Source of the DNA: Pirellulales bacterium
GTDB lineage: Bacteria; Planctomycetota; Planctomycetia; Pirellulales; PALSA-1355
Length of the DNA stretch: 64,000 bases
Reading direction: 5' to 3'
Assembly (NCBI GenBank): GCA_022844125.1
Contig: JALHMI010000007.1
Location: 132,896-196,895 of the forward strand
Below, in pieces: positions 1 to 64,000 of the stretch; within the stretch, counting starts at the first letter, position 1; each line of letters starts with the position of its first letter. The notes under the pieces were generated by a model. That model saw only the letters and a program-made list of their open reading frames with translations. It was not told the origin of the DNA and did no database searches. A program made the position numbers and the translations under genes.

Positions 1-714
1 CAGCGTTCCCCCCGGCACGTATTGCATGTACAACAGCCGCAGATTCTGCGCGGGAATCTGCCGCTGATCAAACACCCGCACGATGTTCGGGTGCTCGAGC
101 TGCGCCAGCGTCTGCGGCTCGAAGCTGCGATCGCGCGAGATCTTGAGCGCCACCACGCGGTGCATAGACGTCTGCCGAGCGCGAAACACCGAGGCGAACG
201 CTCCGCGCCCCAGCGGCGCGAGGAGCTCAAAGTCTTCGATGGTCTGACCCGGCTCGAAGCACAACATCTTCCGCACGTCGACCAACATCGTCGAATGCGT
301 CGGTGCGTCGCCGCCCAACAGACGCCGCAATTCATCGGCCCGAGTCGGAAACCGATCGCAGTACTCACCCAGCGTGACGTCCTGCCCCTGCTGTCGGCGG
401 ACGTGAAACTCCTCGTACACCAGGTCGCAGGGAATCGCGCCATCGGCAGCCAGCTCCGGAAACTCCGCCAGATATTCTTCCAGCAATTTCGGAAATCGCA
501 GCGCCTGCCAACGATGCTCCAGATCAACCTTGATGACTTCGATGAGTGTCAAGCGACGCAGATTAGGCGGACCAGCGGGCACAAACTCGGCAAGTTGCGG
601 AGGCTCGCTCGCCGTTTGCCACGAGCCGACCAGGCGATCGATCGCCTCGCTCAGGCGATCCCAGATCTGGGAAGCGTCGTGAGGCGTCAGAGTGTCTGCC
701 GTGTGCGACGTCAT
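1..714 (-). CDS. Serine/threonine protein kinase, N-terminal part (cut by window edge)
   Basis: The minus-strand frame is open from an ATG at 714 to the window edge, giving 238 residues. Residues 1-150 form a helical, charged extension without a recognised motif, as is common before planctomycete kinases. The kinase fold starts near residue 158: a glycine-rich loop GRGAFASVF around residues 169-177, the ATP-anchoring lysine in VALK at about 191, and the HPNIV stretch near 208. The sequence ends in the hinge region (QYVPGGTL), so the catalytic HRD and DFG motifs lie outside the window. It is the last gene of a minus-strand series after an ECF sigma factor and a secreted CARDB protein. Role inferred: cytoplasmic signalling kinase, probably membrane-anchored further downstream. 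Confidence 0.9.
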   Translation of the reverse strand, partial: MTSHTADTLTPHDASQIWDRLSEAIDRLVGSWQTASEPPQLAEFVPAGPPNLRRLTLIEVIKVDLEHRWQALRFPKLLEEYLAEFPELAADGAIPCDLVYEEFHVRRQQGQDVTLGEYCDRFPTRADELRRLLGGDAPTHSTMLVDVRKMLCFEPGQTIEDFELLAPLGRGAFASVFRARQTSMHRVVALKISRDRSFEPQTLAQLEHPNIVRVFDQRQIPAQNLRLLYMQYVPGGTL

Positions 715-820
715 GCCGAGCGGTGTCTCATGCTCAAAGGGCGTGTGGTGTCTCTTGTCCAAACGCCCAAGTATATCAGCCTCTGACGCAGCCGCGAGCA
801 GGCCTACCTGCTCGATTCAT

Positions 821-876
821 AACCCGGCGCGTGAGCGAGGCTCTTTCTTCAGGATTCCTCGCTCACGCGTCGGGTT
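821..876. repeat. Inverted copies of the CGTGAGCGAGG dispersed repeat
   Basis: Two 20-bp arms (821-840 and 857-876) are reverse complements except for one mismatch (CCCGGCGCG against CCCGACGCG) around a 16-bp loop. The same 20-mer core (AACCCGACGCGTGAGCGAGG) recurs at 42638-42657, and a variant at 42668-42688, so this is a dispersed element and not only a local terminator. It lies in the 286-bp gap between the kinase start and the CARDB gene end, where it could end transcription of the CARDB gene. The rest of the gap shows nothing recognisable. Confidence 0.7.
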
Positions 877-1000
877 GTGAAAGTTCCCGCCGCTATTTTG
901 CCATGAGCGCAAAACGCAAACCCGCGGCGCCTTTTCGAGCTTTGGGGGCTCGTCGGACGCCGCGGTTCGCGGGGCCAGATGATGATCGACTCGGTTGGGT

Positions 1001-2113
1001 CTACTTCACGGCCACCTCCAGTTGTGTGCGGTCCACGATGGCAATGTTGTTCACCTTATCGACCTCACCGATCAGGTTATCGCAGTCCGCCGCCACGAGC
1101 AGGTGCGTGAAGGCCGTCGTCTTGCCGTCGGCCGCGAGTTGCATCGCGGAGTGGGGCAGCCGCACAGTCACTTCGTTCGATTGACCGCTCGCCAGACCGG
1201 CCACGTCGACCAGGGCCATCGGAGACTTTGCGTCGGCCGTTCCATTCACCGAGGCCACGATCGCCACGCGGAACGCTCCGGCTGCGGCCAGTCCCTGGTT
1301 GCGGAACTTCACCCGATAGGCCGGGCCAACCAGCATCGTCGCGGGCTCCACGTACTGGATGTCTTCCAGCACCAGGTCGACTCCGTTGGTGCCCGTCGCG
1401 GCAGGAACCGTCGCCGATACCGGCGTCACTTCGCTGACCACGATCGGAGGAGCTTCGTTGACGATCACCGTCGGGGTCGGGCAGTAACCCGAGTTGTAGT
1501 TGTTCCAGTATCCTCCGGTGTAGATCGGCCAGAAGATCGGCCACGGGCACTTGTTGTGGCAGTGGTTGCCGCCGTTCCCATTGCCATTGCCGTTGCCGTT
1601 GCCGTTGCCTTGGCCGTTGCCTTGGCCCGGATCGAGAACCGGAGGCTGTCCGCCGGGGAACGGATCGAACGGAGGCTGGACGATTGGGGGCTTACCACCG
1701 GGAAACGGGTTCAGCACGCCGCCCATCAGCGGACCTTGGTCGATCACATTCCCTGGGAACTTCTTGATCTTGCCGGGCAGTGTGACCCGGTTGCCCGAGT
1801 TCGTCGTCGGCATTGTCTTGATCAGCGGCTTGTTCCAAACCTGGTTGTGCAGGTTCGAGTTCAGCGGCTTGAATTTCGTGATCTTCGGCGTGCTCAGCAC
1901 GTTAGGGTTGATTTGCGAACTGCCGATCTTCTTAAACTTGCCGTTCGAGCTTCCCAGGTTCATGCTGCGAAACTGGCTTCCGCCGCTCGACTTCATCGAC
2001 TTCGAGAAGTTGTTGCCGCCGCGATCGCCGGCCGAAGCCAACCGCGGAACCATTACACCCGCCAGAGCCGCCACCAGAACCAGACGCGAAAACTTGTGAG
2101 ATACGCGGTTCAT
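1001..2113 (-). CDS. Secreted CARDB-domain protein with Gly-Asn repeat
   Basis: 370 aa. Residues 1-28 are a Sec signal peptide ending in LASA. Residues 30-160 are rich in basic residues, Asn and Pro (repeated PFPGG). Residues 163-183 are a Gly-Asn dipeptide tract, followed by a Cys/Trp/Tyr-rich patch. The C-terminal 125 residues look like a CARDB-type beta-sandwich, an adhesion-like domain found in bacterial cell-surface proteins (VDLVLEDI... RVKFRNQG... NEVTVRLP... NNIAIVDRTQ). Likely exported to the periplasm or surface; the partner is unknown. It is on the same strand as the ECF sigma factor (177 bp downstream of it) and the kinase, so the three may be functionally linked, but the spacing does not prove an operon. 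Confidence 0.85.
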   Translation of the reverse strand: MNRVSHKFSRLVLVAALAGVMVPRLASAGDRGGNNFSKSMKSSGGSQFRSMNLGSSNGKFKKIGSSQINPNVLSTPKITKFKPLNSNLHNQVWNKPLIKTMPTTNSGNRVTLPGKIKKFPGNVIDQGPLMGGVLNPFPGGKPPIVQPPFDPFPGGQPPVLDPGQGNGQGNGNGNGNGNGNGGNHCHNKCPWPIFWPIYTGGYWNNYNSGYCPTPTVIVNEAPPIVVSEVTPVSATVPAATGTNGVDLVLEDIQYVEPATMLVGPAYRVKFRNQGLAAAGAFRVAIVASVNGTADAKSPMALVDVAGLASGQSNEVTVRLPHSAMQLAADGKTTAFTHLLVAADCDNLIGEVDKVNNIAIVDRTQLEVAVK

Positions 2114-2290
2114 GTTGCACTTTCGCTTTCGTGATTTGGGATGTTGTTTCGTGTCGCCCCGAGGGTCTTCTGATCCCCTCTACCTACCGAAGCGCGAGAA
2201 GCGCAGCGGTGTTACAAAGAATCTCAGAAAGCCAAGACACCCGCAGAAGACGCCGGATTGGCCGGATCCGCTCCGCAGCGAGGAGGGATC

Positions 2291-2899
2291 TCAGCGGGGC
2301 GCGTCGTCCGGCCCCAGAATCTGCTGCAAGCGGTCTAGGCTGCGGGTGAGCATGACCCGAATCGCCCCGTCCGACTTGCCAAGCCGCTGGGCGATGTCCT
2401 TGCTCGGCAGCCCCTCGAGATATCGCAGTCGGAGAGCTTCCTGCTGGTCGGCCGGCAGGCCCGCCAGCGCTTCATACAACCTGGCTTCGCGCCCCTTGCG
2501 CGAAAGGGCCTGCGTGGGCGACGTCAGGGAAGCCACCAGCAGATCGATCACGGCCGCGTGCTGGCTGTCGCCGCCAGGCGTACCGAGCGCCACCTCGCGG
2601 GCCGCGTCGCGTTTTTGCGCGCCGAAGAACCGGCGATGCGCGTCGATGATCCGCTGTTCTGCAATCTGGCAAAGCCATGAGAAGGGTTCGCGATGTTCGA
2701 ACTCGGCCTGATCGAGGGCGCGCACCGCCTCGACGCTGACTTCCTGATAGATGTCGTCGACTTCCACCTTGCGGCGAAGCGCGACGCCCAACTGCCGCTC
2801 GATATAGACCAGCAGCGGCTTTCGCATCTCCTGCAGGTAATCGGCCAGCGCCGCCAGGTCGTGCTGCTTCACACGCTCGGCAAGTTCGGTGTCACTCAT
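2291..2899 (-). CDS. ECF-type RNA polymerase sigma factor
   Basis: 202 aa from MSDTELAER. An in-frame ATG 9 codons upstream (2926) would add an uncharged tail and is less likely. Region 2 is seen in the first half (DDIYQEVSVEAVRAL, then FSWLCQIAEQRIIDAHRRF, the -10 recognition helix). Region 4 is at the C-terminus (LPADQQEALRLRYLEGL, then the helix-turn-helix SKDIAQRLGKSDGAIRVMLTRSL). The linker is longer than in the smallest ECFs. The gene starts 50 bp after the stop of the RND permease on the same strand. No anti-sigma factor is adjacent; the serine/threonine kinase two genes downstream is a possible regulator, as in the kinase-linked ECF groups of planctomycetes (inference). Confidence 0.92.
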   Translation of the reverse strand: MSDTELAERVKQHDLAALADYLQEMRKPLLVYIERQLGVALRRKVEVDDIYQEVSVEAVRALDQAEFEHREPFSWLCQIAEQRIIDAHRRFFGAQKRDAAREVALGTPGGDSQHAAVIDLLVASLTSPTQALSRKGREARLYEALAGLPADQQEALRLRYLEGLPSKDIAQRLGKSDGAIRVMLTRSLDRLQQILGPDDAPR

Positions 2900-2949
2900 G
2901 ACACCAGTGTAGCAGGTGCCGAGCACCGCGACAGTTCCACAACGGCTGC

Positions 2950-5900
2950 CTAATTCGCCGGAATGATCAATGGGTCGTCCAGCGAGCGGCGGTGCGGCGG
3001 ATCCAGTCGCCGCGAACCAAGTTCCACACTATGGTCGCCGCGCGGCGCGGGCGGCGCAGCCGGCGCATGGTCGTCATCCTCATCGTCGTCGTGCGCCGCG
3101 TGTGCTCCCCCGCCGCTCATCAAGACGTAGATGTAATACAGCGACGGCACCAGGAACAGCACCAGCAGCGTGGACGCCAAGAGGCCGAAAGCCAGGCTCG
3201 TCGCCATCGGCACCACGATCTGCGCCTGAAACGAACGCTCAAGCAGGATCGGCAGCAAACCGGCGATCGTCGTCACGCTCGTCAGGAACACCGGTCGCAA
3301 GCGGCCCGTGCACGCCGTGATCAGGGCTTCCTTGAGCGGCAGTCCTTCGCGCACTCGCAGATTGATAAAGTCAATCAGCACAATCGCGTCGTTTACCACT
3401 ACGCCGGTCAGGGCCACGATCCCGAACAGGCTGAACATGGTCAGCTCGATACCAAGCAAGAAGTGCCCCCAGATGGCGCCGATCACGCCGAACGGAATGA
3501 TCGCCATGATCATCAGCGGCTGCAGGTAGGAGCGAAACTCGACCGTCAGCAGGACGAACATCGCGATCAGGGCCACGAGCAACCCCAGCATCAGACTGTC
3601 GACCGACTCGTTGGTCGTCTCCTGCTGGCCGCGCCACAGGACGTCGACGCCTGGATGCTTTTCAAATAGGCCCGGCATGAATGTCCGCTGCAAGTCGCTG
3701 ATGATTTCGAACGAATTAGCGGCCAGTTCGTCGACGTCCGCCGTAATCGTGATCGACCGCTTCTGCTCGATGCGGTTGATCTCCGAAAAGCCTCGCTGGA
3801 CGTCAACGTCCGCCAGTTCCGTGATCGGCCGCTCGGCGCCTCCCAGCGTGCGAACCCGAATCTCCTCGAAATCGGCGAGCGCCCGCCGGTCGTCCTGCGG
3901 ATAGCGAACCATCAGCTTGACTTCATGCCGTCCGCGCTGCAGCCGCATCACCTCGTCGCCGTAGTACGAAGCCCGCACGGTCTCTGCCAGGTCGGCCAGC
4001 GGAATACCCATTGCCATGGCGTTGGGCTTCACGCGGAGCTGGAACTCCCACTTGCCCGGCCGCGAGTCGTCCGAAATGTCGAACACGCCGCCATACTGGG
4101 CCAGTTTGGCTTTGGTCGCTTCCACTGCAGCTTCCAGGCTGGCCATGTTCTCCGAGTCGGCCAACAGCTTGAACTCAATCGGCCGCCCGCCAGGGCCAAA
4201 GTTCGGCGTCCCGAACGTCACGCTCTCGGCCCCGGGAAAGTCACCCGACAGCTTCCGCCATTCGGCGATGACCTCGTTGCTGTGTACGCTGCGTTCGGCG
4301 CTGTCGCACATTTCCACGTCCACGCCACCCACGTTACTGCCGCTGGTCCGCGTATCCGGCCCCAGCGAGCCCGGCGCGCTGATCTGGCCAACGGCCCGAT
4401 GCACGATCTTGACGATCGGCTGGCCGTCGATGGTGGGATAGCGTTTGCCGATTTCCTGGATGGCGTTTTCGATGCGGTCCGTCGCCGCTTCCGTAATCGC
4501 TGACGGCGTGCCGTCAGGATAGATGATTCGCGAGGTGATCTGCTTGCTGTCGAGTTCCGGAAATACGTTAAACGGCGTGCGGCCCGAGGCCACCAGGCCG
4601 AGCGACAGCATCAGCATGAAGAACGCAATGCTGATCGTTGTGCCGACGTGGTCAACCGACCACTTGAGCGATGGTCCATAGACTCGATTGGTGAACCATT
4701 CCAGCCCGGCGGATGCGAGACCATTCGCCCAATGAAACAGATCGCCCAGCCGGCGGATTGGGTACGTGAGTTGGGCCCAGACAAAACCGAGTGCCACGAA
4801 CAGGTTGCCAAGCGTGAGGGCGACCGGCCGCGACATCACGCTTCGCCAGCGGTGCGTCTTCTGGAAGAAAGTCTCCGGCGACGGCGGATGACCCAGATGG
4901 CAGGGCAGGATGAACGTCGCCTCGGCCAGCGAGATCAACAGCGCCGCGATCACGGCCACAGGCATCACGCCGAGAAACTTACCCATCACGCCGGCCACGA
5001 ACATCAGGGGCATGAACGCGATCACGGTCGTTACGACCGAAGCACACACACTGGGCAGAACCTCCGTCGCTCCGTCAATCGCGGCCTGTCGAAAACTCTT
5101 GCCCAGGCCGCGATGTGTGTAAATGTTCTCGCCCACCACGATCGCGTCGTCGACCAGGATGCCCAGCACCATCAGGAAGGCAAAGCTGGTGAGCATGTTC
5201 AGGGTGTGCCCAAAGGCGAACAGCACGCCGCACGTGCCGAGAATCGCGACTGGAATCCCTATCGCAACCCAGAACGCCAGCCGCATGTCCAAAAACAGCG
5301 CGAGCAGCACGAACACCAGCACGAGGCCTTGCAGGCCATTGTCGCGCAGCATGTCGAGCCGGTCGGCCACCTCAATCGACTGATCGCCCCAGACCTCCAT
5401 CCGGTAGCCGGGCGGCAGCTCTTTCTGCGCGACATAGCTCTTCACGTCAGCGACCATCGCCAGCAAATCTTCGCTGGTCGTCCGCTCGACCGAGATCACG
5501 AGTCCCGGCTCGCCGTTGATCCGACTGACCGAGGTGATCGTATCGTCAAACTCGTCACGCACGGTGCCCAAATCACCGATCGTCAATACCACCCCGCCGG
5601 GCGCGGTGACTAGCGGAATCGCGAGCAGGTCCTCGCCGATCGTCCGCTTGTTCTTGCCGCGAAGCAGGACCTCCTGAGAGTCGGTGCGCATCGTGCCGCC
5701 GGGAATCTCGACGTTCTCGCGGCGAATGATTTCCGCCACCTGTTTCAGCGTCAGCCCGTACTTGCGCAGCGTCGCCTCGGGAATCTCGACGTCGATCTGA
5801 TACTCGCGGGCGCCGATGATATTCGCCTGCGAGACGGCTGGTTGCTGCAACAGGTCGTCGCGCACCTGTTCGGTGATTTCGCGAAGCACCAGCTCCGACT

Positions 5901-6354
5901 CGGGATCGTCCCGACTCGGGCCGACGATGCCGACCTGGATCACCGGCTCGCGGAGCGTGATCTGCTTGACCTGCCGCTCCTCGGCCAAAATCGGGAAACT
6001 GGGGATCCGGTCCACTTCCGACCGCACCTCATTCAGCACCTTTTGCACGTCCTTAATGCTGGCGTCGAGTTCCAGCACCACGTGCCCCGAGCCTTCCTGG
6101 GCCACGGACGTCTGGTACTTGATACCTTCGATCGAGCGGACGGCCTCTTCGATCTTTTGGCAGATTCCCTCTTCAACCTCGTCCGGACTGGCGCCCGGAT
6201 AAGGCACCGAAACCAGGATGATTTCGAGGTCGAATTCGGGAAAGACTTCCCGCCGCAGTTTCATCAGGCAGACCGCGCCCACGACGATCAGCGAGATCAT
6301 CAGGGTGTTCATCGCGGGCGTATTGCGCACGGCCCACTGGATGATCGACTTCAT
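2950..6354 (-). CDS. RND efflux transporter permease (AcrB/MexB superfamily)
   Basis: 1134 aa, a usual length for the HAE/RND family. A first membrane segment (residues ~13-32) is followed by the porter domain motif VPYPGASPDEVEE. A first block of membrane helices from ~340 contains LVDDAIVVGENI around residue 400, the acidic pair that carries protons in TM4. A second porter domain and a second helix block follow, with VVNDAIVLIDFI near 1010. The C-terminal tail is a His/Asp-rich, probably disordered stretch. Acts in the inner membrane, using proton flux to export drugs, metals or lipids; the substrate cannot be told. Its start overlaps the stop of the adaptor gene by 4 bp (ATGA), showing translational coupling. 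No TolC-like outer-membrane factor is in the window. Confidence 0.95.
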   Translation of the reverse strand: MKSIIQWAVRNTPAMNTLMISLIVVGAVCLMKLRREVFPEFDLEIILVSVPYPGASPDEVEEGICQKIEEAVRSIEGIKYQTSVAQEGSGHVVLELDASIKDVQKVLNEVRSEVDRIPSFPILAEERQVKQITLREPVIQVGIVGPSRDDPESELVLREITEQVRDDLLQQPAVSQANIIGAREYQIDVEIPEATLRKYGLTLKQVAEIIRRENVEIPGGTMRTDSQEVLLRGKNKRTIGEDLLAIPLVTAPGGVVLTIGDLGTVRDEFDDTITSVSRINGEPGLVISVERTTSEDLLAMVADVKSYVAQKELPPGYRMEVWGDQSIEVADRLDMLRDNGLQGLVLVFVLLALFLDMRLAFWVAIGIPVAILGTCGVLFAFGHTLNMLTSFAFLMVLGILVDDAIVVGENIYTHRGLGKSFRQAAIDGATEVLPSVCASVVTTVIAFMPLMFVAGVMGKFLGVMPVAVIAALLISLAEATFILPCHLGHPPSPETFFQKTHRWRSVMSRPVALTLGNLFVALGFVWAQLTYPIRRLGDLFHWANGLASAGLEWFTNRVYGPSLKWSVDHVGTTISIAFFMLMLSLGLVASGRTPFNVFPELDSKQITSRIIYPDGTPSAITEAATDRIENAIQEIGKRYPTIDGQPIVKIVHRAVGQISAPGSLGPDTRTSGSNVGGVDVEMCDSAERSVHSNEVIAEWRKLSGDFPGAESVTFGTPNFGPGGRPIEFKLLADSENMASLEAAVEATKAKLAQYGGVFDISDDSRPGKWEFQLRVKPNAMAMGIPLADLAETVRASYYGDEVMRLQRGRHEVKLMVRYPQDDRRALADFEEIRVRTLGGAERPITELADVDVQRGFSEINRIEQKRSITITADVDELAANSFEIISDLQRTFMPGLFEKHPGVDVLWRGQQETTNESVDSLMLGLLVALIAMFVLLTVEFRSYLQPLMIMAIIPFGVIGAIWGHFLLGIELTMFSLFGIVALTGVVVNDAIVLIDFINLRVREGLPLKEALITACTGRLRPVFLTSVTTIAGLLPILLERSFQAQIVVPMATSLAFGLLASTLLVLFLVPSLYYIYVLMSGGGAHAAHDDDEDDDHAPAAPPAPRGDHSVELGSRRLDPPHRRSLDDPLIIPAN

Positions 6355-7766
6355 GGCGCGTCGCTCTCCCGCACCGCCATTCCCTCGGTTGCCACCGCCA
6401 TCGGTGAGCTTACCAGTTTCATGCCAGGTTCCAAACCGTCCGGCTCGGCATAGACCATCACCAGGTCGTTGATCGTCTTGGCAACGCGGATCTTGCGAAT
6501 AACAAGCTTGCCGTCCACGACTTGCCAGACGCTATTTCCCGGTTGGACTGCCTGTTGCGGCACTTCGAGCAGGGGCGTCGACGGTTGCGCGTGAACCTTT
6601 ACGGCGACATACATCCCGCGCACCAGGGCCGGCGGACCGACGGCGCCCGCATGCTGCCCCTCGACCTTCTGAATTTCGACTTCGCGCGGCTTGGCGACCA
6701 GCACCCGGCAGGGGACGGTGCGCGTGCGTTCGTCCACGCCAATTCCGTCGAATCGCGAGAGCGTGCCGCGCCACAGGTAACGCCGCCCGCCAAGCTCATA
6801 GAAGACGCTCGTGGGCGCCGGCGGAATCTGGTAATCGCGTGTCGGATTGGAACCCTGGGTTGCCGCTTCGGGATGCTCCTGGGCCCACAACCAGTACAAG
6901 TCGTCCATCCGCAGGTTGCACTTTACCTCGACGGCCGAAGTGTCTTCGAGCTTGACCAGCGACGTACCTTTTTGCACGTACGAGTCCGCCTCGACCATCT
7001 CGCGAATGATTACCCCGTCGATCGGTGCGACCACGCGCGTTCGAGTCAGGTCGAGTTGTGCCTTTTCCAGCATCGACTGCGAGAGATCGCGGGCACTTTC
7101 CAGACGCGACCGTCGCGTGGCCAGCAATTGCAACTGATTCGAGAGCGTCATGGCCGAGTTGACCGCTGCCAACTCGTCTCGCTTGGTCTTATCCAGATCC
7201 GAGTCGGTGATCACCTTTTTGACCGCCAGCGATTGCTGCCGGTCGAGTTCCCGCCGCTGCAGGGTCAATTGATCCCTGGCCAATCGGAGCAGCGACTCGT
7301 TGTTCGTCACTTCGACGTCGAGCTCTTTGAGCATCACCGCGGCCTGCGACAGTTCGCGTTCCAGTCGATCGACTTCCAGTTGGTAGTCGCGCGAGTCGAT
7401 CTCAATCAGCGGAGTGCCCTTGGAGACGTAGGTGCCGGCCCGGCACAGCTCCGACTTCTTGGCGATCCTTCCCGAGACCTCGGCCGAGATATCGAGCTCG
7501 CGGTGCGGCACAACCACGCCATCCACTTGAATATCGAGCCCGCCCTGATGCGGCTGGACAAAGGTGGTCTCCACCAGCGGCGCCAGCAGCTTTTCTTCCA
7601 CCCGTTGCGGCTCTTGTTTGAGACTCTTCAGAGCGCCGTAGGCGAGGAAGCCCCCGACGACTATCGCCAGGGGAGTCATGATTCGAATCGCGTCGACCAA
7701 CAGCGATCCGCGGGCTTGCGGTTCGGCCGGTGCCGCCGTCGTGGGTGAGATGGCGTCTTGCTTCAT
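6351..7766 (-). CDS. RND efflux periplasmic adaptor subunit (membrane fusion protein)
   Basis: 471 aa from MKQDAIS at 7766; a longer in-frame start at 7871 adds 35 residues of non-protein-like sequence and is not preferred. One N-terminal membrane segment (about residues 25-45: IMTPLAIVVGGFLAYGAL) anchors it. A lipoyl-like half follows (VVPHRELDISAEVSGRI, GTYVSKGTPLIEID), then a coiled-coil hairpin (~120-230, alternating Leu/Glu/Arg), the second lipoyl half (RTRVVAPIDGVI) and beta-barrel/membrane-proximal domains. It bridges the permease and an outer-membrane channel. It is co-transcribed and translationally coupled with the permease immediately downstream. Confidence 0.94.
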   Translation of the reverse strand: MKQDAISPTTAAPAEPQARGSLLVDAIRIMTPLAIVVGGFLAYGALKSLKQEPQRVEEKLLAPLVETTFVQPHQGGLDIQVDGVVVPHRELDISAEVSGRIAKKSELCRAGTYVSKGTPLIEIDSRDYQLEVDRLERELSQAAVMLKELDVEVTNNESLLRLARDQLTLQRRELDRQQSLAVKKVITDSDLDKTKRDELAAVNSAMTLSNQLQLLATRRSRLESARDLSQSMLEKAQLDLTRTRVVAPIDGVIIREMVEADSYVQKGTSLVKLEDTSAVEVKCNLRMDDLYWLWAQEHPEAATQGSNPTRDYQIPPAPTSVFYELGGRRYLWRGTLSRFDGIGVDERTRTVPCRVLVAKPREVEIQKVEGQHAGAVGPPALVRGMYVAVKVHAQPSTPLLEVPQQAVQPGNSVWQVVDGKLVIRKIRVAKTINDLVMVYAEPDGLEPGMKLVSSPMAVATEGMAVRESDAP

Positions 7767-8562
7767 AGGGCGCAGTTGCCGCTGGATATGTGCCGGGCCA
7801 TGATCGCTATTCGCTACGAGGGACGCACGCTTGAGTGGGAAAGTTCGCAAACATGACCGGGTTTCCCCCATTCCTTCCGGACACGTTGCCGCGGCGCTGC
7901 GCTATCGAATAGCGGTACTGCCGAATTGGTTGGCAATATCTGCGGCATGTGGCTGGGCTTCGGCTGCTTTAATCTCGGACGCGCCTTGCCATCCATCCTT
8001 CCGACGCACCAGTCGCGGACGTCAATCCGTCGACCGAACCCTTACGTGCTCGCCAGGGGGGTGACGGAGCCGGCCGTGGCCGACACCATTAGGGCGAGCA
8101 ATTCAGATGCACGCTACAATATTCAGAACTTGCGGCCGGGTCAAGATTTATCGCCCGGCGTGTACGGTTGCATTCAAGCCAGAACTACCGGAAAAACCCG
8201 CCAGCAGCCGAGGTCCTGGGGCTCGTCCCCTCAACCGCTTATCCCCCACGACACTTTTGGGCAGGCGCAAGCTGTTGGGCAGGCGCAAGCTGTTGCCAGC
8301 CGGGGGACGATTCTCCTGCATGCCATAAGGCGCCGTGCAGGGGGCCTGTGGAAACGGCCGCGCGGCCGGGATGGCATACGACCCGACGGATGGAAACCAC
8401 AGGGACCACGGCTGAGTGTCCGATAGCATCTATCGGGGCGATCCGCTGCGCGGCCTGATTGTCGACTTGATTGCCCACTTCGCACGGTCGTCATCGGCAG
8501 GCAGCCATTCGTCGGTCCGTGAACGGCTGGCGTCGCCCCGTCGTTCATCTACCAGTGGGCCA
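7767..8562. other. 796-bp intergenic gap with an 18-bp tandem duplication
   Basis: No convincing gene is seen between the adaptor start and the rfbA stop; the short open frames here have no motif, no Shine-Dalgarno signal and overlap one another on both strands. The promoter of the efflux operon should lie near 7770-7900, but no clear -35/-10 pair is visible. At 8259-8276 and 8277-8294 an 18-bp unit (GGGCAGGCGCAAGCTGTT) is duplicated exactly in tandem. Confidence 0.5.
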
Positions 8563-9444
8563 TCATTCGGTGATGAGATCGAGCAGGTATTGTCCGTAGT
8601 CGTTCGGCAGCGCACGGGCCAATCGGCCGAGCTCCTCGGCCGTGATAAATCCTTTCTGGTATGCGACCTCCTCGATGCAGGCGATCTTGAGACCCTGCCG
8701 CATCTCGACGGTCTGAACGAAGTTGGCCGATTGGGTCAAAGTCTCGTGGGTCCCGGTGTCCAGCCAGGCGAAGCCTCGCGCGAAGGCCTCGACGTGCAAT
8801 TGGCCTCGGCGAAGGTACTCGCGATTGACGTCGGTGATTTCCAGTTCGCCCCGGGCCGAAGGTCGTAACCCGGACGCAATCTCCACGACGTCGTTGTCGT
8901 AGAAGTACAGGCCAGTGACGGCGAGTTTCGACTTGGGCGCGGCAGGCTTCTCCTCGAGCGAGATGGGTTTCTGCCGGTCGTCGAGTTCGACCACGCCGTA
9001 ACGCTGGGGGTCTTTCACCCGGTAGCTGAACACCGTGGCGCCAGAGTCCCGAGCGCAGGCCTTGTTCAGCAATGCTTGAAAACCTGGGCCGAAGAAGATG
9101 TTGTCTCCCAGCACAAGCGCGACTCGCTCCCGTCCGATGAACTCGCGGCCGATGAGAAACGCCTGGGCCAATCCCTGCGGTTGGGGCTGCACCGCGTACT
9201 GCAACGACAAACCGATCTGGCTGCCGTCACCCAGCAGCCGCCGAAAAGCCGGCAGGTCCTCCGACGTGGTGATTAGCAGAATGTTGCGGATCCCGGCCAG
9301 CATCAGCGTCGAGAGCGGGTAGTAGATCATCGGCTTGTCGTATACCGGCAACAATTGCTTGTTGACGGCGTGCGTCAGCGGATACAACCGGCTGCCGGCG
9401 CCACCGGCCAGGATGATGCCGCGATCAAAGTAGCTCATCGCCAT
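8563..9444 (-). CDS. rfbA: Glucose-1-phosphate thymidylyltransferase
   Basis: 293 aa, the usual length of the RmlA family. It joins glucose-1-phosphate and dTTP to make dTDP-glucose, the first step of dTDP-sugar (for example rhamnose) synthesis in the cytoplasm. The nucleotide-binding signature is at residues 10-30 ([16 protein letters not shown], then [16 protein letters not shown]). [10 protein letters not shown] is the central metal/sugar-binding loop near 112, followed by EEKP near 165 and DTGTHETL near 228. ATGs at 9444 and 9438 are both possible starts. It lies 62 bp downstream of rfbB on the same strand and is probably co-transcribed with it; rfbC and rfbD are not in this window. Confidence 0.96.
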
Positions 9445-9506
9445 GTTGAGTCCTGTATCCCCGCGCCCGCCCGGCGTGCGATGTGCAACTCCGGTTCTAC
9501 TACAGC

Positions 9507-10622
9507 CTAGGCAGACGGGTTCGCGGTTTGCTGCCGAGTCGCCGATTGATCCAAGTGGTCAGGCCGTGCTGGCAGACCCAATCGCTGCCCGCCGTAGCTA
9601 CCGCTGCTCACGCCCTTGATCCATGCCGGGTTGTCGAGATACCACTGCACGGTGCGGCGCAATCCGACATCCAGACTCGTTTGTGGGCGCCAGCCGAGTC
9701 CCCGTTGAGCCTTGGACGAATCCATTGCGTAGCGTCGGTCGTGTCCGGGGCGATCGGCAACAAAGGTGATTAGCGATGCGGACCGAGGGCCCGCCGAGTC
9801 GGGACGCAATTCGTCGACGACGGCACAAAGCTGCTCGACCAGTTGCAGGTTAGTCCTCTGGCAGTTGCCGCCAAAATTATAGACCTCGCCGGGAATACCG
9901 CTTTCAAGCGCGGCCATCAGAGCTGCACAGTGATCCTCGACGAACAACCAGTCGCGCACGTTCTGCCCGTCGCCGTAAACCGGCAGTGGTCGGCCGGACA
10001 GTGCGTTCAGAATCATCAGCGGGATCAGCTTCTCGGGGAATTGATAAGGCCCGTAGATGTTTGAACAGTTTGTCGTGATCGTCGGCAGGCCATACGTATG
10101 GTGATAGGCTCGGACAAAATGGTCCGAGGCGGCCTTCGAAGCCGAATAAGGCGAATTCGGCGCATAGGGAGCGCTTTCGGTGAATGAGCCCGTTGGTCCG
10201 AGCGAGCCATACACCTCGTCCGTTGACACGTGCAGGAAGCGAAAGACGTCGCGAGAAGCTGAGCCTCGCCCGGACCAATACTCACGAGCGGCTTCGAGCA
10301 GGTTGAATGTGCCAACGACGTTGGTTTCGACAAATGCAGCCGGGCCGTCGATGGACCGATCGACGTGCGACTCGGCCGCCAAATGAATGATGGCCACGGG
10401 CTGATGCTCGGCCAACAGGGCCGCGACCAAGGGTCGGTCGCCGATGTCCCCCTCGATGAAGTCGTGCCGTGGGCTATTGAGAACGGGAGCCAGCGACTCT
10501 AGATGGCCCGCGTAGGTCAGTTTGTCGAGGTTGATAACCCGAAAGCGGCCGGACGCAACCAGCTGGCGCACCAGGCAACTGCCAATGAAGCCCGCTCCGC
10601 CCGTAATCAAGATCGACTGCAT
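9507..10622 (-). CDS. rfbB: dTDP-glucose 4,6-dehydratase
   Basis: 371 aa from the ATG at 10622 ([15 protein letters not shown]), which puts the NAD-binding Rossmann motif GGAGFIG at residues 8-14 as in the family. An in-frame start at 10700 would add an atypical 26-residue leader. The SDR features are in order: [10 protein letters not shown] near 80, the catalytic threonine/aspartate/glutamate region [10 protein letters not shown] near 133, and the YSASKAASD catalytic Tyr-Lys pair near 160. It converts dTDP-glucose to dTDP-4-keto-6-deoxyglucose. The C-terminal ~30 residues (after SYGGQRLGL) form a Gln/Asp-rich tail beyond the usual end. First gene of an rfbB-rfbA pair. Confidence 0.96.
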
Positions 10623-11242
10623 GCGGCAGGCCCACGTACAAGACGGCGTCGTTCGAACGCAGATTCGGACTACTTGCTCAACGAGCTCCGCAAGGTTCAC
10701 GCCTCTGCTGTATTGTAGCTTGGGCTAATTGCAATTTGGTAGCTACCCGCCATCGACAACCTTGTCGAATTTCAGGGTTGATCACGCTATCGGCTTCCGC
10801 CAGAGAACCGGTCGTCGGTTGAAAGCCCGACAAAGCAGCTATTCTGATTGGATCCTGGCACGGCTGGAAAGTGTGATCAACCGCGATGACACGACCGGCA
10901 CTGCCGTCGATGCGGCGAAAGCCGATGGCGCAACAGTGCCGAGGAGGCCAGCAGAATCGGGGCAACTGTGCGGCACTATTTGACGGACTACCTCTTTCAC
11001 GGAGACTCCACGCGTCGTGGAACGAGGCCGATCTCCTCGATCCGCTGGTCGCAGCGCAGGTTTCAAAGCCTCAAGCGGCGGTATGTAGGCCAGTAATCCC
11101 TGCCCCCGTCGCACGATGTTGCCGAGGCGGACAGAGCCGCGCGCGCCATCCTGAGATCGCGATGGCCGCGGTTGGCGGCCGCCCTGAAAGCCGCCACTGC
11201 TGGCGCAAACTGCGTCGCAATCGGCCAGCCACCCCCGAAACG
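10623..11242. other. Intergenic gap upstream of rfbB and downstream of tRNA-Ser
   Basis: About 620 bp with no supported gene. Open frames on both strands here are mutually overlapping, lack motifs and show no ribosome binding site. The rfbB promoter is expected within 10623-10760, which is locally AT-richer (around TTGTAGCTTGGGCTAATTGC), but I cannot name boxes with confidence. Confidence 0.4.
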
Positions 11243-11279
11243 AAGAAACCCCGCAAGTCGTTGGGCTTGCGGGGTTTTT
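11243..11279 (-). terminator. Intrinsic terminator after tRNA-Ser
   Basis: A perfect 9-bp stem (CCCCGCAAG at 11249-11257, CTTGCGGGG at 11266-11274) with an 8-nt loop. On the minus strand it is followed by TTTCTTCG, and on the plus strand by TTTTTG, so it could end transcription in both directions. It begins 8 bp past the 3' end of the tRNA gene, which fits a tRNA terminator. Confidence 0.85.
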
Positions 11280-11286
11280 GCGTCAG

Positions 11287-11368
11287 CGGAGGGCACGGGA
11301 CTCGAACCCGCAACCGGTTACCCGGCACGACATTTCCAGTGTCGCCGCTAGCCATTCGCTTACCCTCC
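11287..11368 (-). tRNA. tRNA-Ser (anticodon GGA)
   Basis: Minus-strand cloverleaf of 82 nt. The acceptor stem GGAGGGT pairs with GCCCTCC (one G-T), with discriminator G73, the identity base of bacterial tRNA-Ser. The anticodon arm is CGACA / CTGGAAA / TGTCG with anticodon GGA, reading UCC and UCU. A long class II variable arm (CCGG-GTAA-CCGG) is typical of tRNA-Ser. The T-arm is GCGGG-TTCGAGT-CCCGT. The 3' CCA is not encoded. The D-arm is weak (only about two pairs around GAATGGCTA) and position 8 appears to be A, not U, so the exact folding of that arm is uncertain. An intrinsic terminator follows. Confidence 0.9.
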
Positions 11369-11580
11369 GGCGGCGCCCCTGGACGCCTATGCGCCCAAAA
11401 GCATTCGAATTTTAGCCCACGCTTCGTCCGCTGCCTAGTTGGAAGCAATCCTCCGCTGCCATCGGCCTGCTGTTCGGCAAAGTCCCGTTGGAAATCGTCT
11501 TGCCCTGGCGTCCCGGTTTTGCGACCCTTCGCAACCTTTCCTGTCCACAAACCCAAACCGCCTGATGTGTGAGCCCTGTC

Positions 11581-13344
11581 ATGGATCTAAGCGGAACGAA
11601 TTCGCGGCTCAACGAGCCAACTGAATCGAGCGCCCGACCCTGGTGGCGCAGCGGAGAACTGTTGGCCCTCATCGTGCTGGTTGTTGGAATCTACTGCACG
11701 CGACTCTCGGCCGTGCCCGTGTGTGGCGAAGAATCTCGCTGGGCCACCGCCGCGCGCGAAATGATCGCCAGTGGCGATTGGGTCGTGCCGCGTCAGCAAG
11801 GCACGATCTTTCCCGAACGGCCGCCGCTCGGAAGCTGGGCGATGGCGCTCGTCGGCTTCGCGCGCGGCGAGATCGACCTGGTCGCGATCCGCCTGCCCAG
11901 CGCGCTGGCCACGCTGGCGACGGTCGTCCTGATCTTCGCCTATACCAGTCGCTGGATGACGCGCGTCGGCGCGTTCGCCGCGGCGGCTGCGTATGCGACC
12001 TTTGGGCAAGTCATGGTCCTCGGCCGCCAGGGCGAGTCCGAAGCTCTGTTCACGCTCTTCACCGGCGGCGCGCTCCTTGTCTGGCATGCCGCCTACACTG
12101 GCGGGCAGTCTCGCGCTGCCGCCTGGCTCGCCGGCTATTCACTGGCCGCCCTTGGCGCTCTGGTCAAAGGTCCGCAAGCGCCGGTCTACTTCGTCAGCGT
12201 TACCGGAATCCTCCTGCTCTGCGAGCGCAACTGGCGCTGGCTCTTCAGCCGCGAACATCTGCTCGGCATGCTCTCGTTCGCCGCAATTGTCGGAGCCTGG
12301 TTCGTGCCCTTCACGCTCTCGAATCTCGGCGCCGTCGACGACATCTGGGCGGGACTTGCCCAGGATCGCTTCACCACGCAAAACCTCGCCAGGCACATTG
12401 CATCCTATCCGTTCGAGACGTTCGGCTGCCTGCTCCCCTGGTCGCCACTGCTGCTCGCGCTGCTGAATCCTCGCGTGCTTCGCTCCATCGCCGCCGATCG
12501 TCTTCAGGTGAAGTTCCTGATCATCGCTCTTGTGGTCACGTATCCCTCGGTCTGGTTCGCGGCCGGCGCTCGCGGGCGATACTACATGCCGTTGTATCCC
12601 CTCATTGCGGTGCTTGTCGGGCTAGTCGTCGAGCACTGCGCCGTGCGGCTGGCGGCGGCGCTCGAGCAAGCCTTTTGGAAGCACTTTCAACGTGGCGCGG
12701 CGATCACCGTGGGCGTCGTCGGGCTGGCGGTTGCCCTGGCCGGCGTGCTGCCACTGCAGCCGCTCCAAGAGATCACGCAGAGCGCGAGCTTCCTCGCCCT
12801 GTGGATCCCGGCAGTCCTCGTTTCCGCAGGGCTGCTCGTTTGGGCGTCGCAAGGCCGCAATGGTTTTCGCACGAAAGTCGCCGTGACGTCGCTGGCCGCG
12901 TTTCTTGCGGTCGCAAACACGGGGCTGCTCGTCAATCAGCGTGTGCACAAGGCTCATAACCTCGATCCGATTGTGGCCCAGCTCAAACAGCAACTTGAAG
13001 ACGGCCAGCTCGTCAGCCTGGGCCGCGTCTATCATCGCTTCGCCTACGAGTTCGACGAACCGATTCCGCAGGTCGATTGGCCAATCAAGTCCAGCGACTT
13101 GCCCCCCGACGTCGAGTACTTCTGCTTCGACCGCCGGCCAGGCGATACGTCCGAGTCGCGCAGCGGTAGCGACGCCCGGGTACCGTTCTCAACGCCCGGC
13201 ACCCTGCCCTTCCAGTGGGAAGAGGTCGCCACGATTCCGTGCGACCCCGTGCAGCGAGAGGTGCACAACCGCTCGGTCGTGATCGGCCGCGTCGTGCGAC
13301 CTACCGTCGTGGCTTCCATGCCGGACCAGCCGAGGCGACGCTAG
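11581..13344 (+). CDS. Membrane glycosyltransferase, GT39/ArnT-like (PMT_2)
   Basis: 587 aa from the ATG at 11581 (MDLSGTNS); a GTG four codons upstream is also in frame. A first membrane helix at ~29-45 is followed by the periplasmic catalytic loop with the acidic motif GEESRWATAAREM near residue 47, the counterpart of the D/E-containing loop of lipid-linked sugar transferases. WVVPRQQGTIFPERPPLGSW follows, as in ArnT-like enzymes. About ten further hydrophobic helices and a soluble C-terminal domain (~430-587) complete the fold. It should move a sugar from an undecaprenyl- or polyprenyl-phosphate carrier to lipid or protein at the outer face of the inner membrane; the acceptor is unknown. 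It converges with rho, whose stop is 4 bp away. Confidence 0.88.
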   Translation: MDLSGTNSRLNEPTESSARPWWRSGELLALIVLVVGIYCTRLSAVPVCGEESRWATAAREMIASGDWVVPRQQGTIFPERPPLGSWAMALVGFARGEIDLVAIRLPSALATLATVVLIFAYTSRWMTRVGAFAAAAAYATFGQVMVLGRQGESEALFTLFTGGALLVWHAAYTGGQSRAAAWLAGYSLAALGALVKGPQAPVYFVSVTGILLLCERNWRWLFSREHLLGMLSFAAIVGAWFVPFTLSNLGAVDDIWAGLAQDRFTTQNLARHIASYPFETFGCLLPWSPLLLALLNPRVLRSIAADRLQVKFLIIALVVTYPSVWFAAGARGRYYMPLYPLIAVLVGLVVEHCAVRLAAALEQAFWKHFQRGAAITVGVVGLAVALAGVLPLQPLQEITQSASFLALWIPAVLVSAGLLVWASQGRNGFRTKVAVTSLAAFLAVANTGLLVNQRVHKAHNLDPIVAQLKQQLEDGQLVSLGRVYHRFAYEFDEPIPQVDWPIKSSDLPPDVEYFCFDRRPGDTSESRSGSDARVPFSTPGTLPFQWEEVATIPCDPVQREVHNRSVVIGRVVRPTVVASMPDQPRRR

Positions 13345-13348
13345 GCTT

Positions 13349-14698
13349 TTAGTCCACCTGCGCGCCGCTGATCAACTTGATGAACTCGCGGTTCGACTTG
13401 AACTTCGCCAGCTTGCTCGTGAGCTGCTCCATCGCATCGACGTGATGCATCGTGGACAGCGTTCGCCGAAGCATATTCACGGCGTGCAGCGTCTCGGGAT
13501 CGAGCAGCTTTTCCTCACGGCGAGTACCCGACTGCGAGATGTCAATGGCGGGCCATACACGGCGGTCGGACAGCTTGCGATCCAGCACCAGTTCCATGTT
13601 GCCGGTGCCCTTAAACTCCTGGAAGATCAGCTCGTCCATCCGGCTGCCGGTGTCCACCAGCGCGGTCGCGACAATCGTCAACGAGCCGCCTTCTTCGAAC
13701 ACGCGGGCCGTGGCGAACAGCTTCTTGGGAATGTCGAGCGCCTTAATGTCCACGCCGCCCGACATCGTCCGGCCCGTGTTGCCGACCCATTTGTTGAAGG
13801 CCCGGGCCATGCGGGTGATCGAGTCCATCAAGAGGAACACGTCTTTGCCCATTTCGGCCAGTCGTTTGGCGCGTTCCACCACGAGTTGCGACAGCCGGAC
13901 ATGGCTTTCCACGTCGCGATCGAGACTGCTGGCGATCACGTCGCCCTTCACGCAGCGCCGCATGTCCGTCACTTCCTCAGGCCGCTCGTCGATAAGCAGC
14001 ATGATCAGCGTCAGTTCCGGATAATTGGTCGCGATTGCGTTGGCAATGTGCTGCAAGAGGAACGTCTTGCCGGTCCGCGGCGGAGCGACAATCAACGCTC
14101 GCTGCCCCTTGCCCAGCGGCGTGAGCAAGTCCATCACCCGCGTGCTGATCGGGGTGGGGCCGGTCTCGAGCTTAAGCCAACTCTCGGGGTTGATCGGCGT
14201 CAAGGCGTCGAAGCTCTTCACGTTCACATAGTCTTCCGGCTTCATGCCATCGACGTCGACGATTTCGCGAACGCGCGGGCCCTGCTGCTTGCGGGCCTGC
14301 TGCACCATCGCGTTGATCATCACGCCTTCACGCAGGCCAAACTTCTCAATCATCGTGCCCGGCACGAAGGGATCGGTCCGTTCGCGGAGGTAGTTGGTAT
14401 CCGGGTTGCGCAAGAATCCATAGCCATTGGGGTGCAGTTCGAGCACGCCTGAGCCAGGCTCGATGACGCCCGGTTCGCCGTTGTCGGCCGCGATCTCGGC
14501 ATCGCTCATCGGCGGTCGATCGCCTTGATCGCGTGGCCCGCCATAGCGACGTCCACCGCGACCGCGCATCCGGCCGTTTTGTGGCCCGCCGCCACCACCA
14601 CCACCACCGCCACCACCACCGCCACCACCACCGCCGCCGCCACCCGGTCCTCCCATGCCGCCACGACCGCGAGAACGACCTTTCTTGCGCTTACCCAT
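13349..14698 (-). CDS. rho: Transcription termination factor Rho with polyglycine N-terminus
   Basis: 449 aa. The first ~80 residues are basic and glycine-rich (GKRKKGRSRGRGG, a run of about 20 Gly broken by one Pro, then RMRGRGGRRYGG). This replaces the usual N-terminal helical part and may bind RNA. The cold-shock-like RNA-binding domain follows (SGVLELHPNGYGFLRNP near 85). The ATPase has Walker A APPRTGKTFLL near 208, Walker B LIMLLIDERPEEV near 233, the Q-loop/R-loop region (FNKWVGNTGRTMSGGVD) and the C-terminal SNREFIKLISG. A hexameric RNA helicase that ends transcription. The glycine run is encoded by a GGT/GGC trinucleotide repeat (14590-14645). It has an unusually long leader with a perfect hairpin. 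Confidence 0.97.
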   Translation of the reverse strand: MGKRKKGRSRGRGGMGGPGGGGGGGGGGGGGGGGGGGGPQNGRMRGRGGRRYGGPRDQGDRPPMSDAEIAADNGEPGVIEPGSGVLELHPNGYGFLRNPDTNYLRERTDPFVPGTMIEKFGLREGVMINAMVQQARKQQGPRVREIVDVDGMKPEDYVNVKSFDALTPINPESWLKLETGPTPISTRVMDLLTPLGKGQRALIVAPPRTGKTFLLQHIANAIATNYPELTLIMLLIDERPEEVTDMRRCVKGDVIASSLDRDVESHVRLSQLVVERAKRLAEMGKDVFLLMDSITRMARAFNKWVGNTGRTMSGGVDIKALDIPKKLFATARVFEEGGSLTIVATALVDTGSRMDELIFQEFKGTGNMELVLDRKLSDRRVWPAIDISQSGTRREEKLLDPETLHAVNMLRRTLSTMHHVDAMEQLTSKLAKFKSNREFIKLISGAQVD

Positions 14699-15772
14699 TG
14701 AATCTCACCTGATAAGAGAGCCGCCGCGACTCCCGACGGCGCGCGAAACGAGCGCGCAGCGGAGAAGCATCAGCCAGTACACGTGGCGGTTCAGCGTCGA
14801 TGCCGAATGCCCTGTCAAAAGAAGCCAATTCTCGTCACGCGACGAGAACCGAATGTTGACCCTCGCACAGACCCACCAGGAAACCCTGTCGCACCAGAAA
14901 ACCCTGGTTCGTCCCAGGAAGGTGAAAATCTGCGTCACCCAGGCTTTCCCTGAGCGAACACGGAACGGCCGGTCTACGCGGCGCGGCCGTTCAACGAAAT
15001 TAAACTCGTGCAAACGTTGAGCCGAATGCTGCCGACAGTGCGCTTGCGAAACGCCCACAAGCACTTCGGATATTACCAATCGCGAATTACATTCGCGTTC
15101 CTTGCCTGCTCACGCGTCGCAGGCAACCATCCTTCCCGTGAAAGTCTGACGAAAACTCGCCAAGCTGTTTCGAGCCGAGCCAAGCGCCACCGGTGTGATG
15201 CCGCTTCGCCCTTGCCTTCTAGCGGGAGCTGGTAATCCAGAAGCGTCTCTTACCCCAACCTACGAAGAAGCCACAAGCGCGCTAGCGTCGGGCAACTTGA
15301 AACCTTGGGGAGGCCCACTGGTTCGTCGTTACGACGTCCACGCCAGGATCTCCGGAAGCTTCCACAGGGAGTTCACGCGACTCTGTGTCGCGGAGCTACT
15401 TTGCGGATTCACAACCGGCGAGGCGTGCCAGGTGGGCCGCGGCGTCTGCCTGCACGGCAGAACTTAAAACTACGGACATCTTAGTCATCTCTCGACCGAT
15501 GTCAAGCGACCAATCGAGCCAGAATCTGGCAGTCTGGGAAGTTTTTTCCACTGACTGCGTTGACTTTAACGCTGGCAACGCTGGATCAGTCTCGAATGGT
15601 CTTCCGACGTCCCGCAGCGAGTGTCCGCCCGCATTATCACTACGATTCCTTTCCAGGCTGCGTTCGGCAATCTTTGGCCAGCCCGCAACTTTTACACAAC
15701 TAGGTCGCTCGTTAGGACCGATACAGCCCTCAGATAGGCTCATTTTCACGATTCGCCGGGGGAGTGTTTCCG
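14699..15772. other. 1.07-kb divergent intergenic region between rho and the thioredoxin-like gene
   Basis: Divergent promoters for rho (minus) and the thioredoxin/YHS gene (plus) should lie here. No gene is supported: the open frames have no motif and conflict with each other. A perfect 8-bp hairpin, TTCTCGTC-ACGC-GACGAGAA, lies at 14829-14848, 131 nt upstream of the rho start and inside its presumed leader. The stretch around 15470-15700 is AT-richer than its surroundings and is the best place for the plus-strand promoter. A GGGGGAG ribosome site at 15757-15763 selects the ATG at 15773. Confidence 0.5.
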
Positions 15773-17167
15773 ATGCGGGCGATGCTACGAACCACGACCG
15801 TCTGCCTTGTCCTGGCCGCCTGTGCCACGGCCCTGGCCGACAACCAAATGCCTTGGCAACCGGACCTGGAAACCGCCAAACGCGTGGCTGCTCAGTCGAA
15901 TCGCCTCGTGCTGATTCACTTCTGGGCCCCCTGGTGCCGACCGTGCATGCGTATGGAGCAAGACGTTTTCTCCAAGCCCGAAACGGCCAAGGCGCTCGAG
16001 GCCAATTTTGTGCTCGTCAAGTTGAATGCCGATGACGCCCCGGGTACCGCTCGGCTGTACGGCGTCTCGAGCCTGCCGTCGGATGTCATCACGCTGCCCA
16101 ACGGTCGTTTGGTTTCGCAATTGCAAAGCCCGCCGACCGCGTCGCAATACGTTCAGATGATGAACCGCGCCGCCGATGGACACCGCTCGCTCGCGCGTCG
16201 CCAGTCAACCGAGGTCAGCGCTGTCGGCGCTCCGCTCGGTGCGCCTCAGCCGGAAGCCGCGCCGCCAGCGTCCACCACGCCGATCACGTCGCCGCCAGTG
16301 GCCAACGTCGCGGAGGCGAGAGCCCCGGCCGCGCCACCCGCAGGTGGTGACCCATACGCCGACTTTTTCCCCACGGCGCAGACGGCCAGCACCACGGCTG
16401 GGCCATCTGCACCTGCCGGTGCGGTCACCCCCGCACAGGCCTACGCTCCGCCGGCCGCGCCCATGCAACCGGTGGCGCAAGCAGGGCCGGTCGATCCCTA
16501 TGCCCAGCCAGCGGGGCCTGCGGCCGATCCCTATGCAACCGCGCCGGCCGCTCCTCAAGCAGCTTCGCCAGTGCATCCTTACGCGGCGCCAATGGCTCCG
16601 CCGGCTGTTGATCGCTACTCCACGGTCTCCGCGCCGCCCAATCCATACGCTGCACCGCCGACGGCGCCGCCCGCTGCTGCGCCTGTCGCTTCGCCGCAAA
16701 CGCCAGCTCCGCAAACGCCAGCTCCGCAAGCGGCCACCGCGCTTTATCAACCGCAAGTGCATCTGCCGCAGCTCCCGCCCGGCTGTCCGCCGGTCGCGCT
16801 CGACGGCAACTGTGCGGTCACGCTCGTGGAACGCAAACGCTATGCGGTCGGACACACCAGCTTCGGCGCCGTCCACCGCGGCCGCACCTACCTGTTCCTC
16901 GGCCCGCAAGAACGCGATAAGTTCCTGGCGGATCCCGATCGGTTCAGCCCCGTGCTTTCGGGCCTCGATCCGGTCCATGCCATCGACAACCAGCAGTCCG
17001 TACCGGGCAAACGCGAGTATGGCGTGTTCGGCGCGGACGGCAGAATCTACCTGTTCGCCGACGAAGCGTCGCGGGCCAAGTTCGAGCAGAACGAGCAGCA
17101 CTACACCGCCGCCGCGAGCCAGGTCCTCGGTCAGCCGACCTACCAGGCCATGCGTCCCACGCCGTAA
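15773..17167 (+). CDS. Secreted thioredoxin-fold protein with Pro/Ala linker and YHS-like C-terminus
   Basis: 464 aa; the ATG at 15773 is preferred because GGGGGAG sits 9 nt upstream (a GTG at 15764 overlaps that site). A signal peptide ends near ATALA (residue ~22). The thioredoxin fold runs to about residue 130 with the redox motif WAPWCRPC near residue 50 and the cis-Pro region SSLPSDVI. A low-complexity Pro/Ala/Gln linker with repeated DPYA-type motifs spans ~150-325. The last ~120 residues carry two copies of a YHS-like pattern (PVALDGNCAVTL... GRTYLFLGPQERDKFLADPDRFSP, then REYGVFGADGRIYLFADEASRAKFEQN), which often binds metal or cofactors. Likely a periplasmic disulfide or metal-handling protein; its target is unknown. 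Confidence 0.85.
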   Translation: MRAMLRTTTVCLVLAACATALADNQMPWQPDLETAKRVAAQSNRLVLIHFWAPWCRPCMRMEQDVFSKPETAKALEANFVLVKLNADDAPGTARLYGVSSLPSDVITLPNGRLVSQLQSPPTASQYVQMMNRAADGHRSLARRQSTEVSAVGAPLGAPQPEAAPPASTTPITSPPVANVAEARAPAAPPAGGDPYADFFPTAQTASTTAGPSAPAGAVTPAQAYAPPAAPMQPVAQAGPVDPYAQPAGPAADPYATAPAAPQAASPVHPYAAPMAPPAVDRYSTVSAPPNPYAAPPTAPPAAAPVASPQTPAPQTPAPQAATALYQPQVHLPQLPPGCPPVALDGNCAVTLVERKRYAVGHTSFGAVHRGRTYLFLGPQERDKFLADPDRFSPVLSGLDPVHAIDNQQSVPGKREYGVFGADGRIYLFADEASRAKFEQNEQHYTAAASQVLGQPTYQAMRPTP

Positions 17168-17174
17168 GGATTCA

Positions 17175-17219
17175 GGGCCAACGGCCCGGTACTGCGTTAG
17201 CCAGGGCCAGCGGCCCTGG
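17175..17219. repeat. Pair of GGCC-rich hairpins
   Basis: Two short palindromes follow the thioredoxin-like gene: GGGCC-AAC-GGCCC (17175-17187) and the perfect CCAGGGCC-AGC-GGCCCTGG (17201-17219). Both show the same design, inverted GGCC arms around AAC or AGC, suggesting two copies of one element. They may also act as a factor-dependent terminator. The remaining gap to 17584 shows no gene. Confidence 0.5.
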
Positions 17220-17584
17220 AATCTAGGCGGACACGAGAGCCGAAGAGGCCCATCGGGGCGTTCTGAAAGGCACTCCAATCGTCGACGGACATGGATCCAA
17301 CCGCTCTATGCCAATGCAAGCGCGCAAAGCCATCTTGGGATCCGCTTGGTTGCGTCGCGATTGCCCACCAAACCAATCGATTCAGTCTCGACCGTCCAAA
17401 GATACGTGAAGACATCTTCTACGGTGGCTGGCTCAACAACAGGACGCACAGACCGGCAACATACGAGTCGGTATTCGCCCCAGGTGAGTGCGGATTCTCC
17501 AATGCCAATGGGAACCCATTGGGTGTGCACCGCGTCGCGGAGGTTTTTCTAGAGTTCGTTCATCGAGTGCTGGATTGGGCGACG

Positions 17585-19081
17585 TTAATGCGATTCCCAA
17601 TCGCGCGACCGACCAACCGCTTTTTGCCACATCGCATAGCGGCTTTCGCGATCCGTGTCTCCCAGCGCGGGTTTGAACTGCTGGTCCAGAATCCAGTTCT
17701 TGGCGATCTCCCGTTCGTCTTTCCAATAGCCGACCGCCAGACCTGCCAGATACGCCGCGCCGAGAGCCGTCGTCTCGGAAACCTGCGGCCGCCGAACCGT
17801 CGTGCCCAGCAGGTCGGACTGAAACTGCATCAGCCGGTTGTTGACGCTCGCACCGCCATCGACCTTTAGCTCATTGAGCTTCAACCCGCTGTCGCGCTGC
17901 ATCGCATCGACCAGATCGCGAGATTGAAACGCCATCGATTCGATCGCGGCCAGGGCAATGTGCGCTGCCGTGGTGCCGCGCGTGATCCCCACGATCGTGC
18001 CCCGGGCATAGGGATCCCAATACGGTGCGCCAAGTCCCACGAACGCTGGCACCAGGTACACGCCGTGCGTGTCGTCGACTTGTGCCGCCAGGCGTTCGAC
18101 GTCCACGGACTTCTCGATGATTTTTAGCCCGTCGCGCAGCCATTGCACGACCGCGCCGCCAATGAACACGCCTCCTTCCAGGCAGTATGTGATTTTGCCG
18201 CCGAGCCCCCAGCCGATGGTCGTCAGCAGACGATTCTGCGAGGCCACAGCTTCGTGCCCCGTGTTCATCAGCAGGAAACAGCCCGTGCCGTAAGTGTTCT
18301 TCGCACTGCCGGGCTCGAAACAGGCCTGCCCGAATGTCGCCGCCTGTTGATCGCCGGCGCAACCCGTGATGGGAATCGCGCCGCCCAGCCATTTGGCGGT
18401 TGCTTCGCCGAGTTGGCCACTGGAGGGTTTCACCTCGGGCAGCATCGCCCGCGGAATTTTCAGAATCGCCAGCAGCTCGTCGTCCCAGTCGAGCTTGTGA
18501 ATGTTGTAGATCAACGTGCGGCTGGCATTGCTGTAATCGGTTACGTGCGCGCGGCCCTCGGTCAGCCGCCAGATCAGCCAGGTATCGACCGTGCCGAAAA
18601 GTACTTCGCCACGCTCGGCTCGCTCGCGCAGTCCCGGAATCGTATCGAGCAGATAAGCGATCTTGGTGGCCGAGAAGTACGCATCGACCACCAGGCCGGT
18701 CTTCTCGCGGAACTTCTCCTCGAGCCCCTCGGCCTTCAGCCGATCGCAAATCGGCGCCGTGATCCGGCTTTGCCAGACGATCGCGTTCGCCACCGGTGTG
18801 CCGGTCGCTTTCTCCCACAGGATCGTCGTTTCGCGCTGATTAGTGATGCCCATCGCCGCGATGTCGCCGGCAGTGAGCTTCGCCTGCGCCAGGGCTTCCT
18901 TCGCCACGCTGAGTTGCGACGACCAGATCGCCTCGGGATCGTGTTCAACGTGTCCCGGCGAGGGCAGAATCTGCTCGAACTCCTGCTGCGCCACCGAGAC
19001 GATCGCGCCGTCGTGACCGAAGACGATCGCTCGGCTTGAAGTGGTTCCCTGGTCCAGCGCAAGAATGTATTTGCCCGCCAT
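17585..19081 (-). CDS. glpK: Glycerol kinase
   Basis: 498 aa, the family length. It phosphorylates glycerol to sn-glycerol-3-phosphate with ATP in the cytoplasm. FGGY-family features in order: [14 protein letters not shown] at residues 6-19 (phosphate 1 loop), [14 protein letters not shown] near 82, the glycerol-binding AIVWQSR near 101, [13 protein letters not shown] near 242, [14 protein letters not shown] near 264, and the second ATP motif with [16 protein letters not shown] near 410. It lies 124 bp downstream of glpD on the same strand, so glycerol is probably phosphorylated and oxidised by one transcription unit. No glycerol facilitator is in the window. Confidence 0.97.
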
Positions 19082-19205
19082 ACGTCCGCCTTTGCTGAGA
19101 AGTGCCCGAAGAGCTTATCTGCCGGCGCGCCGTCCGCGCGACGGAAGAGTTGCCCCGTATTGGAATCGTGCGCAGCGGTGCGTTCAAGTCCCAGACCTAA
19201 GGGAC

Positions 19206-20894
19206 TTACGTCACGACGCGTCCATACCTGGCCAGCAACCGCGCGCACTCGGCGTCCACTGCGGCGTTCATGGCGTGCGTCTGCAGTCGCCCCGCGTCGA
19301 CTAGCACCCGCGCCAGGTGTTCCAGGCATCCACGTGTGAGTCGCTCCTGGTAGAGCAGCATCGCGCGCCGCTCCACCAGGTCGGCCAGGTTCGCCGCCTG
19401 CTCGCGATTGATCATCCAGCGCACAACCTCAACCGGCAGATCCGTGTCCGCAATCATCTGGCGCGTGGTTGCCGCGGCCAGGATCGGCTCGCAGTCCGTG
19501 CCATACAGCGTCCAGCAGCAGGTAACACTTGGCAGCGAGAAACCGGTCCGGCGCGCAATTGACCGCTGCTCAGCGGCCAGATCACGCGGATTGCGCGGAT
19601 AGTGCTCTGCCCCGGGAAAGGGCCGCTCGCGTGTGTGGCCAGTGACCTGCCGTCCCAAGTGTTGGAGCACGTCGGCCGTGGCTTGCTCGGCGAGCGAACG
19701 CATCGTGGTCAGCTTGCCGCCAACGATCGAGATCACCGGCAGGCTTGCGGCCGCATGTTCAACGAACGAATGGCGGCGCGTGATCGCGGCCGTGGACTTC
19801 GCATCCACGTAGGGCAGCGGCCGTACAGCGCTGTAGTGGAACGCGATGTCGCCGCGGCTGAGTTTGGCGCCCGGCAGGATCTCGTTCGTCGAATCGATCA
19901 GGTACCGAATCTCTTCGTCCGTGGCGTGGGCCGACTCCGGCGGACCGCTGAACTTGACGTCCGTCGTCCCGATCAGCACGGTCTCGCCCAGCGGCGTGAT
20001 GAAGATCGGCCGGCCATCACTCGCCTCGGCATAGACCCCCTGCTCCCCCTTGAGCTGCTCCTTCAGCCGGCGGCTGAACGTGAACAGGTGACTCCCCTTG
20101 GTTCCGCCCATCAGCCGGTCTGACGGGACCTGCAGTTTCTCGAGTGCTTCGTCAACCCATGCGCCCGTCGCGTTCACGATCAGATCGGGCCTGAGTTCGA
20201 AAGTCTCGCCAGCCACGATTTCGCCCGGGCTCTGAGCCGAAACGGGGGAGATCGTCACCAGGTCGCCCGCGCGTCGCGCCGCGTGATGCGTCAGTACGCG
20301 AAATTCGAGTCCGCGCCGGTGCGCGACGTCTCCTGCGTCTTTCAGCATCGAGAGCAGCAACCGCTCGGGAAACTCGACCTGCCCGTCGTAGTAGGCGCAC
20401 GCCCGGCGATAGCGCTCGGCATCGAAGGCCGGCGAACCGTCCATCTGGATCGAGCCACACTGATAGCCGGGCAGCGTCTCGTCCTGGGCGTACGCGTCGT
20501 AGAACATCAGTCCAGACCGGACGAGGGCTGAACCTCGCGGCTCTTGCGATTGCGGCCACCAGTCCAGTCGCAGGAACTTGCCGATCGCCGGAAACCAGCC
20601 GCCAAAGCGATTCGCGGCCGGGATCCACAGCCGCAGCGGCCGCACGAACTGGGGCGCGAGCCGCAGCAGCCGCGTCCGTTCGCCCAGCGACTCCTTCACC
20701 AGGTCGAACTCGCGATACTCCAGGTACCGCAATCCGCCGTGAATGAGCCGAGAAGAGCCTGACGTTGCGCCCGAGGCGATGTCCGCCGTATCGACGACCC
20801 ACACATTCACGTCGTTCAGCGTCAGCTCCCGCGCGATCGCACAGCCGTTAATGCCGGCGCCAAGAACAAGCACGGTGGGCGAGCTGTTGGTCAT
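19206..20894 (-). CDS. glpD: FAD-dependent glycerol-3-phosphate dehydrogenase
   Basis: 562 aa. It oxidises sn-glycerol-3-phosphate to dihydroxyacetone phosphate and passes electrons to membrane quinones. The FAD-binding Rossmann motif is at residues 9-14 (VLGAGINGCAIARE) and is followed by ASGATSGSSRLIHGGLRYLE near 42-61, a GlpD/GlyA signature. Later parts include FNVNATGAWVDEAL-like LIVNATGAW near 240, GTKGSHLF near 263, FITPLGETVLIGTTD near 300 and a C-terminal helical domain. It precedes glpK and together they degrade glycerol or lipid-derived glycerol phosphate. Confidence 0.96.
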   Translation of the reverse strand: MTNSSPTVLVLGAGINGCAIARELTLNDVNVWVVDTADIASGATSGSSRLIHGGLRYLEYREFDLVKESLGERTRLLRLAPQFVRPLRLWIPAANRFGGWFPAIGKFLRLDWWPQSQEPRGSALVRSGLMFYDAYAQDETLPGYQCGSIQMDGSPAFDAERYRRACAYYDGQVEFPERLLLSMLKDAGDVAHRRGLEFRVLTHHAARRAGDLVTISPVSAQSPGEIVAGETFELRPDLIVNATGAWVDEALEKLQVPSDRLMGGTKGSHLFTFSRRLKEQLKGEQGVYAEASDGRPIFITPLGETVLIGTTDVKFSGPPESAHATDEEIRYLIDSTNEILPGAKLSRGDIAFHYSAVRPLPYVDAKSTAAITRRHSFVEHAAASLPVISIVGGKLTTMRSLAEQATADVLQHLGRQVTGHTRERPFPGAEHYPRNPRDLAAEQRSIARRTGFSLPSVTCCWTLYGTDCEPILAAATTRQMIADTDLPVEVVRWMINREQAANLADLVERRAMLLYQERLTRGCLEHLARVLVDAGRLQTHAMNAAVDAECARLLARYGRVVT

Positions 20895-21095
20895 GAGAGC
20901 AATGACCGCGAAAAGCGTAGCGAAGTAACACGGCGCGCGATGCCGCCGCCCAGAATACCCGCTTTACGAATGGCTGAACAGTCGCCGTGAAGGTCGCGTG
21001 CCGTCGGTGCCGTTGATCGTCGCGCCGCGGCCACCCGTGGCTCGCTGCGTCACTCCCGATCGATGGACACTACGTGCATCGAAGGAGCTGCGCCG

Positions 21096-21758
21096 CTAGT
21101 CCTGATTCTCGAGCGTGCGCTGCAGGTAGTGCACGTGCGCCCGCACCCCTTCGAGGTTTGGATTCAGAGCCAGTGCCCGGCGGAAGCACTCCAGGGCCCG
21201 GGGCCGTTCGCCAAGATGCATGTAGCACTGGGCCATTCCGGTCGCAGCGCCGAAGTGATAGGCATTCAGTTCCATGGCCTGCTCGCAATCGTCGATCGAT
21301 TCGCGATACCGCCGCAGGCTGAACAGAGCGAGCGCCCGCTGGTTCCAGGCTTCCGCCATCCAGGGCGTCTGGGCGATCAGCCGCGTGGCCTTGCGGATGG
21401 CGCTGTCGAAGCGGCGCGTACCGTTCAGTTCGACAATTTCCTGCAACAGCTTCCGCTGCACTTTGTCTCCCTGGCGGCACCAGATCGTGCGGATGCCATT
21501 CTCGGCCAGCATTCGCACGCCCCGATCGTCGTCGCGCAGGGACCGGCCCATCACGTTGTTCGAGCGAAAGTCGCCCAGCAGTGACAGCGCCAGCACGGCT
21601 GCCCGACGGTCCATCCGGTCGCCCATTTCGGCAATCCGTTCCAGCGTACCGGCCAGGTAACGCTCGGCCACGGCCGCCTCAAAACGGTCGGCGCACTGGT
21701 CGAGCAGATAGGCCTTGTACATCTGGTGCAGGAGCGGCCCGCGATGGCTGGAACTCAT
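21096..21758 (-). CDS. Tetratricopeptide-repeat protein
   Basis: 220 aa from MSSSHRG; a start 13 codons earlier is in frame but adds an arginine-rich leader. The first ~90 residues are helical (HQMYKAYLLDQCADRFEAAVAERY, LERIAEMGDRMDRRAAV). From residue ~110 there are about three TPR-like units: RRFDSAIRKATRLIAQTPWMAEAWNQRALALFSL, then RYRESIDDCEQAMELNAYHFGAATGMAQCYMHLGE, then RPRALECFRRALALNPN. No signal peptide or membrane segment is seen, so it is a cytoplasmic scaffold of unknown partner. It stands alone, with 200 bp on the left side to glpD and a divergent gene on the right. Confidence 0.85.
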   Translation of the reverse strand: MSSSHRGPLLHQMYKAYLLDQCADRFEAAVAERYLAGTLERIAEMGDRMDRRAAVLALSLLGDFRSNNVMGRSLRDDDRGVRMLAENGIRTIWCRQGDKVQRKLLQEIVELNGTRRFDSAIRKATRLIAQTPWMAEAWNQRALALFSLRRYRESIDDCEQAMELNAYHFGAATGMAQCYMHLGERPRALECFRRALALNPNLEGVRAHVHYLQRTLENQD

Positions 21759-21973
21759 GGTGACACGTCTTGGTGGGCTCGTGCGGAGGGGCTTCAATCG
21801 ACCGGGAAGTTGCGGCGGTTGCGCTGGTCGATCCTCCTAGTGTAATCGGACCGGTGCCAATTACAAACAGGCCGGAATCGACCGGTTTTTGCTAGGGACC
21901 GATTGACCAACGAATCACAATAAGGGGTAGTGCCAGCGGCCGAATCTCTTGCGCATCGGGTGACCTCGCGCTC

Positions 21974-23116
21974 ATGTTGTTAACCCCACGTAACCTCACG
22001 GCGTTCTGCAAGTGCTGTCTGGCATTGATTGCCTGCTTACGCACGATGAGTCCGCTTTGTGGGGCAGAGCCTGCCGGCTGGCTCACCGATCGTGCGCTCG
22101 AGCAGCAACTCGCGATGCCAATCACCGTCTCCTGGCAGCGGGTTCCACTGGCGCGAGCACTCGACCGAGTCGCCGAGGCCCAGCACGTCGCCATCGTCCG
22201 CGACCGACGTCTCGATCCCTCGCAGGAACTCACGCTCAGCGTCGATCGCGAACCACTTAGCGCCGGACTTGCCAAGATCGCCGCCCACGTCAAAGCAGGC
22301 TACGCACAACTCGGCTCAGTCGCGTATCTCGGTCCCGAAGACGTTGCGCAGCGAATCGCTTCACTCGCCGCCCTCCGCACGGACGAAGCTCGTCAGCTAC
22401 CTCCGGCAATGCAGGAGAAGCTCTTGCTCCTCAAAACCTGGGACTGGCCCGAGGCGAGCGAGCCACGCACGTTGCTTGCCGACCTGGCTCGCGAGGGGAC
22501 CATCGAAGTCATCAATCCCGATCGAATCCCGCACGACCTGTGGCCCGCGGCCCAGTTGCCGCTGTTGAGGTGGACTGATCGCCTGACGCTGCTCACCGCT
22601 CAGTTCGGCCTGACCTTTCGGTTTGTCGACGAGGGGCCCCGCATCGAACTCGTCGAGATTCCCGACGAAGTGCTCATCGCCCGCAGCTATCCAGGCGGGC
22701 GGAATGCCCGCAACCTCGCCCGCAAGTGGCAGCGTGAACTGCCGCAGGCAAAAATTCACGTCGAAGGCGACGAAGTGCGGGTGCTGGCCTCGCTCGCAGA
22801 TCATGAGCAGCTTGAACGCCGCCTGAAAGGCATCACCCACAAGCCGGTCGTCACCAAAGGCCCGCTGGCGCACACGCTCACGGCCGAGAAGATAGCGCTC
22901 GATCGACTGGTTGATGAAAAACTCGCGCCCGGGCTGGGGTTGGAGTTCGTCTGGGATCGCGCGGCCACCACCGCCGCCGGAGTCGCTGCCGACCAGCTTA
23001 TCTCCGTGCGCGTCGACAACGTCTCGCTCGACGAGCTACTCGAAGCCGTGTTCAGAGACACGGGCCTCCAGGCGCGCCGCCAAGGCAAACGCGTCCACGT
23101 ACGCGCGCAGCCTTAG
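21974..23116 (+). CDS. Exported protein with STN/secretin-N-like domains, function unknown
   Basis: 380 aa. The N-terminus (residues 1-31, with LALIACLRTMSPLCGA) looks like a signal peptide. Residues ~45-100 resemble an STN-type fold (ITVSWQRVPLARALDRVAEAQHVAIVRD... LTLSVDREPLSAGLAKIA), and a similar pattern is repeated at the C-terminus (IALDRLVDEKLAPGLGLEFVWDR... ISVRVDNVSLDELLEAVFRDTGLQARRQGKRVHV). The pattern of hydrophobic residues suggests tandem beta-alpha-beta repeats as in secretin N-domains, but there is no secretin pore. Planctomycetes carry many such orphan proteins; I cannot give a role. It ends 45 bp before the convergent PHA-system gene. Confidence 0.75.
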   Translation: MLLTPRNLTAFCKCCLALIACLRTMSPLCGAEPAGWLTDRALEQQLAMPITVSWQRVPLARALDRVAEAQHVAIVRDRRLDPSQELTLSVDREPLSAGLAKIAAHVKAGYAQLGSVAYLGPEDVAQRIASLAALRTDEARQLPPAMQEKLLLLKTWDWPEASEPRTLLADLAREGTIEVINPDRIPHDLWPAAQLPLLRWTDRLTLLTAQFGLTFRFVDEGPRIELVEIPDEVLIARSYPGGRNARNLARKWQRELPQAKIHVEGDEVRVLASLADHEQLERRLKGITHKPVVTKGPLAHTLTAEKIALDRLVDEKLAPGLGLEFVWDRAATTAAGVAADQLISVRVDNVSLDELLEAVFRDTGLQARRQGKRVHVRAQP

Positions 23117-23161
23117 AGCAAGTTGACGTGCTTGCGTCGGTTACCCGAATGCCGCTGGCAA

Positions 23162-23464
23162 TTAAGCCAGCGTTTTCTCGAGCTGCTCGCGGACCGATTG
23201 CTCGATCTTGCCCTTGAACATCATGGCCGCGAACGGAATCGAGCCGTTGATTTGAACTTCGTTCGGCTCGACGTTCATGTCGCCCTTGATGTTGAAGCCG
23301 AACGTCGAGAAGGCATAGGCCAGCTTGTTGCCGTCCCAGCTCTCCTCCAGGTTGCTCACCTGATCGCCGTACTTTTCCTTGATCTTGCTGAACAGCGACT
23401 GCAAACGTTCTTTGGCTTCTTCGGCGGTCAACGTGTGAGGCACCGCAATCGTAAGGCTGGGCAT
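23162..23464 (-). CDS. Polyhydroxyalkanoic acid system family protein
   Basis: 100 aa. The pattern MPSLTIAVPHTLTAEEAKERL, then SNLEESWDGNKLAYAFSTFGF, KGDMNVEPNEVQINGSIPF and a C-terminal amphipathic helix matches the small family first noted near polyhydroxyalkanoate granule genes. Its biochemical role is not established; it resembles a single START-like sheet-and-helix fold. It has no signal peptide. No PHA synthase or phasin is nearby, so its presence here does not show that PHA is made. Confidence 0.85.
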   Translation of the reverse strand: MPSLTIAVPHTLTAEEAKERLQSLFSKIKEKYGDQVSNLEESWDGNKLAYAFSTFGFNIKGDMNVEPNEVQINGSIPFAAMMFKGKIEQSVREQLEKTLA

Positions 23465-23672
23465 GGCTCGACCTGCTACTGAAATGGTGGACTGACAAAA
23501 ACGATGTGGCAGCCGCTTGGGCGCTCAAGCCGCACGACGCGGAAGCGAATCATCGATGCCGTTTATCCTATCGCGGGAAGTGCATCGTGGGAACAGCCGC
23601 GCCCGCGCGGCTGGCGAGATCATCGCGGCCCCCGCGCGCGCCCTTTCGGCCGCGCCCCATACGAAAACGCGC

Positions 23673-23891
23673 CTACTCGCACAGATCCTCGCAGTCGGAG
23701 CGATCCGACGGATGCCAGAGCGGCAATCCCCGCCGGACTCGGTCGGCCAGGATCGAGATTTTGTCCTGCGTGCCGGGCATCGAACCGCACGCCTCGTAAT
23801 CTTCCAGGTCGATCTCGTGGGGCTCGAAGTTCCACTGCTTCTGGCGGATGGCATCCAGCACCGTCCGCGGCTCGAAAGCTGTCTCTGACAC
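23673..23891 (-). CDS. Small conserved-looking acidic protein, unknown function
   Basis: 72 aa, starting with GTG at 23891. The start is set by a good ribosome site (AAGGAG) 8 nt upstream in the transcript, which supports a real gene in spite of its size. The protein is acidic, without signal peptide or membrane segment, with two C-terminal cysteines (DRSDCEDLCE) and one internal (EACGSMPG). I do not recognise the family. It stands between the PHA-system gene and the MfnB-like gene, all on the same strand. Confidence 0.7.
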   Translation of the reverse strand: MSETAFEPRTVLDAIRQKQWNFEPHEIDLEDYEACGSMPGTQDKISILADRVRRGLPLWHPSDRSDCEDLCE

Positions 23892-24131
23892 CGCTATAGC
23901 TCCTTGCTAAAGTTCAGTCCGGCTCCTCGCCGAGCGGTCTCCCGCTCCCGAGAGACTAAGCGGTCCCCCGCTTCCAAAACACCGAGCGGTCGCCGCGCCT
24001 TGGCGACCTACTGCCGCCCGCGTGGCCGCAGCATGCTCGTGCGGTCTTCCTTGCGGTCGTGCGGACTGCTCCTGAGTATTCCGTGATCGCCCGGATTGTC
24101 AAGCAAATTAGCCCACCCGCAATGAGTGGTT

Positions 24132-24848
24132 TCACGCAAGCGAGGGTTGAATTAATCGCCTGCCGTCTTGCAGAAACGCCTTCAGCTTCCGCACGAGCTC
24201 CGCTTCCAGCGTCGCCTCGCGTCCGCCGCGGCAAACCGCTCCGCGGAATCCAAAAAAGTCGGGCTCCAGCGGCAAGAGTTTCCACAGATCGTCTATTCCT
24301 AGTCCGCCGGCCAGCACCGTCAGCAGGTTGCTTCGCCGCGCGGCGTTGACCAGCTCGCGCAATTCCGCACTCGCAAGGTGCTTGTCCAGCGCTTCGTCAG
24401 TCTTAGAGAACGTGTCGACGAGCAGTCCTCGGCAACCCAGCTCGATGGCAGCCGACAGCACCTCTTGCGGCGGCGGCGCATCGGCTCGGCGCCAATCGGC
24501 ATAGGCTACGGCCACCGGTTGTACCCCGCGCGGCAAAGCGCCAATCGCGCGGCCGAGCTTCCCGTGCCAATCGGCAGTTCGCGCGGCGCCGGCCAGCCCG
24601 AACTTGGCATAGGTTGGTAGTGGTTCCAAAGCCGGCGCGGCATTCGCCTCGACGAGTTCGCCGAGCGCAATGCTGGTGGGGACGCGCGCAGCGACGGTCG
24701 CCAGCACCTCGCGAAGCGTTTCGCCGTCGGCCATCCCCAACGCGCCGCGATGCGGCTCTTTGACATCGATCAGATCGGCCCCGGCCGCCAGCGCAGCGGC
24801 CGCTTCGTTGGCGTCTCGCACGCTGATTAGTAGTCGAGGTCGAGGCAT
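24132..24848 (-). CDS. mfnB: (5-formylfuran-3-yl)methyl phosphate synthase, MfnB-like (DUF556)
   Basis: 238 aa from MPRPRLL. The family condenses two glyceraldehyde-3-phosphate molecules to the furan precursor of methanofuran. Family motifs visible: LLISVRDANEAAAALAAGADLIDVKEPHRGALG at residues 5-37 (first catalytic lysine in DVKEP), YAKFGLAG near 84 (second lysine), the VDTFSKTD stretch near 150 (third lysine) and a TIM-barrel phosphate loop LAGGLGIDDL. In bacteria such genes go with tetrahydromethanopterin-linked C1 metabolism, known in methylotrophs and many planctomycetes. No other C1 gene is in this window. It ends close to a small membrane-protein gene on the same strand (25 bp gap). 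Confidence 0.85.
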   Translation of the reverse strand: MPRPRLLISVRDANEAAAALAAGADLIDVKEPHRGALGMADGETLREVLATVAARVPTSIALGELVEANAAPALEPLPTYAKFGLAGAARTADWHGKLGRAIGALPRGVQPVAVAYADWRRADAPPPQEVLSAAIELGCRGLLVDTFSKTDEALDKHLASAELRELVNAARRSNLLTVLAGGLGIDDLWKLLPLEPDFFGFRGAVCRGGREATLEAELVRKLKAFLQDGRRLIQPSLA

Positions 24849-24873
24849 AGTGGGCCGAGCGCGCAAGAAAGTT

Positions 24874-25410
24874 CTAGGTAGCCGCCTTCTCGCGGCTCAC
24901 GTCATACAGCCGCTGATTCAGTCGGTTCACCAGCGGCACGCTCAACGGCTCGCACCACGTGCCGCGGATGATGACTTGTCCCTGGCACCAGGCGCCAAGC
25001 TGCGGCTTGACGTCCAGATGCTGCCACTCCTCGGCCTTTGGCGCCAGTCGCATGATGAGCGCGGATGTTTCCACATTGCGCTCATCGCCGCCGGGCAGGA
25101 AACTCGAAGTCTGCCCTAGCAAAAAGCATTCGACCACCTCCAGCGGCACGCGAATCGGTCCGCCCGGCCTGAGCCAGACAAGCACGTGGCGCTTGTGATA
25201 GGCCAGGCGCGGCTTGCGGATGTGCCAGGCCAGCGCCGCGATGATTGCCAGCGACACGACGAGCAGGACGCCCCCAATCGCGCGGACTGCTGTCGGCGGT
25301 TCCCGCCCCGGCAAGCCGCAGACGAGCAACATTCCGACTGCCGCGAGCAGACCCGGCGGAATCATTCCGAAAAGCAATGCGCGCCGGTTCGTTCGCAGCC
25401 AGATTTCCAT
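24874..25410 (-). CDS. Two-helix membrane protein of unknown function
   Basis: 178 aa. Two hydrophobic segments near the N-terminus (residues ~13-31 LLFGMIPPGLLAAVGMLLVCGL and ~43-62 AIGGVLLVVSLAIIAALAW) are followed by a soluble C-terminal half (KPRLAYHKRHVLVWLRPGGPIRVPLEVVECF...), resembling small PH-like membrane proteins in planctomycetes. A function cannot be assigned. It lies 25 bp upstream of the mfnB-like gene on the same strand and may be co-transcribed with it. Confidence 0.75.
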   Translation of the reverse strand: MEIWLRTNRRALLFGMIPPGLLAAVGMLLVCGLPGREPPTAVRAIGGVLLVVSLAIIAALAWHIRKPRLAYHKRHVLVWLRPGGPIRVPLEVVECFLLGQTSSFLPGGDERNVETSALIMRLAPKAEEWQHLDVKPQLGAWCQGQVIIRGTWCEPLSVPLVNRLNQRLYDVSREKAAT

Positions 25411-25610
25411 GCCGTCGATTTCGGTTCGTTCCGCCTAAGGTGCAGCGATCAGGCGTGCGTGCACCGGGCACGATCACTCGCAGAGTTTAGCAAACCTGTG
25501 GTGTGGTCTGCCAGGGACGAGCGGCGCATGCGTCGCGGGGGCCTTGATTTTCCCGCCCCGATTCAGTCTCTTGGTTTCGCTTCCACTGAAAACACGCTAC
25601 CTTCGGGACG

Positions 25611-27083
25611 ATGAGCATGCCCTCTGCTGGATTCTGGAAGTCGAACGTTCACAAGCCGCTGATTCTCACCATTCTGGCGATCCTCGCGGTCTATGCCCTG
25701 GCCACGCTCCTCGGCTTCACCGAAGTCGCCTTGCATGCCGAAGAGGAGCATGCAGAAGCCGCTCGCCAGGTCGCCGCCGTCTGGGCCGTTATTCCGTTCA
25801 CGCTTCTGCTCGGCGCAATCGCCATTCTGCCGCTCATCGAGCACACCGCCCACTGGTGGGAACACAACCTGCACAAGTTCTACGTGGCGGGCATCCTGGC
25901 CCTAATCACGCTGGTCTACCTGGGCCTGCTTCACCCTGAAGGCAGTCTCGGCCGGGCGGCGCATACGCTGCAGCACGTGATCATCGGCGAGTACATCCCG
26001 TTCATTGTGCTGCTTTTCAGCCTCTACACGATCAGCGGCGGCATTCGCATCGCCGGCAATTTGCCTGCGCACCCGGCCACGAACCTGGCATTCATTGCCG
26101 TCGGCGGACTTCTGGCCAGCTTCATCGGCACCACCGGCGCGGCGATGCTCCTGATTCGTCCGCTGTTGGAAACCAACTCCGAACGCCGACACGTGGCCCA
26201 TACCGTGGTGTTCTTCATCTTCGTGGTCTGCAACTGCGGCGGGCTGCTCCTGCCGATTGGCGATCCGCCGCTGTTCCTGGGCTACTTGAATGGCGTCGAC
26301 TTCCTCTGGACGATGTCGCTCTGGCGCAGCTGGCTGTTCGTGAATGGATCGCTGCTGGCCGTCTATCTAGCCGCGGACAGCCTCTATTTCTATCCGCGCG
26401 AGGCGAAGCAGGACATCAGCCGAGACGAACGCATCGTCCGTCGAATGACCTTTCGCGGTATTTGGCCGAACGGACTGCTGTTGCTGGGCGTGATTCTGGC
26501 CGTCGCGCTGCTCGACCCCAGCAAGCCGCTCCTCGGCACCGACTGGCATCCTTGGCTGTACCTGCGCGAGATGGTGCAGCTTGGCCTGGTCGGCGTGTCA
26601 TTGCTCGTCGGTGCTCAGGTGGTGCGCGACGACAATAACTTCGACTACATCGCCATCATCGAAGTGGCGGCGCTGTTCATCGGTATCTTCGTCGCCATGC
26701 AACCGGCACTTGAAATCCTCAATGCACGCGGTGCGACCCTCGGCATCGACACCCCCAAGGAATTCTTCTGGGCGACCGGCATCTTGTCGTCCGTGCTCGA
26801 CAACGCGCCGACGTACCTGGTGTTCTTCAAAACGGCTCAGACGCTCTACGCCGGCGACGGAACGGCCATCGCCGGCGTGGCCGAGCCGCTGCTGAAGGCG
26901 ATCTCGCTGGGCGCCGTGATGATGGGAGCGATGACTTATATCGGCAATGGCCCCAACTTCATGGTCAAGACGATTGCCGAAAAAGCCGGCGTGAAGATGC
27001 CCAGCTTCTTCGGTTATGTCGTCTATAGCCTCGCGATTCTCCTGCCAATTCTCGTGATCAATACGTTCCTGTTCGTGGGTTAA
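25611..27083 (+). CDS. Sodium:proton antiporter / ion transporter, NhaD- and CitMHS-like
   Basis: 490 aa with about 11-12 membrane helices. Family signatures: [16 protein letters not shown] near 170, [20 protein letters not shown] near 205-225 and, in the second half, [17 protein letters not shown] near 395 and [22 protein letters not shown] near 440. The paired hairpin loops are typical of the IT superfamily. A His/Glu patch ([10 protein letters not shown]) lies between helices 1 and 2. In the inner membrane it should exchange Na+ for H+, though a dicarboxylate substrate cannot be excluded. It stands alone, divergent from the gene at 24874-25410. Confidence 0.9.
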
Positions 27084-27196
27084 GCATCGCGCATGACGCG
27101 AAGCCGGCAACGGCGGTTGGCCAATTCCGCACGGCGCTGCTAGAATTTTGCGCACCACGAGTACAACTAAGAATACCACCAACTCACCCAGTTCGG

Positions 27197-28411
27197 ATGC
27201 GAAGTCGCTCGCTCGAGCCAGCCGCCAGTTTGGATCACGACCACATCACAACCGACCGCCAGTTGCGGGAACTCTGCCGAAAACTGGCCGATGCGCCCTC
27301 GATCGGCTTTGATACGGAGTTCGTCTCCGAACACTCTTATCGCCCCGAATTGTGCCTGATCCAGGTCGCCGCCGGTGATCGGATGGCGGTCATCGATCCC
27401 CAGTCGGTTTCCGACGTCACTCCGTTCTGGGAGGTTTTGGCCGCGCAGGGGCACGATACGCTCGTGCATGCCGGACGCGAAGAGCTGCTGTTCTGCCTGT
27501 CAGCCGTCGGCGCGCCACCGTGCCGGTTGTTCGATGTGCAGATCGCCGCGGGACTCGTGGGCCATGAGTACCCGGCCGGCTATGGTTCGCTGCTCTTCAA
27601 GCTGCTCGGCACCCGGCTGCACAAAGGCGAGACGCGCACCGACTGGCGCAAGCGGCCGCTCTCCGCGGGGCAGATCACTTACGCGCTCGACGACGTCCGC
27701 TACCTTGCACCCCTGGCCGCCGCGCTGCGCGGGCGACTCACCGAGCTCAACCGCATGAGCTGGCTCGAGGGCGAAATGCAGTCCTGGCAGGACGACGTCC
27801 GCGCCTCGCGCAGCGACGAACGATGGTGGCGCGTGAGCGGAATCAACGGTCTCTCGCGCCGCCACCTGGCCATCGTGCGCGAACTGTGGCGGTGGCGCGA
27901 GCAGGAGTCTGAAAACCGCGACTCACCCACGCGCCGCGTGTTGCGTGACGATCTGATCGTCGAGATCGCCAAGCGAAAAAGCTCCGACGTCAAGCAAATC
28001 CGCGATCTGCGTGGCATGGAACGCCGCGATCTGGACCGCCTGCTGCCGCAGTTGGCCGCGGCCGTAAAGCGCGGGCTCGACCTCCCCGACAGCGAGTGCC
28101 CCGCCCCGGCTCAACGCGAGGCTCCGGCCCAGTTCAATGTCCTCAGCCAGTTCCTGTCGACCGCACTGGCCGGAATCTGCCGGGCCAATGAGCTCGCTCC
28201 CAGCATCGTGGGCACGTCGAGCGACGTTCGCGAGCTGGTGGCCTATCGTCTTGGTCTGGGCAGCACGAATGGCGAGCCGCCGCTGCTGGGGCGCGGCTGG
28301 CGGGCCGAAGTCGTCGGCCGCATGATCGACGACCTGCTGGCCGGCAAACTGTCCGTCCGCGTCGGCGATCCGATGGCAGACGAGCCGCTGGTCTTCGAGC
28401 AGCGAGACTGA
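27197..28411 (+). CDS. rnd: Ribonuclease D (DEDDy 3'-5' exoribonuclease with HRDC domain)
   Basis: 404 aa. The DEDDy domain covers residues ~20-190: Exo I FDTEF near 37, Exo II VHAGREELLF near 92 and Exo III YALDDVRYL near 163 with the catalytic tyrosine. The region SRTDWLARPL of the E. coli enzyme is matched by TRTDWRKRPL. An HRDC domain (RHLAIVRELWRWREQESENRDSPTRRVLRDDLIVEIAKRKP-like) follows from ~215, and a further C-terminal extension of ~100 residues. In Exo II the position of the second catalytic aspartate (HAGSED in E. coli) is glutamate here (HAGREE), a conservative change. It trims tRNA and other small RNA 3' ends. Confidence 0.93.
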   Translation: MRSRSLEPAASLDHDHITTDRQLRELCRKLADAPSIGFDTEFVSEHSYRPELCLIQVAAGDRMAVIDPQSVSDVTPFWEVLAAQGHDTLVHAGREELLFCLSAVGAPPCRLFDVQIAAGLVGHEYPAGYGSLLFKLLGTRLHKGETRTDWRKRPLSAGQITYALDDVRYLAPLAAALRGRLTELNRMSWLEGEMQSWQDDVRASRSDERWWRVSGINGLSRRHLAIVRELWRWREQESENRDSPTRRVLRDDLIVEIAKRKSSDVKQIRDLRGMERRDLDRLLPQLAAAVKRGLDLPDSECPAPAQREAPAQFNVLSQFLSTALAGICRANELAPSIVGTSSDVRELVAYRLGLGSTNGEPPLLGRGWRAEVVGRMIDDLLAGKLSVRVGDPMADEPLVFEQRD

Positions 28412-28438
28412 ACGCTCGGTGCCACGTTTACGAGCTGG

Positions 28439-29566
28439 CTACTTCGCGCCAACTAGACCCTTCGCAATGTTGTACGTCTTGATCGCGTTGGCGGTCGTTA
28501 GCGCGGGATTCGTCACCGGCGTGATCTTCGGGTCGGCGAGTTCTCCCTGCAGACCGCTGCCAGCCTGGGTAACAGTCGCCGGCTTCGTCACCGGGGGCGT
28601 GTAGGCTGCCTTGACCGGCTTCTCCTCCACCTTGGCAGTCGTCTCGGCCGCAGGCTTATCGCTCTCCTTGACGGCTGCTTTCTCCGGAGTAGGTTTCTCC
28701 GCCGTCTTTTCAGCCGGAGGAGCCGCGGCGGCGGGCGGCTGAGCAGGCGCCGCAGCCGGCGCGGGAGTCGCCGGCAGCGGTGTGGCAGCGCTTGCTGCGG
28801 GGCCCATGGGGGCCGCATAGCCCACATTTTCGACCTTGCCGCTGTCGTCGAACTTATGCTCTTTCACCCGGTCGAAGCGGCGCTCTGTACCCACCGAGCT
28901 GTTGGCCACGCTATCGGTCTTTTCTGTCTTGCGCTTGGCCAGCGGCGTGCGAATCTTCTCGCCCGCGAACGAAGTGCCGTCATAGATATTGCCGCGCTGG
29001 AACGGTCCCGTGCCCAGCAACCAGGTGTCTTTGGCGCTGCTTGCCACCTTGCGATTGCCCGACTGCCAGACCGGTTCGCCAGACATCCGGTCGTAGGCGA
29101 ACACGGCAATCTTGCACACCGCCTGTTGGCTGGTTCGTTTCGAGAGGGCGATTTCAGGTATCGCGGCAGCTCCGGTCGGCAGACCGGCAACATTGGGCAG
29201 ATTCGTGGCGGGCACACCGACCAGGACGTCGTTGCGGTTGGTGCCAAGCGCCCCGGCTCGGATTTCAACCACAAACTCGCAGTCCTCGGCCTTGTCCTTG
29301 ATGATGCAACCGCTGGCGAGCATGTGCTGGCGGAGCGTGCTGGTCACATAGTTCTGATCGAGCGTGGTCGCGATGAAGCGGGTGTCGAGGAAGACGCTGC
29401 AATCTTCGAGCGCGCTGAAGTCGATCTCGCTGATCGCGCGATCAACCGCGTCAGAGACCAGCAGTTGCTCGGTCGCCGTGCGCGGTGAGTCCGACCACTT
29501 GGTCGTTCCGCAGCCAACGGTCCCGGCGGCAGCCATCAGTAACATCACCCACAGACGCAAACGCAT
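28439..29566 (-). CDS. Lipoprotein with acid-rich C-terminus (DUF6655-like)
   Basis: 375 aa from MRLRLWVM; a start 37 codons upstream is in frame but would bury the signal peptide. A lipoprotein signal ends at GTVGC (Cys ~ residue 19). The folded part (RTATEQLLVSDAVDRAISEIDFSALED, SVFLDTRFI, LRQHMLASGCIIKDKAEDCEFVVEIRAGALGTNR) resembles a planctomycete family that I tentatively equate with DUF6655. From ~residue 240 it turns into Ala/Pro/Lys/Glu low-complexity sequence, likely disordered. Probably anchored in the outer membrane or periplasmic face of the inner membrane. Role unknown. It converges with rnd and lies downstream of typA on the same strand. Confidence 0.8.
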   Translation of the reverse strand: MRLRLWVMLLMAAAGTVGCGTTKWSDSPRTATEQLLVSDAVDRAISEIDFSALEDCSVFLDTRFIATTLDQNYVTSTLRQHMLASGCIIKDKAEDCEFVVEIRAGALGTNRNDVLVGVPATNLPNVAGLPTGAAAIPEIALSKRTSQQAVCKIAVFAYDRMSGEPVWQSGNRKVASSAKDTWLLGTGPFQRGNIYDGTSFAGEKIRTPLAKRKTEKTDSVANSSVGTERRFDRVKEHKFDDSGKVENVGYAAPMGPAASAATPLPATPAPAAAPAQPPAAAAPPAEKTAEKPTPEKAAVKESDKPAAETTAKVEEKPVKAAYTPPVTKPATVTQAGSGLQGELADPKITPVTNPALTTANAIKTYNIAKGLVGAK

Positions 29567-29730
29567 GTCGCTAAGGGTCTCACTTCCAGATTCAAGTAAC
29601 CGCCCGGCACTGAGAATTCCGCACAGGCGGCGTCCCCAAAAGGAGGCGGATTGTAGCGAAAGCGGGGCCACTGACAAACAGTGGTTTATGGGTCCTGGCC
29701 CTGCCGATTAAGCCGTTATGAAAAAACGAC

Positions 29731-31563
29731 TTACGGACGCTTGCGAGCCTGCTTGCGGCGCTCGATTTCGCTCAGCACTTGCTTCCGCAACCGGACGCTG
29801 CCAGGCGTGATTTCCACCAGCTCATCATCCTCGATGTACTCAAGCGCCGTTTCCAGTGACATCACGCGAGGCGGCTTCAGCAGGATGTTGCGGTCGCTTC
29901 CCGAGGCCCGCATGTTGGTGAGCTTCTTCTCCTTCGTCGGGTTCACGGCCATGTCTTCGGCGCGGCTGTTCTCACCCACGATCATTCCTTCGTAGACCAC
30001 GTCGCCCGGGCCGACGAACATTTCCGCCCGGTCCTGCAGGCCATCCAGCCCAAAGGCCACGGCCTTACCGCCAATCATCGATACCAGCACGCCGTTGGCC
30101 CGGCCCGTGATGTCCCCTTCCAGCGGGCGATACGACTCGAAACGATGGTGCATGATCGCCATTCCCTGGGTGGCATTCAGCAACCGGGTGCGAAGACCGA
30201 TGAGTCCCCGCGCGGGGATCGAGAACGACACGTGAGCGTACTCCCCCCGAGTATTCATTTCGAGCATCTGGCCCCGTCGAGCACCGACCTGCTCCATCAC
30301 CGTGCCCAGCTTGTCGTGCGGCACCTCCACGATCAGTTCCTCGAACGGCTCTTCGGTGATCCCGTCGCGCTCGCGCAGAATCACCTGCGGCTTGCCGACC
30401 GAAAGCTCGTAGCCTTCGCGGCGCATCGTTTCGATCAGGACGCTCAAGTGCAGCAGGCCCCGGCCACTCACCGCGTAGGCGTCGCTTCCCTCGACCTGCG
30501 CGACACGCAGGGCGACGTTCTTCTCAAGCTCCTTGTACAACCGATCGCGCAAGTGCCGGCTGGTCACGAACTTGCCTTCGCGACCGGCGAGCGGCGAGCT
30601 GTTGATGCTGAAGATCATCTGCAGCGTCGGTTCGTCGACGGCCAATCGCGGCAGTGCCCGGCGGGTAATCGGATCACTGATCGTATCGCCGATTTCCATG
30701 CCTTCCATACCGACGATGGCCACGATGTCGCCGGCCGAAGCGGTCGGCACTTCTTGCCGGCCCAGCTTGTCGAACGTGTACAGCGTGGTCACCTTGCACA
30801 GCGACTGGCGGTCGCCCGATTGCATCAGGGCAACCTGCTGCCCCTTGGTGATCGTGCCGGCGAAAATTCTTCCGACCGCGATCCGGCCCACATAATCCGA
30901 CCAGTCGAGCGTCGTGACCAGCATTTGCAGCGGGGCTTCCGCCTCGATGTCCGGTCCAGGAATATGTTCGAGCACCATGTCCAACAACGGCTGAATCGAG
31001 TCGCCCTTCACCGCTGGATCGTGCGTGGCATAACCGTCGCGGCCGCTGGCGTAAATGTGCGGGAAGTCAGCCAGGTGCTCGGCGCCCAGCTCCAAGAACA
31101 ATTCGAAAATCTCGTCGAGCACTTCACTCGGCCGCGCGTCGGGGCGGTCGATCTTGTTGATCACCACCAGCGGCTGCAGGCCCACTTCCAAAGCCTTCGT
31201 CAGCACAAATCGGGTCTGCGGCATCGGACCTTCGGCGGCGTCCACCAAGACGAGTGCACCACTGGCCATCCGCAACACGCGCTCCACTTCACCGCCGAAG
31301 TCGGCGTGGCCCGGCGTGTCGATGATATTGATTTTCATGCCGCGATACGGAATCGCGATGTTCTTGGCCAGGATCGTAATCCCCCGCTCGCGCTCCAGGT
31401 CGTTTGAGTCGAGGATGCAGTCCCCCTGAAGCTGGCTTTCGCGAAACTCGCCGCTCTGCCGCAACAGTGCGTCGACCAGGGTCGTCTTGCCGTGGTCAAC
31501 GTGGGCAATGATGGCAATGTTCCGGATATCTTCGCGTTGCATGACTGCGTTCGAAGTCGACAT
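29731..31563 (-). CDS. typA: Ribosome-binding GTPase TypA/BipA
   Basis: 610 aa, the usual size. G-domain motifs: G1 AHVDHGKT near 20, G3 DTPGHADF near 77, G4 NKID near 136. Then a domain II barrel, an EF-G-like domain III ([28 protein letters not shown]) and domain V ([26 protein letters not shown]), and the BipA-specific C-terminus ([55 protein letters not shown]). A translational GTPase needed for ribosome assembly or growth under stress such as cold. ATGs at codon 1 and codon 8 are both possible. It is read from a 419-bp upstream region shared with the divergent DUF11 gene. Confidence 0.97.
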
Positions 31564-31982
31564 GAGTCTGGAGTCCTAGCCGTGTGCGGTCAGTGGGGGC
31601 CGAGCGGAGCAGCGTCCTGCCGTCGCGCGCTCGTGGCGGCCGTGGGAAGTTAAACCTGGCTCAACAGTCACCCTGGGGGGCAACGGTGAGTTAGGCCGCC
31701 TTGAGGTAGTTAAGTCCTTGATTCTACACAGCTAGTGGCAACTTACCTAGGTGGGTCGACTGCGGAATTCGTCCTCACATCAAAGCTGAACAATGCCTCC
31801 TTGCCAGCAGTCGGGTTTGTGCTGCCAATCGCCCACTAGACTACCGGACTTGCCCCAGTTCACCCGATTATGGGCCGTGATTGGCGTTTTCGCCAAAATC
31901 GGAAGACTCCCTCAAATCCGCCAACTTTAACGGCCGATAACGGAGACGAATTCCATTCAGTGCCTTTGTCGGGGAGCGTGCC
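31564..31982. other. Divergent promoter region between typA and the DUF11 gene
   Basis: 419 bp with no gene. The centre (31690-31800) is AT-richer than the flanks (TTGATTCTACACAGC, GCAACTTACCTAGG) and should hold the promoters, though no box pair is unambiguous. A small perfect hairpin, TTGGCG-TTTT-CGCCAA, lies at 31881-31896, about 85 bp before the DUF11 start. GGGGAG ends 5 nt before the ATG at 31983 and fits a ribosome site. Confidence 0.45.
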
Positions 31983-34268
31983 ATGCGCGGCCGATTTGCC
32001 ACTTTCGTCCTGGTTTCCACCTTCGGGCTCACGGCAGCCGCTAGCGCGCTTGCGCAGCAGGAGCCGCGTCGCCCGTCGATCAGCGAGCGCCTGCAACGCC
32101 TTCGCCAGGACGTATTCGGCCAAAGCGAAGACGTCGACAAACCGCAGCCCCAGCTCACGCCACAGCAGCTCAAGAATCAACCGACCGTCGCCGGCGCCGG
32201 CCGCAAGGTCATGGGAGCGAAACGCCCCGTCATGGTCGCGCCTCCCGGCCCTCAGCCGACGATCGCCACGGGCGAAATGGAAGTTCCCGCTCCGGCCAGT
32301 AGCACACCGGCCGGCATGCCCGGGCGCATGCAGGTCCAGTCCGCCCGCCGCGCACAGACGGGCGCCGGTCCCGTCACGATCATCACTCCGAACGCCACGG
32401 ACGACATGGACTCCATTCGCCGGCCCGTCGAAGAAGCTCGCCGCCGCGCAATGGGTGAGCCCGTTGACGTCGTCGAAGAAGGCGAGTCGGGTGAATTCAT
32501 CGAAGCCGTTCCGGTCGAGCCCAGCGAAGGAGCCGACGAGGGCGTCGAGACGATCGACGAAGCCGAGGTCGAAACCGAAGTCGAAGCCGTGCCGGCCGAG
32601 GAGGTCGCCAGCGAACCTGTCGAGGCCGAGGCCGAAGAGCCGGCTCTGACGGTTCCCAACAGTTCAAAGTTCTCGAACAACCTGCGTCCAGTCGCCGAGC
32701 CCGAAGTCGTTGAAGAACCGGCCGCAGAAACGCCGGCAGCGGCCGAACCTGTCGCGGCTGAACCGATTGCCGAAGCCCCCCTGGACGACGTTCTGTTCAC
32801 GACCAAGAGTCCCGTGCTGAGCGTGGCCGCCAGCGGACCGCGCACCGTGATGATCGGTAAAGAAGCCGAGTTCCTCGTCAAGGTAAGGAACACCGGCGCG
32901 CCCGCCAACAACATCGTGGTGAAGGTCGTGGTTCCCACCTATGCCGATGTGGCTTCGTGTCGCGGCAGCGTGGGATCGGCCCAGCCCCCTGTGCAGACCG
33001 AAATCAACTCGGGCATCGAATGGACCATTGACCGGCTGGACGAAGGGGGCGAAGAAACGCTTACCCTCAAGCTCGTGCCGCGGAAGAGCTCGCCGCTCGA
33101 CTTGGCGATCAGCTACAGCTTTGCTCCCGAAACTTCGCAGACCATGGTCGAGGTGCAGGAGCCCAAGCTGGCGATGAGCCTCACCGGTCCCAGCGAAGTG
33201 CTGTTCGGCCAGACCAAGGTTTACAAGCTTACGATCTCGAATCCCGGCAACGGCGATACGCACAACGTCTCGGTCACGTTGCTCCCGATTGGGCACGGCA
33301 GCGAAGCTCCGGGAACGCACAAGCTGGGCGACCTGGCCGCCGGCGAAAGCAAGACCATCGACATCGAGCTCACCGCCCGGCAAGCCGGCGCGATCGACAT
33401 CAAGGCCCAGAGCTTTGCCGAAGGCGGTCTCCGCGCCGAAGCGTCGCAAGAAGTTCGCGTCCGCCGCGCTGAGCTGAAGGTGGCCGTCGAAGCGCCCCAA
33501 GTAAAATACGCCGGCACGCCCTCGACCTACACGCTGCTGGTTGAGAACAAAGGCGATGCCCTGGCCGAAGGCGTCACGCTGTCGGCGATCCTGCCGGCCG
33601 ACGCGAAATTCCTTTCTGCCAGTGGCGGCCGATTGGATCCACAGCAGGCGCGCGTCAACTGGAACGTCGGCTCGCTGCCGGCCGGTGGCCAGCGCACCTT
33701 CGAACTGCAGTGTGCTCTGCATGCTCCGGGCGACAACCGTCTGCAGATCGCGGTCCAGGCGACTGGCGACTTGAGTGCCGCCACCACGTGCAACACCCAC
33801 GTCGAAGCGATCGCGGATCTGAAACTCGAGGTGCGCGATCCACAAGGACCGGTCGCCGTCGGCGACGAAGCCGTCTACGAAGTTCGCATCCTTAATCGCG
33901 GCACGAAGGCCGCCCAGGGCATCGATCTGGCAGTGTTCTTCTCCGACGGGCTGGAGCCGAGCGCTGCCGACGGCGGCACGCACGAACTTGGCGAAGGCCA
34001 GGTGATCTTCCAGGCCCTGCCGTCGCTCGGTCCAGGCGAGACTGCCGTTTACCACGTGCGTTCGAAAGCCGCCCAGGCAGGTAATCACGTGTTCCGCGCC
34101 GAAGTGCTGTGCGAATCACTCAGCACGAAGCTCGCCGCGGAAGAGGCCACGCACTTCTATGGCGACCAGCGCGTCGAACGCGTGGCGAAGCGCGAGCCGA
34201 CGCTGGCGAAGCCGCCCGCAGCCGAAGAGCCGCCGGCTGACGCCCCGCCGACGAATCCCTACGAGTAA
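31983..34268 (+). CDS. Secreted DUF11/CARDB repeat protein with acidic linker
   Basis: 761 aa. A signal peptide ends at ASALA (residue ~24). Residues ~25-150 are Gln/Pro/Arg rich, and ~155-265 form an extreme Glu/Val/Ala-rich acidic stretch (repeats of EVETEVEAVPAEE type). From ~275 there are about four DUF11-like immunoglobulin-fold repeats of ~110 residues, each with the pattern ...VRNTGAPANNIVVKV, ISNPGNGDTHNVSVTL, VENKGDALAEGVTLSAILP, ILNRGTKAAQGIDLAVFFSDG. The C-terminus ends in a Pro-rich tail (PPTNPYE). Such proteins are cell-wall or surface structural proteins in planctomycetes; the exact role is not known. It shares its strand with amtB 305 bp downstream, but that gene has its own promoter. 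Confidence 0.9.
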   Translation: MRGRFATFVLVSTFGLTAAASALAQQEPRRPSISERLQRLRQDVFGQSEDVDKPQPQLTPQQLKNQPTVAGAGRKVMGAKRPVMVAPPGPQPTIATGEMEVPAPASSTPAGMPGRMQVQSARRAQTGAGPVTIITPNATDDMDSIRRPVEEARRRAMGEPVDVVEEGESGEFIEAVPVEPSEGADEGVETIDEAEVETEVEAVPAEEVASEPVEAEAEEPALTVPNSSKFSNNLRPVAEPEVVEEPAAETPAAAEPVAAEPIAEAPLDDVLFTTKSPVLSVAASGPRTVMIGKEAEFLVKVRNTGAPANNIVVKVVVPTYADVASCRGSVGSAQPPVQTEINSGIEWTIDRLDEGGEETLTLKLVPRKSSPLDLAISYSFAPETSQTMVEVQEPKLAMSLTGPSEVLFGQTKVYKLTISNPGNGDTHNVSVTLLPIGHGSEAPGTHKLGDLAAGESKTIDIELTARQAGAIDIKAQSFAEGGLRAEASQEVRVRRAELKVAVEAPQVKYAGTPSTYTLLVENKGDALAEGVTLSAILPADAKFLSASGGRLDPQQARVNWNVGSLPAGGQRTFELQCALHAPGDNRLQIAVQATGDLSAATTCNTHVEAIADLKLEVRDPQGPVAVGDEAVYEVRILNRGTKAAQGIDLAVFFSDGLEPSAADGGTHELGEGQVIFQALPSLGPGETAVYHVRSKAAQAGNHVFRAEVLCESLSTKLAAEEATHFYGDQRVERVAKREPTLAKPPAAEEPPADAPPTNPYE

Positions 34269-34281
34269 AGTCGCTCTGCGA

Positions 34282-34306
34282 GACCGATGCCTGCCAGGCA
34301 TCGGTC
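34282..34306. repeat. Perfect 12-bp inverted repeat after the DUF11 gene
   Basis: GACCGATGCCTG and CAGGCATCGGTC are exact reverse complements separated by a single base, 13 bp after the stop codon. No T-run follows, so it is not a classic intrinsic terminator, but it is in the right place to end the DUF11 transcript before amtB. Confidence 0.55.
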
Positions 34307-34477
34307 GTAACTGCACGAAGCTACTGTGTTCGGGGCCATTTCACCTCCAGGATCGGCGCAGTTTTGCCGAGTCGCGCGGCGAACGCTGCTGGCAAACCGT
34401 GCATCGCGCCTAAAGACAGGTTTGCAGCAGATTTCCTAACCCTCTTCTAACAAGGGGCTTGCGCCGTGCTATCGGTT

Positions 34478-34494
34478 ATGGCACGGAACCTGCC
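34478..34494 (+). promoter_or_regulatory. Sigma-54 (-24/-12) promoter of amtB
   Basis: ATGGCACGGAACCTGCC matches the sigma-54 consensus TGGCACG-N4-TTGCA: GG at 34480-34481 and GC at 34492-34493 are exactly 10 nt apart. It stands about 80 bp upstream of the ammonium-transporter start, the usual setting for nitrogen-regulated amt genes. No NtrC-type enhancer palindrome (TGCAC-N-GTGCA) is visible in the ~180 bp upstream. Confidence 0.75.
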
Positions 34495-34563
34495 TAGAGC
34501 CCCCGCGCGACGGTTTGCGCCCACGTTGTTGGCGCACCGCCGCACAAAGTCCTTTACCTAAGC

Positions 34564-34569
34564 GGAGGT
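34564..34569 (+). promoter_or_regulatory. Strong ribosome binding site of amtB
   Basis: GGAGGT ends 4 nt before the ATG at 34574 and fixes that start. It is one of the few consensus Shine-Dalgarno sequences in this window. Confidence 0.8.
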
Positions 34570-34573
34570 CAGA

Positions 34574-36058
34574 ATGGTTAGTTTGCGCTACCGGTGCGTC
34601 TGCACGTGGATCCTCTTACTGGGATTAGTGCTGATCCCAACCCTCTTGCTGGCGCAGGAAACGTCCGCCGAACCGCCTGTCGCAGCCGACACAACTGGCG
34701 AGGCCGCGCCCGCGGAAGCCCCGGCCGAAGAGACTGCCGCCTCCGCGGCTCCCAATTACCAGGTCATGATCGACACCATGTGGGTCATGGTCGCCGGGTT
34801 CATGGTGTTTTTCATGAACCTCGGGTTCGCCTGCGTCGAGACCGGCATGTGCCGGCACAAGAACGCGGTGAACATCCTCTCGAAGAACTTCATTGTGTTC
34901 GCGGTCACCTCGATCGGTTTCTGGGTGCTCGGCTGGGGCCTGATGTTCGGTAACGGCACGGGCTTCATCGGTCAGAGCGGTTTGTGGTTCGTCGGCGGCG
35001 CCGACAACAGTCCGGCCGCACTGGATGCCTACCAAGGTGATTACTCGTCCATCGGCTGGACTGGCATTCCGCTGGCCGCCAAGTTCTTCTTCCAACTCGT
35101 GTTTGCTGGAACTGCCGCCACGATCGTCTCGGGCGCCGTGGCCGAGCGGATTAAGTACCACTCGTTCATCCTGTTCTCGTTCATCATGGCGATCGCCATC
35201 TATCCGGTCGTCGGGCACTGGATCTGGGGTGGCGGTTGGCTGGCCAGTCGCGGGTTCGTGGACTTCGCCGGTTCGACCGTGGTGCACTCGGTCGGTGGTT
35301 GGGCGGCACTCGCGGGTGTCTATGTCCTTGGCCCACGCCTCGGCAAATACGGCGCCGATGGCAAGATCCGGGCCATTCCCGGTCACAACCTGTTGGCTGC
35401 CACGATCGGCTGCTTGATCCTGTGGTTCGGCTGGTTCGGCTTCAACCCCGGCAGCACGATGGGCTTCGCCGATCCGACTGCCGTGGCCGAAATCGCGCTG
35501 ACCACGAATGCCGCCGCCGCCACGGGTGCCCTCGCCGCAACCGCGGTTGCCTGGGTGCTGCTTGGTAAACCCGATCTGGGCATGACGCTCAACGGCTGCC
35601 TGGCAGGCCTCGTGGCAATTACGGCTCCGTGCGCTTTCGTCTCTGTTCCGGTTGCCGGACTGATCGGAGCGATTGGTGGCGCACTCGTTGTCTTGGGTGT
35701 GCTGTTCTTCGACAAAATCCGCGCTGACGATCCGGTGGGCGCCACGAGCGTGCACTTGCTCAACGGCGTGTTCGGTACGCTTTGCGTTGGTCTGTTTTCC
35801 ATGCCCGACAAGATCGGCCGTAGCGGCAATGCCGAGCACAAGCCCGGCCTGTTCTATGGCGGCGGCACCGAGCAGTTTATGGACCAGCTTATCGGCGTGC
35901 TCGCTTGCGGCGGGTACGTGCTGGCCGTGGCCGGCCTGGCCTGGATCATCCTTAAGGTGACAGTTGGTATTCGCGTCACCGAAGCCGAGGAAATCGAAGG
36001 CCTCGACGTCGGCGAACACGGCAACCAGGCCTACTTCGGCTTCCAGTTCCAGGACTAG
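34574..36058 (+). CDS. amtB: Ammonium transporter (Amt/MEP family)
   Basis: 494 aa. The N-terminus is a signal peptide (residues 1-28, ends LLAQE) followed by an Ala/Glu/Pro linker to ~57; then eleven membrane helices. Typical motifs: MVAGFMVFFMNLGFACVETGMCRHKNAVNIL near 70-100, the first pore histidine in TVVHSVGGWAAL near 233, IPGHNLLAATIGCLILWFGWFGFNPGS near 275, and the second pore histidine in GATSVHLLNGVFGTL near 395. The cytoplasmic tail ends GLDVGEHGNQAYFGFQF, the region contacted by PII proteins. It imports ammonium in the inner membrane. A sigma-54 promoter precedes it. No glnK/glnB gene follows, which is unusual because the two are linked in most bacteria. Confidence 0.96.
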   Translation: MVSLRYRCVCTWILLLGLVLIPTLLLAQETSAEPPVAADTTGEAAPAEAPAEETAASAAPNYQVMIDTMWVMVAGFMVFFMNLGFACVETGMCRHKNAVNILSKNFIVFAVTSIGFWVLGWGLMFGNGTGFIGQSGLWFVGGADNSPAALDAYQGDYSSIGWTGIPLAAKFFFQLVFAGTAATIVSGAVAERIKYHSFILFSFIMAIAIYPVVGHWIWGGGWLASRGFVDFAGSTVVHSVGGWAALAGVYVLGPRLGKYGADGKIRAIPGHNLLAATIGCLILWFGWFGFNPGSTMGFADPTAVAEIALTTNAAAATGALAATAVAWVLLGKPDLGMTLNGCLAGLVAITAPCAFVSVPVAGLIGAIGGALVVLGVLFFDKIRADDPVGATSVHLLNGVFGTLCVGLFSMPDKIGRSGNAEHKPGLFYGGGTEQFMDQLIGVLACGGYVLAVAGLAWIILKVTVGIRVTEAEEIEGLDVGEHGNQAYFGFQFQD

Positions 36059-36332
36059 GAGTCCGCCTTGTAAACCCATTTCGCTTTGAACGAAGTCTGG
36101 CTCCAGCTTAGCCAGAAGGACGCCCTGGCTTGGGCGGCGTTGCTGCCCAGGCCAGGGTTGATTTCTCGCGCAGACGATCGCCACGCCCCTTCACCCTACT
36201 TTTCACTCACAGGCACAAGGCGCGTCCAATCCGCTCGCAGTGGTCGCGGATGGACCAAGCGAGACTCGCAAACTGCGGAGAAACGCCGTTTTTCGGAAGT
36301 GGCGCGCCGTTTGAACTAGGGTGTTATTGGCC

Positions 36333-36662
36333 ATGACACCCGGCACCCGTCAACAACTCGAAGAGCGACTCTCGCAGCTCGATGACGCCATCCTGACGCT
36401 GCGCCGGGGGTTCGCTCGCAAAGGAGAGCGCCCGCCAGAGGTCTGCACGTTGATGCAGAACGAGCGGAATGACATCGCCCGGCTGCTCAACGTCGACCGC
36501 GCGCTCGACAAGGCCGCCCGCAACATCGAGTGGACCACCGAAAGCCTCGAACACACGCCGCCGCTTGGCACACGGCGCTCGCGGGCTTCACTCTGGGACC
36601 GCGCCTGCGACTTCTGCCGTTCACTATTCAGCGATCCGCGACGCGACGACGCGCACGAGTAG
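36333..36662 (+). CDS. Small helical protein, unknown function
   Basis: 109 aa from the ATG at 36333 (MTPGTRQQ); a GTG four codons upstream is also in frame. It is predicted to be all-helical and highly charged (RQQLEERLSQLDDAILTLRRGF... NERNDIARLLNVDRALDKAARNIEWTTESLEH), with a basic, Cys-containing C-terminus. No known domain is recognised. The amino-acid composition looks like real protein, and the opposite-strand frame does not. It converges with corA, 7 bp away. Confidence 0.55.
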   Translation: MTPGTRQQLEERLSQLDDAILTLRRGFARKGERPPEVCTLMQNERNDIARLLNVDRALDKAARNIEWTTESLEHTPPLGTRRSRASLWDRACDFCRSLFSDPRRDDAHE

Positions 36663-36669
36663 CGCGCCC

Positions 36670-37803
36670 TCAGTGCGACTTTCCATTGACATCGGACGTC
36701 GGAAGCCGCCTCGCCCGATTGCCGCGCGGCAGCCAGTTCTTTCGCTTGAATAGCCACAGCAGTCCCCCGGCCACCGCGATCATCACGCCCCACACCGCGA
36801 AGTAGCCATACTTCCAACGCAGCTCGGGCATGTAGTCGAAATTCATGCCGTACACGCCCACGATGAAAGTCAGCGGAATGAAGATCGTGGCGATGACCGT
36901 CAGCACCTGCATCACCTCGTTCGTGCGATTGGCGATCGCCGAGTGATACAGGTCCATTAGGTTCGACGTCAATTCGCGATACGTTTCCACCAGGTCGATG
37001 ATCTGAAACGTGTGATCGGCGCAATCGCGCAGATACACCCGCGTCTCCTCGCAGATTTGCGGAATCGGATCGCGCACCAACTGATGCAGGGCTTCGCGCA
37101 GCGGCCAGATCGCCCGCCGCAGCACCAGCAGCTTGCTCTTCACCTGGTGCACGCGGGCCAGGATATCCGCATCGATGTCGCGAATGATCTCTTCTTCCAG
37201 GGTTTCAATCAGGTCGCCAAATCCCTCCAGGATCGGAAAGTACGAGTCGACCACCCCATCGAGCATCGCATACGCCAGGTAGTCCGGCCCCGAAGTGCGG
37301 ATGATCCCGCGTTCGCGGCGAATCCGTTCGCGCAGCGGGTCGAAGCAATCGCCCGGCAAATGCTGAAACGACACCAGGAAGTTCTTGCCCACGAACATGC
37401 CCAACTGATCGCTGGCCATCGTCGTGCCCCCTTCGAGCATCCGGGCGACGATAAACAGGTTGCCGTCGTATTGCTCGACCTTCGAGCGCTGGTGATCGTT
37501 CGAGGCGTCTTCCAGGGCCAAGGGATGCAACCCGAACAGATCGCCGAGCCGGCGGATCACGTCGATATCGCCCATGCCCTGCACGTTGACCCAGGTGACC
37601 TTATGCTGCTCGAGGATTTGCGGAAGCTGCTTGAGCTCGGCCGCGGTGCGCAGGTCGCGCTCCGTGAGCTTCTCGCCGTCGTAAGCCATCACGTGCACGG
37701 TTGGCCGCGGCGCTTGCGGATCGATCACCAGCGAGCCGGGCGTTGGTGGCGGCGCCGTGCGACGCTGATGCAGCATCTTGCGCAAGCGGTGCGATTTGCC
37801 CAC
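36670..37803 (-). CDS. corA: Magnesium/cobalt transport protein CorA
   Basis: 377 aa. The large N-terminal cytoplasmic domain carries TWVNVQGMGDIDVIRRLGDLFGLHPLALEDASN near 70-105, the typical CorA pattern. A long helix spans ~210-310. Two C-terminal membrane helices follow, with the family signature YGMNF in the loop at ~323 (VGVYGMNFDYMPEL) after TFIVG. The tail is basic (KRKNWLPRGNRARRL). It forms a homopentameric Mg2+/Co2+ channel of the inner membrane. Confidence 0.96.
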   Translation of the reverse strand: MGKSHRLRKMLHQRRTAPPPTPGSLVIDPQAPRPTVHVMAYDGEKLTERDLRTAAELKQLPQILEQHKVTWVNVQGMGDIDVIRRLGDLFGLHPLALEDASNDHQRSKVEQYDGNLFIVARMLEGGTTMASDQLGMFVGKNFLVSFQHLPGDCFDPLRERIRRERGIIRTSGPDYLAYAMLDGVVDSYFPILEGFGDLIETLEEEIIRDIDADILARVHQVKSKLLVLRRAIWPLREALHQLVRDPIPQICEETRVYLRDCADHTFQIIDLVETYRELTSNLMDLYHSAIANRTNEVMQVLTVIATIFIPLTFIVGVYGMNFDYMPELRWKYGYFAVWGVMIAVAGGLLWLFKRKNWLPRGNRARRLPTSDVNGKSH

Positions 37804-37929
37804 AGATGGTCCCTCGGATTTGGCCGATCGAGCGTTACTTGCTCGGCCGTATTGTAGCGGCCGACCCGAATCGTGAGAAACGCGCTATTGCCGCTCGACG
37901 CCTGCGCATCTACCGCTATCCTTATCGGC

Positions 37930-39234
37930 GTGCATCCTTCCGGCCAACCCAACACGCAGCACCTCCGCTATTGGCAGTGGCGCGTCCTCCTCGCGCTCAT
38001 GTTCTGCTACCTGTTCTACTACACGGGCCGCCTGGCGATCGGCCATGCCATGCCGCTCATGGAACAGGACCTGGGCTACTCCAAGCAGCAGCTCGGCTGG
38101 CTGACCGCTGTCGCGCTCGGGGCTTACGGCGTCGGCCAGGCGATCAACGGCAACCTCGGCGATTGGCTCGGCGGCCGGCGAATGATCACGCTCGGCGCGC
38201 TCGGCTCGATGATTCTCTGCTGGGCCTTCAGCTTCATGGACACCGCCTTCTGGCTGGTCGTCTTCTGGGGCGCGAATGGCTTCGTCCAAAGCATGGGCTG
38301 GGCCCCCGGCGGACGGCTGATTTCGCTCTGGTGGCCGCGCGAGCGCCGCGGCCTGGCGTTCGGCCTGTACATGCTCTCCGCCGGAATGGCCACGGTGCTC
38401 GTCTGGTGTACGAGCGATCTGGTGCTGGGGCTCTTCGATCCCCACGATCCCAGCCGCTGGCGGTGGCTCTTCCGACTGCCGCTGCTCGCGCTCGGCGCGG
38501 CAGGCATCCTGTTCTACTTACTCGTGCGCGATCGGCCGGAAGACGTCGGCTTCGCGCCGCTCGACGGTGGCGAGGCAGCTTCCAGCGTTGAATCACCGGA
38601 CCTCTCACCCACGCACTCCACCTGGCATGAGCGATATCGCGCGGTGCTCGGCAATCCGGCGTTCCTGCTCGCGGCGCTCGTGATCGTGTTTCAAAGCTTT
38701 GCACGCTATGGACTGCTCACCTGGTCGGCCGTCTATTACAACGACGCTGGCATTACGATCAACGACGCTCTCAAGCTCACGCTATCACTACCGATCGGGA
38801 TGGGACTCGGCGCGGTGGCGGGCGGATATTTTTCCGATCGCTGGTTCGTTTCGCGGCGTTCCGCTGTCGTGGCGCTGTTCCTGGGAATCAGCGCTGCGTG
38901 TTTCCTGGTAATGCGTGCCAATCCCGTCATCGCCAGCGGCGACCAGCGGCTCGGAATTGCTCTCTTGTTCCTGACCGGCTTCTTTGTTTATGGTGCCCAG
39001 GGGCCGCTCTGGGCGATTTGTCCCGACCTCGTCGGCCGCGAGCACTCGGGCACCGCGGTCGGCATCATGGACGCCCTCGCCTATGGCGGCGCCGCGGCCC
39101 AGGGACCGCTGCTCGGATATATTGTCAGCAGGCAGGATGCCGGATACTCGGCGCTGTTCTTGACGCTGGCCATGGTCACGGCCGCCGGCGCAATCCTGGC
39201 GCTCCTGAGCGCCCGGCCGCGGGCGGCTCGATAA
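37930..39234 (+). CDS. MFS permease, organophosphate (GlpT/UhpC)-like
   Basis: 434 aa from the GTG at 37930 (HPSGQPNTQHLRYWQW); an in-frame GTG at 37873 adds 19 residues. Neither start has a clear ribosome site. Twelve membrane helices. The N-terminal signature RYWQWRVLLALMFCYLFYYTGRLAIGHAMPLMEQDLGYS and the loop GNLGDWLGGRRMI are those of the organophosphate:phosphate antiporter group (GlpT, UhpT, UhpC). In the centre: GWAPGGRLISLWWPRERRG. Expected substrate: a sugar phosphate, glycerol phosphate or phosphonate. It is followed at once by a dehydrogenase of a type found in phosphonate operons, which favours an organophosphorus compound. Confidence 0.88.
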   Translation: MHPSGQPNTQHLRYWQWRVLLALMFCYLFYYTGRLAIGHAMPLMEQDLGYSKQQLGWLTAVALGAYGVGQAINGNLGDWLGGRRMITLGALGSMILCWAFSFMDTAFWLVVFWGANGFVQSMGWAPGGRLISLWWPRERRGLAFGLYMLSAGMATVLVWCTSDLVLGLFDPHDPSRWRWLFRLPLLALGAAGILFYLLVRDRPEDVGFAPLDGGEAASSVESPDLSPTHSTWHERYRAVLGNPAFLLAALVIVFQSFARYGLLTWSAVYYNDAGITINDALKLTLSLPIGMGLGAVAGGYFSDRWFVSRRSAVVALFLGISAACFLVMRANPVIASGDQRLGIALLFLTGFFVYGAQGPLWAICPDLVGREHSGTAVGIMDALAYGGAAAQGPLLGYIVSRQDAGYSALFLTLAMVTAAGAILALLSARPRAAR

Positions 39235-39242
39235 GAAATCAC

Positions 39243-39248
39243 GGAGGT
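39243..39248 (+). promoter_or_regulatory. Ribosome site selecting a GTG start for the dehydrogenase
   Basis: GGAGGT stands 9 nt before GTG 39258 but 21 nt before the first ATG (39270) in the same frame, so GTG is the probable start. Confidence 0.7.
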
Positions 39249-39257
39249 ACTCTGCAA

Positions 39258-40379
39258 GTGGGCACGACAATGACGAAGGCGGCAACGAAAACTCGGGCGA
39301 TGGTCTTCGAAGGGCCCGGCCGTCCGCTCGAACTCAAACAGTTCCCACCGCAAACGCTCGCCGCGGGCGAACTGCTCGTCGAGATCACTTGCACCACGCT
39401 CTGTGGCAGCGATCTGCACAGCTACGAAGGCCGCCGCCAGACCCCCTGCCCCACGATTTTGGGCCATGAGATCATCGGCCGCGTTGCGGAACTGCGTCCC
39501 GGCGACCCGCCGCGCGACCTTTTGGGCCATCCCCTCGCGCTTGGCGATCGCGTTACCTGGAGCGTCGCCGCCAGTTGCGGAGCCTGCTTCTACTGCGAGC
39601 GCAGCCTGCCGCAAAAGTGCGAGCACCTGTTCAAGTACGGCCACGAACGCACCGATCCCAAGCATCCGCTCTCGGGCGGACTGGCCGAACATTGTCGCCT
39701 TGCCCGCGGCACGGCGATCCTTCGAATTCCCGACACGCTTCCGGATGAAGTCGCCTGCCCCGCCAACTGCGCCACGGCTACGGTCGCCGCCGCGATGCGC
39801 GCTGCCGGCGACGTGCGCGACCGCGTCGTTCTGGTGCAAGGCGCCGGCATGCTGGGGCTCACTGCCGCCGCGATGGCCCGACACGCGCACGCCCGCGAAG
39901 TGATCGTGAGCGACGTGGACGAGCAGCGCTTGGCCTGGGCCGAACGCTTCGGCGCCACCCACACGGTCCAAGTTGAGCCCGAAGGCGCCGAACTGACGGA
40001 CACGGTCTCGCACCTCACGCAGGGCCGCGGCGTCGACGTCGCGCTCGAAATGTCGGGCTCGGTGGCCGCGATCAAGGCGGGGCTCGAGCGGCTGCGGATC
40101 GGCGGGCGTTATATCCTGGTGGGCACGGTGTTCCCCACGCCTGACGTGGCGCTGCAGCCCGAGATGATCGTCCGCCGGCTGCTCAGGATCGAGGGCGTGC
40201 ACAACTATTCGCCGGTCGATCTGATTCGGGCGATCGAGTTTCTCACCGCCACGCAGGCCGAGTATCCGTTCGCGCAGCTCGTCACGCGCCGCTTCCCGCT
40301 GGTCGAGGCCGACGCGGCATTTCGCTTCGCGCTCGAGACCAAGGCTCCGCGCGTGGCCGTGATTCCCACGGGCGCGTAG
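39258..40379 (+). CDS. Zinc-dependent alcohol dehydrogenase, phosphonate-catabolism-associated type (HpnZ-like)
   Basis: 373 aa from GTG 39258. Medium-chain dehydrogenase: catalytic zinc site CTTLCGSDLHSYEGRR near 45 and GHEIIGRV near 70, structural zinc cysteines CGACFYCERSLPQKC near 112-126, then the NAD-binding fold VVLVQGAGMLGLTAAAMARH near 193. The motif string SCGACFYCERSLPQKCEHLFKYGHE and PANCATATVAAA matches my recollection of the family found in phosphonate degradation operons; that identification is from memory and the exact substrate is not shown. It begins 23 bp after the MFS permease stop and is followed 2 bp later by a SRPBCC gene, so the three are a likely operon. Confidence 0.85.
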   Translation: MGTTMTKAATKTRAMVFEGPGRPLELKQFPPQTLAAGELLVEITCTTLCGSDLHSYEGRRQTPCPTILGHEIIGRVAELRPGDPPRDLLGHPLALGDRVTWSVAASCGACFYCERSLPQKCEHLFKYGHERTDPKHPLSGGLAEHCRLARGTAILRIPDTLPDEVACPANCATATVAAAMRAAGDVRDRVVLVQGAGMLGLTAAAMARHAHAREVIVSDVDEQRLAWAERFGATHTVQVEPEGAELTDTVSHLTQGRGVDVALEMSGSVAAIKAGLERLRIGGRYILVGTVFPTPDVALQPEMIVRRLLRIEGVHNYSPVDLIRAIEFLTATQAEYPFAQLVTRRFPLVEADAAFRFALETKAPRVAVIPTGA

Positions 40380-40381
40380 CG

Positions 40382-40852
40382 ATGCCCGCTCAGCCCCGAA
40401 CGATCGAACTCGCCTCACAGCTTGCCGCGTCCGCGGAAGCTGTCTGGCAGCATGCCGCCTCGGTGGCCGGGATCAATGCCGAGCTCTGGCCCGTGCGGAT
40501 GCACTTGCCTCCCGATCCTGAAGTGCTCAGCCGGCTGGCCGAGACCCGCTCGACGCGTGGCGTGCTCATTTCATTGCTGGTCATCCTGCCACTCGACTGG
40601 CACTGGCTTGGCATCGAGCAGATCGAGCCCGGCCGAGGGTTCCAGGAAGTCTCCTCGTCTCTTTGGATGCGCCGTTGGGTTCACATCCGCTCGATCGAAC
40701 CTGCCGCCGGCGGCTGCCTGGTACGTGACCGCGTGGAGTTTTCGACGCGTATCGCATCCTTTGGCCCGCTGCTCACCCCGCTGTACCGCGCGGTCTTTCG
40801 CCGCCGGCATCGCGTGCTGCGGGCGAAGTTCGGTGAGACAATGGGCGGCTGA
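40382..40852 (+). CDS. SRPBCC (START-like) family protein
   Basis: 156 aa, starting 2 bp after the dehydrogenase stop, so translationally linked. The pattern IELASQLAASAEAVWQHAASVAGINAELWPVRMHL, ISLLVILPLDWHWLGIEQIEPGRGFQEVS, VHIRSIEPAAGGCLVRDRVEFST and the C-terminal long helix (GPLLTPLYRAVFRRRHRVLRAKFG) is typical of SRPBCC lipid- or ligand-binding proteins. The fold forms a deep hydrophobic cavity; the ligand is unknown. The C-terminal helix stops short; the following 110 bp stay open in another frame (see findings). Confidence 0.8.
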   Translation: MPAQPRTIELASQLAASAEAVWQHAASVAGINAELWPVRMHLPPDPEVLSRLAETRSTRGVLISLLVILPLDWHWLGIEQIEPGRGFQEVSSSLWMRRWVHIRSIEPAAGGCLVRDRVEFSTRIASFGPLLTPLYRAVFRRRHRVLRAKFGETMGG

Positions 40853-41000
40853 GAGTTCAGGCGCGCTGAAGCTGGACGAGAGCCACGAACTCGAAAACTA
40901 CGAGCGCGACGGCCACTATCTGGCGATTCTGCAATCGAAGGCCCGCGTGGCGTCGCAAGGCTGACGCAAACACTTCAGGCCTTACCGCCTTACAACTCTC

Positions 41001-41041
41001 TGGCTCCCTCCGCCCGCCGCGGGGAGGGCTGGGGAGGGGGG
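41001..41041. repeat. GGGGAGGGCTGGGGAGGGG-type dispersed sequence
   Basis: A purine-rich stretch with a preceding pyrimidine-rich arm (GGCTCCCTCCGCCCGCCGCG), able to fold back. Similar GGGAGGG-CTGGGGAGGG strings are common dispersed repeats in planctomycete and other GC-rich genomes (recollection). Only one copy is seen in this window. Confidence 0.35.
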
Positions 41042-41085
41042 CAACACGAGTCGGGCAATCGCTGGCACGTTGTCATCCATCAGGG

Positions 41086-41463
41086 CTAGCGAGAAACGAT
41101 CCTGGAATAGAGCCGCCAACCAGCTCCCACAATCACCGCGAAGGACCACGAGAGCACGAACGCTTGCCAGATCTTAGCGAGCCAGAGCTTGAGCTTCGAG
41201 ACGAGTTCCGGCGGCTCTTCCGTCAGCCTCGCGTCCGTTGGCAAATGATAGACACGCACCTCGCCTGTCGGGTGGACCCAAGCGCTCCACAGCATCCGCT
41301 CCGGATCGACAGGATCTTCAAACTCAAATGACCAGCTTCCTTCCGGCTCGTGCAAAACCTGGAGGCGCAGGTCGCCCAACAACACTCCCTGCTGGGTCGC
41401 AAAGTTCCGGGTCATCTGGAGTGCGTCGTGGAAGTGCATGCCTCCATAATACTCCGATGGCAT
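41086..41463 (-). CDS. Small protein with C-terminal membrane helix, unknown function
   Basis: 125 aa from MPSEYYGGM; a second ATG (MHFHDAL) at 41439 is also possible. The soluble N-terminal part (residues 9-95) has the look of a small alpha-beta domain (LRLQVLHEPEGSWSFEFEDPVDPERMLWSAWVHPTGEVRVYHLP). One hydrophobic helix (residues ~100-118: AFVLSWSFAVIVGAGWRLY) and basic end anchor it in the membrane, N-in or tail-anchored. Not recognised. It is divergent from the next gene. Confidence 0.6.
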   Translation of the reverse strand: MPSEYYGGMHFHDALQMTRNFATQQGVLLGDLRLQVLHEPEGSWSFEFEDPVDPERMLWSAWVHPTGEVRVYHLPTDARLTEEPPELVSKLKLWLAKIWQAFVLSWSFAVIVGAGWRLYSRIVSR

Positions 41464-41548
41464 TTTGCCCAGAACGTCCGATTCGCCGGCAATTAGCTCA
41501 GTGATTCGTTACACTCACGGTAGGGGCAACTCTCGAAATCGACCGGCC

Positions 41549-41875
41549 ATGGGATTCAGCGATCCGGACGATTCGGTGTGGGGGCTGCTCGGGTACACGC
41601 TCTGCCTCGCCCTTTATCTGCCGCTGCTCCGGTTTCTGCATCAGGGGCAGTTGCTCGGTACCGCAGGCATCACGACGCTTGCGGTGGTGCTGCTGATTCC
41701 GCTGCCGATCTTCGTAGCGGACCTGTGCAACTTGCTCCCCAGACAGCTTCAGGGACTGGTGATGCATCTCACAGGCGGTGTCTGGCTGATTGCGTTGGGC
41801 GGTATGCTGTTCGCGGGTGGGCTCATGGTCTTCACGCTCGCAGCTAGGGCCTACCAATGGATTGCCGGCGCGTAG
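41549..41875 (+). CDS. Small three-helix membrane protein, unknown function
   Basis: 108 aa from MGFSDPDDSVWG; upstream in-frame codons give an unlikely basic leader. Three hydrophobic segments (LLGYTLCLALYLPLLRFL, ITTLAVVLLIPLPIFVADL, GGVWLIALGGMLFAGGLMVFTLAA) cover most of the length. No domain recognised. Located in a gene-poor patch just before a repeat cluster. Confidence 0.6.
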   Translation: MGFSDPDDSVWGLLGYTLCLALYLPLLRFLHQGQLLGTAGITTLAVVLLIPLPIFVADLCNLLPRQLQGLVMHLTGGVWLIALGGMLFAGGLMVFTLAARAYQWIAGA

Positions 41876-41966
41876 TTAGATTTCCACCGCCAGATATTAA
41901 CTCCCGTCCGCACGTCTACAACAGGTCAGCCCCACTCTCAGTTGCTCACGTGTTTGGAGCTCCGCA

Positions 41967-42179
41967 ATGACCAGAACGGTCCGCCATCGAATCCTCGTTG
42001 CGCTATCCGCAGTGCTGGCGCTGCAATTGCTCGCGGTCGCCGTCGTTCATATCGGCATCCTGCGGCCGCTTGAGCAGGAGCGTGTCCGCGAGCGGCGCGA
42101 AGCGCTCGAGGATCTGACCAAGCGCGCGATCATCCTCGAGCCCGAGCCGCCGGGTCCGTTCAAGCTGCTGATTGGCTAG
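41967..42179 (+). CDS. Short single-pass membrane protein, unknown function
   Basis: 70 aa. A TTGGAG ribosome-site-like sequence ends ~7 nt before the ATG. A basic start (MTRTVRHR) leads to one membrane helix (ILVALSAVLALQLLAVAVVHIGIL), then a charged helix (EQERVRERREALEDLTKRAI). This resembles the start of a two-component sensor or chemoreceptor, so it may be the stump of a longer gene, or a genuine small protein. Two bp after its stop a REPIN-like repeat begins. Confidence 0.55.
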   Translation: MTRTVRHRILVALSAVLALQLLAVAVVHIGILRPLEQERVRERREALEDLTKRAIILEPEPPGPFKLLIG

Positions 42180-42181
42180 CC

Positions 42182-42312
42182 GTAGCAGGCACACGCCGTG
42201 TGCCGTCGCAGCAGCACCCCTAGGGTGAACACGAAGCCGAGCTTGTCGTGTCCAGTCGGTCTCGTTCGACTCTTTCTTACTTCGGTTACGGCATACGGCG
42301 TATGCCTACTAC
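42182..42312. repeat. REPIN-like unit 7, isolated diverged copy
   Basis: 131 bp, same layout as the units beside the RAYT at 58.7-60.2 kb: a left arm GTAGCAGGCACACGCCGTGT... and a right arm ...GGCATACGGCGTATGCCTACTAC. In the right arm the stem CACAC/GTGTG has become CATAC/GTATG, two changes that keep pairing. The inner sequence is largely different from the other six. It stands directly behind the 70-aa gene. Confidence 0.85.
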
Positions 42313-42484
42313 CTTTCCAGAACGGCGGTTCGACCGGCGCGCGCATCCAGAACCCCACGGGCAGAGCCCGGGGCTGCCGCTCCTAAAACACTCCCTCTCT
42401 GAGTCTCCGTCCCCTCTGCGTCTTTGCGTCTCCGCGTCGACCGACCTTGCCCCTCCGCCCAACCTGCCTGCGGAAAGCGACGAG

Positions 42485-42600
42485 TCCCACGAGCGCGTGT
42501 GGGCCAGCTTCGCCGTAAGTGATTGGCGCCGCTCGCTTATCGTCCGCCGCGCGCCACACGGCTGTTTCGCTAGTTGAAATCCGGCCAGCGATTCGGTTAG
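42485..42600 (+). repeat. Diverged third copy of the left block of the ~370-bp element
   Basis: The stretch GAGCGCGTGTGGGCCAGCTTCGCCGTAAGTGATTGGC... to GTTGAAATCCGGCCAGCGATTC follows, with many substitutions, the left block of the elements at 42865-43240 and 58336-58704 (compare GCGTGTGTGGCTGGCTCGCTGCGTAAGTCGTTGGC and AAATGTGGCCAGGATTTCAG). The right block is missing. Just before it (42411-42437) lies CTCTGCGTCTTTGCGTCTCC, a string met as a dispersed repeat in several bacterial groups. Confidence 0.5.
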
Positions 42601-42637
42601 GGTGAATTCAAGAGTTTCTGCGGCCGCCTGCAATCAC

Positions 42638-42688
42638 AACCCGACGCGTGAGCGAGGCGCATCTTGGTAGCCCGACGCATGAGCGAGG
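42638..42688. repeat. Two direct copies of the CGTGAGCGAGG repeat
   Basis: AACCCGACGCGTGAGCGAGG (42638-42657) and TAGCCCGACGCATGAGCGAGG-like 42668-42688 stand 10 bp apart in the same orientation. The same core forms an inverted pair at 821-876. Confidence 0.7.
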
Positions 42689-42864
42689 CGGCCCTGGCAA
42701 GCTATGCCGCACGCAGCGCCGCTCGGACGCGGCGGGTGACACGTCGAAGTCACGCAGCAATCAAGCGATCCCACACTGAGCAGGAGTAACCACCGCCATG
42801 ACCAACAGTCGTCCGGACTCGCGACGCGTCCGAAGCGGGCGGTCGTCCGCCCCAGAAACTCTGC

Positions 42865-43240
42865 CTGAGAAAAATTCGCACGGCGAGAGCCCGCTTGACC
42901 GCGCGTGTGCCGCGCCGCGGGCGCAACTCGTTGTGCGCATTCGCTTCTTCTCAGCGCCAGCGCACATCGCGCAAGTGTCCACCAACAGTTGAAATCAGGC
43001 CAGGAGTTCAGATATGGTACGTTCAGCGGATTGTGTCGCGACTTGCACGCGACGACGAAAACGCGAACGCCGCTGCGAAGCTGGATAAGTCACGCAGCCT
43101 GGTTGCCACCAGCTTGGGGAGAAGTGTGGGTCTGAAACATCATTTGCACGAGTTTCTAAATCCACACGCGCGAAAAATGTGAGCGCAGGAAACAGCCAGA
43201 CAAGTTTTCGCTGCACACGCGCGCAGCTTCAGCTCTTTGA
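42865..43240 (+). repeat. ~370-bp dispersed element, copy 1
   Basis: It shares two conserved blocks with 58336-58704 (minus strand) in the same order and spacing. Left block: TGA(G)AAAAATTCGCA ... GTGTCCACC ... GGCCAGGA-TTCAGATA. Right block: GAAACATCATTTGC, CACACGCGCGAAAAATG, GAGCGCA-GAAACAGCC and CAGCTCTTTGA. The middle ~110 bp is poorly conserved. No protein with recognisable motif is encoded. It fills the gap between the 70-aa gene and the phosphatase gene. Confidence 0.75.
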
Positions 43241-43252
43241 CATCTCGAACCC

Positions 43253-43276
43253 GTAGGCCGGCCAGCCCCGGCCTAC
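43253..43276 (-). terminator. Hairpin at the phosphatase stop codon
   Basis: Perfect 9-bp arms GTAGGCCGG / CCGGCCTAC around a 6-nt loop overlap the TAG stop of the phosphatase gene. There is no U-run after it on the minus strand, so termination would need a factor. Confidence 0.45.
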
Positions 43277-44607
43277 TCCTTCTTCAGGATCCCCAGTCGC
43301 TCGGGCGTGTTGGGAATCTCGTCGACGAGTTCGTTGCGCTCGCCCGGCTTCTTCTTCAGTCGGAAGGCGTCGTACAGCTCGCCGTTTGCCGTGCGGGCTT
43401 CGTACCGCAGGGCGTCGCCGTCGATCGAAATGATCTGGTAGAGCTGCGTGTTCTCGGCCGCCCGGGCCATCGCCGGCGTGCGTTCGACGTTGTACATCTT
43501 TGGTCCGCTCACGGAGACGACATACACGGTGCCGCCTTCGGGGCTTTGGGTGTTCTGGCCAGTGCCGACGTTCTCGGAGAGCTCCTGGCTGAAGCGGCCG
43601 TAACCGTGGTCATGGCCCTGCAGCACGAGGTCGACGCGGTACTTGTCGAACAGCGGCTTCCACAGGTTGCGGATGTCGGGGTTATCGCGGCCTTTGGCCG
43701 TCGAGTAGACCGGATGATGAAACGTGAGCACGGTCCAGGTGTTGGGATTGTCCTTGAGCACGCTCTCGAGCCAGGGGACCTGTTCGCGTTCCTTCTCGTT
43801 CGAGTTGAGCGAGATGATCCGCACGCCTTGGTAGTCGAGGTAATAGACCGACTCCTTGAGCTCCTCGATTCCGTTCTCGGGCAGCGTGAACTGCGGCCGC
43901 CAATGAGCCGTCAAGTCGCGACGCAAGAGCGGACGCTGTGGATCGCGGGCGTACTCATGATTGCCGGGCGTGGGCACGCTGGGAACCATCGCATTCAACC
44001 AGCCGCCCGCGCCAAACCACTCGCCCCACTCGGCGTCGAGCGTGCCGTTGTTGATCAGGTCGCCCGCGTGAATCATGAACTTGGCTTTGGGGGCATCGCT
44101 GTGAGCTTCGCGAATGACCCGCGACCAGTGCGAGCGAACGTCGTTCTGAGCGTCGCCAAAGTAGATGAACGAAAACGGCTCCGGCTTTTCACTGGCGGTG
44201 GTGAACTGGAACCATTCGCTCCAGTTCGTGCCGTCGCCCACGCGATAGGCGTACTTCGTTGCCGGCACGAGGTCGGTGAATTCGAGGCTGTGGTAATGAG
44301 CCAGCCCAAGGTTGCTTTCGAAGGGCTCGGTTGTCGCGGGGAGTTGCTTGGTGTTTTTGACGAACTCCGGCCCCGGCGTGGCAACAGCGATTTCGGCCAG
44401 GCCCTGCTTGATCGACGAGTCGGTCCGCCAGGTGACGGCCTGCGTGTGCGCGGGGTCGCTCTTCCAGGTGAGGATGATCCGGTCGGGCATCGGCTTGGCG
44501 CGATACAGATCTTCGTCGAGCACCTTGGGCGGGGCGTGATCATCGTGAGCGAGCGCCGGCACGGCGAGCAAATGGAGCAGCAGAGCCAGGAGGAGAAATC
44601 GCGACAC
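43273..44607 (-). CDS. Exported purple-acid-phosphatase-like metallophosphoesterase
   Basis: 444 aa, GTG start. A signal peptide ends at ALAHD (residue ~20). A fibronectin-III-like N-terminal domain (~40-140: PDRIILTWKSDP... AHYHSLEFTDLVPATKYAYRVGDG) precedes the catalytic domain, as in purple acid phosphatases. Metal-binding motifs in order: FGDAQ near 150, HAGDLINNG near 180, GNHEY near 215, HHPVY near 298 and QGHDHGY near 335. These give the two-metal site. It should hydrolyse phosphate monoesters or diesters in the periplasm. No Pho box is recognised. It is followed 124 bp upstream on the same strand by a beta-barrel-like protein gene. Confidence 0.92.
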   Translation of the reverse strand: MSRFLLLALLLHLLAVPALAHDDHAPPKVLDEDLYRAKPMPDRIILTWKSDPAHTQAVTWRTDSSIKQGLAEIAVATPGPEFVKNTKQLPATTEPFESNLGLAHYHSLEFTDLVPATKYAYRVGDGTNWSEWFQFTTASEKPEPFSFIYFGDAQNDVRSHWSRVIREAHSDAPKAKFMIHAGDLINNGTLDAEWGEWFGAGGWLNAMVPSVPTPGNHEYARDPQRPLLRRDLTAHWRPQFTLPENGIEELKESVYYLDYQGVRIISLNSNEKEREQVPWLESVLKDNPNTWTVLTFHHPVYSTAKGRDNPDIRNLWKPLFDKYRVDLVLQGHDHGYGRFSQELSENVGTGQNTQSPEGGTVYVVSVSGPKMYNVERTPAMARAAENTQLYQIISIDGDALRYEARTANGELYDAFRLKKKPGERNELVDEIPNTPERLGILKKE

Positions 44608-44731
44608 GGTGCACCTCGCGGGATCGGTTGGCAGACAGCGAGCAGAATGCGACTAGCCTAACCGGATCGCGAGGTGAGTGAAACCCTGCTGAGAGCGAAC
44701 CTGCCGGAAAGGAGGTGCGTTTAACAGAACG

Positions 44732-45670
44732 CTAATACCGTGCGGAGAAGCCGACGTTCGTGAAGAACGTGTCGTCGGCGCTGCCGACCGGAAAACCGGC
44801 CCGCCAGTCGAACTGGATATTTCTCCAGGGACGCCAGGTGAAACCGCCGTCCATGTTGTGCCCCGAGGCGAGACGATAGTAGGAGTCCGTTTGGGTGGCG
44901 TACCACTCGAAATAGGTGCTGAATTGTTCCACCCACGCCTGTTCGCACACCAGCGACTGGTAGAACTCGGTTTTGTGCACGTCACCATGATCGGCGAAGA
45001 TCATGCCCGTGCTGCCGCACAGTCGAACCTTCTCAGCGAGTTGCCAGCCATAGATGTAATCAATCATCGGCGAGACTTTGTCTTCGCCAGGGTGACCGGC
45101 AGTTGGCAAAAACAGCGTAGTGATCAGCGCCGATTGCGGAATCAAACCGGCTTCGTCGCTGATCTTCCACTTGAAACCGATCTGGAGATTGAAGAGTGTG
45201 GTATCCATGCGTCTGGCATCGGTGGTCTCGTTCCGCTCGGCGGTGGTTTGAAACCCTGACCACAGCGTGCGGAGCTCGACCCATTCAGAAAGCCCAAGGC
45301 GGAGGTTGAGCTGCGGCGCGGAGTATTGATTCTTCACGCGCTCACCGGACTTGGTGTTGGTGAACTGATATCCGCTTTCAAGCTGAGCCCAGCCTTTGGG
45401 GACGAGCGTGTCGGCGGCGGTGAAGTCGGGGCGATCGGTTTCAATCGTCCCCTCGATGTCATCGTTCCGCTCCTCGTGCGAACGCCACCAGTTGCGAAAC
45501 GACGCGAGCTGCAACACCGGCTCAGCCGGGGTCCGCAGCGGTGCGTAGCTCATCTGGGCGATTGCCGGCGAGACGCTCGCAGCGAACGTGATCGCCAGCG
45601 CGATCAGAACCCGCGTAAGCGGGCCGATCTGACGCATGCGAGCTGGAAGTCGAGGCGGCGAAAGCGGCAT
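44732..45670 (-). CDS. Outer-membrane beta-barrel protein, MetA-pathway (phenol degradation) transporter-like
   Basis: 312 aa; ATGs at 45670 and 45637 are both in frame and keep a signal peptide ending in SPAIAQ. The mature protein starts with a short linker, then EGTIETDRPDFTAADTLVPKGWAQLESGYQFT, a pattern typical of the Phenol_MetA_deg family. Alternating polar/aromatic strands follow (LNLRLGLSEWVELRTLWSGF, TLFNLQIGFKWKI, VSPMIDYIYGWQLAE, FSTYFEWYATQTDSYYRL), ending in NVGFSARY with a C-terminal aromatic as in outer-membrane barrels. The substrate is not known. Confidence 0.82.
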   Translation of the reverse strand: MPLSPPRLPARMRQIGPLTRVLIALAITFAASVSPAIAQMSYAPLRTPAEPVLQLASFRNWWRSHEERNDDIEGTIETDRPDFTAADTLVPKGWAQLESGYQFTNTKSGERVKNQYSAPQLNLRLGLSEWVELRTLWSGFQTTAERNETTDARRMDTTLFNLQIGFKWKISDEAGLIPQSALITTLFLPTAGHPGEDKVSPMIDYIYGWQLAEKVRLCGSTGMIFADHGDVHKTEFYQSLVCEQAWVEQFSTYFEWYATQTDSYYRLASGHNMDGGFTWRPWRNIQFDWRAGFPVGSADDTFFTNVGFSARY

Positions 45671-45877
45671 GCGGAAGTTGTTGGAAGGTGAGAAGGTTCT
45701 GGCGAGAGGTGTTAAGTGAGGGGAGAGAGGCGCGTTATCTCAAGGATCGGCCGGTTTCGCCGCGCAAACGCACCGCTTTTCGAGGATCGAGGCGGCCGGA
45801 TAGACACCGTCGAGAAGTTGTTGCTAGCGAGCCCGCAAACTCGCCGTTGCTTTCGCCACTTGGCGAACGATGTCGGC

Positions 45878-47053
45878 CTAACCAATGAGAACACGCCGTA
45901 AATGCTCGTTCAGAAACACGCCCCGCGGGTCGAATCGCTCGCGAACGCTGGCGCAGTGCTGCCAGCGGGGATAGAGCGGCGCCAATTCACGAGCCGAGAG
46001 CGAGTGGAGTTTTCCCCAGTGCGGCCGGCCGCCGTGCTGGCGAAAAATCGGCTCGGCATCGGCAAAGAACGGACGGTGCTCGAGCTCGGCGGCCTGATGG
46101 ATCGAGATCGCGATCGTGGCCCGGCCCTGGTTGGGGCTGAGGTCCAACTCATCGGCGGCGACCGTGCGGTACTCAACCGGCCAGGTGATGTTCGGATGGC
46201 GCTCTCGCATCAAATTGCGGATCTGATCGAAGCAAGCGAGCCCGGCCTCTTCCGGCACGGCGTATTCCATCTCGTTGAAGCGAACGTTCCGCGCCGTGGG
46301 AAATACGCGATAATTGTGGTCGATCCGCTCGCCTTCGCAAGCATCGAGTGGCGAGGGATCTGCGCTGGTCGGCTGCAGGGCTTTGCAAAAAGCCTCGTCC
46401 GTCTGTGGATACCAGAAGAATTCGAAGTGTCGCGTGGCGACGATCCGCTCTTCGAGCCGCGCCAGGCACTCGTCGATCGGCTCGTGCCAGGTGCGCTCGT
46501 GCAGGCGGTAGGCTGGCAAGAGCCGCATGCGGATCGCGGTCAACACGCCGCACGACCCGAGAGAAACCGCCAGCGCGCGAAACGCGTCGGGATCGCTATG
46601 CAAGTTGACTTCATGCAGAGATCCGTCACCAGCAACGAATCGCAGCCCGATCACTTGCGTGGAAATGCTACCGAGCGATCGGCCAGTGCCATGCGTGCCC
46701 GTGGAGACTGCGCCTGCCAGGGCCTGCACGTCGACATCTCCTTGATTCTCGAGTGCCAGGCCGTAAGCCGCGAGCGGTTTGCCGATGTCGTGCAGCTTCG
46801 TGCCAGCCAGGATGGTGGCTTCGCCAGCGGCCGGGTCCACCGACTCGATGCCGGCCAGGTTGTCGAGCGAGATCAGCAGGTCGCTGGTCGCGCACAGCGG
46901 TTGAAAAGAGTGGCCGCTGCCGCAGACGCGGACATTCTGCCCTGCCGCCGCGGCTTGGGCGACGATCGCGGCAACCTCCGCTTCGCTCGTTGGGAGTGCG
47001 ATCTCAAGCGGATTGCAGGTGACCAGACCCGACCAGTTGCGCCATTCAGCCAT
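45878..47053 (-). CDS. FAD-linked sugar-lactone oxidase (D-arabinono-1,4-lactone oxidase type)
   Basis: 391 aa. VAO-type FAD domain: CGSGHSFQPL near 45-54, where the His is the covalent FAD site in the family; then LDNLAGIESVDPAAGEATILAGTKLHDIG, and the GAVSTGTHGTG loop near 113. The ALO C-terminal domain includes MEYAVPEEAGLACFDQIRNL and the HWGK motif (RPHWGKLH near 346) used by aldonolactone oxidases. It oxidises an aldonolactone (such as arabinono-, gulono- or galactonolactone) with O2 or another acceptor. Only 3 bp separate it from the upstream D-cysteine desulfhydrase-like gene, so they are co-transcribed. The physiological substrate is unknown. Confidence 0.9.
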   Translation of the reverse strand: MAEWRNWSGLVTCNPLEIALPTSEAEVAAIVAQAAAAGQNVRVCGSGHSFQPLCATSDLLISLDNLAGIESVDPAAGEATILAGTKLHDIGKPLAAYGLALENQGDVDVQALAGAVSTGTHGTGRSLGSISTQVIGLRFVAGDGSLHEVNLHSDPDAFRALAVSLGSCGVLTAIRMRLLPAYRLHERTWHEPIDECLARLEERIVATRHFEFFWYPQTDEAFCKALQPTSADPSPLDACEGERIDHNYRVFPTARNVRFNEMEYAVPEEAGLACFDQIRNLMRERHPNITWPVEYRTVAADELDLSPNQGRATIAISIHQAAELEHRPFFADAEPIFRQHGGRPHWGKLHSLSARELAPLYPRWQHCASVRERFDPRGVFLNEHLRRVLIG

Positions 47054-47056
47054 GGA

Positions 47057-48094
47057 CTACGAGCTCCCAGTTTCCAGCATGGGGGCGAATGCATCGCGAT
47101 AAGCAAACAATGCGGGCATGCCGCCGGTGTGCATGAAAACGATGTTAGCGGACGGGCTAAACAGGCCCTGGCGAGCGCGATCGATAAGACCGGCCATCGT
47201 CTTGCCGGTGTACACGGGATCGAGCAGCAGGCCTTCGAGCCGCGCGGTAAGTTGCACGGCTTCGACCATGCCCATGGTTGGTTCGCCGTAGCCGCGGCCG
47301 AGATACGCATCGGTGACGACCACGCGCTCGTCGAGTCCTGCCGTGGAGATTCCCAGGAGTTCGGCCGTCTCTCGTGCTCGCTGGCGAACGAGCGCTGTGG
47401 CCGGCTGCTCGCGCTGATAGACCGAGATCCCGGTGACTGGCGGCGCTTGATAGCCGGGTTGCGTCAACTCAAGGGCGTGAAAGCCGACTACCAGTCCGGC
47501 ATGTGTCGTGGAACTGCCCGTGGTTACGATGATGTGATCGATTTTCAACTGCAGGGCAGCGGCCTGTTCGAAAAGTTCGCGGGCGGCGTCGACGTAGCCC
47601 AGCGCACCGAGGGCCGTCGAACCGCCGGCGGGAATGAAGTATGGTTTTTCGCCGCGGCCACGAATCGCATCGAGCACCTGCTTGCTGCGTCCGGCGGCCG
47701 CTTCCATGCTGGGCACGATATGCAATGTCGCCCCAAACAACTGGTCGAGCAGCACGTTGCCGCTGGTTTCGTAGGTCGTGCTGCTAAACTTCGCAAGATG
47801 CGGCAGAATCAGCTCGCAGGACAATCTACACTTGGCTGCCGCGGCAGCAGTTTGGCGGCAGTGATTCGACTGCAGTCCGCCGATTGTGACCAACGTGTCG
47901 CAGCCTTGAGCGAGAGCCTCGGCCACCAGAAACTCGAGCTTGCGAGCTTTATTGCCCCCCAGGGCCAAGCCCGTACAGTCATCTCGTTTGACGAAAATGG
48001 CCGGGCCGCCGACCTGCTCGGACAATCGGCGGAGCGGCTCCAGAGGCGTCGGCCGGTGGCAGAGCGCAACGCGGGGGAAGGAATTCAGGTCCAT
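47057..48094 (-). CDS. dcyD: PLP-dependent D-cysteine desulfhydrase / ACC deaminase family enzyme
   Basis: 345 aa. Fold type II PLP enzyme: the Schiff-base lysine lies in ALGGNKARKLEFL near 50, and QSNHCRQTAAAAA near 75 is the phosphate/substrate loop of the family. Further on: PAGGSTALGALGYVDAARE near 160 and THAGLVVGF near 195. The length matches DcyD (about 328-340 aa). It either breaks D-cysteine to pyruvate, H2S and ammonia, or opens 1-aminocyclopropane-1-carboxylate; the sequence alone does not decide. It lies 3 bp upstream of the lactone oxidase and divergent from ppc (192-bp gap with no other feature seen). Confidence 0.88.
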   Translation of the reverse strand: MDLNSFPRVALCHRPTPLEPLRRLSEQVGGPAIFVKRDDCTGLALGGNKARKLEFLVAEALAQGCDTLVTIGGLQSNHCRQTAAAAAKCRLSCELILPHLAKFSSTTYETSGNVLLDQLFGATLHIVPSMEAAAGRSKQVLDAIRGRGEKPYFIPAGGSTALGALGYVDAARELFEQAAALQLKIDHIIVTTGSSTTHAGLVVGFHALELTQPGYQAPPVTGISVYQREQPATALVRQRARETAELLGISTAGLDERVVVTDAYLGRGYGEPTMGMVEAVQLTARLEGLLLDPVYTGKTMAGLIDRARQGLFSPSANIVFMHTGGMPALFAYRDAFAPMLETGSS

Positions 48095-48286
48095 GACAAA
48101 AGTGGCATCCGTAGGCCGCAGTTACTCGGAGAGGACATGGCCATTGTATCGATTGGCAAACTGTTGCCCAAAGTTCGCGGATTTTGCCCGCTACAGAAAC
48201 CGGTCGCCAGACGCTAAACTCAATCGCAGGCGGTTTGGCGGAAGTCCGAGAATTTCAATACACACATTATTTCGCCCGCTGCCAGT

Positions 48287-51085
48287 ATGCACAAACCATC
48301 GCACAAGGCCCTTTCCGCCGACATTCATCTGCTCGGCGACATCCTGGGCAAAGTCATTCGCCGCCAGGCCGGCGTCGACGTCTACGATTTGGAGGAGCGA
48401 TTTCGAGCTCTCTCGAAGGTTCGCCGCGGTGACCGAGACTCTTCGGCCGAGGTCTCGGCACGACTGACTGGACTGGTCGAGTCGCTCGATCCCACGAACC
48501 TGGAGGCCGTCGCCCAAGCATTCACGATTTACTTCCAACTGATCAACGTCGCGGAAGATCATCATCGGGCGCGCGTGTTACGGAGAAGGATTCGCGCGGA
48601 GTCGCCGCGCCCGATCGATGGGTCGATTCGCGCAGCGATTGGCGAGCTATGGCAAGATGGCGTCGACGAAAGCGAGCTGCAGCAGATCGTCGACCGCGTC
48701 CACATCGAGCCGGTATTCACGGCGCATCCGACCGAGGCTAAGCGGCGCACCGTGATCTCAAAGCTTCGTCATATCGGCCGACTATTGGGCGAACTGGACG
48801 CCGGCAAGCTTCTCCCCAGTGAGGTAGCGCGGGCAAGGCATGAACTGCAGGCCGAGATCTCGATTCTCTGGCTAACCGCCCAAAGTCGCGTTGCCAAGCC
48901 GCTGGTGACGGACGAAGTGAAGACCGGGCTGCACTATTTCGAGACGACACTATGGGAAGTCGTGCCGCGAGTGTATCGGGCGATGGAGGATGCCCTGGCT
49001 GAGTTCTACCCACACGTGAAGATGCCACACCGATTTCTGACCTTCGGAAGCTGGATCGGCGGCGATCGCGACGGAAACCCGAACGTGACCGCCTTCGTGA
49101 CGGCTGAAACGTTGCGATTGCATCGTGGCCTGGCCCTCTCGAAGCATGCCGAAAAGGTACGGCGGCTAAACCGTTCTCTGAGCCTCTCAGAGAAGTTACA
49201 CAATCCCAGCGCCGAACTATTGTCACTACTTAAGGAGGAAGCAGCCGACTTTTCGCGACATGTCAGGTTCTTGGCTGAGCAGTACCCCGAGGAGCCGTAT
49301 CGACTGCTGGCGGCGGCACTTAAGGCGAATCTGGATGACGCGAATCGAGATCCGGTAAAGTCGCGGCTATTGGAGAATGACAACTCGCCGATGGCCGATA
49401 TTCGTGCGGCGAGTGACCTGATCCAGCCTCTGGAGCGGATCGACCGCAGTTTGCGGAATGGGCGAACCGACACGATCGCTGATTCAATTCTGAAAGATAC
49501 GCTGATTCAAGCCGGTGTGTTTGGAGTCAGCGTGGCCAGGCTTGATATCCGACAGCTTAGCGACGCCCACGATCTGGCTTTGGCCGAGATTTTCACTCGC
49601 TTGGACATCGCGAAGGACTACCAGAAGCTTTCCGAACAAGCGCGAGTCGAACTCCTCACCAGGCAACTGGCGGCAGAGACGCCCGACTTGGGCGAACCCT
49701 TGTCCTATACCGAGGCGACCGGCGAGATGCTTCGGCTGTTTCGAGTCATCGGCCGTGCGGTCGAACTCTACGGTCCCGAAGTGATCGGACCGTACATCAT
49801 CAGCATGACCAAGGGCGTGGACGACGTCTTGAGCGTGTTGCTGTTGGCTAAATGGCACGGTCTCTGCCTGCGGGAAGATGGGAGCAAACAGTCGCTTCCG
49901 GCGATCGCGCCTTTGTTCGAGACGCGCGAGGACCTGGTGGCAGCGCCGGCCATCATGCAGGCGCTGTTCGCACATCCCAGCTACCGCGCGCACCTCGAAG
50001 CGCAGAGGCGCGAGCAAACTGTGATGATCGGTTACTCGGATAGCAACAAGGACGCCGGCTTTTTGACCGCGACCTGGGAACTGTACCAAGCGCAGGATAA
50101 ATTGACGCGTTGCTGTGCCGATCAAGGCATTGGGTTGACGTTATTCCACGGTCGTGGCGGAACGATTGCCCGCGGTGGCGGACCCACCAACCGCGCGATA
50201 CTGGCACAGCCCCCCGGCTCAGTCGAGGGTCGCATCCGGATCACGGAACAGGGTGAAGTAATCAACGAGTTCTACTTCCATCCGGAAATTGCCGAGCGGC
50301 ATTTAGAACAGCTTGTAAGTGCGGTCCTGATTGCGTCCTCGCCCGCGCACAAACGCAGCGCGACACCGAAACCGGCTTGGACTGCCGTGATGGATGAGCT
50401 GGCAGCGACAGCCTATGATGCCTATCGCAGATTTGTGTATCAGACGCCCGAGGTGCTCGAGTACTGGCAAGAGGCCACACCCATTCATGAACTGAGCGGC
50501 ATGCGGATCGGGTCGCGACCCGCGCGGCGCAAAGGGGGCGACGTTTTCGCCGGATTGCGGGCGATCCCCTGGGGCTTCAGTTGGATGCAGAGCCGTCACA
50601 ACTTGCCCGCGTGGTACGGCGTGGGGCAGTCGCTCGCGGAATTTGTCAGTGGCCCTCAACGCGACCAGCGGTTGGCCCTATTACGCGAAATGTATCAGCA
50701 CTGGAAGTTCTTCTCCACGTTGATCGACAATGTGCAGCTCGCGCTCGGCAAGTCGGACATGGGTATCGCCCGCTTGTATGCGGACCTGGTGAAAGATAAG
50801 GGGATCCGCGAGCGGGTCTACGGTGCGATTGAAGCCGCGTTCGCCGAAACCGTTCATTGGGCGATTCAGGTTTCAGGGCAAAAGGCGATCCTCGACAACG
50901 AGCCACTTTTGCAACGCTCGATTCGCCTGAGGAATCCCTACGTCGATCCACTAAACTTCATCCAGCTTAGGCTGCTGCGCGAGCTCCGCGGGAACGGGCT
51001 TGACAACGCTGCTCAAGAGCGAGCGCAACACGCGCTGTTCATTACGATCAACGGCATCGCCGCGGGCCTCAAAAACACAGGATAG
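48287..51085 (+). CDS. ppc: Phosphoenolpyruvate carboxylase
   Basis: 932 aa, full length. It carboxylates PEP to oxaloacetate to refill the TCA cycle. Catalytic signatures: VFTAHPTEAKRRTVISKL with the active His near 145, WIGGDRDGNPNVTAFVT near 260, the second signature MIGYSDSNKDAGFLTATWELY near 584, and the flexible loop LFHGRGGTIARGGGP near 625. The C-terminus ends in ALFITINGIAAGLKNTG, as in the family. No strong ribosome site is visible before the ATG. It is followed 9 bp later by an SDR gene, so the two may share a transcript. Confidence 0.97.
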   Translation: MHKPSHKALSADIHLLGDILGKVIRRQAGVDVYDLEERFRALSKVRRGDRDSSAEVSARLTGLVESLDPTNLEAVAQAFTIYFQLINVAEDHHRARVLRRRIRAESPRPIDGSIRAAIGELWQDGVDESELQQIVDRVHIEPVFTAHPTEAKRRTVISKLRHIGRLLGELDAGKLLPSEVARARHELQAEISILWLTAQSRVAKPLVTDEVKTGLHYFETTLWEVVPRVYRAMEDALAEFYPHVKMPHRFLTFGSWIGGDRDGNPNVTAFVTAETLRLHRGLALSKHAEKVRRLNRSLSLSEKLHNPSAELLSLLKEEAADFSRHVRFLAEQYPEEPYRLLAAALKANLDDANRDPVKSRLLENDNSPMADIRAASDLIQPLERIDRSLRNGRTDTIADSILKDTLIQAGVFGVSVARLDIRQLSDAHDLALAEIFTRLDIAKDYQKLSEQARVELLTRQLAAETPDLGEPLSYTEATGEMLRLFRVIGRAVELYGPEVIGPYIISMTKGVDDVLSVLLLAKWHGLCLREDGSKQSLPAIAPLFETREDLVAAPAIMQALFAHPSYRAHLEAQRREQTVMIGYSDSNKDAGFLTATWELYQAQDKLTRCCADQGIGLTLFHGRGGTIARGGGPTNRAILAQPPGSVEGRIRITEQGEVINEFYFHPEIAERHLEQLVSAVLIASSPAHKRSATPKPAWTAVMDELAATAYDAYRRFVYQTPEVLEYWQEATPIHELSGMRIGSRPARRKGGDVFAGLRAIPWGFSWMQSRHNLPAWYGVGQSLAEFVSGPQRDQRLALLREMYQHWKFFSTLIDNVQLALGKSDMGIARLYADLVKDKGIRERVYGAIEAAFAETVHWAIQVSGQKAILDNEPLLQRSIRLRNPYVDPLNFIQLRLLRELRGNGLDNAAQERAQHALFITINGIAAGLKNTG

Positions 51086-51094
51086 AAATTAGGG

Positions 51095-51853
51095 ATGAGT
51101 GAACCGGACTTTGAGAATCGGACAGTGCTCGTTACCGGCGGCTCGCGCGGAATCGGCCGGGCATGCTGCCTGCGGTTGGCGAAGGCCGGCGCCTGCGTGG
51201 CGGTGAACTATCACCGGCAGGAAGCAGACGCGGCAGAGACGGTTCGTATGTGTGAGGCTGCCGGCCCTAAGGCAATTGCTGTTCAGGGAGATGTCGCAGA
51301 TGAAGCGTCTGTGGCGGCGATGGTCGCACGAATCAACTCGAAACTCGGGCCGATCGACATGCTGGTAAACAACGCCGGCATCTTCGAGTACGTGATGCAC
51401 GAAGAGGCCACGCTCGAGCACTGGCGACGAACGATCAACATCAATCTCACCGGTCTGTTCATCGTCACCTGGGCGGTCAAGTCGCAGATGATCGCGCGGA
51501 ACTTTGGCCGGATCGTGAATATGTCATCGATCTCGGGCCTGCGAAGCCGGCCATACGGAATTGCCTATGCTGCGAGCAAGGCCGGGGTAATCGGCTTCAC
51601 TAAGAGCGTTTCCGAAGCCCTGATTTCGCACAATATTCGAGTGAACGCGGTCGCGCCGGGGTTAATTGAGACGGAAATCATTGACGACGTCGATGCCCCA
51701 GTGCTAGAGAGGATCGTGAGTGAAACCCCGATGAAGCGGATCGGACAGCCGGATGAGGTGGCGGACGTAGTTCACTTTCTGTTGAGTGAGGCCAGTCGCT
51801 TCATGGTGGGTCAAACGCTGGTCGCATGCGGTGGCCGAGTGATGTTGCCGTGA
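51095..51853 (+). CDS. FabG-like short-chain dehydrogenase/reductase
   Basis: 252 aa. Classical SDR: cofactor loop VTGGSRGIGRAC near 10-22 (TGxxxGIG), NNAGIF near 91, the catalytic Ser in NMSSISGLRS near 142, Tyr-Lys in YGIAYAASKAG near 153-162 (YxxxK), and the C-terminal MVGQTLVACGGRVM. Very close in plan to 3-oxoacyl-ACP reductase FabG, but with no acyl-chain genes near, so I do not use the symbol. It starts 9 bp after ppc. Confidence 0.9.
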   Translation: MSEPDFENRTVLVTGGSRGIGRACCLRLAKAGACVAVNYHRQEADAAETVRMCEAAGPKAIAVQGDVADEASVAAMVARINSKLGPIDMLVNNAGIFEYVMHEEATLEHWRRTININLTGLFIVTWAVKSQMIARNFGRIVNMSSISGLRSRPYGIAYAASKAGVIGFTKSVSEALISHNIRVNAVAPGLIETEIIDDVDAPVLERIVSETPMKRIGQPDEVADVVHFLLSEASRFMVGQTLVACGGRVMLP

Positions 51854-51978
51854 AGTATTGTCACCGGTGCTAAAGTCAGGTCTGGATGTGTGAAGGCACA
51901 GTTCGTTCGCGAGTACCTCTCTTCGAGAAGGATTCATCGTTGCCCGGGTCCCAGCTTACGTTGTAGCGCGGCACGCGA

Positions 51979-52230
51979 TCAGGTTCTTGGTAGTTGATGT
52001 TTATGTGCCCATAAAGCGCGTGCTCCATTCAGCGTCGAGAAGCCGATCCGACCGAAAACTGTCGAGTCAAGGTACCTTTCCGGACAGCCTGTGGAACCAT
52101 TAATTCGGCGATAGATGTCCGCTTCGCCATGAGCGGGATCGTAAACCTCTCGAAGCGACGTAGCGGTAAGGCGTGGGTTGGTCTCAGGATAACCAACGAT
52201 CTTGATCCGAAGCGAACCACGTCGACCCAT
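51979..52230 (-). CDS. Doubtful small ORF in a 530-bp gap
   Basis: 83 codons, beginning MGRRGSLRIKIVGYPE and ending HKHQLPRT. The composition is protein-like but there is no motif, no clear ribosome site, and an overlapping frame of 63 codons is equally open. The stretch 51854-52383 is AT-richer than average and may be a gene remnant. The promoter of the small lipoprotein gene should lie near 52260-52350, where AACGTTCTGCAATTCGATTCC and an AT-rich TATATTAAAATG stretch are seen. Confidence 0.25.
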   Translation of the reverse strand: MGRRGSLRIKIVGYPETNPRLTATSLREVYDPAHGEADIYRRINGSTGCPERYLDSTVFGRIGFSTLNGARALWAHKHQLPRT

Positions 52231-52383
52231 TTTCGGCCAGATCCGGCATGTAAGGAATATCTAGTTGATCGACAGGATCACTGTTAGTGACGCGACATTG
52301 CAGAACGTTCTGCAATTCGATTCCGCGTATATTAAAATGATGGCGCTCTCAAGCGGCCGTCCTTACCGAGGAGACTCAAGATT

Positions 52384-52566
52384 ATGAAGCGTTTTTTTGC
52401 GTTCTGTGCGGCGCTCAGCATGGTTACTGCACTGACCGTGGGCTGTGAAAAGAAGGCCGAGAAGACGACCGAGACGACGGTCGAAACTCCAGGTGGCGAA
52501 ACCACGGTTACCGAATCGACCACCATCGAGCAGTCGGGCGAAAACCCGCCGCCGGCTAACCCGTAA
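52384..52566 (+). CDS. Small Thr/Glu-rich lipoprotein
   Basis: 60 aa. A GAGGAG ribosome site ends about 10 nt before the ATG. A lipoprotein signal (KRFFAFCAALSMVTALTVGC) ends at Cys 20. The remaining 40 residues are disordered and rich in Thr, Glu and Pro, with alternating KKAEKTTETTVE and TTVTESTTIE segments. Such short acidic Thr-rich lipoproteins are common in planctomycetes; no function is known. A good intrinsic terminator 48 bp after the stop supports a monocistronic gene. Confidence 0.75.
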   Translation: MKRFFAFCAALSMVTALTVGCEKKAEKTTETTVETPGGETTVTESTTIEQSGENPPPANP

Positions 52567-52613
52567 TCCGGTCGCGAAGCAAATTCGCACCGAAGTGATC
52601 GAGCACCTTCGAG

Positions 52614-52657
52614 TAACCCCGCGTAGTCCGTCTCTGACTGCGCGGGGTTAGTTATTT
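52614..52657 (+). terminator. Intrinsic terminator of the small lipoprotein gene
   Basis: Perfect 10-bp arms TAACCCCGCG (52614-52623) and CGCGGGGTTA (52641-52650) followed by GTTATTT. It ends the plus-strand gene before the convergent enolase-superfamily gene. Confidence 0.8.
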
Positions 52658-52691
52658 CCGACCACTCGATATTGGTGTCGTAAGGCCCAAC

Positions 52692-54047
52692 TTATGAAAA
52701 CCCGAGACCCGGGCCATTGAGCATCGAGGTGCCAAGCGTACCTTCAGTGACGTTGAACATCGCGGGATAGCGTTCGTCCCAGCCACGATTGCCGGCTGGG
52801 CAATACTGACGCCCATTGCCTTCGATGGCAGCGATGGTAGGGATGCGCGCAGCAAGACTGGCCGAATGCAAAAACGAACGGCCCGGGCAAGTTAAATCCT
52901 GGACGCACAGGAACATTCCGTACTTCTGGGCAGCAGCGCCCATCAGCAGTGCCTCGGTGTGACCTTTACAGGCCTTGAGCGCAACACCGGTGTAGCCCAA
53001 CTCGCGGCACAACAGAAGGCTTTCAAAGTCGACGAGTGATTCGTCGATCACGACTGGCTTGATCGCGGCCGCGCGGTGCATGCGGTTTTCAGGATGTGCT
53101 CGCAAATCGCGGTGCGTGGGCTGTTCGATATACTGGATGCGACGAAACGCAGCGGTCGATCGCTCCTGGATCTGAGTTAGAAAATCGAGAATGTAATCCA
53201 CACTCGCGCACTTCTCGTTGAAGTCGAGCGAATAGCACCATTCAACGCAGTTGCGTGCAGCCTGGACTTCGCCAGCGACCTTCTCGACAGCCAGCACTCG
53301 CTCGACATCCCACTTTTGGTCGTCGCCCGCCAGTTTAATCTTGAGATGCGTGAGTCCGTCGGCGACGATCCATTCACCCAACGTCTCGGGAAGGCCGTCA
53401 CCAACCGGATTCTGTAATTCAATAGTAGTTAACGGGTCGAGTGCGCCGACGAGATGATAGAGCGGCATTCGCGGCTTGGGCTCGCGAGTGGTGTATTGGT
53501 CGAGAAACTCTCCACGAAAATCGGGCGACAGATAATGACCGAGATCAGCGCTCGCCCACTCCCGGCCGAGTAGATCGTAGGAGTTCTGGCCGTGCACTCT
53601 TCCAAAAGCATCGTGAATCGCGGCCTCCAGTGGGCTGGCCGCGACGAGCTGGGCGAGCGGCGGCACCGGGTCCTGGACCCCCAGTTCCGCAGTTGCCTCA
53701 GAGGCGATAGCAGGGTGGGTCACCGCCAATGACCGAGTGACATCAAGGGGATGTCCGACTAACCCGGATCCATCGGCAGCGGCTACAAACCGATGGCCCA
53801 ATTCAATCATGGTGGCCAACGTCTGCTCGGTGGTGGCGGTGAGAGCGGGCCAGGCCCAGACGTTGCCCATCGGCATGGAGCCGAATCCGATCGCCCGGCG
53901 ACCACCGACAGTTTCAACCTCGACTTCAACGTGTAATTGCACGACGTCGGTGACCACGCGCCCGCCAAACTTGATGGGAGTCCGGTACTCAATGCGCTCT
54001 GTGCTGGCGCTAGCGCGACAAATGCGAATATCAGTGGGTTTGGGCAC
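52692..54047 (-). CDS. Enolase-superfamily enzyme, mandelate racemase/muconate lactonizing type
   Basis: 451 aa from a GTG at 54047 (PKPTDIRICRASASTERIEY); a TTG 12 codons upstream (54083) is also in frame. The N-terminal cap (IEYRTPIKFGGRVVTDV) and barrel are complete. Probable catalytic residues: LKIKLAGDDQ (Lys on strand 2), the first metal Asp in SLDFNEK, the Glu in YIEQPTHRD, the third metal Asp in VVIDESLVD, and a general base Lys in ALKACKGH. This is a variant of the K-D-E-D-K pattern of the muconate-lactonizing group. The substrate is unknown. It begins near the stop of the LuxR response regulator on the same strand; the two may be linked. Confidence 0.88.
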   Translation of the reverse strand: MPKPTDIRICRASASTERIEYRTPIKFGGRVVTDVVQLHVEVEVETVGGRRAIGFGSMPMGNVWAWPALTATTEQTLATMIELGHRFVAAADGSGLVGHPLDVTRSLAVTHPAIASEATAELGVQDPVPPLAQLVAASPLEAAIHDAFGRVHGQNSYDLLGREWASADLGHYLSPDFRGEFLDQYTTREPKPRMPLYHLVGALDPLTTIELQNPVGDGLPETLGEWIVADGLTHLKIKLAGDDQKWDVERVLAVEKVAGEVQAARNCVEWCYSLDFNEKCASVDYILDFLTQIQERSTAAFRRIQYIEQPTHRDLRAHPENRMHRAAAIKPVVIDESLVDFESLLLCRELGYTGVALKACKGHTEALLMGAAAQKYGMFLCVQDLTCPGRSFLHSASLAARIPTIAAIEGNGRQYCPAGNRGWDERYPAMFNVTEGTLGTSMLNGPGLGFS

Positions 54048-54090
54048 GAGAGGCCGTTCAGATAGGGGGGCGAGTGGGGCCAAACCCCTT

Positions 54091-54723
54091 TTATACCAGT
54101 CCCTTGCGTACGGCCCAAACAGCCGCCTGGGTTCGGTCTGAAACGCCGATCTTACGTAGAATGTGCTGAACGTGCTCTTTGACGGTCTCGTAGCTGATAT
54201 GAAGTGCGAGTGCTATCTCTTTGTTCGTCAGCCCGAAAGCGAGTTGCCTGAGAACTTCGCTTTCCCGCTGAGTAAGTGGCACTTCAACATCCGCGGCGAG
54301 GCGGGGGGTCGCAAGGGCACCGGTTACTCGGCGTAACTCGTCGCGCGTCCATACGTTCTGCCCCTGGGCAACAGCACGAATTCCTTCCAGCAACTTCTCT
54401 TTCGTGGTGCCCTTCAGCAAGAAGCCGTTCGCACCTAAAGCGACAGCGCGCGCGACGTAAGTGGGGTTGTCGTATGTTGACAGAATCAGAACCGGCATAT
54501 GGGGACAATCGAGCTTGATCCGCCCGAGAGCGTTTAGCCCATCCCCCTCGGGCATACGGATGTCCATGAGGACGAGATCGGGTTCATGCTTAAGTGCTAG
54601 CCGCACCGCCTGCTCGCCTGATGAAGCCTCGGCCACGACTTTGATATCGGTCCCCGCAAGCAAAGTTTTCAATCCCGCCCGAACCACCTCGTGGTCATCG
54701 GCGATTAGCAACTTGATGCTCAT
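54091..54723 (-). CDS. NarL/LuxR-type response regulator
   Basis: 210 aa. The receiver domain has IADDHEVVRAG at the start (acidic pocket), the phosphoacceptor Asp in LVLMDIRMPEGDGL near 53, the Thr/Ser and Lys positions in LILSTYD and LLKGTTKE. The C-terminal LuxR helix-turn-helix is LTQRESEVLRQLAFGLTNKEIALALHIS, then ETVKEHVQHILRKIGVSDRTQA. A DNA-binding transcriptional regulator. No histidine kinase is next to it, so the signal is unknown. Confidence 0.95.
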   Translation of the reverse strand: MSIKLLIADDHEVVRAGLKTLLAGTDIKVVAEASSGEQAVRLALKHEPDLVLMDIRMPEGDGLNALGRIKLDCPHMPVLILSTYDNPTYVARAVALGANGFLLKGTTKEKLLEGIRAVAQGQNVWTRDELRRVTGALATPRLAADVEVPLTQRESEVLRQLAFGLTNKEIALALHISYETVKEHVQHILRKIGVSDRTQAAVWAVRKGLV

Positions 54724-54960
54724 CCAACACCTCTAAAGCCAAGGCACCTTGTGACTAACGCCCAGTCGCGCGCGCCCGCGCCGCGATAGTTCCGCGGTGC
54801 CGTTTGAATTATCATACCAATTGGCACGGGCATCCGGACCCCCACGTTAGAGCGGACATAACCGTTGAGAGTAGACATTTGCCGGGGGGATGACCTATCC
54901 CTCTGCAAAGGTGCGAATGCTGGGCCAAATGTTCCCTTAGTGGAAGAAGTGAGGTCGAGA

Positions 54961-55617
54961 TTACCCCCCGGATGCAGGTGCAATGAGCGACTTGGCAGGT
55001 TTGGTTATTGGGACAGAACGCAAGTAGGGCTCCAGTTCGCCGGTATCGAAGGGCTTCAGCACTAGCACGGTGCGACTACCGCCGCCTTGCGTAGCATAGC
55101 GCTCGCGGCCAACTACCTCGAAAATTTCCTGCGTGGTCGTGTCTTGTCCTTCGAAAACTTGCTGCTTCCAGCCGCGAACTAATGCCGCGAGGGGCTGCAC
55201 CACGATGTCTTGATAAGCACGAAAATTTCGCACCGTGGTCACGGGGACACGGAAATGGCAGCGAATCAGGACCTCATTCGGCGAAACGACCTGTTCGACG
55301 TAACACGCGTCGTCCGGCAAACGGCCGATGGTGCCCGCCTGCGGAGGGAAAGCGATCGTGGGCACCACAAGTTCTTGCCCTGATTGCAGCTGTCTAAGCC
55401 GGGCTTCCAGTTGCGCGTTCTTGACCGGCGACCGTTCGGCTGAAGGGGCGTTCCGTTGCTTTCGGATCTCGTGTTCGAGCTGCAAGATCGCGCCGCGGCG
55501 CGTAGTCTCGCAAAGTTCCAGGAACCGCGCAATCCGCGGGGGTGCGTCCGCTGCTTTGGTAGCCGGAGTCTGCAGCGGCAGGAACGCGATCAGGCAAGCT
55601 AAATTCACCAGGTTCAT
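54961..55617 (-). CDS. Exported coiled-coil-containing protein, unknown function
   Basis: 218 aa. A short signal peptide (MNLVNLACLIAFLPLQTPATKA). A charged helix (IARFLELCETTRRGAILQLEHEIRKQRN... NAQLEARLRQLQSG) precedes a beta-rich domain (LVVPTIAFPPQAGTIGRLPDDACYVEQVVSPNEVLIRCHF... IFEVVGRERYATQ). I do not recognise a named family; the beta part resembles planctomycete proteins that carry a conserved V-x-Q-V-x-x-x-N-E segment. Located alone between regulator and ACP genes. Confidence 0.7.
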   Translation of the reverse strand: MNLVNLACLIAFLPLQTPATKAADAPPRIARFLELCETTRRGAILQLEHEIRKQRNAPSAERSPVKNAQLEARLRQLQSGQELVVPTIAFPPQAGTIGRLPDDACYVEQVVSPNEVLIRCHFRVPVTTVRNFRAYQDIVVQPLAALVRGWKQQVFEGQDTTTQEIFEVVGRERYATQGGGSRTVLVLKPFDTGELEPYLRSVPITKPAKSLIAPASGG

Positions 55618-55973
55618 AGTCGGAATTCCAAACCTGCAGTGGCCTGTTGCCGTCTTGCCGATTCCTCTGACTTACTGCCTATTCTTTCCTCATTCGCTTG
55701 TCGGAGCAACGATTACCTACGCATTACCCAGGCTCCTTGAGCCCCCTAGCATGAATCGCTAGACTGGCGTTTTGCAAAGTTAGTGGACTTTTGACGATTT
55801 TGCGGCCGATAAGCCTTCGGGTTCGTCCCGCAACTGGCTCGGTCGTGTTTTTCGCGAGTGCCATTTTGCCTGCGCGGTGAGAGCTTCCGGGAAACATCAA
55901 CCGGGCCGATTGCCGTTTGGGCTAAGCAGCTCACCGGCGAACCTTTACAATTTTTGCATGCGATACAGTTTAT
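55618..55973. other. Upstream region of the ACP / FabZ / KS genes
   Basis: About 360 bp without a supported gene. It contains AT-rich patches (TTCTTTCCTCATTCGC near 55685 and TTTACAATTTTTGC near 55943) where a plus-strand promoter may lie. No operator-like palindrome is obvious. Confidence 0.4.
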
Positions 55974-55979
55974 GGAGGT
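55974..55979 (+). promoter_or_regulatory. Ribosome binding site of the acyl carrier protein gene
   Basis: GGAGGT ends 5 nt before ATG 55985. An in-frame ATG at 55958 and the longer open frame have no such site, so translation should begin at 55985. Confidence 0.8.
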
Positions 55980-55984
55980 CTGAG

Positions 55985-56374
55985 ATGGCAGCAACGAAGG
56001 AGGAAGTTTACACGAAGGTTCAGGGTGCGCTGGTTGACGCGCTCGGGGTAGATGAAGAAGAAGTCACCCCCGAAGCCCGCCTGGTGGGCGATCTCGGGGC
56101 CGAGTCGATCGACTTTCTCGACATCGTGTTCCGCCTGGAAAAGGCCTTCGACATCAAGATTCCGCGCGGCGAACTGTTCCCGGAAGACATCCTGACGAAT
56201 GCCCAATACGTGCAGAACGGCCGCGTCACGCCCGAAGGCCTCAAGCAACTTGAAGCCCGGATGCCGTTTGCCGATCTGACGAACTTTTCGGCCAATCCCG
56301 TCGTGCAGGACTTCGGCAACCTGCTGACCGTCCAAGACATGTGCCGGTATGTCGAAAGCAAGGTCGGCGCCTAA
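55985..56374 (+). CDS. Acyl carrier protein with a long internal insertion
   Basis: 129 aa, against ~78 for ordinary ACP. Helix I (TKEEVYTKVQGALVDALGV) and the phosphopantetheine site GAESIDFLDIV, with the serine at residue ~39, are normal. After KAFDIKIPRGELF there is an insertion of about 45 residues (PEDILTNAQYVQNGRVTPEGLK... FADLTNFSANPVVQDF) before the last helix (LLTVQDMCRYVESKVGA). The ACP carries acyl chains on phosphopantetheine. It is followed on the same strand by a FabZ-like dehydratase (70 bp) and a ketosynthase, forming a dedicated acyl-elongation operon. Similar long ACPs occur in planctomycetes; the insertion's role is not known to me. Confidence 0.9.
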   Translation: MAATKEEVYTKVQGALVDALGVDEEEVTPEARLVGDLGAESIDFLDIVFRLEKAFDIKIPRGELFPEDILTNAQYVQNGRVTPEGLKQLEARMPFADLTNFSANPVVQDFGNLLTVQDMCRYVESKVGA

Positions 56375-56443
56375 GGGTGAGCGGCCGCCGACGGTTCGGT
56401 GCCCGCAAGCCTCTGTTGTCTCAAGCCTAAGGCCCATTAGCCC

Positions 56444-56974
56444 ATGCGCTGGTTCTGGATCGATCGATTCACGCAGTTCGAAAGCGGACGGTCGGCGACG
56501 GCGGTGAAAAACGTCTCGCTGGCCGAAGGGCACCTGCACGATCATTTCCCAGGCGCGCCTTTGATGCCCAATTCGCTGGTCATTGAAGGGCTCGCGCAAA
56601 CCGGTGGGCTTTTGGCGGCCGAGCACAATGATTTCGAAGAACGGGTTGTACTGGCCAAGGTGGCCAAGGCCCGCTTTCATTTCTCCGCGACTCCAGGTGA
56701 CACGCTCGTTTACCAGGTCACGATTGACGATATCCACAAGGATGGAGCAATCGTTAGTGGCACGAGCCACGTGGGGCCGAGGTTGCAGGCCGAGGTGCAA
56801 TTGGTCTTCGCGCACCTCAGCGAGTCCGTGGCCGGCAGCAAATCGCTGTTCGATCCGGCCAGCCTGCTGGCGATGCTCAAGTTGCTGGGCGTGTTCGAAG
56901 TCGGACGCGACAGCCAGGGGAAGCCGCTGAATGTTCCTGCCAGCCTCCTGGCCGCGGCCGGAAACCAAGCGTAA
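56444..56974 (+). CDS. FabA/FabZ-like 3-hydroxyacyl-ACP dehydratase
   Basis: 176 aa. Hot-dog fold: a leading strand (RWFWIDRFTQFESGRSATAVKNVS), then the active-site His in GHLHDHFPGAPLMPNSLVIEGLAQTGG (HFPG...E pattern of FabZ), a long central helix and strands KARFHFSATPGDTLVYQVTI, DGAIVSGTSHV and AEVQLVFAHL. The C-terminal ~40 residues extend past ordinary FabZ. Dehydrates 3-hydroxyacyl-ACP in the cytoplasm. It lies between the ACP and the ketosynthase genes and probably works with them. Confidence 0.9.
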   Translation: MRWFWIDRFTQFESGRSATAVKNVSLAEGHLHDHFPGAPLMPNSLVIEGLAQTGGLLAAEHNDFEERVVLAKVAKARFHFSATPGDTLVYQVTIDDIHKDGAIVSGTSHVGPRLQAEVQLVFAHLSESVAGSKSLFDPASLLAMLKLLGVFEVGRDSQGKPLNVPASLLAAAGNQA

Positions 56975-56989
56975 TCGAGGGAGTTGATC

Positions 56990-58291
56990 ATGATCGGACG
57001 AGCTCAAAACCGCCGTCGCGTGGTTGTTACCGGTGTGGGTTGCATCACACCGATGGGCACCGATGTCAAAACGATCTGGGAGGGCCTCAAGCAGGGCGCC
57101 TCGGGCGTCGGTTACACCTCGATCTTCGATGCCAGCCGCTTCCCGACCAAGATCTCGGCCGAAGTCCGCAACTGGGACGTCAGCGAAGTGGGCGAAGACC
57201 TGGGCGTCTGGGAGCTGCGCGGTCGGCACACCAAGTTCGCGGCCGGCGCGGCCAAGAAAGCCGTCGTCGATGCCGGCATCCTGGATGCCAAGCTCGATCC
57301 CACCCGCTTCGGCGTGTACTTGGGCAGCGGCGAAGGTCAGCAGGACTTCCAGTGCTTTGCCCGGATGATGGCGGCCGCCCTCAAGGGTGAAGCGTTCGAC
57401 CTCGCCCTGTTCACCAAGGCCGGCCTCGAATGGCTGCACCCGACCGTTGAACTCGAGCAAGAGCCCAACATGCCGGCCGGCCACCTGGCGGCGATGTTTG
57501 GCGCTCAGGGCCCGAACGCCAACTGCCTCACCGCGTGCGCGGCCAGCAGCCAGGCGATCGGCGAAGCCGTTGAGCTGATCCGCGCGGGCGACGTCGACGT
57601 GATGCTCTCCGGCGGCACGCACAGCATGATTCACCCCTTCGGTGTGACGGGCTTTAACCTGCTCACCGCCCTCTCGACGAACAACGACGATCCGCACGGT
57701 GCCTCGCGGCCGTTCGACAAGGATCGCGATGGCTTCGTGCTCGGCGAAGGCGCTTCGATGGTCGTGCTCGAAGAACTCGAACATGCCCGCAAGCGTGGCG
57801 CCACGATCTATGGCGAGATCACAGGCTACGGCTCGACGGCCGACGCTTACCGGATCACCGACACGCATCCCGAAGGCCGCGGCGCGACGCGCTGCATCCA
57901 ACTGGCGATGGAAGATGCCGCGGTCAACCCGACGGACATCCATTACATCAATGCCCACGGCACCAGCACCACGGTCAACGATCGGGTGGAATCGCTGGCC
58001 ATCAAGAAGGCCCTGGGCGAACATGCTTACAAGGTGCCTGTTTCGAGCACCAAGAGCATGATGGGGCATCTGATCGCGGCCGCCGGCGCGACGGAGCTGA
58101 TCGTGTGCCTGCTGGCGATTCGCGACGGCGTGCTGCCGCCGACGATCAACTACCACACGCCCGATCCCGAGTGCGACCTGGATTACATTCCAAACCAGGC
58201 GCGCGAGGCTCGCTGCGAACACGCCCTGACCAACAGCTTCGGCTTTGGCGGTCAGAACGTGGCGCTGATCGCGAGCGCCTTCAAGGGCTAA
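56990..58291 (+). CDS. Beta-ketoacyl-ACP synthase (FabF-like)
   Basis: 433 aa from the ATG at 56990, preceded by GAGGGAG at ~7 nt; a TTG 6 bp upstream is not needed. Thiolase fold: VVVTGVGCITPMGTD at the start, the catalytic Cys in NCLTACAASSQAIGEA near 177, the first active His in INAHGTSTTVND near 320, and the second in KSMMGHLIAAAGATE near 357. The C-terminus has NSFGFGGQNVALI as in FabF. It condenses malonyl-ACP with an acyl chain. End of the ACP-dehydratase-ketosynthase operon; the ~370-bp element begins 45 bp after its stop. Confidence 0.94.
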   Translation: MIGRAQNRRRVVVTGVGCITPMGTDVKTIWEGLKQGASGVGYTSIFDASRFPTKISAEVRNWDVSEVGEDLGVWELRGRHTKFAAGAAKKAVVDAGILDAKLDPTRFGVYLGSGEGQQDFQCFARMMAAALKGEAFDLALFTKAGLEWLHPTVELEQEPNMPAGHLAAMFGAQGPNANCLTACAASSQAIGEAVELIRAGDVDVMLSGGTHSMIHPFGVTGFNLLTALSTNNDDPHGASRPFDKDRDGFVLGEGASMVVLEELEHARKRGATIYGEITGYGSTADAYRITDTHPEGRGATRCIQLAMEDAAVNPTDIHYINAHGTSTTVNDRVESLAIKKALGEHAYKVPVSSTKSMMGHLIAAAGATELIVCLLAIRDGVLPPTINYHTPDPECDLDYIPNQAREARCEHALTNSFGFGGQNVALIASAFKG

Positions 58292-58335
58292 GCCTGAAAT
58301 CAGGCTCCGCTGTCGGGCGATCGCTGCTCGAATTT

Positions 58336-58704
58336 TCAAAGAGCTGACGCTGCGCGCGGGAAAAAGTCTTCCGGCTGTTTCTTGCGCTCGCATTTTTCGC
58401 GCGTGTGGACTCAGAAATGCGCGCAAATGATGTTTCGGGCGCACACACACGCCCCTCTGGCGACCCTGCGGGCTTTGCATCTTCTCCAGTTTCATGGTGG
58501 CGGTTGCAGGCGTCATGGTCATGGCTCGGTCTCTATCTAATGTCGTGACCTTACCCTATCTGAAATCCTGGCCACATTTCTAGAGGTGGTGGACACCTGG
58601 GCGGTGTGCGCGGTGCGCGCGCCATCGCGGCGAGAGCCAACGACTTACGCAGCGAGCCAGCCACACACGCGGGCAAGTGCGATTCGGAATGCGAATTTTT
58701 CAGA
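58336..58704 (-). repeat. ~370-bp dispersed element, copy 2
   Basis: Minus-strand counterpart of 42865-43240. Conserved blocks (minus strand): ATCTGAAAAATTCGCA ... GTGTCCACC ... GGCCAGGATTTCAGATA on the right side, and GAAACATCATTTGCGC, CACACGCGCGAAAAATG, GAGCGCAAGAAACAGCC and CAGCTCTTTGA on the left. Copy length 369 bp against 376 bp. It stands between the ketosynthase stop and the first REPIN unit (14 bp gap). No convincing coding frame. Confidence 0.75.
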
Positions 58705-58718
58705 TGCGGGGCCGGAAA

Positions 58719-58851
58719 GTAGCAGGCACACGCCGTGTGCCGTCGCTGCAGCAAAAAAGAGCTTGCTGTTGCTAATCGGCTCGCGCGTCGGGGCATTCTC
58801 GGTGCACCGTCTTGTCCGCTCCGGTTACAGCACACGGCGTGTGCTTACTAC
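58719..58851. repeat. REPIN unit 1 (subtype A)
   Basis: 133 bp, left hairpin GGCACAC-GCC-GTGTGCC and right hairpin GCACAC-GGC-GTGTGC. The inside (TGCAGCAAAAAAGAGCTTGC, then TGCTAATCGGCTCGCG) is nearly the same as in unit 4. Confidence 0.9.
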
Positions 58852-58984
58852 GTAGCAGGCACACGCCGTGTGCCGTCGCGGGATCGGAGCAGAGCCTACC
58901 ATCGTCAGTCGGCTCGCTCGTCAGGCCGATCTCGATGCATCGTCTTTTTCACTTCGGTTACAGCACACGGCGTGTGCTTACTAC
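58852..58984. repeat. REPIN unit 2 (subtype B), contains the RAYT 3' end
   Basis: 133 bp. Inside GGGATCGGAGCAGAGCCTAC is shared with unit 6. The stop codon (58905-58907) and last ~26 codons of the RAYT gene are encoded on its minus strand. Confidence 0.9.
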
Positions 58985-59621
58985 TTTCGAGCAGATACGA
59001 CCCTGGACGCAGGCCAGCCTTGGCAGGATTCGTGGCAATATAGTCTTGAAAGTATGCGAACTGCTCAGGCGAACGAACGAGATGGTCAAAGCTCTCGGAT
59101 TGCCAGAATCGGCCTTTGCGATTCAAGCGTCGATGAATTGCGGTCGCAGTGTAATGCTTCCAAGACCGGCACTGCGCTTCGAGCTGCGTGTCGCCGATGA
59201 GGCAGACCAGCAGATGGACATGGTTGGGCATGACGACAAAGTCGCCCAGGTGGTAGCGAGTGCCATTGCCATAGCGCAGATTCTCCGCCACGATGTGCGC
59301 GAGCTCAGGATTCTCCAGCGGGCACTCGCCCTCGCCATGGTCGAGATACTCCATGAATGAGCGCGTGAACGTCCTGTGATACTCCCGCTCCGCGTCGGGC
59401 ATCGCGCGCAGCGAGGCTTGCCGACCGTCGACACGCGGATCGAGTCCGTGCTGGTGTAGCCACGTTTCGCGGCGCGCGTGCCATGACCTCAGCAATGCCT
59501 GCGGCACGGAGTCGGCCGTGCGAAAGGTGACGAAGTATGTGACGCCCGGCTGATACCAATGCGGCAGGTTGCCGTGGCGAATGACATGCTCACTCTTGCG
59601 ATCGAAGAATTCGAAGGGCAT
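58905..59621 (-). CDS. REP-associated tyrosine transposase (RAYT, Y1/HUH family)
   Basis: 238 aa from MPFEFFDR at 59621; the longer open frame upstream runs through repeat unit 3 and is not used. The N-terminus (PHWYQPGVTYFVTFRTADSV) is the usual first strand of IS200/REP-type transposases. The HUH motif is MPNHVHLL (His 134, His 136), the catalytic tyrosine is probably Tyr 194 in DYIATNPAKAGL, and GRFWQSESFDHLVR near 170-183 is the conserved WQ region. It should nick and join single-stranded REP hairpins near GTAG. Residues ~213-238 (SSKHTPCAV... and a charged end) are encoded by REPIN unit 2. Only 20 bp lie between its start and unit 3. Confidence 0.92.
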   Translation of the reverse strand: MPFEFFDRKSEHVIRHGNLPHWYQPGVTYFVTFRTADSVPQALLRSWHARRETWLHQHGLDPRVDGRQASLRAMPDAEREYHRTFTRSFMEYLDHGEGECPLENPELAHIVAENLRYGNGTRYHLGDFVVMPNHVHLLVCLIGDTQLEAQCRSWKHYTATAIHRRLNRKGRFWQSESFDHLVRSPEQFAYFQDYIATNPAKAGLRPGSYLLESSKHTPCAVTEVKKTMHRDRPDERAD

Positions 59622-59641
59622 GAGTGGGATTGTACCTGAAA

Positions 59642-59793
59642 GTAGCAGGCACACGCCGTGTGCCGTCGCTGGACCAGCGATTTGGCGACGATCTCCGAAG
59701 AGCCGGCAGCAGTAAGTCGGCTGGCTGGTCAGCCCGTCCTCGATGCGGAGCTCTTCTCCACTTCGGTTACAGCACACGGCGTGTGCTTACTAC
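59642..59793. repeat. REPIN unit 3 (152 bp, longest)
   Basis: Same terminal hairpins; the inside is 19 bp longer and unlike the others in its left half (GACCAGCGATTTGGCGACG), but ends with the common TCGATGCGGAGCTCTTCT...CTTCGGTTACAG. It is the unit just upstream of the RAYT start, so it may hold the RAYT promoter. Confidence 0.9.
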
Positions 59794-59926
59794 GTAGCAG
59801 GCACACGCCGTGTGCCGTGGCTGCAGCAAAAAAGAGCTTGCTGTTGCTAATCGGCTCGCGCGTCGGGGCATTCTCGATGCACCGTCTTTTTAACTTCGGT
59901 TACAGCACACGGCGTGTGCTTACTAC
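59794..59926. repeat. REPIN unit 4 (subtype A)
   Basis: 133 bp; nearly identical to unit 1 over the whole length, differing in about a half-dozen positions (for example GTGCCGTGGC against GTGCCGTCGC, and the stretch before the right arm). Confidence 0.9.
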
Positions 59927-60059
59927 GTAGCAGGCACACGCCGTGTGCCGTCGCTGGATCGGCACAGAGCCCGCTGTCGTCAGTCGGTTCGCTCGTCGGG
60001 GCATTCTCGGTGCACGGTCTTCGCCGCCCCGGTTGCAGCACACGGCGTGTGCTTACTAC
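59927..60059. repeat. REPIN unit 5
   Basis: 133 bp; the ends are intact, the inside (GGATCGGCACAGAGCCCGCT, then TTCTCGGTGCACGGTCTTCG) looks like a mosaic of the A and B types. The right arm reads GTTGCAGCACACGGC, with one change outside the stem. Confidence 0.9.
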
Positions 60060-60070
60060 GTTGGCTGAAA

Positions 60071-60204
60071 GTAGCAGGCACACTCCGTGTGCCGTCGCGG
60101 GATCGGAGCAGAGCCTACCATCCTGAGTCGGCTCGCTCGTCAGGGCGATCTCGATGCGGCGCTCTTCTGCGCCCCAGTTACAGCACAAGGTGTAGGCTTA
60201 CTAC
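60071..60204. repeat. REPIN unit 6 (subtype B, decaying right arm)
   Basis: 134 bp; the left hairpin has a loop change (CACACTCCGTGTG). The right arm is GCACAAGGTGTAGGC, with mismatched stem bases, so this end probably no longer works. The inside is that of unit 2 (GGGATCGGAGCAGAGCCTAC). Confidence 0.88.
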
Positions 60205-60222
60205 CTTCGAGAAAGAGACGAA

Positions 60223-60472
60223 ATGCAAGTGCGCGCATGGAGTTTGCCGCGCCGCGTGCTGGGCATCGCCGCGTCGCCACCGCTACTGCGCGAATCGCCG
60301 GTGCCGCTGGGCCGGCTGTGGGTCGAGCATCTGAACGATTGCCGCGAGCATCCGCCGAGGCCGACCGTATGGGAGTGAAGCGTGGCAGAGCAAAGTTGCC
60401 AGGCAGCTTGGGCTGGAGCACACGCTGCGCGAACGCGGGCGTCCGCAAGTTGTCGTGGAGGAGCAACCGTAA
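60223..60472 (+). pseudogene. Possible decayed coding remnant beside the array
   Basis: An ATG frame reads 51 codons (QVRAWSLPRRVLGIAASPP ... WVEHLNDCREHPPRPTVWE) to a stop at ~60376. About 25 nt later another frame reads QLGLEHTLRERGRPQVVVEEQP to a stop at 60472, protein-like in composition. A frameshifted old gene would explain both, but I recognise no family and the case is weak. No other feature is seen in 60205-60549. Confidence 0.25.
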
Positions 60473-60549
60473 TCCTGAAGTCGAAAAAGACTCCCGTTCC
60501 TCTAAAATTCCTCCCCTTCACTCTCCGCGCCGGATCCTGGAGTTGAAGA

Positions 60550-60587
60550 GGGGAAATAGAAAGCCCCCTCGGATCTCGAAGGGGCTA
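60550..60587 (-). terminator. Intrinsic terminator of the PEP-CTERM-like gene
   Basis: On the minus strand AGCCCC (60586-60581) and GGGGCT (60567-60562) pair around a 13-nt loop and are followed by TTCTATTTCC. It lies 55 bp after the stop of the gene at 60642. Confidence 0.65.
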
Positions 60588-60641
60588 GGTGAATGGCGTG
60601 TGAAGCGAGTGGCATATGCGATCGTAGTAGATTGTGCGTCT

Positions 60642-61283
60642 TTAGGATCGCGTGGCCTTGGCCCGATTCCGTAAATGCATCCCGAGTAAGCCGATCAAGC
60701 CCGTCCCAGCAAGCCAAATCGTGGAGACCTCCGGAATCGCTCGAACTTCGAGGAGAATGTCGTCAACACGGGTGGCGCCGGAAGAAAGGGAGCCGTACTG
60801 AAACGTGATCGGGCCGGTGTAGAAGTCGCTGTTCACCGACACGAGCACCTTCTCCAGAGGATTGTTCTCGATATCCAACGAGAACACCGCCGCATCGTTT
60901 GGGTCGAGCAAGCGGAACGCCGCATTGTTGACGGTATTCGTACCTCTACTACGCGAGAAACTCACCAACGATACCTCGTAGCCGGGGTCTGGCGTAAAGA
61001 AGATCTCGGATAGGGTCTGCAGGGAATTGTTGCCCAACTCGACGACGCCGAAACTTCCCGGTGTCCCGAAGTTGCTCGCTACCTGGCCAGGGTGACCTGG
61101 GTTGCCCGGACGATCGCCCACCTTGAAGAGCACCGAAAGGACGGTCGTCGATCCGTAGTTCGATGGAACGGACAGGCCGTTACTTAAGTCCTGAAAGTCC
61201 AAAAGCACGGGAGCCGCCTGGGATGAGAAGGTGGACCCAAGCACGGAAAGGCAAACCAACGAAAGCACTGAACGCGGGAGCAT
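60642..61283 (-). CDS. Exported protein with variant PEP-CTERM anchor (PEVST)
   Basis: 213 aa. A signal peptide ends near SSQAAPV (residue ~24). The middle is a beta-rich domain (VLLDFQDLSNGLSVPSNYGSTTVLSVLF, SEIFFTPDPGYEVSLVSFSRSRG, FSLDIENNPLEKVLVSVNSDFYTGPITFQYG). The C-terminus is a sorting tag: IPEVST, one hydrophobic helix (IWLAGTGLIGLLGMHL), then a basic cluster (RNRAKATRS). It differs from the standard PEP motif by Val in place of the last Pro. Such proteins are processed by exosortase and linked to the surface or extracellular matrix. No exosortase is in the window. Its mRNA has a clear terminator. Confidence 0.82.
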   Translation of the reverse strand: MLPRSVLSLVCLSVLGSTFSSQAAPVLLDFQDLSNGLSVPSNYGSTTVLSVLFKVGDRPGNPGHPGQVASNFGTPGSFGVVELGNNSLQTLSEIFFTPDPGYEVSLVSFSRSRGTNTVNNAAFRLLDPNDAAVFSLDIENNPLEKVLVSVNSDFYTGPITFQYGSLSSGATRVDDILLEVRAIPEVSTIWLAGTGLIGLLGMHLRNRAKATRS

Positions 61284-61507
61284 GAGGAACCTCTAAGCAA
61301 AAAGAGCGACTAAAGGCAGCACTAGTCACCACAGCGAGGCATTGTTGGTTGGTATCGCAGCGCACGACCGTGATCGAATAGTGCCGATGGCTGAGATGTA
61401 GTTTACAGGGGAAAATTTTGCTAGCAAACGAAATTGAGGCATTTTCACTGATTTATCAGACTGACCTACAGCAATTGGATGCGGTGACGAGACGGGAGTC
61501 TTTAACT

Positions 61508-63019
61508 CTAACCAAGCATCCGCCTCAGCACGTTCCGCGTGATCTGTTGCACACGCGGGTCGGGGCCTTGCGGTTCGGTGTAGACCTTGGGACGCACGTA
61601 GCCGGGGGGCGCACTCATGCCGTCGGCCCACCAGCAGGTGGCGGCGTTGAAGACGACGTTCCCCTTCGGCCCGGGATAGACCGTGGCGGTGTACGTGCCG
61701 CCGTTGGGGTTGCCTGCTGCCGTTTGCGTGGGGCCCGTGGCCACGACTTCTAAGCCGGGAATTTCCGCCGGGTCGCCGTGCCATTCCCAACCGATCAGCC
61801 CTGGGATGCGATCGCCGGCTTGCATGCCGGTGCCCGCGTAAATCCAGTGATCGGGCGCCGTGCAGATCCAGTCGGCGCCGCCGGTGACCGGTCCGGTGCT
61901 GTGCGCGCCGATGATTTCGTTGGCGTACGGCCGCTTGTGCTCGAGCGACTTCATGTTGACGAAATCGGCCATGCCGCCCGGCGGTCCGAATACGCCGACG
62001 CGCTGGAGGGAACGGTTGGCTTGGTCATAGATCACGCGGCCGCAGACGGCGTTGCCGGAGAAGAACCCGACGCTGACGCCGGCCTGGATCGCGGAGCGGA
62101 CGTTCTCGAACATCTCGATCGTCCAGTACTCGTCGTGGCCGACACTGAGCAGGCCTTTGGCCCGCAGCAGGCCCTGAGGATTGCGATGGGTATCGAGGTT
62201 CGAGATGTAGGAGACGTCGTAGCCTTGCTGCTCCAGCCAGAACGCGAGCGGAAACTCCCAGAGGAAGAAATCGCCGGAGCCGGTCGAAAGGGGCGCGTCG
62301 AGAATCTGGCAGTACTTGCCGTAGGGACGATTGAAGCTGATCTCCACGCCGCCGCCCCAGTACCACTCATTCTTGCCGTCGTCGTACAGCGAGAACTGCG
62401 ACGGCCAGCGATTGTAGGCCTGCCAGGTGAAGTCGCTGACTTGAAAGAGCAAGTCGGCCGAGCGGTTGTCGCGGACGACGAACGTGATGTAGCTCTGCCA
62501 ACCTTCTTTCTCCGCGGTGAGCTTGCCGACGTAGACGCCGCTTGGCCAGTCAGCGGGGATCGCGAGTTCGGTGGCCGCATCCCACTGGCAGTTACGGAGC
62601 CGCTTGGGGGCCGTGGGCGGATCGGGCTGGATAGTACCTTCGAAAGGCCCGAGCCGCGTCATGTGGCGGCCGCCATCGCCGCCGTAGTAGCCCAGCCGAT
62701 AGACGTCGATCGTGAATCGTGACGCGGGATTGGTGCTGACGAAAAACTGAATCGTCTCGCCGGCCTTCGCGCTGGCGTGCGAGCAATAGCCTTCGATCCA
62801 CGGGCAGCGGTACTTGGTCGCCGGATCGACGCCCGTTTCGGCGAGCATCCAGTCGCGCGTGCCGGGGCGAGCGTTCTCTGCGCGGATAGGACTGGTGGGT
62901 TCGGCGGCGCGCGGGGGCTCGGCGGCGCGGGCGAGTAGCGGCAGACTGGTCCAGGCCACGCCCGCTGTGCCGGCGGCTAGTTTCAAAACTTCACGCCGTG
63001 TGAATCGATCTGGGTGCAT
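61508..63019 (-). CDS. Tat-exported N,N-dimethylformamidase beta-subunit-like protein
   Basis: 503 aa. A twin-arginine signal (TRREVLKLAAGTAGVAW) shows export in the folded state. The mature part matches the large N,N-dimethylformamidase-beta-like family: IEGYCSHASAKAGETIQFFVSTNPASRFTIDVYRLGYYGGDGGR near 80-120, then WPSGVYVGKLTAEKEGWQSYITFVVRD, and GHDEYWTIEMFENVRSAIQAGVSVGFFSGN near 300. The last region resembles a glutamine-amidotransferase-like fold. The small alpha subunit is not seen. Whether it hydrolyses DMF is not known; in planctomycetes the family is large and mostly uncharacterised. It lies upstream of nothing else on its strand except the NTF2-like gene. Confidence 0.85.
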   Translation of the reverse strand: MHPDRFTRREVLKLAAGTAGVAWTSLPLLARAAEPPRAAEPTSPIRAENARPGTRDWMLAETGVDPATKYRCPWIEGYCSHASAKAGETIQFFVSTNPASRFTIDVYRLGYYGGDGGRHMTRLGPFEGTIQPDPPTAPKRLRNCQWDAATELAIPADWPSGVYVGKLTAEKEGWQSYITFVVRDNRSADLLFQVSDFTWQAYNRWPSQFSLYDDGKNEWYWGGGVEISFNRPYGKYCQILDAPLSTGSGDFFLWEFPLAFWLEQQGYDVSYISNLDTHRNPQGLLRAKGLLSVGHDEYWTIEMFENVRSAIQAGVSVGFFSGNAVCGRVIYDQANRSLQRVGVFGPPGGMADFVNMKSLEHKRPYANEIIGAHSTGPVTGGADWICTAPDHWIYAGTGMQAGDRIPGLIGWEWHGDPAEIPGLEVVATGPTQTAAGNPNGGTYTATVYPGPKGNVVFNAATCWWADGMSAPPGYVRPKVYTEPQGPDPRVQQITRNVLRRMLG

Positions 63020-63189
63020 GTGGGTCGTGTTCTCCTCAGACGGTAGCGGATGCCCGGCGGTGATGTCGTGCTTGGGGGCCAGCGGCGGGCGGCCACACTA
63101 TGATAACCCGACGTTCGCTCGTGTGGGGTGAGACTTTCGGCGGCCGACGGCACGGGTGACTGCTTCGCAGCACCCGTGGCACCCGCTGG

Positions 63190-63579
63190 CTACGCGACGT
63201 GATCGACCGAGGCGAAGATGCGCCAGCCGCTGTCGGTGAGCGCGAGGTTGTACGACTCGCGCCAGGCGGTGTGAATCGCGCCGCTCTCGAGGAGCAGTTC
63301 CCAAGTGACGGTGGCCAGCGCGGCGAGGGTGCCGAGGGGGACGAGTTCCAAATCACGATAGCGGCATGAGCGACAGCCCTGCGCGTGGTACGCCTCGACG
63401 ACGTCTTGGAAATACTGGCCGGTGGCCGCGTGCTCGGTGAAGCACTGCGTCGAGCCGTCGGCTTGCAGCGCGACACACGGAGCCGTGTAGCGCTGGGCGA
63501 TGAGCGGGCCGTCGAAGCGGCTGAACGCCGTCACGAAGTCGTTGAAGAATGCCATCGCCGTCTCGCGTGAAAGGCTCAT
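63190..63579 (-). CDS. NTF2/SnoaL-like protein
   Basis: 129 aa from MSLSRETAM; a longer frame to 63738 runs through a terminator hairpin and is not used. The pattern AMAFFNDFVTAFSRFDGPLIAQRYTAPCVALQADGSTQCFTEHAATGQYFQDVVEAYHAQGCRSCRYRDLEL and the final strands ALATVTWELLLESGAIHTAWRESYNLALTDSGWRIFASVDH are those of the cone-shaped NTF2-like fold (polyketide cyclase SnoaL, ketosteroid-isomerase type). It probably binds or isomerises a small ligand; none can be named. It is 170 bp upstream of the formamidase-like gene with no obvious operon signal. Confidence 0.8.
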   Translation of the reverse strand: MSLSRETAMAFFNDFVTAFSRFDGPLIAQRYTAPCVALQADGSTQCFTEHAATGQYFQDVVEAYHAQGCRSCRYRDLELVPLGTLAALATVTWELLLESGAIHTAWRESYNLALTDSGWRIFASVDHVA

Positions 63580-63627
63580 CCGATTTCCTTCCCCTGGTTG
63601 GCCGCCATCGATTGTCCGCATTCTCGG

Positions 63628-63680
63628 CACAAAAGCAAAGAAACCTCGCAAGCGGCCGGGTGTTCGGCCGCCTGCGAGGC
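63628..63680 (-). terminator. Intrinsic terminator of the oxidoreductase gene
   Basis: A long stem on the minus strand, CCTCGCAGGCGGCCG / CGGCCGCTTGCGAGG (63679-63644, one bulge-like mismatch) followed by TTTCTTTGCTTTT. It is the best-formed intrinsic terminator in the window and lies ~80 bp after the stop of the oxidoreductase gene. Confidence 0.88.
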
Positions 63681-63762
63681 ATTGGTCTCTGGGATGTTCG
63701 GCAGCCGCGCCCTTCGCCGAGGCTGAGGGACGGGCCACGCTAGCGCCTTTACTGTGGCGCCA

Positions 63763-64000
63763 TTACGCCACGACTTCGTAGCCCTTGCGCGCCACGCGGC
63801 TTTGCATGGCTTGGGCTTCCGAATCGTTCTCGATCTGCTCCGTCTCGGGATTCCAGTGGATCTTGCGGCCGAGGCGAATCGCGATGTTCGCCAGGTGGCA
63901 GGTCGTCATCGCGCGGTGGTGCGAGTAGACGTCCGAGATCGGCTGCTTGCGGCTCTTCACGCAGTCAAAGAAGTTGGCCATGTGGCTGGTGGGCACGCCG
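63763..64000 (-). CDS. Gfo/Idh/MocA-family oxidoreductase, C-terminal end (cut by window edge)
   Basis: The last 78 residues are visible; the N-terminal Rossmann domain lies beyond the window. The tail GVPTSHMANFFDCVKSRKQPISDVYSHHRAMTTCHLANIAIRLGRKIHWNPETEQIENDSEAQ is the usual C-terminus of the large planctomycete group of NAD(P)-dependent sugar/inositol-type dehydrogenases, including the SHHRAMTTCHLANIAIRLGR segment. It probably works on a sugar or sugar derivative, often as a Tat-exported protein in this phylum. Confidence 0.93.
   Translation of the reverse strand, partial: GVPTSHMANFFDCVKSRKQPISDVYSHHRAMTTCHLANIAIRLGRKIHWNPETEQIENDSEAQAMQSRVARKGYEVVA

Follow-up and report, generated by a model that had tools for sequence, protein, structure and literature searches.

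In the window, i.e., the whole stretch of 64,000 nucleotides which was analysed, six REPIN units (U1–U6) are arranged around one gene for a transposase of the HUH/Y1 type (RAYT, TnpAREP). Apart from this gene, the array is situated between two genes. Four of the units have a length of 133 bp, one of 134 bp and one of 152 bp. The following features were assigned:

42182–42312, plus strand: second, solitary REPIN; end type as in the array, interior unrelated, stem variant at the right side
58368–58712, plus strand: LF repeat, dispersed in the genome and here immediately to the left of the array; edges approximate, set by eye
58719–58851, plus strand: REPIN unit U1, 133 bp, from GTAG-hairpin to hairpin-CTAC
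58852–58984, plus strand: REPIN unit U2, 133 bp, abutting U1 (CTAC-GTAG); its right part codes for the C-terminal tail of RAYT
58905–59621, minus strand: RAYT gene (TnpAREP, HUH/Y1), 238 codons and stop; the ATG at 59621 was chosen from an alignment with relatives
58905–58984, minus strand: REPIN-encoded C-terminal tail of RAYT; residues 221–238 are predicted to be disordered
59642–59793, plus strand: REPIN unit U3, 152 bp; 90–91% identity to both long units of the array on contig C9
59794–59926, plus strand: REPIN unit U4, 133 bp, abutting U3; 95% identity to U1
59927–60059, plus strand: REPIN unit U5, 133 bp, abutting U4
60060–60070, no strand: spacer between U5 and U6, 11 bp, GTTGGCTGAAA
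60071–60204, plus strand: REPIN unit U6, 134 bp, with a degenerate right hairpin; 87% identity to U2

An earlier note, which was made from the sequence alone, had described six head-to-tail units of about 133 bp, two on the 3' side and four on the 5' side of a Y1/HUH gene. All six are present at 58719–60204, and their distribution agrees with a gene on the minus strand (59621–58905); the length holds for U1, U2, U4 and U5, and not for U3 (152 bp) and U6 (134 bp). Joints of CTAC and GTAG without spacer, as claimed, were found at three of the four joints within the array, the exception being U5/U6, which are 11 bp apart. GTAG at the start and CTAC at the end were present in all six units, as expected from that description; the statement that the ends are inverted copies of each other has to be modified, since the left hairpin (GTAGCAGGCACACGCCGTGTGCC) and the right hairpin, read on its own strand (GTAGTAAGCACACGCCGTGTGCT), are different variants, and U6 is partly degenerate (start CACTCC instead of CACGCC, and four mismatches in the right hairpin). 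Because left and right hairpins are two distinct variants, the unit has a direction. Each hairpin consists of GTAG and two further unpaired nucleotides, a stem of 7 bp and a loop of 3 nucleotides. Folding as single-stranded DNA yielded z-scores from -2.8 to -5.1 for five of the six units (U3 exceeded the length limit); one long hairpin was formed by U1, U2, U4 and U5, and not by U6. A search for RNA families of Rfam over positions 57900–60600 (E up to 1) produced eight matches, to animal microRNAs and one viral family, all far below the gathering scores, and these were dismissed.

The window protein scored 22.4 bits with the Pfam family Y1_Tnp, just below the cut-off of 23 bits, and 72 bits (E 4.7e-20) with the NCBIfam equivalog REP_Tyr_transpos (NF047646), whose curated cut-off of 80 was not reached; on account of this score the protein is classed as a RAYT in the wide sense only and not under the equivalog. 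The sole match to a PDB sequence at E <= 0.001 was 4er8, the RAYT of E. coli, with 22% identity in the alignment. Residues W173, Q174, D179, H180 and R183 align with W94, Q95, E100, H101 and R104 of the E. coli protein, which are the residues contacting GTAG (PMC6006769); aspartate instead of glutamate at that contact position was reported for TnpAY1 subclasses 2.5 and 2.7 (PMC6006769). Y194 aligns with the catalytic tyrosine, Y115. In an alignment of 42 sequences, comprising the window protein and 41 of 80 relative loci, residues H134, H136, W173, D179, H180 and R183 were invariant, and Q174 and Y194 nearly so; another alignment included seven additional sequences from other genomes. One locus (L075) was excluded from the protein alignments due to a stop after 53 codons, and seven rows were cut at the first stop, among them L140, which thus ends before the tyrosine. 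An AlphaFold model (pLDDT 85.6, pTM 0.79) had its best fold match in the PDB with 4er8, the REP-bound E. coli RAYT (E 1e-5), followed by the transposases of ISDra2, IS200 and IS608. The tyrosine motif is YIATNP, which fits exactly neither YIxNNP (subclass 2.4) nor YI[LR][NQ]NP (subclass 2.7). From the conserved catalytic and GTAG-contacting residues, and with the E. coli RAYT as the best solved fold match, it is concluded that the window transposase is a RAYT, as the note had proposed.

The last approximately 31 residues of this RAYT are encoded by U2, and they have matches in the translations of units from other parts of the genome. This also explains the good part of an apparent remnant of the gene in the array on contig C1 (match to residues 188–236), which is the repeat-encoded tail; a tblastn search with residues 1–206 (E up to 10) found nothing in the 698-bp stretch between the units of C1. 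Only one full copy of the RAYT gene exists in the own genome, and it lies between units, not inside one. The interiors of the window REPINs were also considered as deletion products of the gene; the matches turned out to be the U2-encoded tail, related units and one overlap of 17 nucleotides between flank and U3, and the candidate was rejected.

The search for further copies of the end consensus, which the note had suggested as a check, was carried out for the own genome as well as for relatives. In the own genome the end pattern had 29 exact matches, compared to none for the reversed pattern, and 56 compared to 2 when up to three mismatches were allowed; the hairpins in the window are thus not due to chance, since matches far outnumber those of the reversed pattern. 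The 56 matches correspond to 55 hairpins, one having been counted on both strands, and represent a low number for a REP family. Arrays of units are present on contigs C1, C5, C7 (the window), C8 and C9, and paired hairpins on C3, C7 (window 42182–42312), C8, C11, C12 and C18; lone hairpins occur besides. A run of N is contained in the C5 array, and array lengths in the assembly may be inexact. The unit copies found elsewhere in the own genome are without a RAYT gene. Neighbouring hairpins which point inward were 86–87 bp apart in 13 of 21 pairs, and the 12 tip-to-tip neighbours had no spacer in 7 cases, 21 bp in 3, 8 bp in 1 and 11 bp in 1. The unit ends are conserved; the interiors are unrelated in the solitary units of C7 (42182), C11 and C12 and in the short one of C8, where identities over whole units, with the shared ends counted in, amounted to 41–66%. 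The solitary units C3 and C18b are of the main type. From the identities of U3 to two C9 units (90–91%) and of U1 to U4 (95%) it follows that arrays mix subfamilies.

Adjacent to U1 ends a second repeat of approximately 350 bp (LF), which had 29 matches in the own genome, some of them weak, and no match in 56 relatives. At most 40 bp separate the LF 3' end from the start of seven among 15 REPIN loci (binomial P 5e-21). Of eight matches to NF047646, six are within 2.2 kb on the LF 3' side (P 1.6e-9). Both P values presuppose independent copies, a condition violated by duplicated LF-REPIN pairs (C18). Among those eight matches, three exceeded the cut-off, and several Y1 types were recognised by eye. 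As a structured RNA, LF showed no compensatory pairs among 17 predicted pairs in 27 copies. A loose motif search of 28 copies detected a short reading frame for a similar peptide in 16; the remaining 12 had no such frame. The possibility that LF is the end of an element with cargo was rejected, since 15 three-prime flanks contained, by eye, mostly ordinary-looking frames.

A scan of bacterial genomes yielded 141 relatives; 80 were kept, which are mostly labelled planctomycetes or Verrucomicrobia, with some Poribacteria and few others. Up to 700 bp from their RAYT genes, GTAG hairpins had a density of 1.33 per kb, compared to 0.21 per kb at distances above 1.5 kb; for five control tags it was 0.08–0.36 per kb near the gene. 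At least one GTAG hairpin was present at 48 of the 80 loci, and none at 32. When the nearest hairpins with a GTAG or GTGG tag within 200 bp were considered at 98 RAYT loci, 40 had the arrangement unit-gene-unit, 25 were two-sided otherwise, 11 one-sided, and 22 had none. The REP pattern, for which pairing was not demanded, was compared with the occurrence of RAYT (match at E 1e-10) in 57 genomes, i.e., the own genome, three of its family and the remainder of its order. It was found in 12 of 17 RAYT-positive and in 6 of 40 RAYT-negative genomes (Fisher P 8e-5, with kinship ignored and the own genome included); the reversed pattern had 5 matches in 5 genomes. The co-occurrence includes weak cases, with one match in G031 and two, not hairpin-like, in G037. 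Six genomes contain the pattern without a close RAYT, e.g., G034 with 55 and G053 with 27 matches, and a second search of these six with the protein of G018 gave weak matches only, in four of them (best E 0.0017). Conversely, five genomes possess a RAYT and lack this REP pattern. Genome G018, which has 432 matches, is described below.

Exact abutment of units is not restricted to the window. Tip-to-tip neighbours at distances of up to 400 bp numbered 35 in 95 RAYT loci; 13 of them were joined without spacer and 22 were not. The spacer-free joints are at loci L084, L176, L182, L190 and L191, with L176 and L191 belonging to one genome. When mapped on the RAYT tree, such joints, present in five rows (window included), need five state changes, as many as with shuffled labels, and abutment is therefore scattered on the tree; it recurs, or it was often lost or is unseen, and gain and loss are not separated by the tree. 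The flanks of the outer hairpins are rich in A, with 59, 50 and 44% at positions -3, -2 and -1, respectively, against a background of 21% (348 flanks from 74 of 102 loci, several of these loci being from G018). Before counting, duplicate hairpin-flank pairs had been removed, as had flanks with CTAC or CCAC at their end and any hairpin for which the locus contained no other one resembling it. Beyond -3, the largest departure was C at -4 (39% versus 29%). For the own genome the numbers for A were 29, 31 and 23 of 37 flanks, which are partly dependent. The exact joints and the A-rich flanks fit putative cuts immediately before GTAG (on its 5' side) and after CTAC (on its 3' side).

A different situation was found in G018. 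There, a RAYT with an intact frame is located inside a REP-bounded unit, which has the usual tips and a length of 751 bp. Neighbouring units of 187–189 bp share with it the hairpin, the leader and the beginning of the coding sequence (ATG CCG TTC GAG CTT TTC GA...), followed by the last codons and the right hairpin. Since these short units keep both ends of the gene, they are, as read from their sequences, internal deletions of the gene-bearing unit. One short unit, when used as a query against G018, had at least 95 matches, scores having been computed for 40 of the 293 candidates of a first look. Near-full copies, i.e., those with at least 160 of 187 bases, numbered at least 30 including the query; the home contig has 4, and the remaining 26 are spread over 14 further contigs (15 contigs altogether). 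Several copies are positioned exactly end to end, and in four copies off the home contig, which were aligned, both gene ends were kept. A second, frameshifted copy of the RAYT on contig C115 has 86% identity over a stretch that begins at base 25 of the unit and extends through the right tip into the next unit; its right edge is the same, and DNA further out is dissimilar except for repeat units. In G022 (L182) the gene is also placed between unit tips, without deletion derivatives. With strict hairpins within 700 bp, both gene ends were inside units at one of 98 loci only, namely L176 of G018; many matches in this comparison of genes with units were self-overlaps of the flank which had been included with the gene. 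The two RAYT copies L082 and L083 (98.8% alike) of one metagenome-assembled genome are not taken as evidence for movement, since their similarity continues upstream.

IS200/IS605 elements are excised as single strands with a precise end-to-end joint, and they served as the model for the mechanism which is proposed here. The interpretation we regard as likely is that of a REPtron, in which the RAYT would cut and join REPINs and arrays would result from joined tips, and in which the REPINs of G018 would be deletion derivatives. The RAYT probably moves the hairpin-ended units which enclose its gene. The protein would bind the hairpins of a unit on single-stranded DNA, where GTAG, which is exactly complementary to the CTAC of the opposite tip, may serve as a guide; a guide function of GTAG is presumed also in PMC8266576. 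Cuts would be made 5' of GTAG and 3' of CTAC and the tips then be joined, and from cutting at both tips with subsequent joining a CTAC-GTAG joint would be expected, either in a single-stranded circle or in an end-to-end ligation. Tandem arrays could originate by copying round a circle, a rolling-circle model having been drawn already in PMC2817692, or by insertion of a unit directly at the CTAC tip of one already present. Later rearrangements of arrays may have involved homologous exchange and duplication together with flanks, such as could have left the spacers of 8 bp in C5 and 21 bp in C8. In at least one relative, G018, the RAYT is part of such a unit, and the REPINs would be internal-deletion derivatives of it, comparable to the relation of MITEs to an insertion sequence. 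Against this explanation counts that no movement, excision product or empty site of units was seen. The position of the window gene between units, as in 40 of the 98 loci, also speaks against a mobile gene in the window, since the gene is not within a movable unit. Further points against the explanation are the 22 of 98 loci without a tagged hairpin, the genomes in which RAYT and REP pattern do not occur together, the tip-to-tip neighbours with spacers, the single locus with both gene ends inside units, and the low copy number in the own genome.

Could the arrays have been made by the host alone, if slippage, or unequal exchange between hairpins, had produced tandem copies of a single REPIN without involvement of the RAYT? 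Some arrays do look like plain tandem duplications, and their flank-like spacers, which are explicable in this way, argue against arrays made by a RAYT: the units of C8 are 87–96% alike with 21-bp spacers resembling flanks, and in C5 the two complete units which were compared are identical, with 8-bp spacers. In C18a two units appear, by eye, fused via a shared hairpin, and the mean identity is higher within arrays (82%, 28 pairs) than between arrays (76%, 69 pairs, with C8 left out). A chance duplication, however, would rarely be expected to have its breakpoints exactly at GTAG and CTAC, and zero-spacer joints occur at several places of the RAYT tree; moreover, the C7 and C9 arrays contain units of different subfamilies which still abut exactly. 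As a general explanation for the arrays, an origin by host processes alone is therefore considered unlikely, although it has to be reckoned with. An appreciably smaller probability is assigned to the notion that hairpins were kept as terminators or RNA elements and that the RAYT is a domesticated host gene without remaining mobility function. RAYT genes have been described as housekeeping-like (PMC8266576), and the location of the window array between two genes, RAYT aside, would suit it; units which are defined by their ends, some with unrelated interiors, together with A-rich flanks and exact joints point instead to end-specific cutting and joining.

The note had named an ordinary IS200/IS605 element as one of the findings that would overturn its view. 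An autonomous insertion sequence of this kind, whose ends happen to be these hairpins, would agree with the genes inside REP-bounded units in G018 and G022 and with the second G018 copy, which has 86% identity and the same right edge. In the window the transposase does not belong to such an element: a single full gene copy lies between units, the other units found in the own genome are gene-less, and the GTAG-contacting residues and the best fold match mark the protein as a RAYT, which renders this possibility very improbable, even though the gene of G018 does sit inside a unit with such ends.

Cutting and joining of REPINs by a RAYT thus being preferred, the genome of G018 suggests in addition that REP-bounded units can be cut-down copies of a gene which once moved itself. 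Its sequence data fit an old, unproven idea, according to which REPINs are descendants of an IS-like RAYT element. A more far-reaching version, which is put forward with considerable doubt, is that planctomycete RAYTs were until recently self-moving single-strand transposons, with REPINs as internal deletions, CTAC-GTAG joints from excision and insertion after A-rich trinucleotides. If true, a transitional form between domesticated RAYTs and elements of the IS200/IS605 type would have survived, and the origin of REPINs would be explained. Exact edges, a preferred flank, and a gene-bearing unit with its derivatives in one genome provide defined substrates and predicted joints and empty sites, and the mobility of RAYTs and the descent of REPINs are thereby directly testable. 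In the cited papers, the spreading of REPs by RAYTs and the descent of REPINs from an IS-like ancestor are questions left open.

The suggestion that a planctomycete system of this kind may be undescribed could not be upheld. GTAG repeats in planctomycetes, with several families in R. baltica, as well as REPtrons and tandem reiteration were published by Di Nocera et al. in 2013 (PMC3733652), who also described inverted pairs of GTAG repeats with spacers of 20–100 bp and, in O. terrae, tip-to-tip pairs merely 1–2 bp apart. Tandem REPIN clusters beside RAYT genes were reported by Bertels and Rainey in 2011 (PMC3116915), where descent of REPINs from the ends of an IS200-like element was proposed as a possibility. 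Nunvar et al. in 2010 noted rayt 3' ends captured between REPs and saw none of the signs typical of a mobile RAYT (PMC2817692); for mobility of tnpAREP there is no evidence according to PMC8266576. In the main text of the open-access papers searched, no account was found of long units which recurrently form arrays free of spacers, of an A-rich flank before GTAG, or of REPINs as deletion derivatives of a RAYT-bearing unit.

The TIRtrons (PMC3733652) resemble the window in that inverted repeats flank a Y1 gene; the repeats in the window are GTAG-tagged, whereas TIRs are mostly unrelated to GTAG repeats, as stated there. Subclasses 2.4 and 2.7 of TnpAY1 (Quentin et al. 2018, PMC6006769) have in common with the window the NHVH and WQ motifs, GT[AG]G hairpins and an occurrence in various phyla; their tyrosine motifs, YIxNNP and YI[LR][NQ]NP, are not matched exactly by YIATNP. 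With IS200/IS605 elements (IS608, ISDra2), the window RAYT shares fold and catalytic residues, but the window has two inverted like hairpins at the ends of its units, a gene outside the unit and a single full copy. The GTAG families of planctomycetes and Verrucomicrobia (PMC3733652) are similar in their dimers with GTAG outside, spacers of 20–100 bp, the tip-to-tip dimers of O. terrae and the presence of REPtrons; zero-spacer arrays of long units, A-rich flanks and deletion derivatives are not contained in those parts of the main text which were compared. The REPtron/BIME systems of E. coli, Pseudomonas and Stenotrophomonas (PMC2817692, PMC3116915) likewise consist of an HUH/Y1 protein with GTAG-contacting residues and GTAG hairpins flanking its gene, with inverted pairs dispersed in the genome and tandem clusters next to the gene. 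The window differs from them by its units of about 133 bp, the low copy number and the 3' end of the gene running into a unit, and arrays of the window type differ in that some have exact CTAC-GTAG joints without any flank sequence. The structure in the window is taken to be a REPtron, i.e., a system of known kind, and the case of G018 appears more interesting than the window array itself.

Besides the RAYT gene of the window (58905-59621, minus strand) and the six REPIN units around it, the following features were recorded in the same genome:

Window 58368-58712: LF repeat, directly left of the first unit, with 28 further matches in this genome.
Window 42182-42312: second REPIN, solitary, with ends as in the units of the window array and a different interior.
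Contig C8 (locus L067), 2432-3022: array of four REPIN units beside a sequence reading RRGFTLVELL.
Contig C14 (locus L235), 2592-3065: further Y1 gene with the subclass 2.1-like motifs NHVH and YIHLNP.

LF is a dispersed repeat which, of 57 genomes searched, turned up in this one alone. On the 3' side of LF copies, 7 of its 15 REPIN loci were found at a distance of 40 bp or less, and 6 of its 8 matches to the RAYT model (NF047646) within 2.2 kb. The RAYT reading frame of the window enters the adjoining REPIN, which encodes the C-terminal tail of the protein (58905-58984; HTPCAV...); this tail is predicted to be partly disordered. The 3' end of a RAYT match at another locus (L074) was likewise overlapped by tagged hairpins.

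In the right stem of the solitary REPIN, one C-G pair was replaced by T-A, a paired change which preserved the hairpin. The RRGFTLVELL sequence beside the C8 array is the prepilin motif, and the 21-bp spacers of that array resembled, by eye, the flank on this side. The array on contig C5 (L064) contains an assembly gap, present as ten consecutive N, and therefore unit counts there may be wrong.

Matches to the REP pattern numbered 55 in genome G034 and 27 in G053, and a search of both genomes for a close RAYT found none; possibly these REPs are relics, or they are served by another protein. A single metagenome-assembled genome carried three RAYT loci (L082, L083 and L086), two of which were 98.8% alike across 862 bp; the hairpins of L082 seem to have GTTG in place of GTAG.

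Perfect hairpins, CACTGCTGG...CCAGCAGTG, border the Y1 gene on contig C14, with one copy on its upstream side and two on its downstream side. For TnpAY1 subclass 2.1, section 12 of PMC6006769 reports no REP-like sequences.
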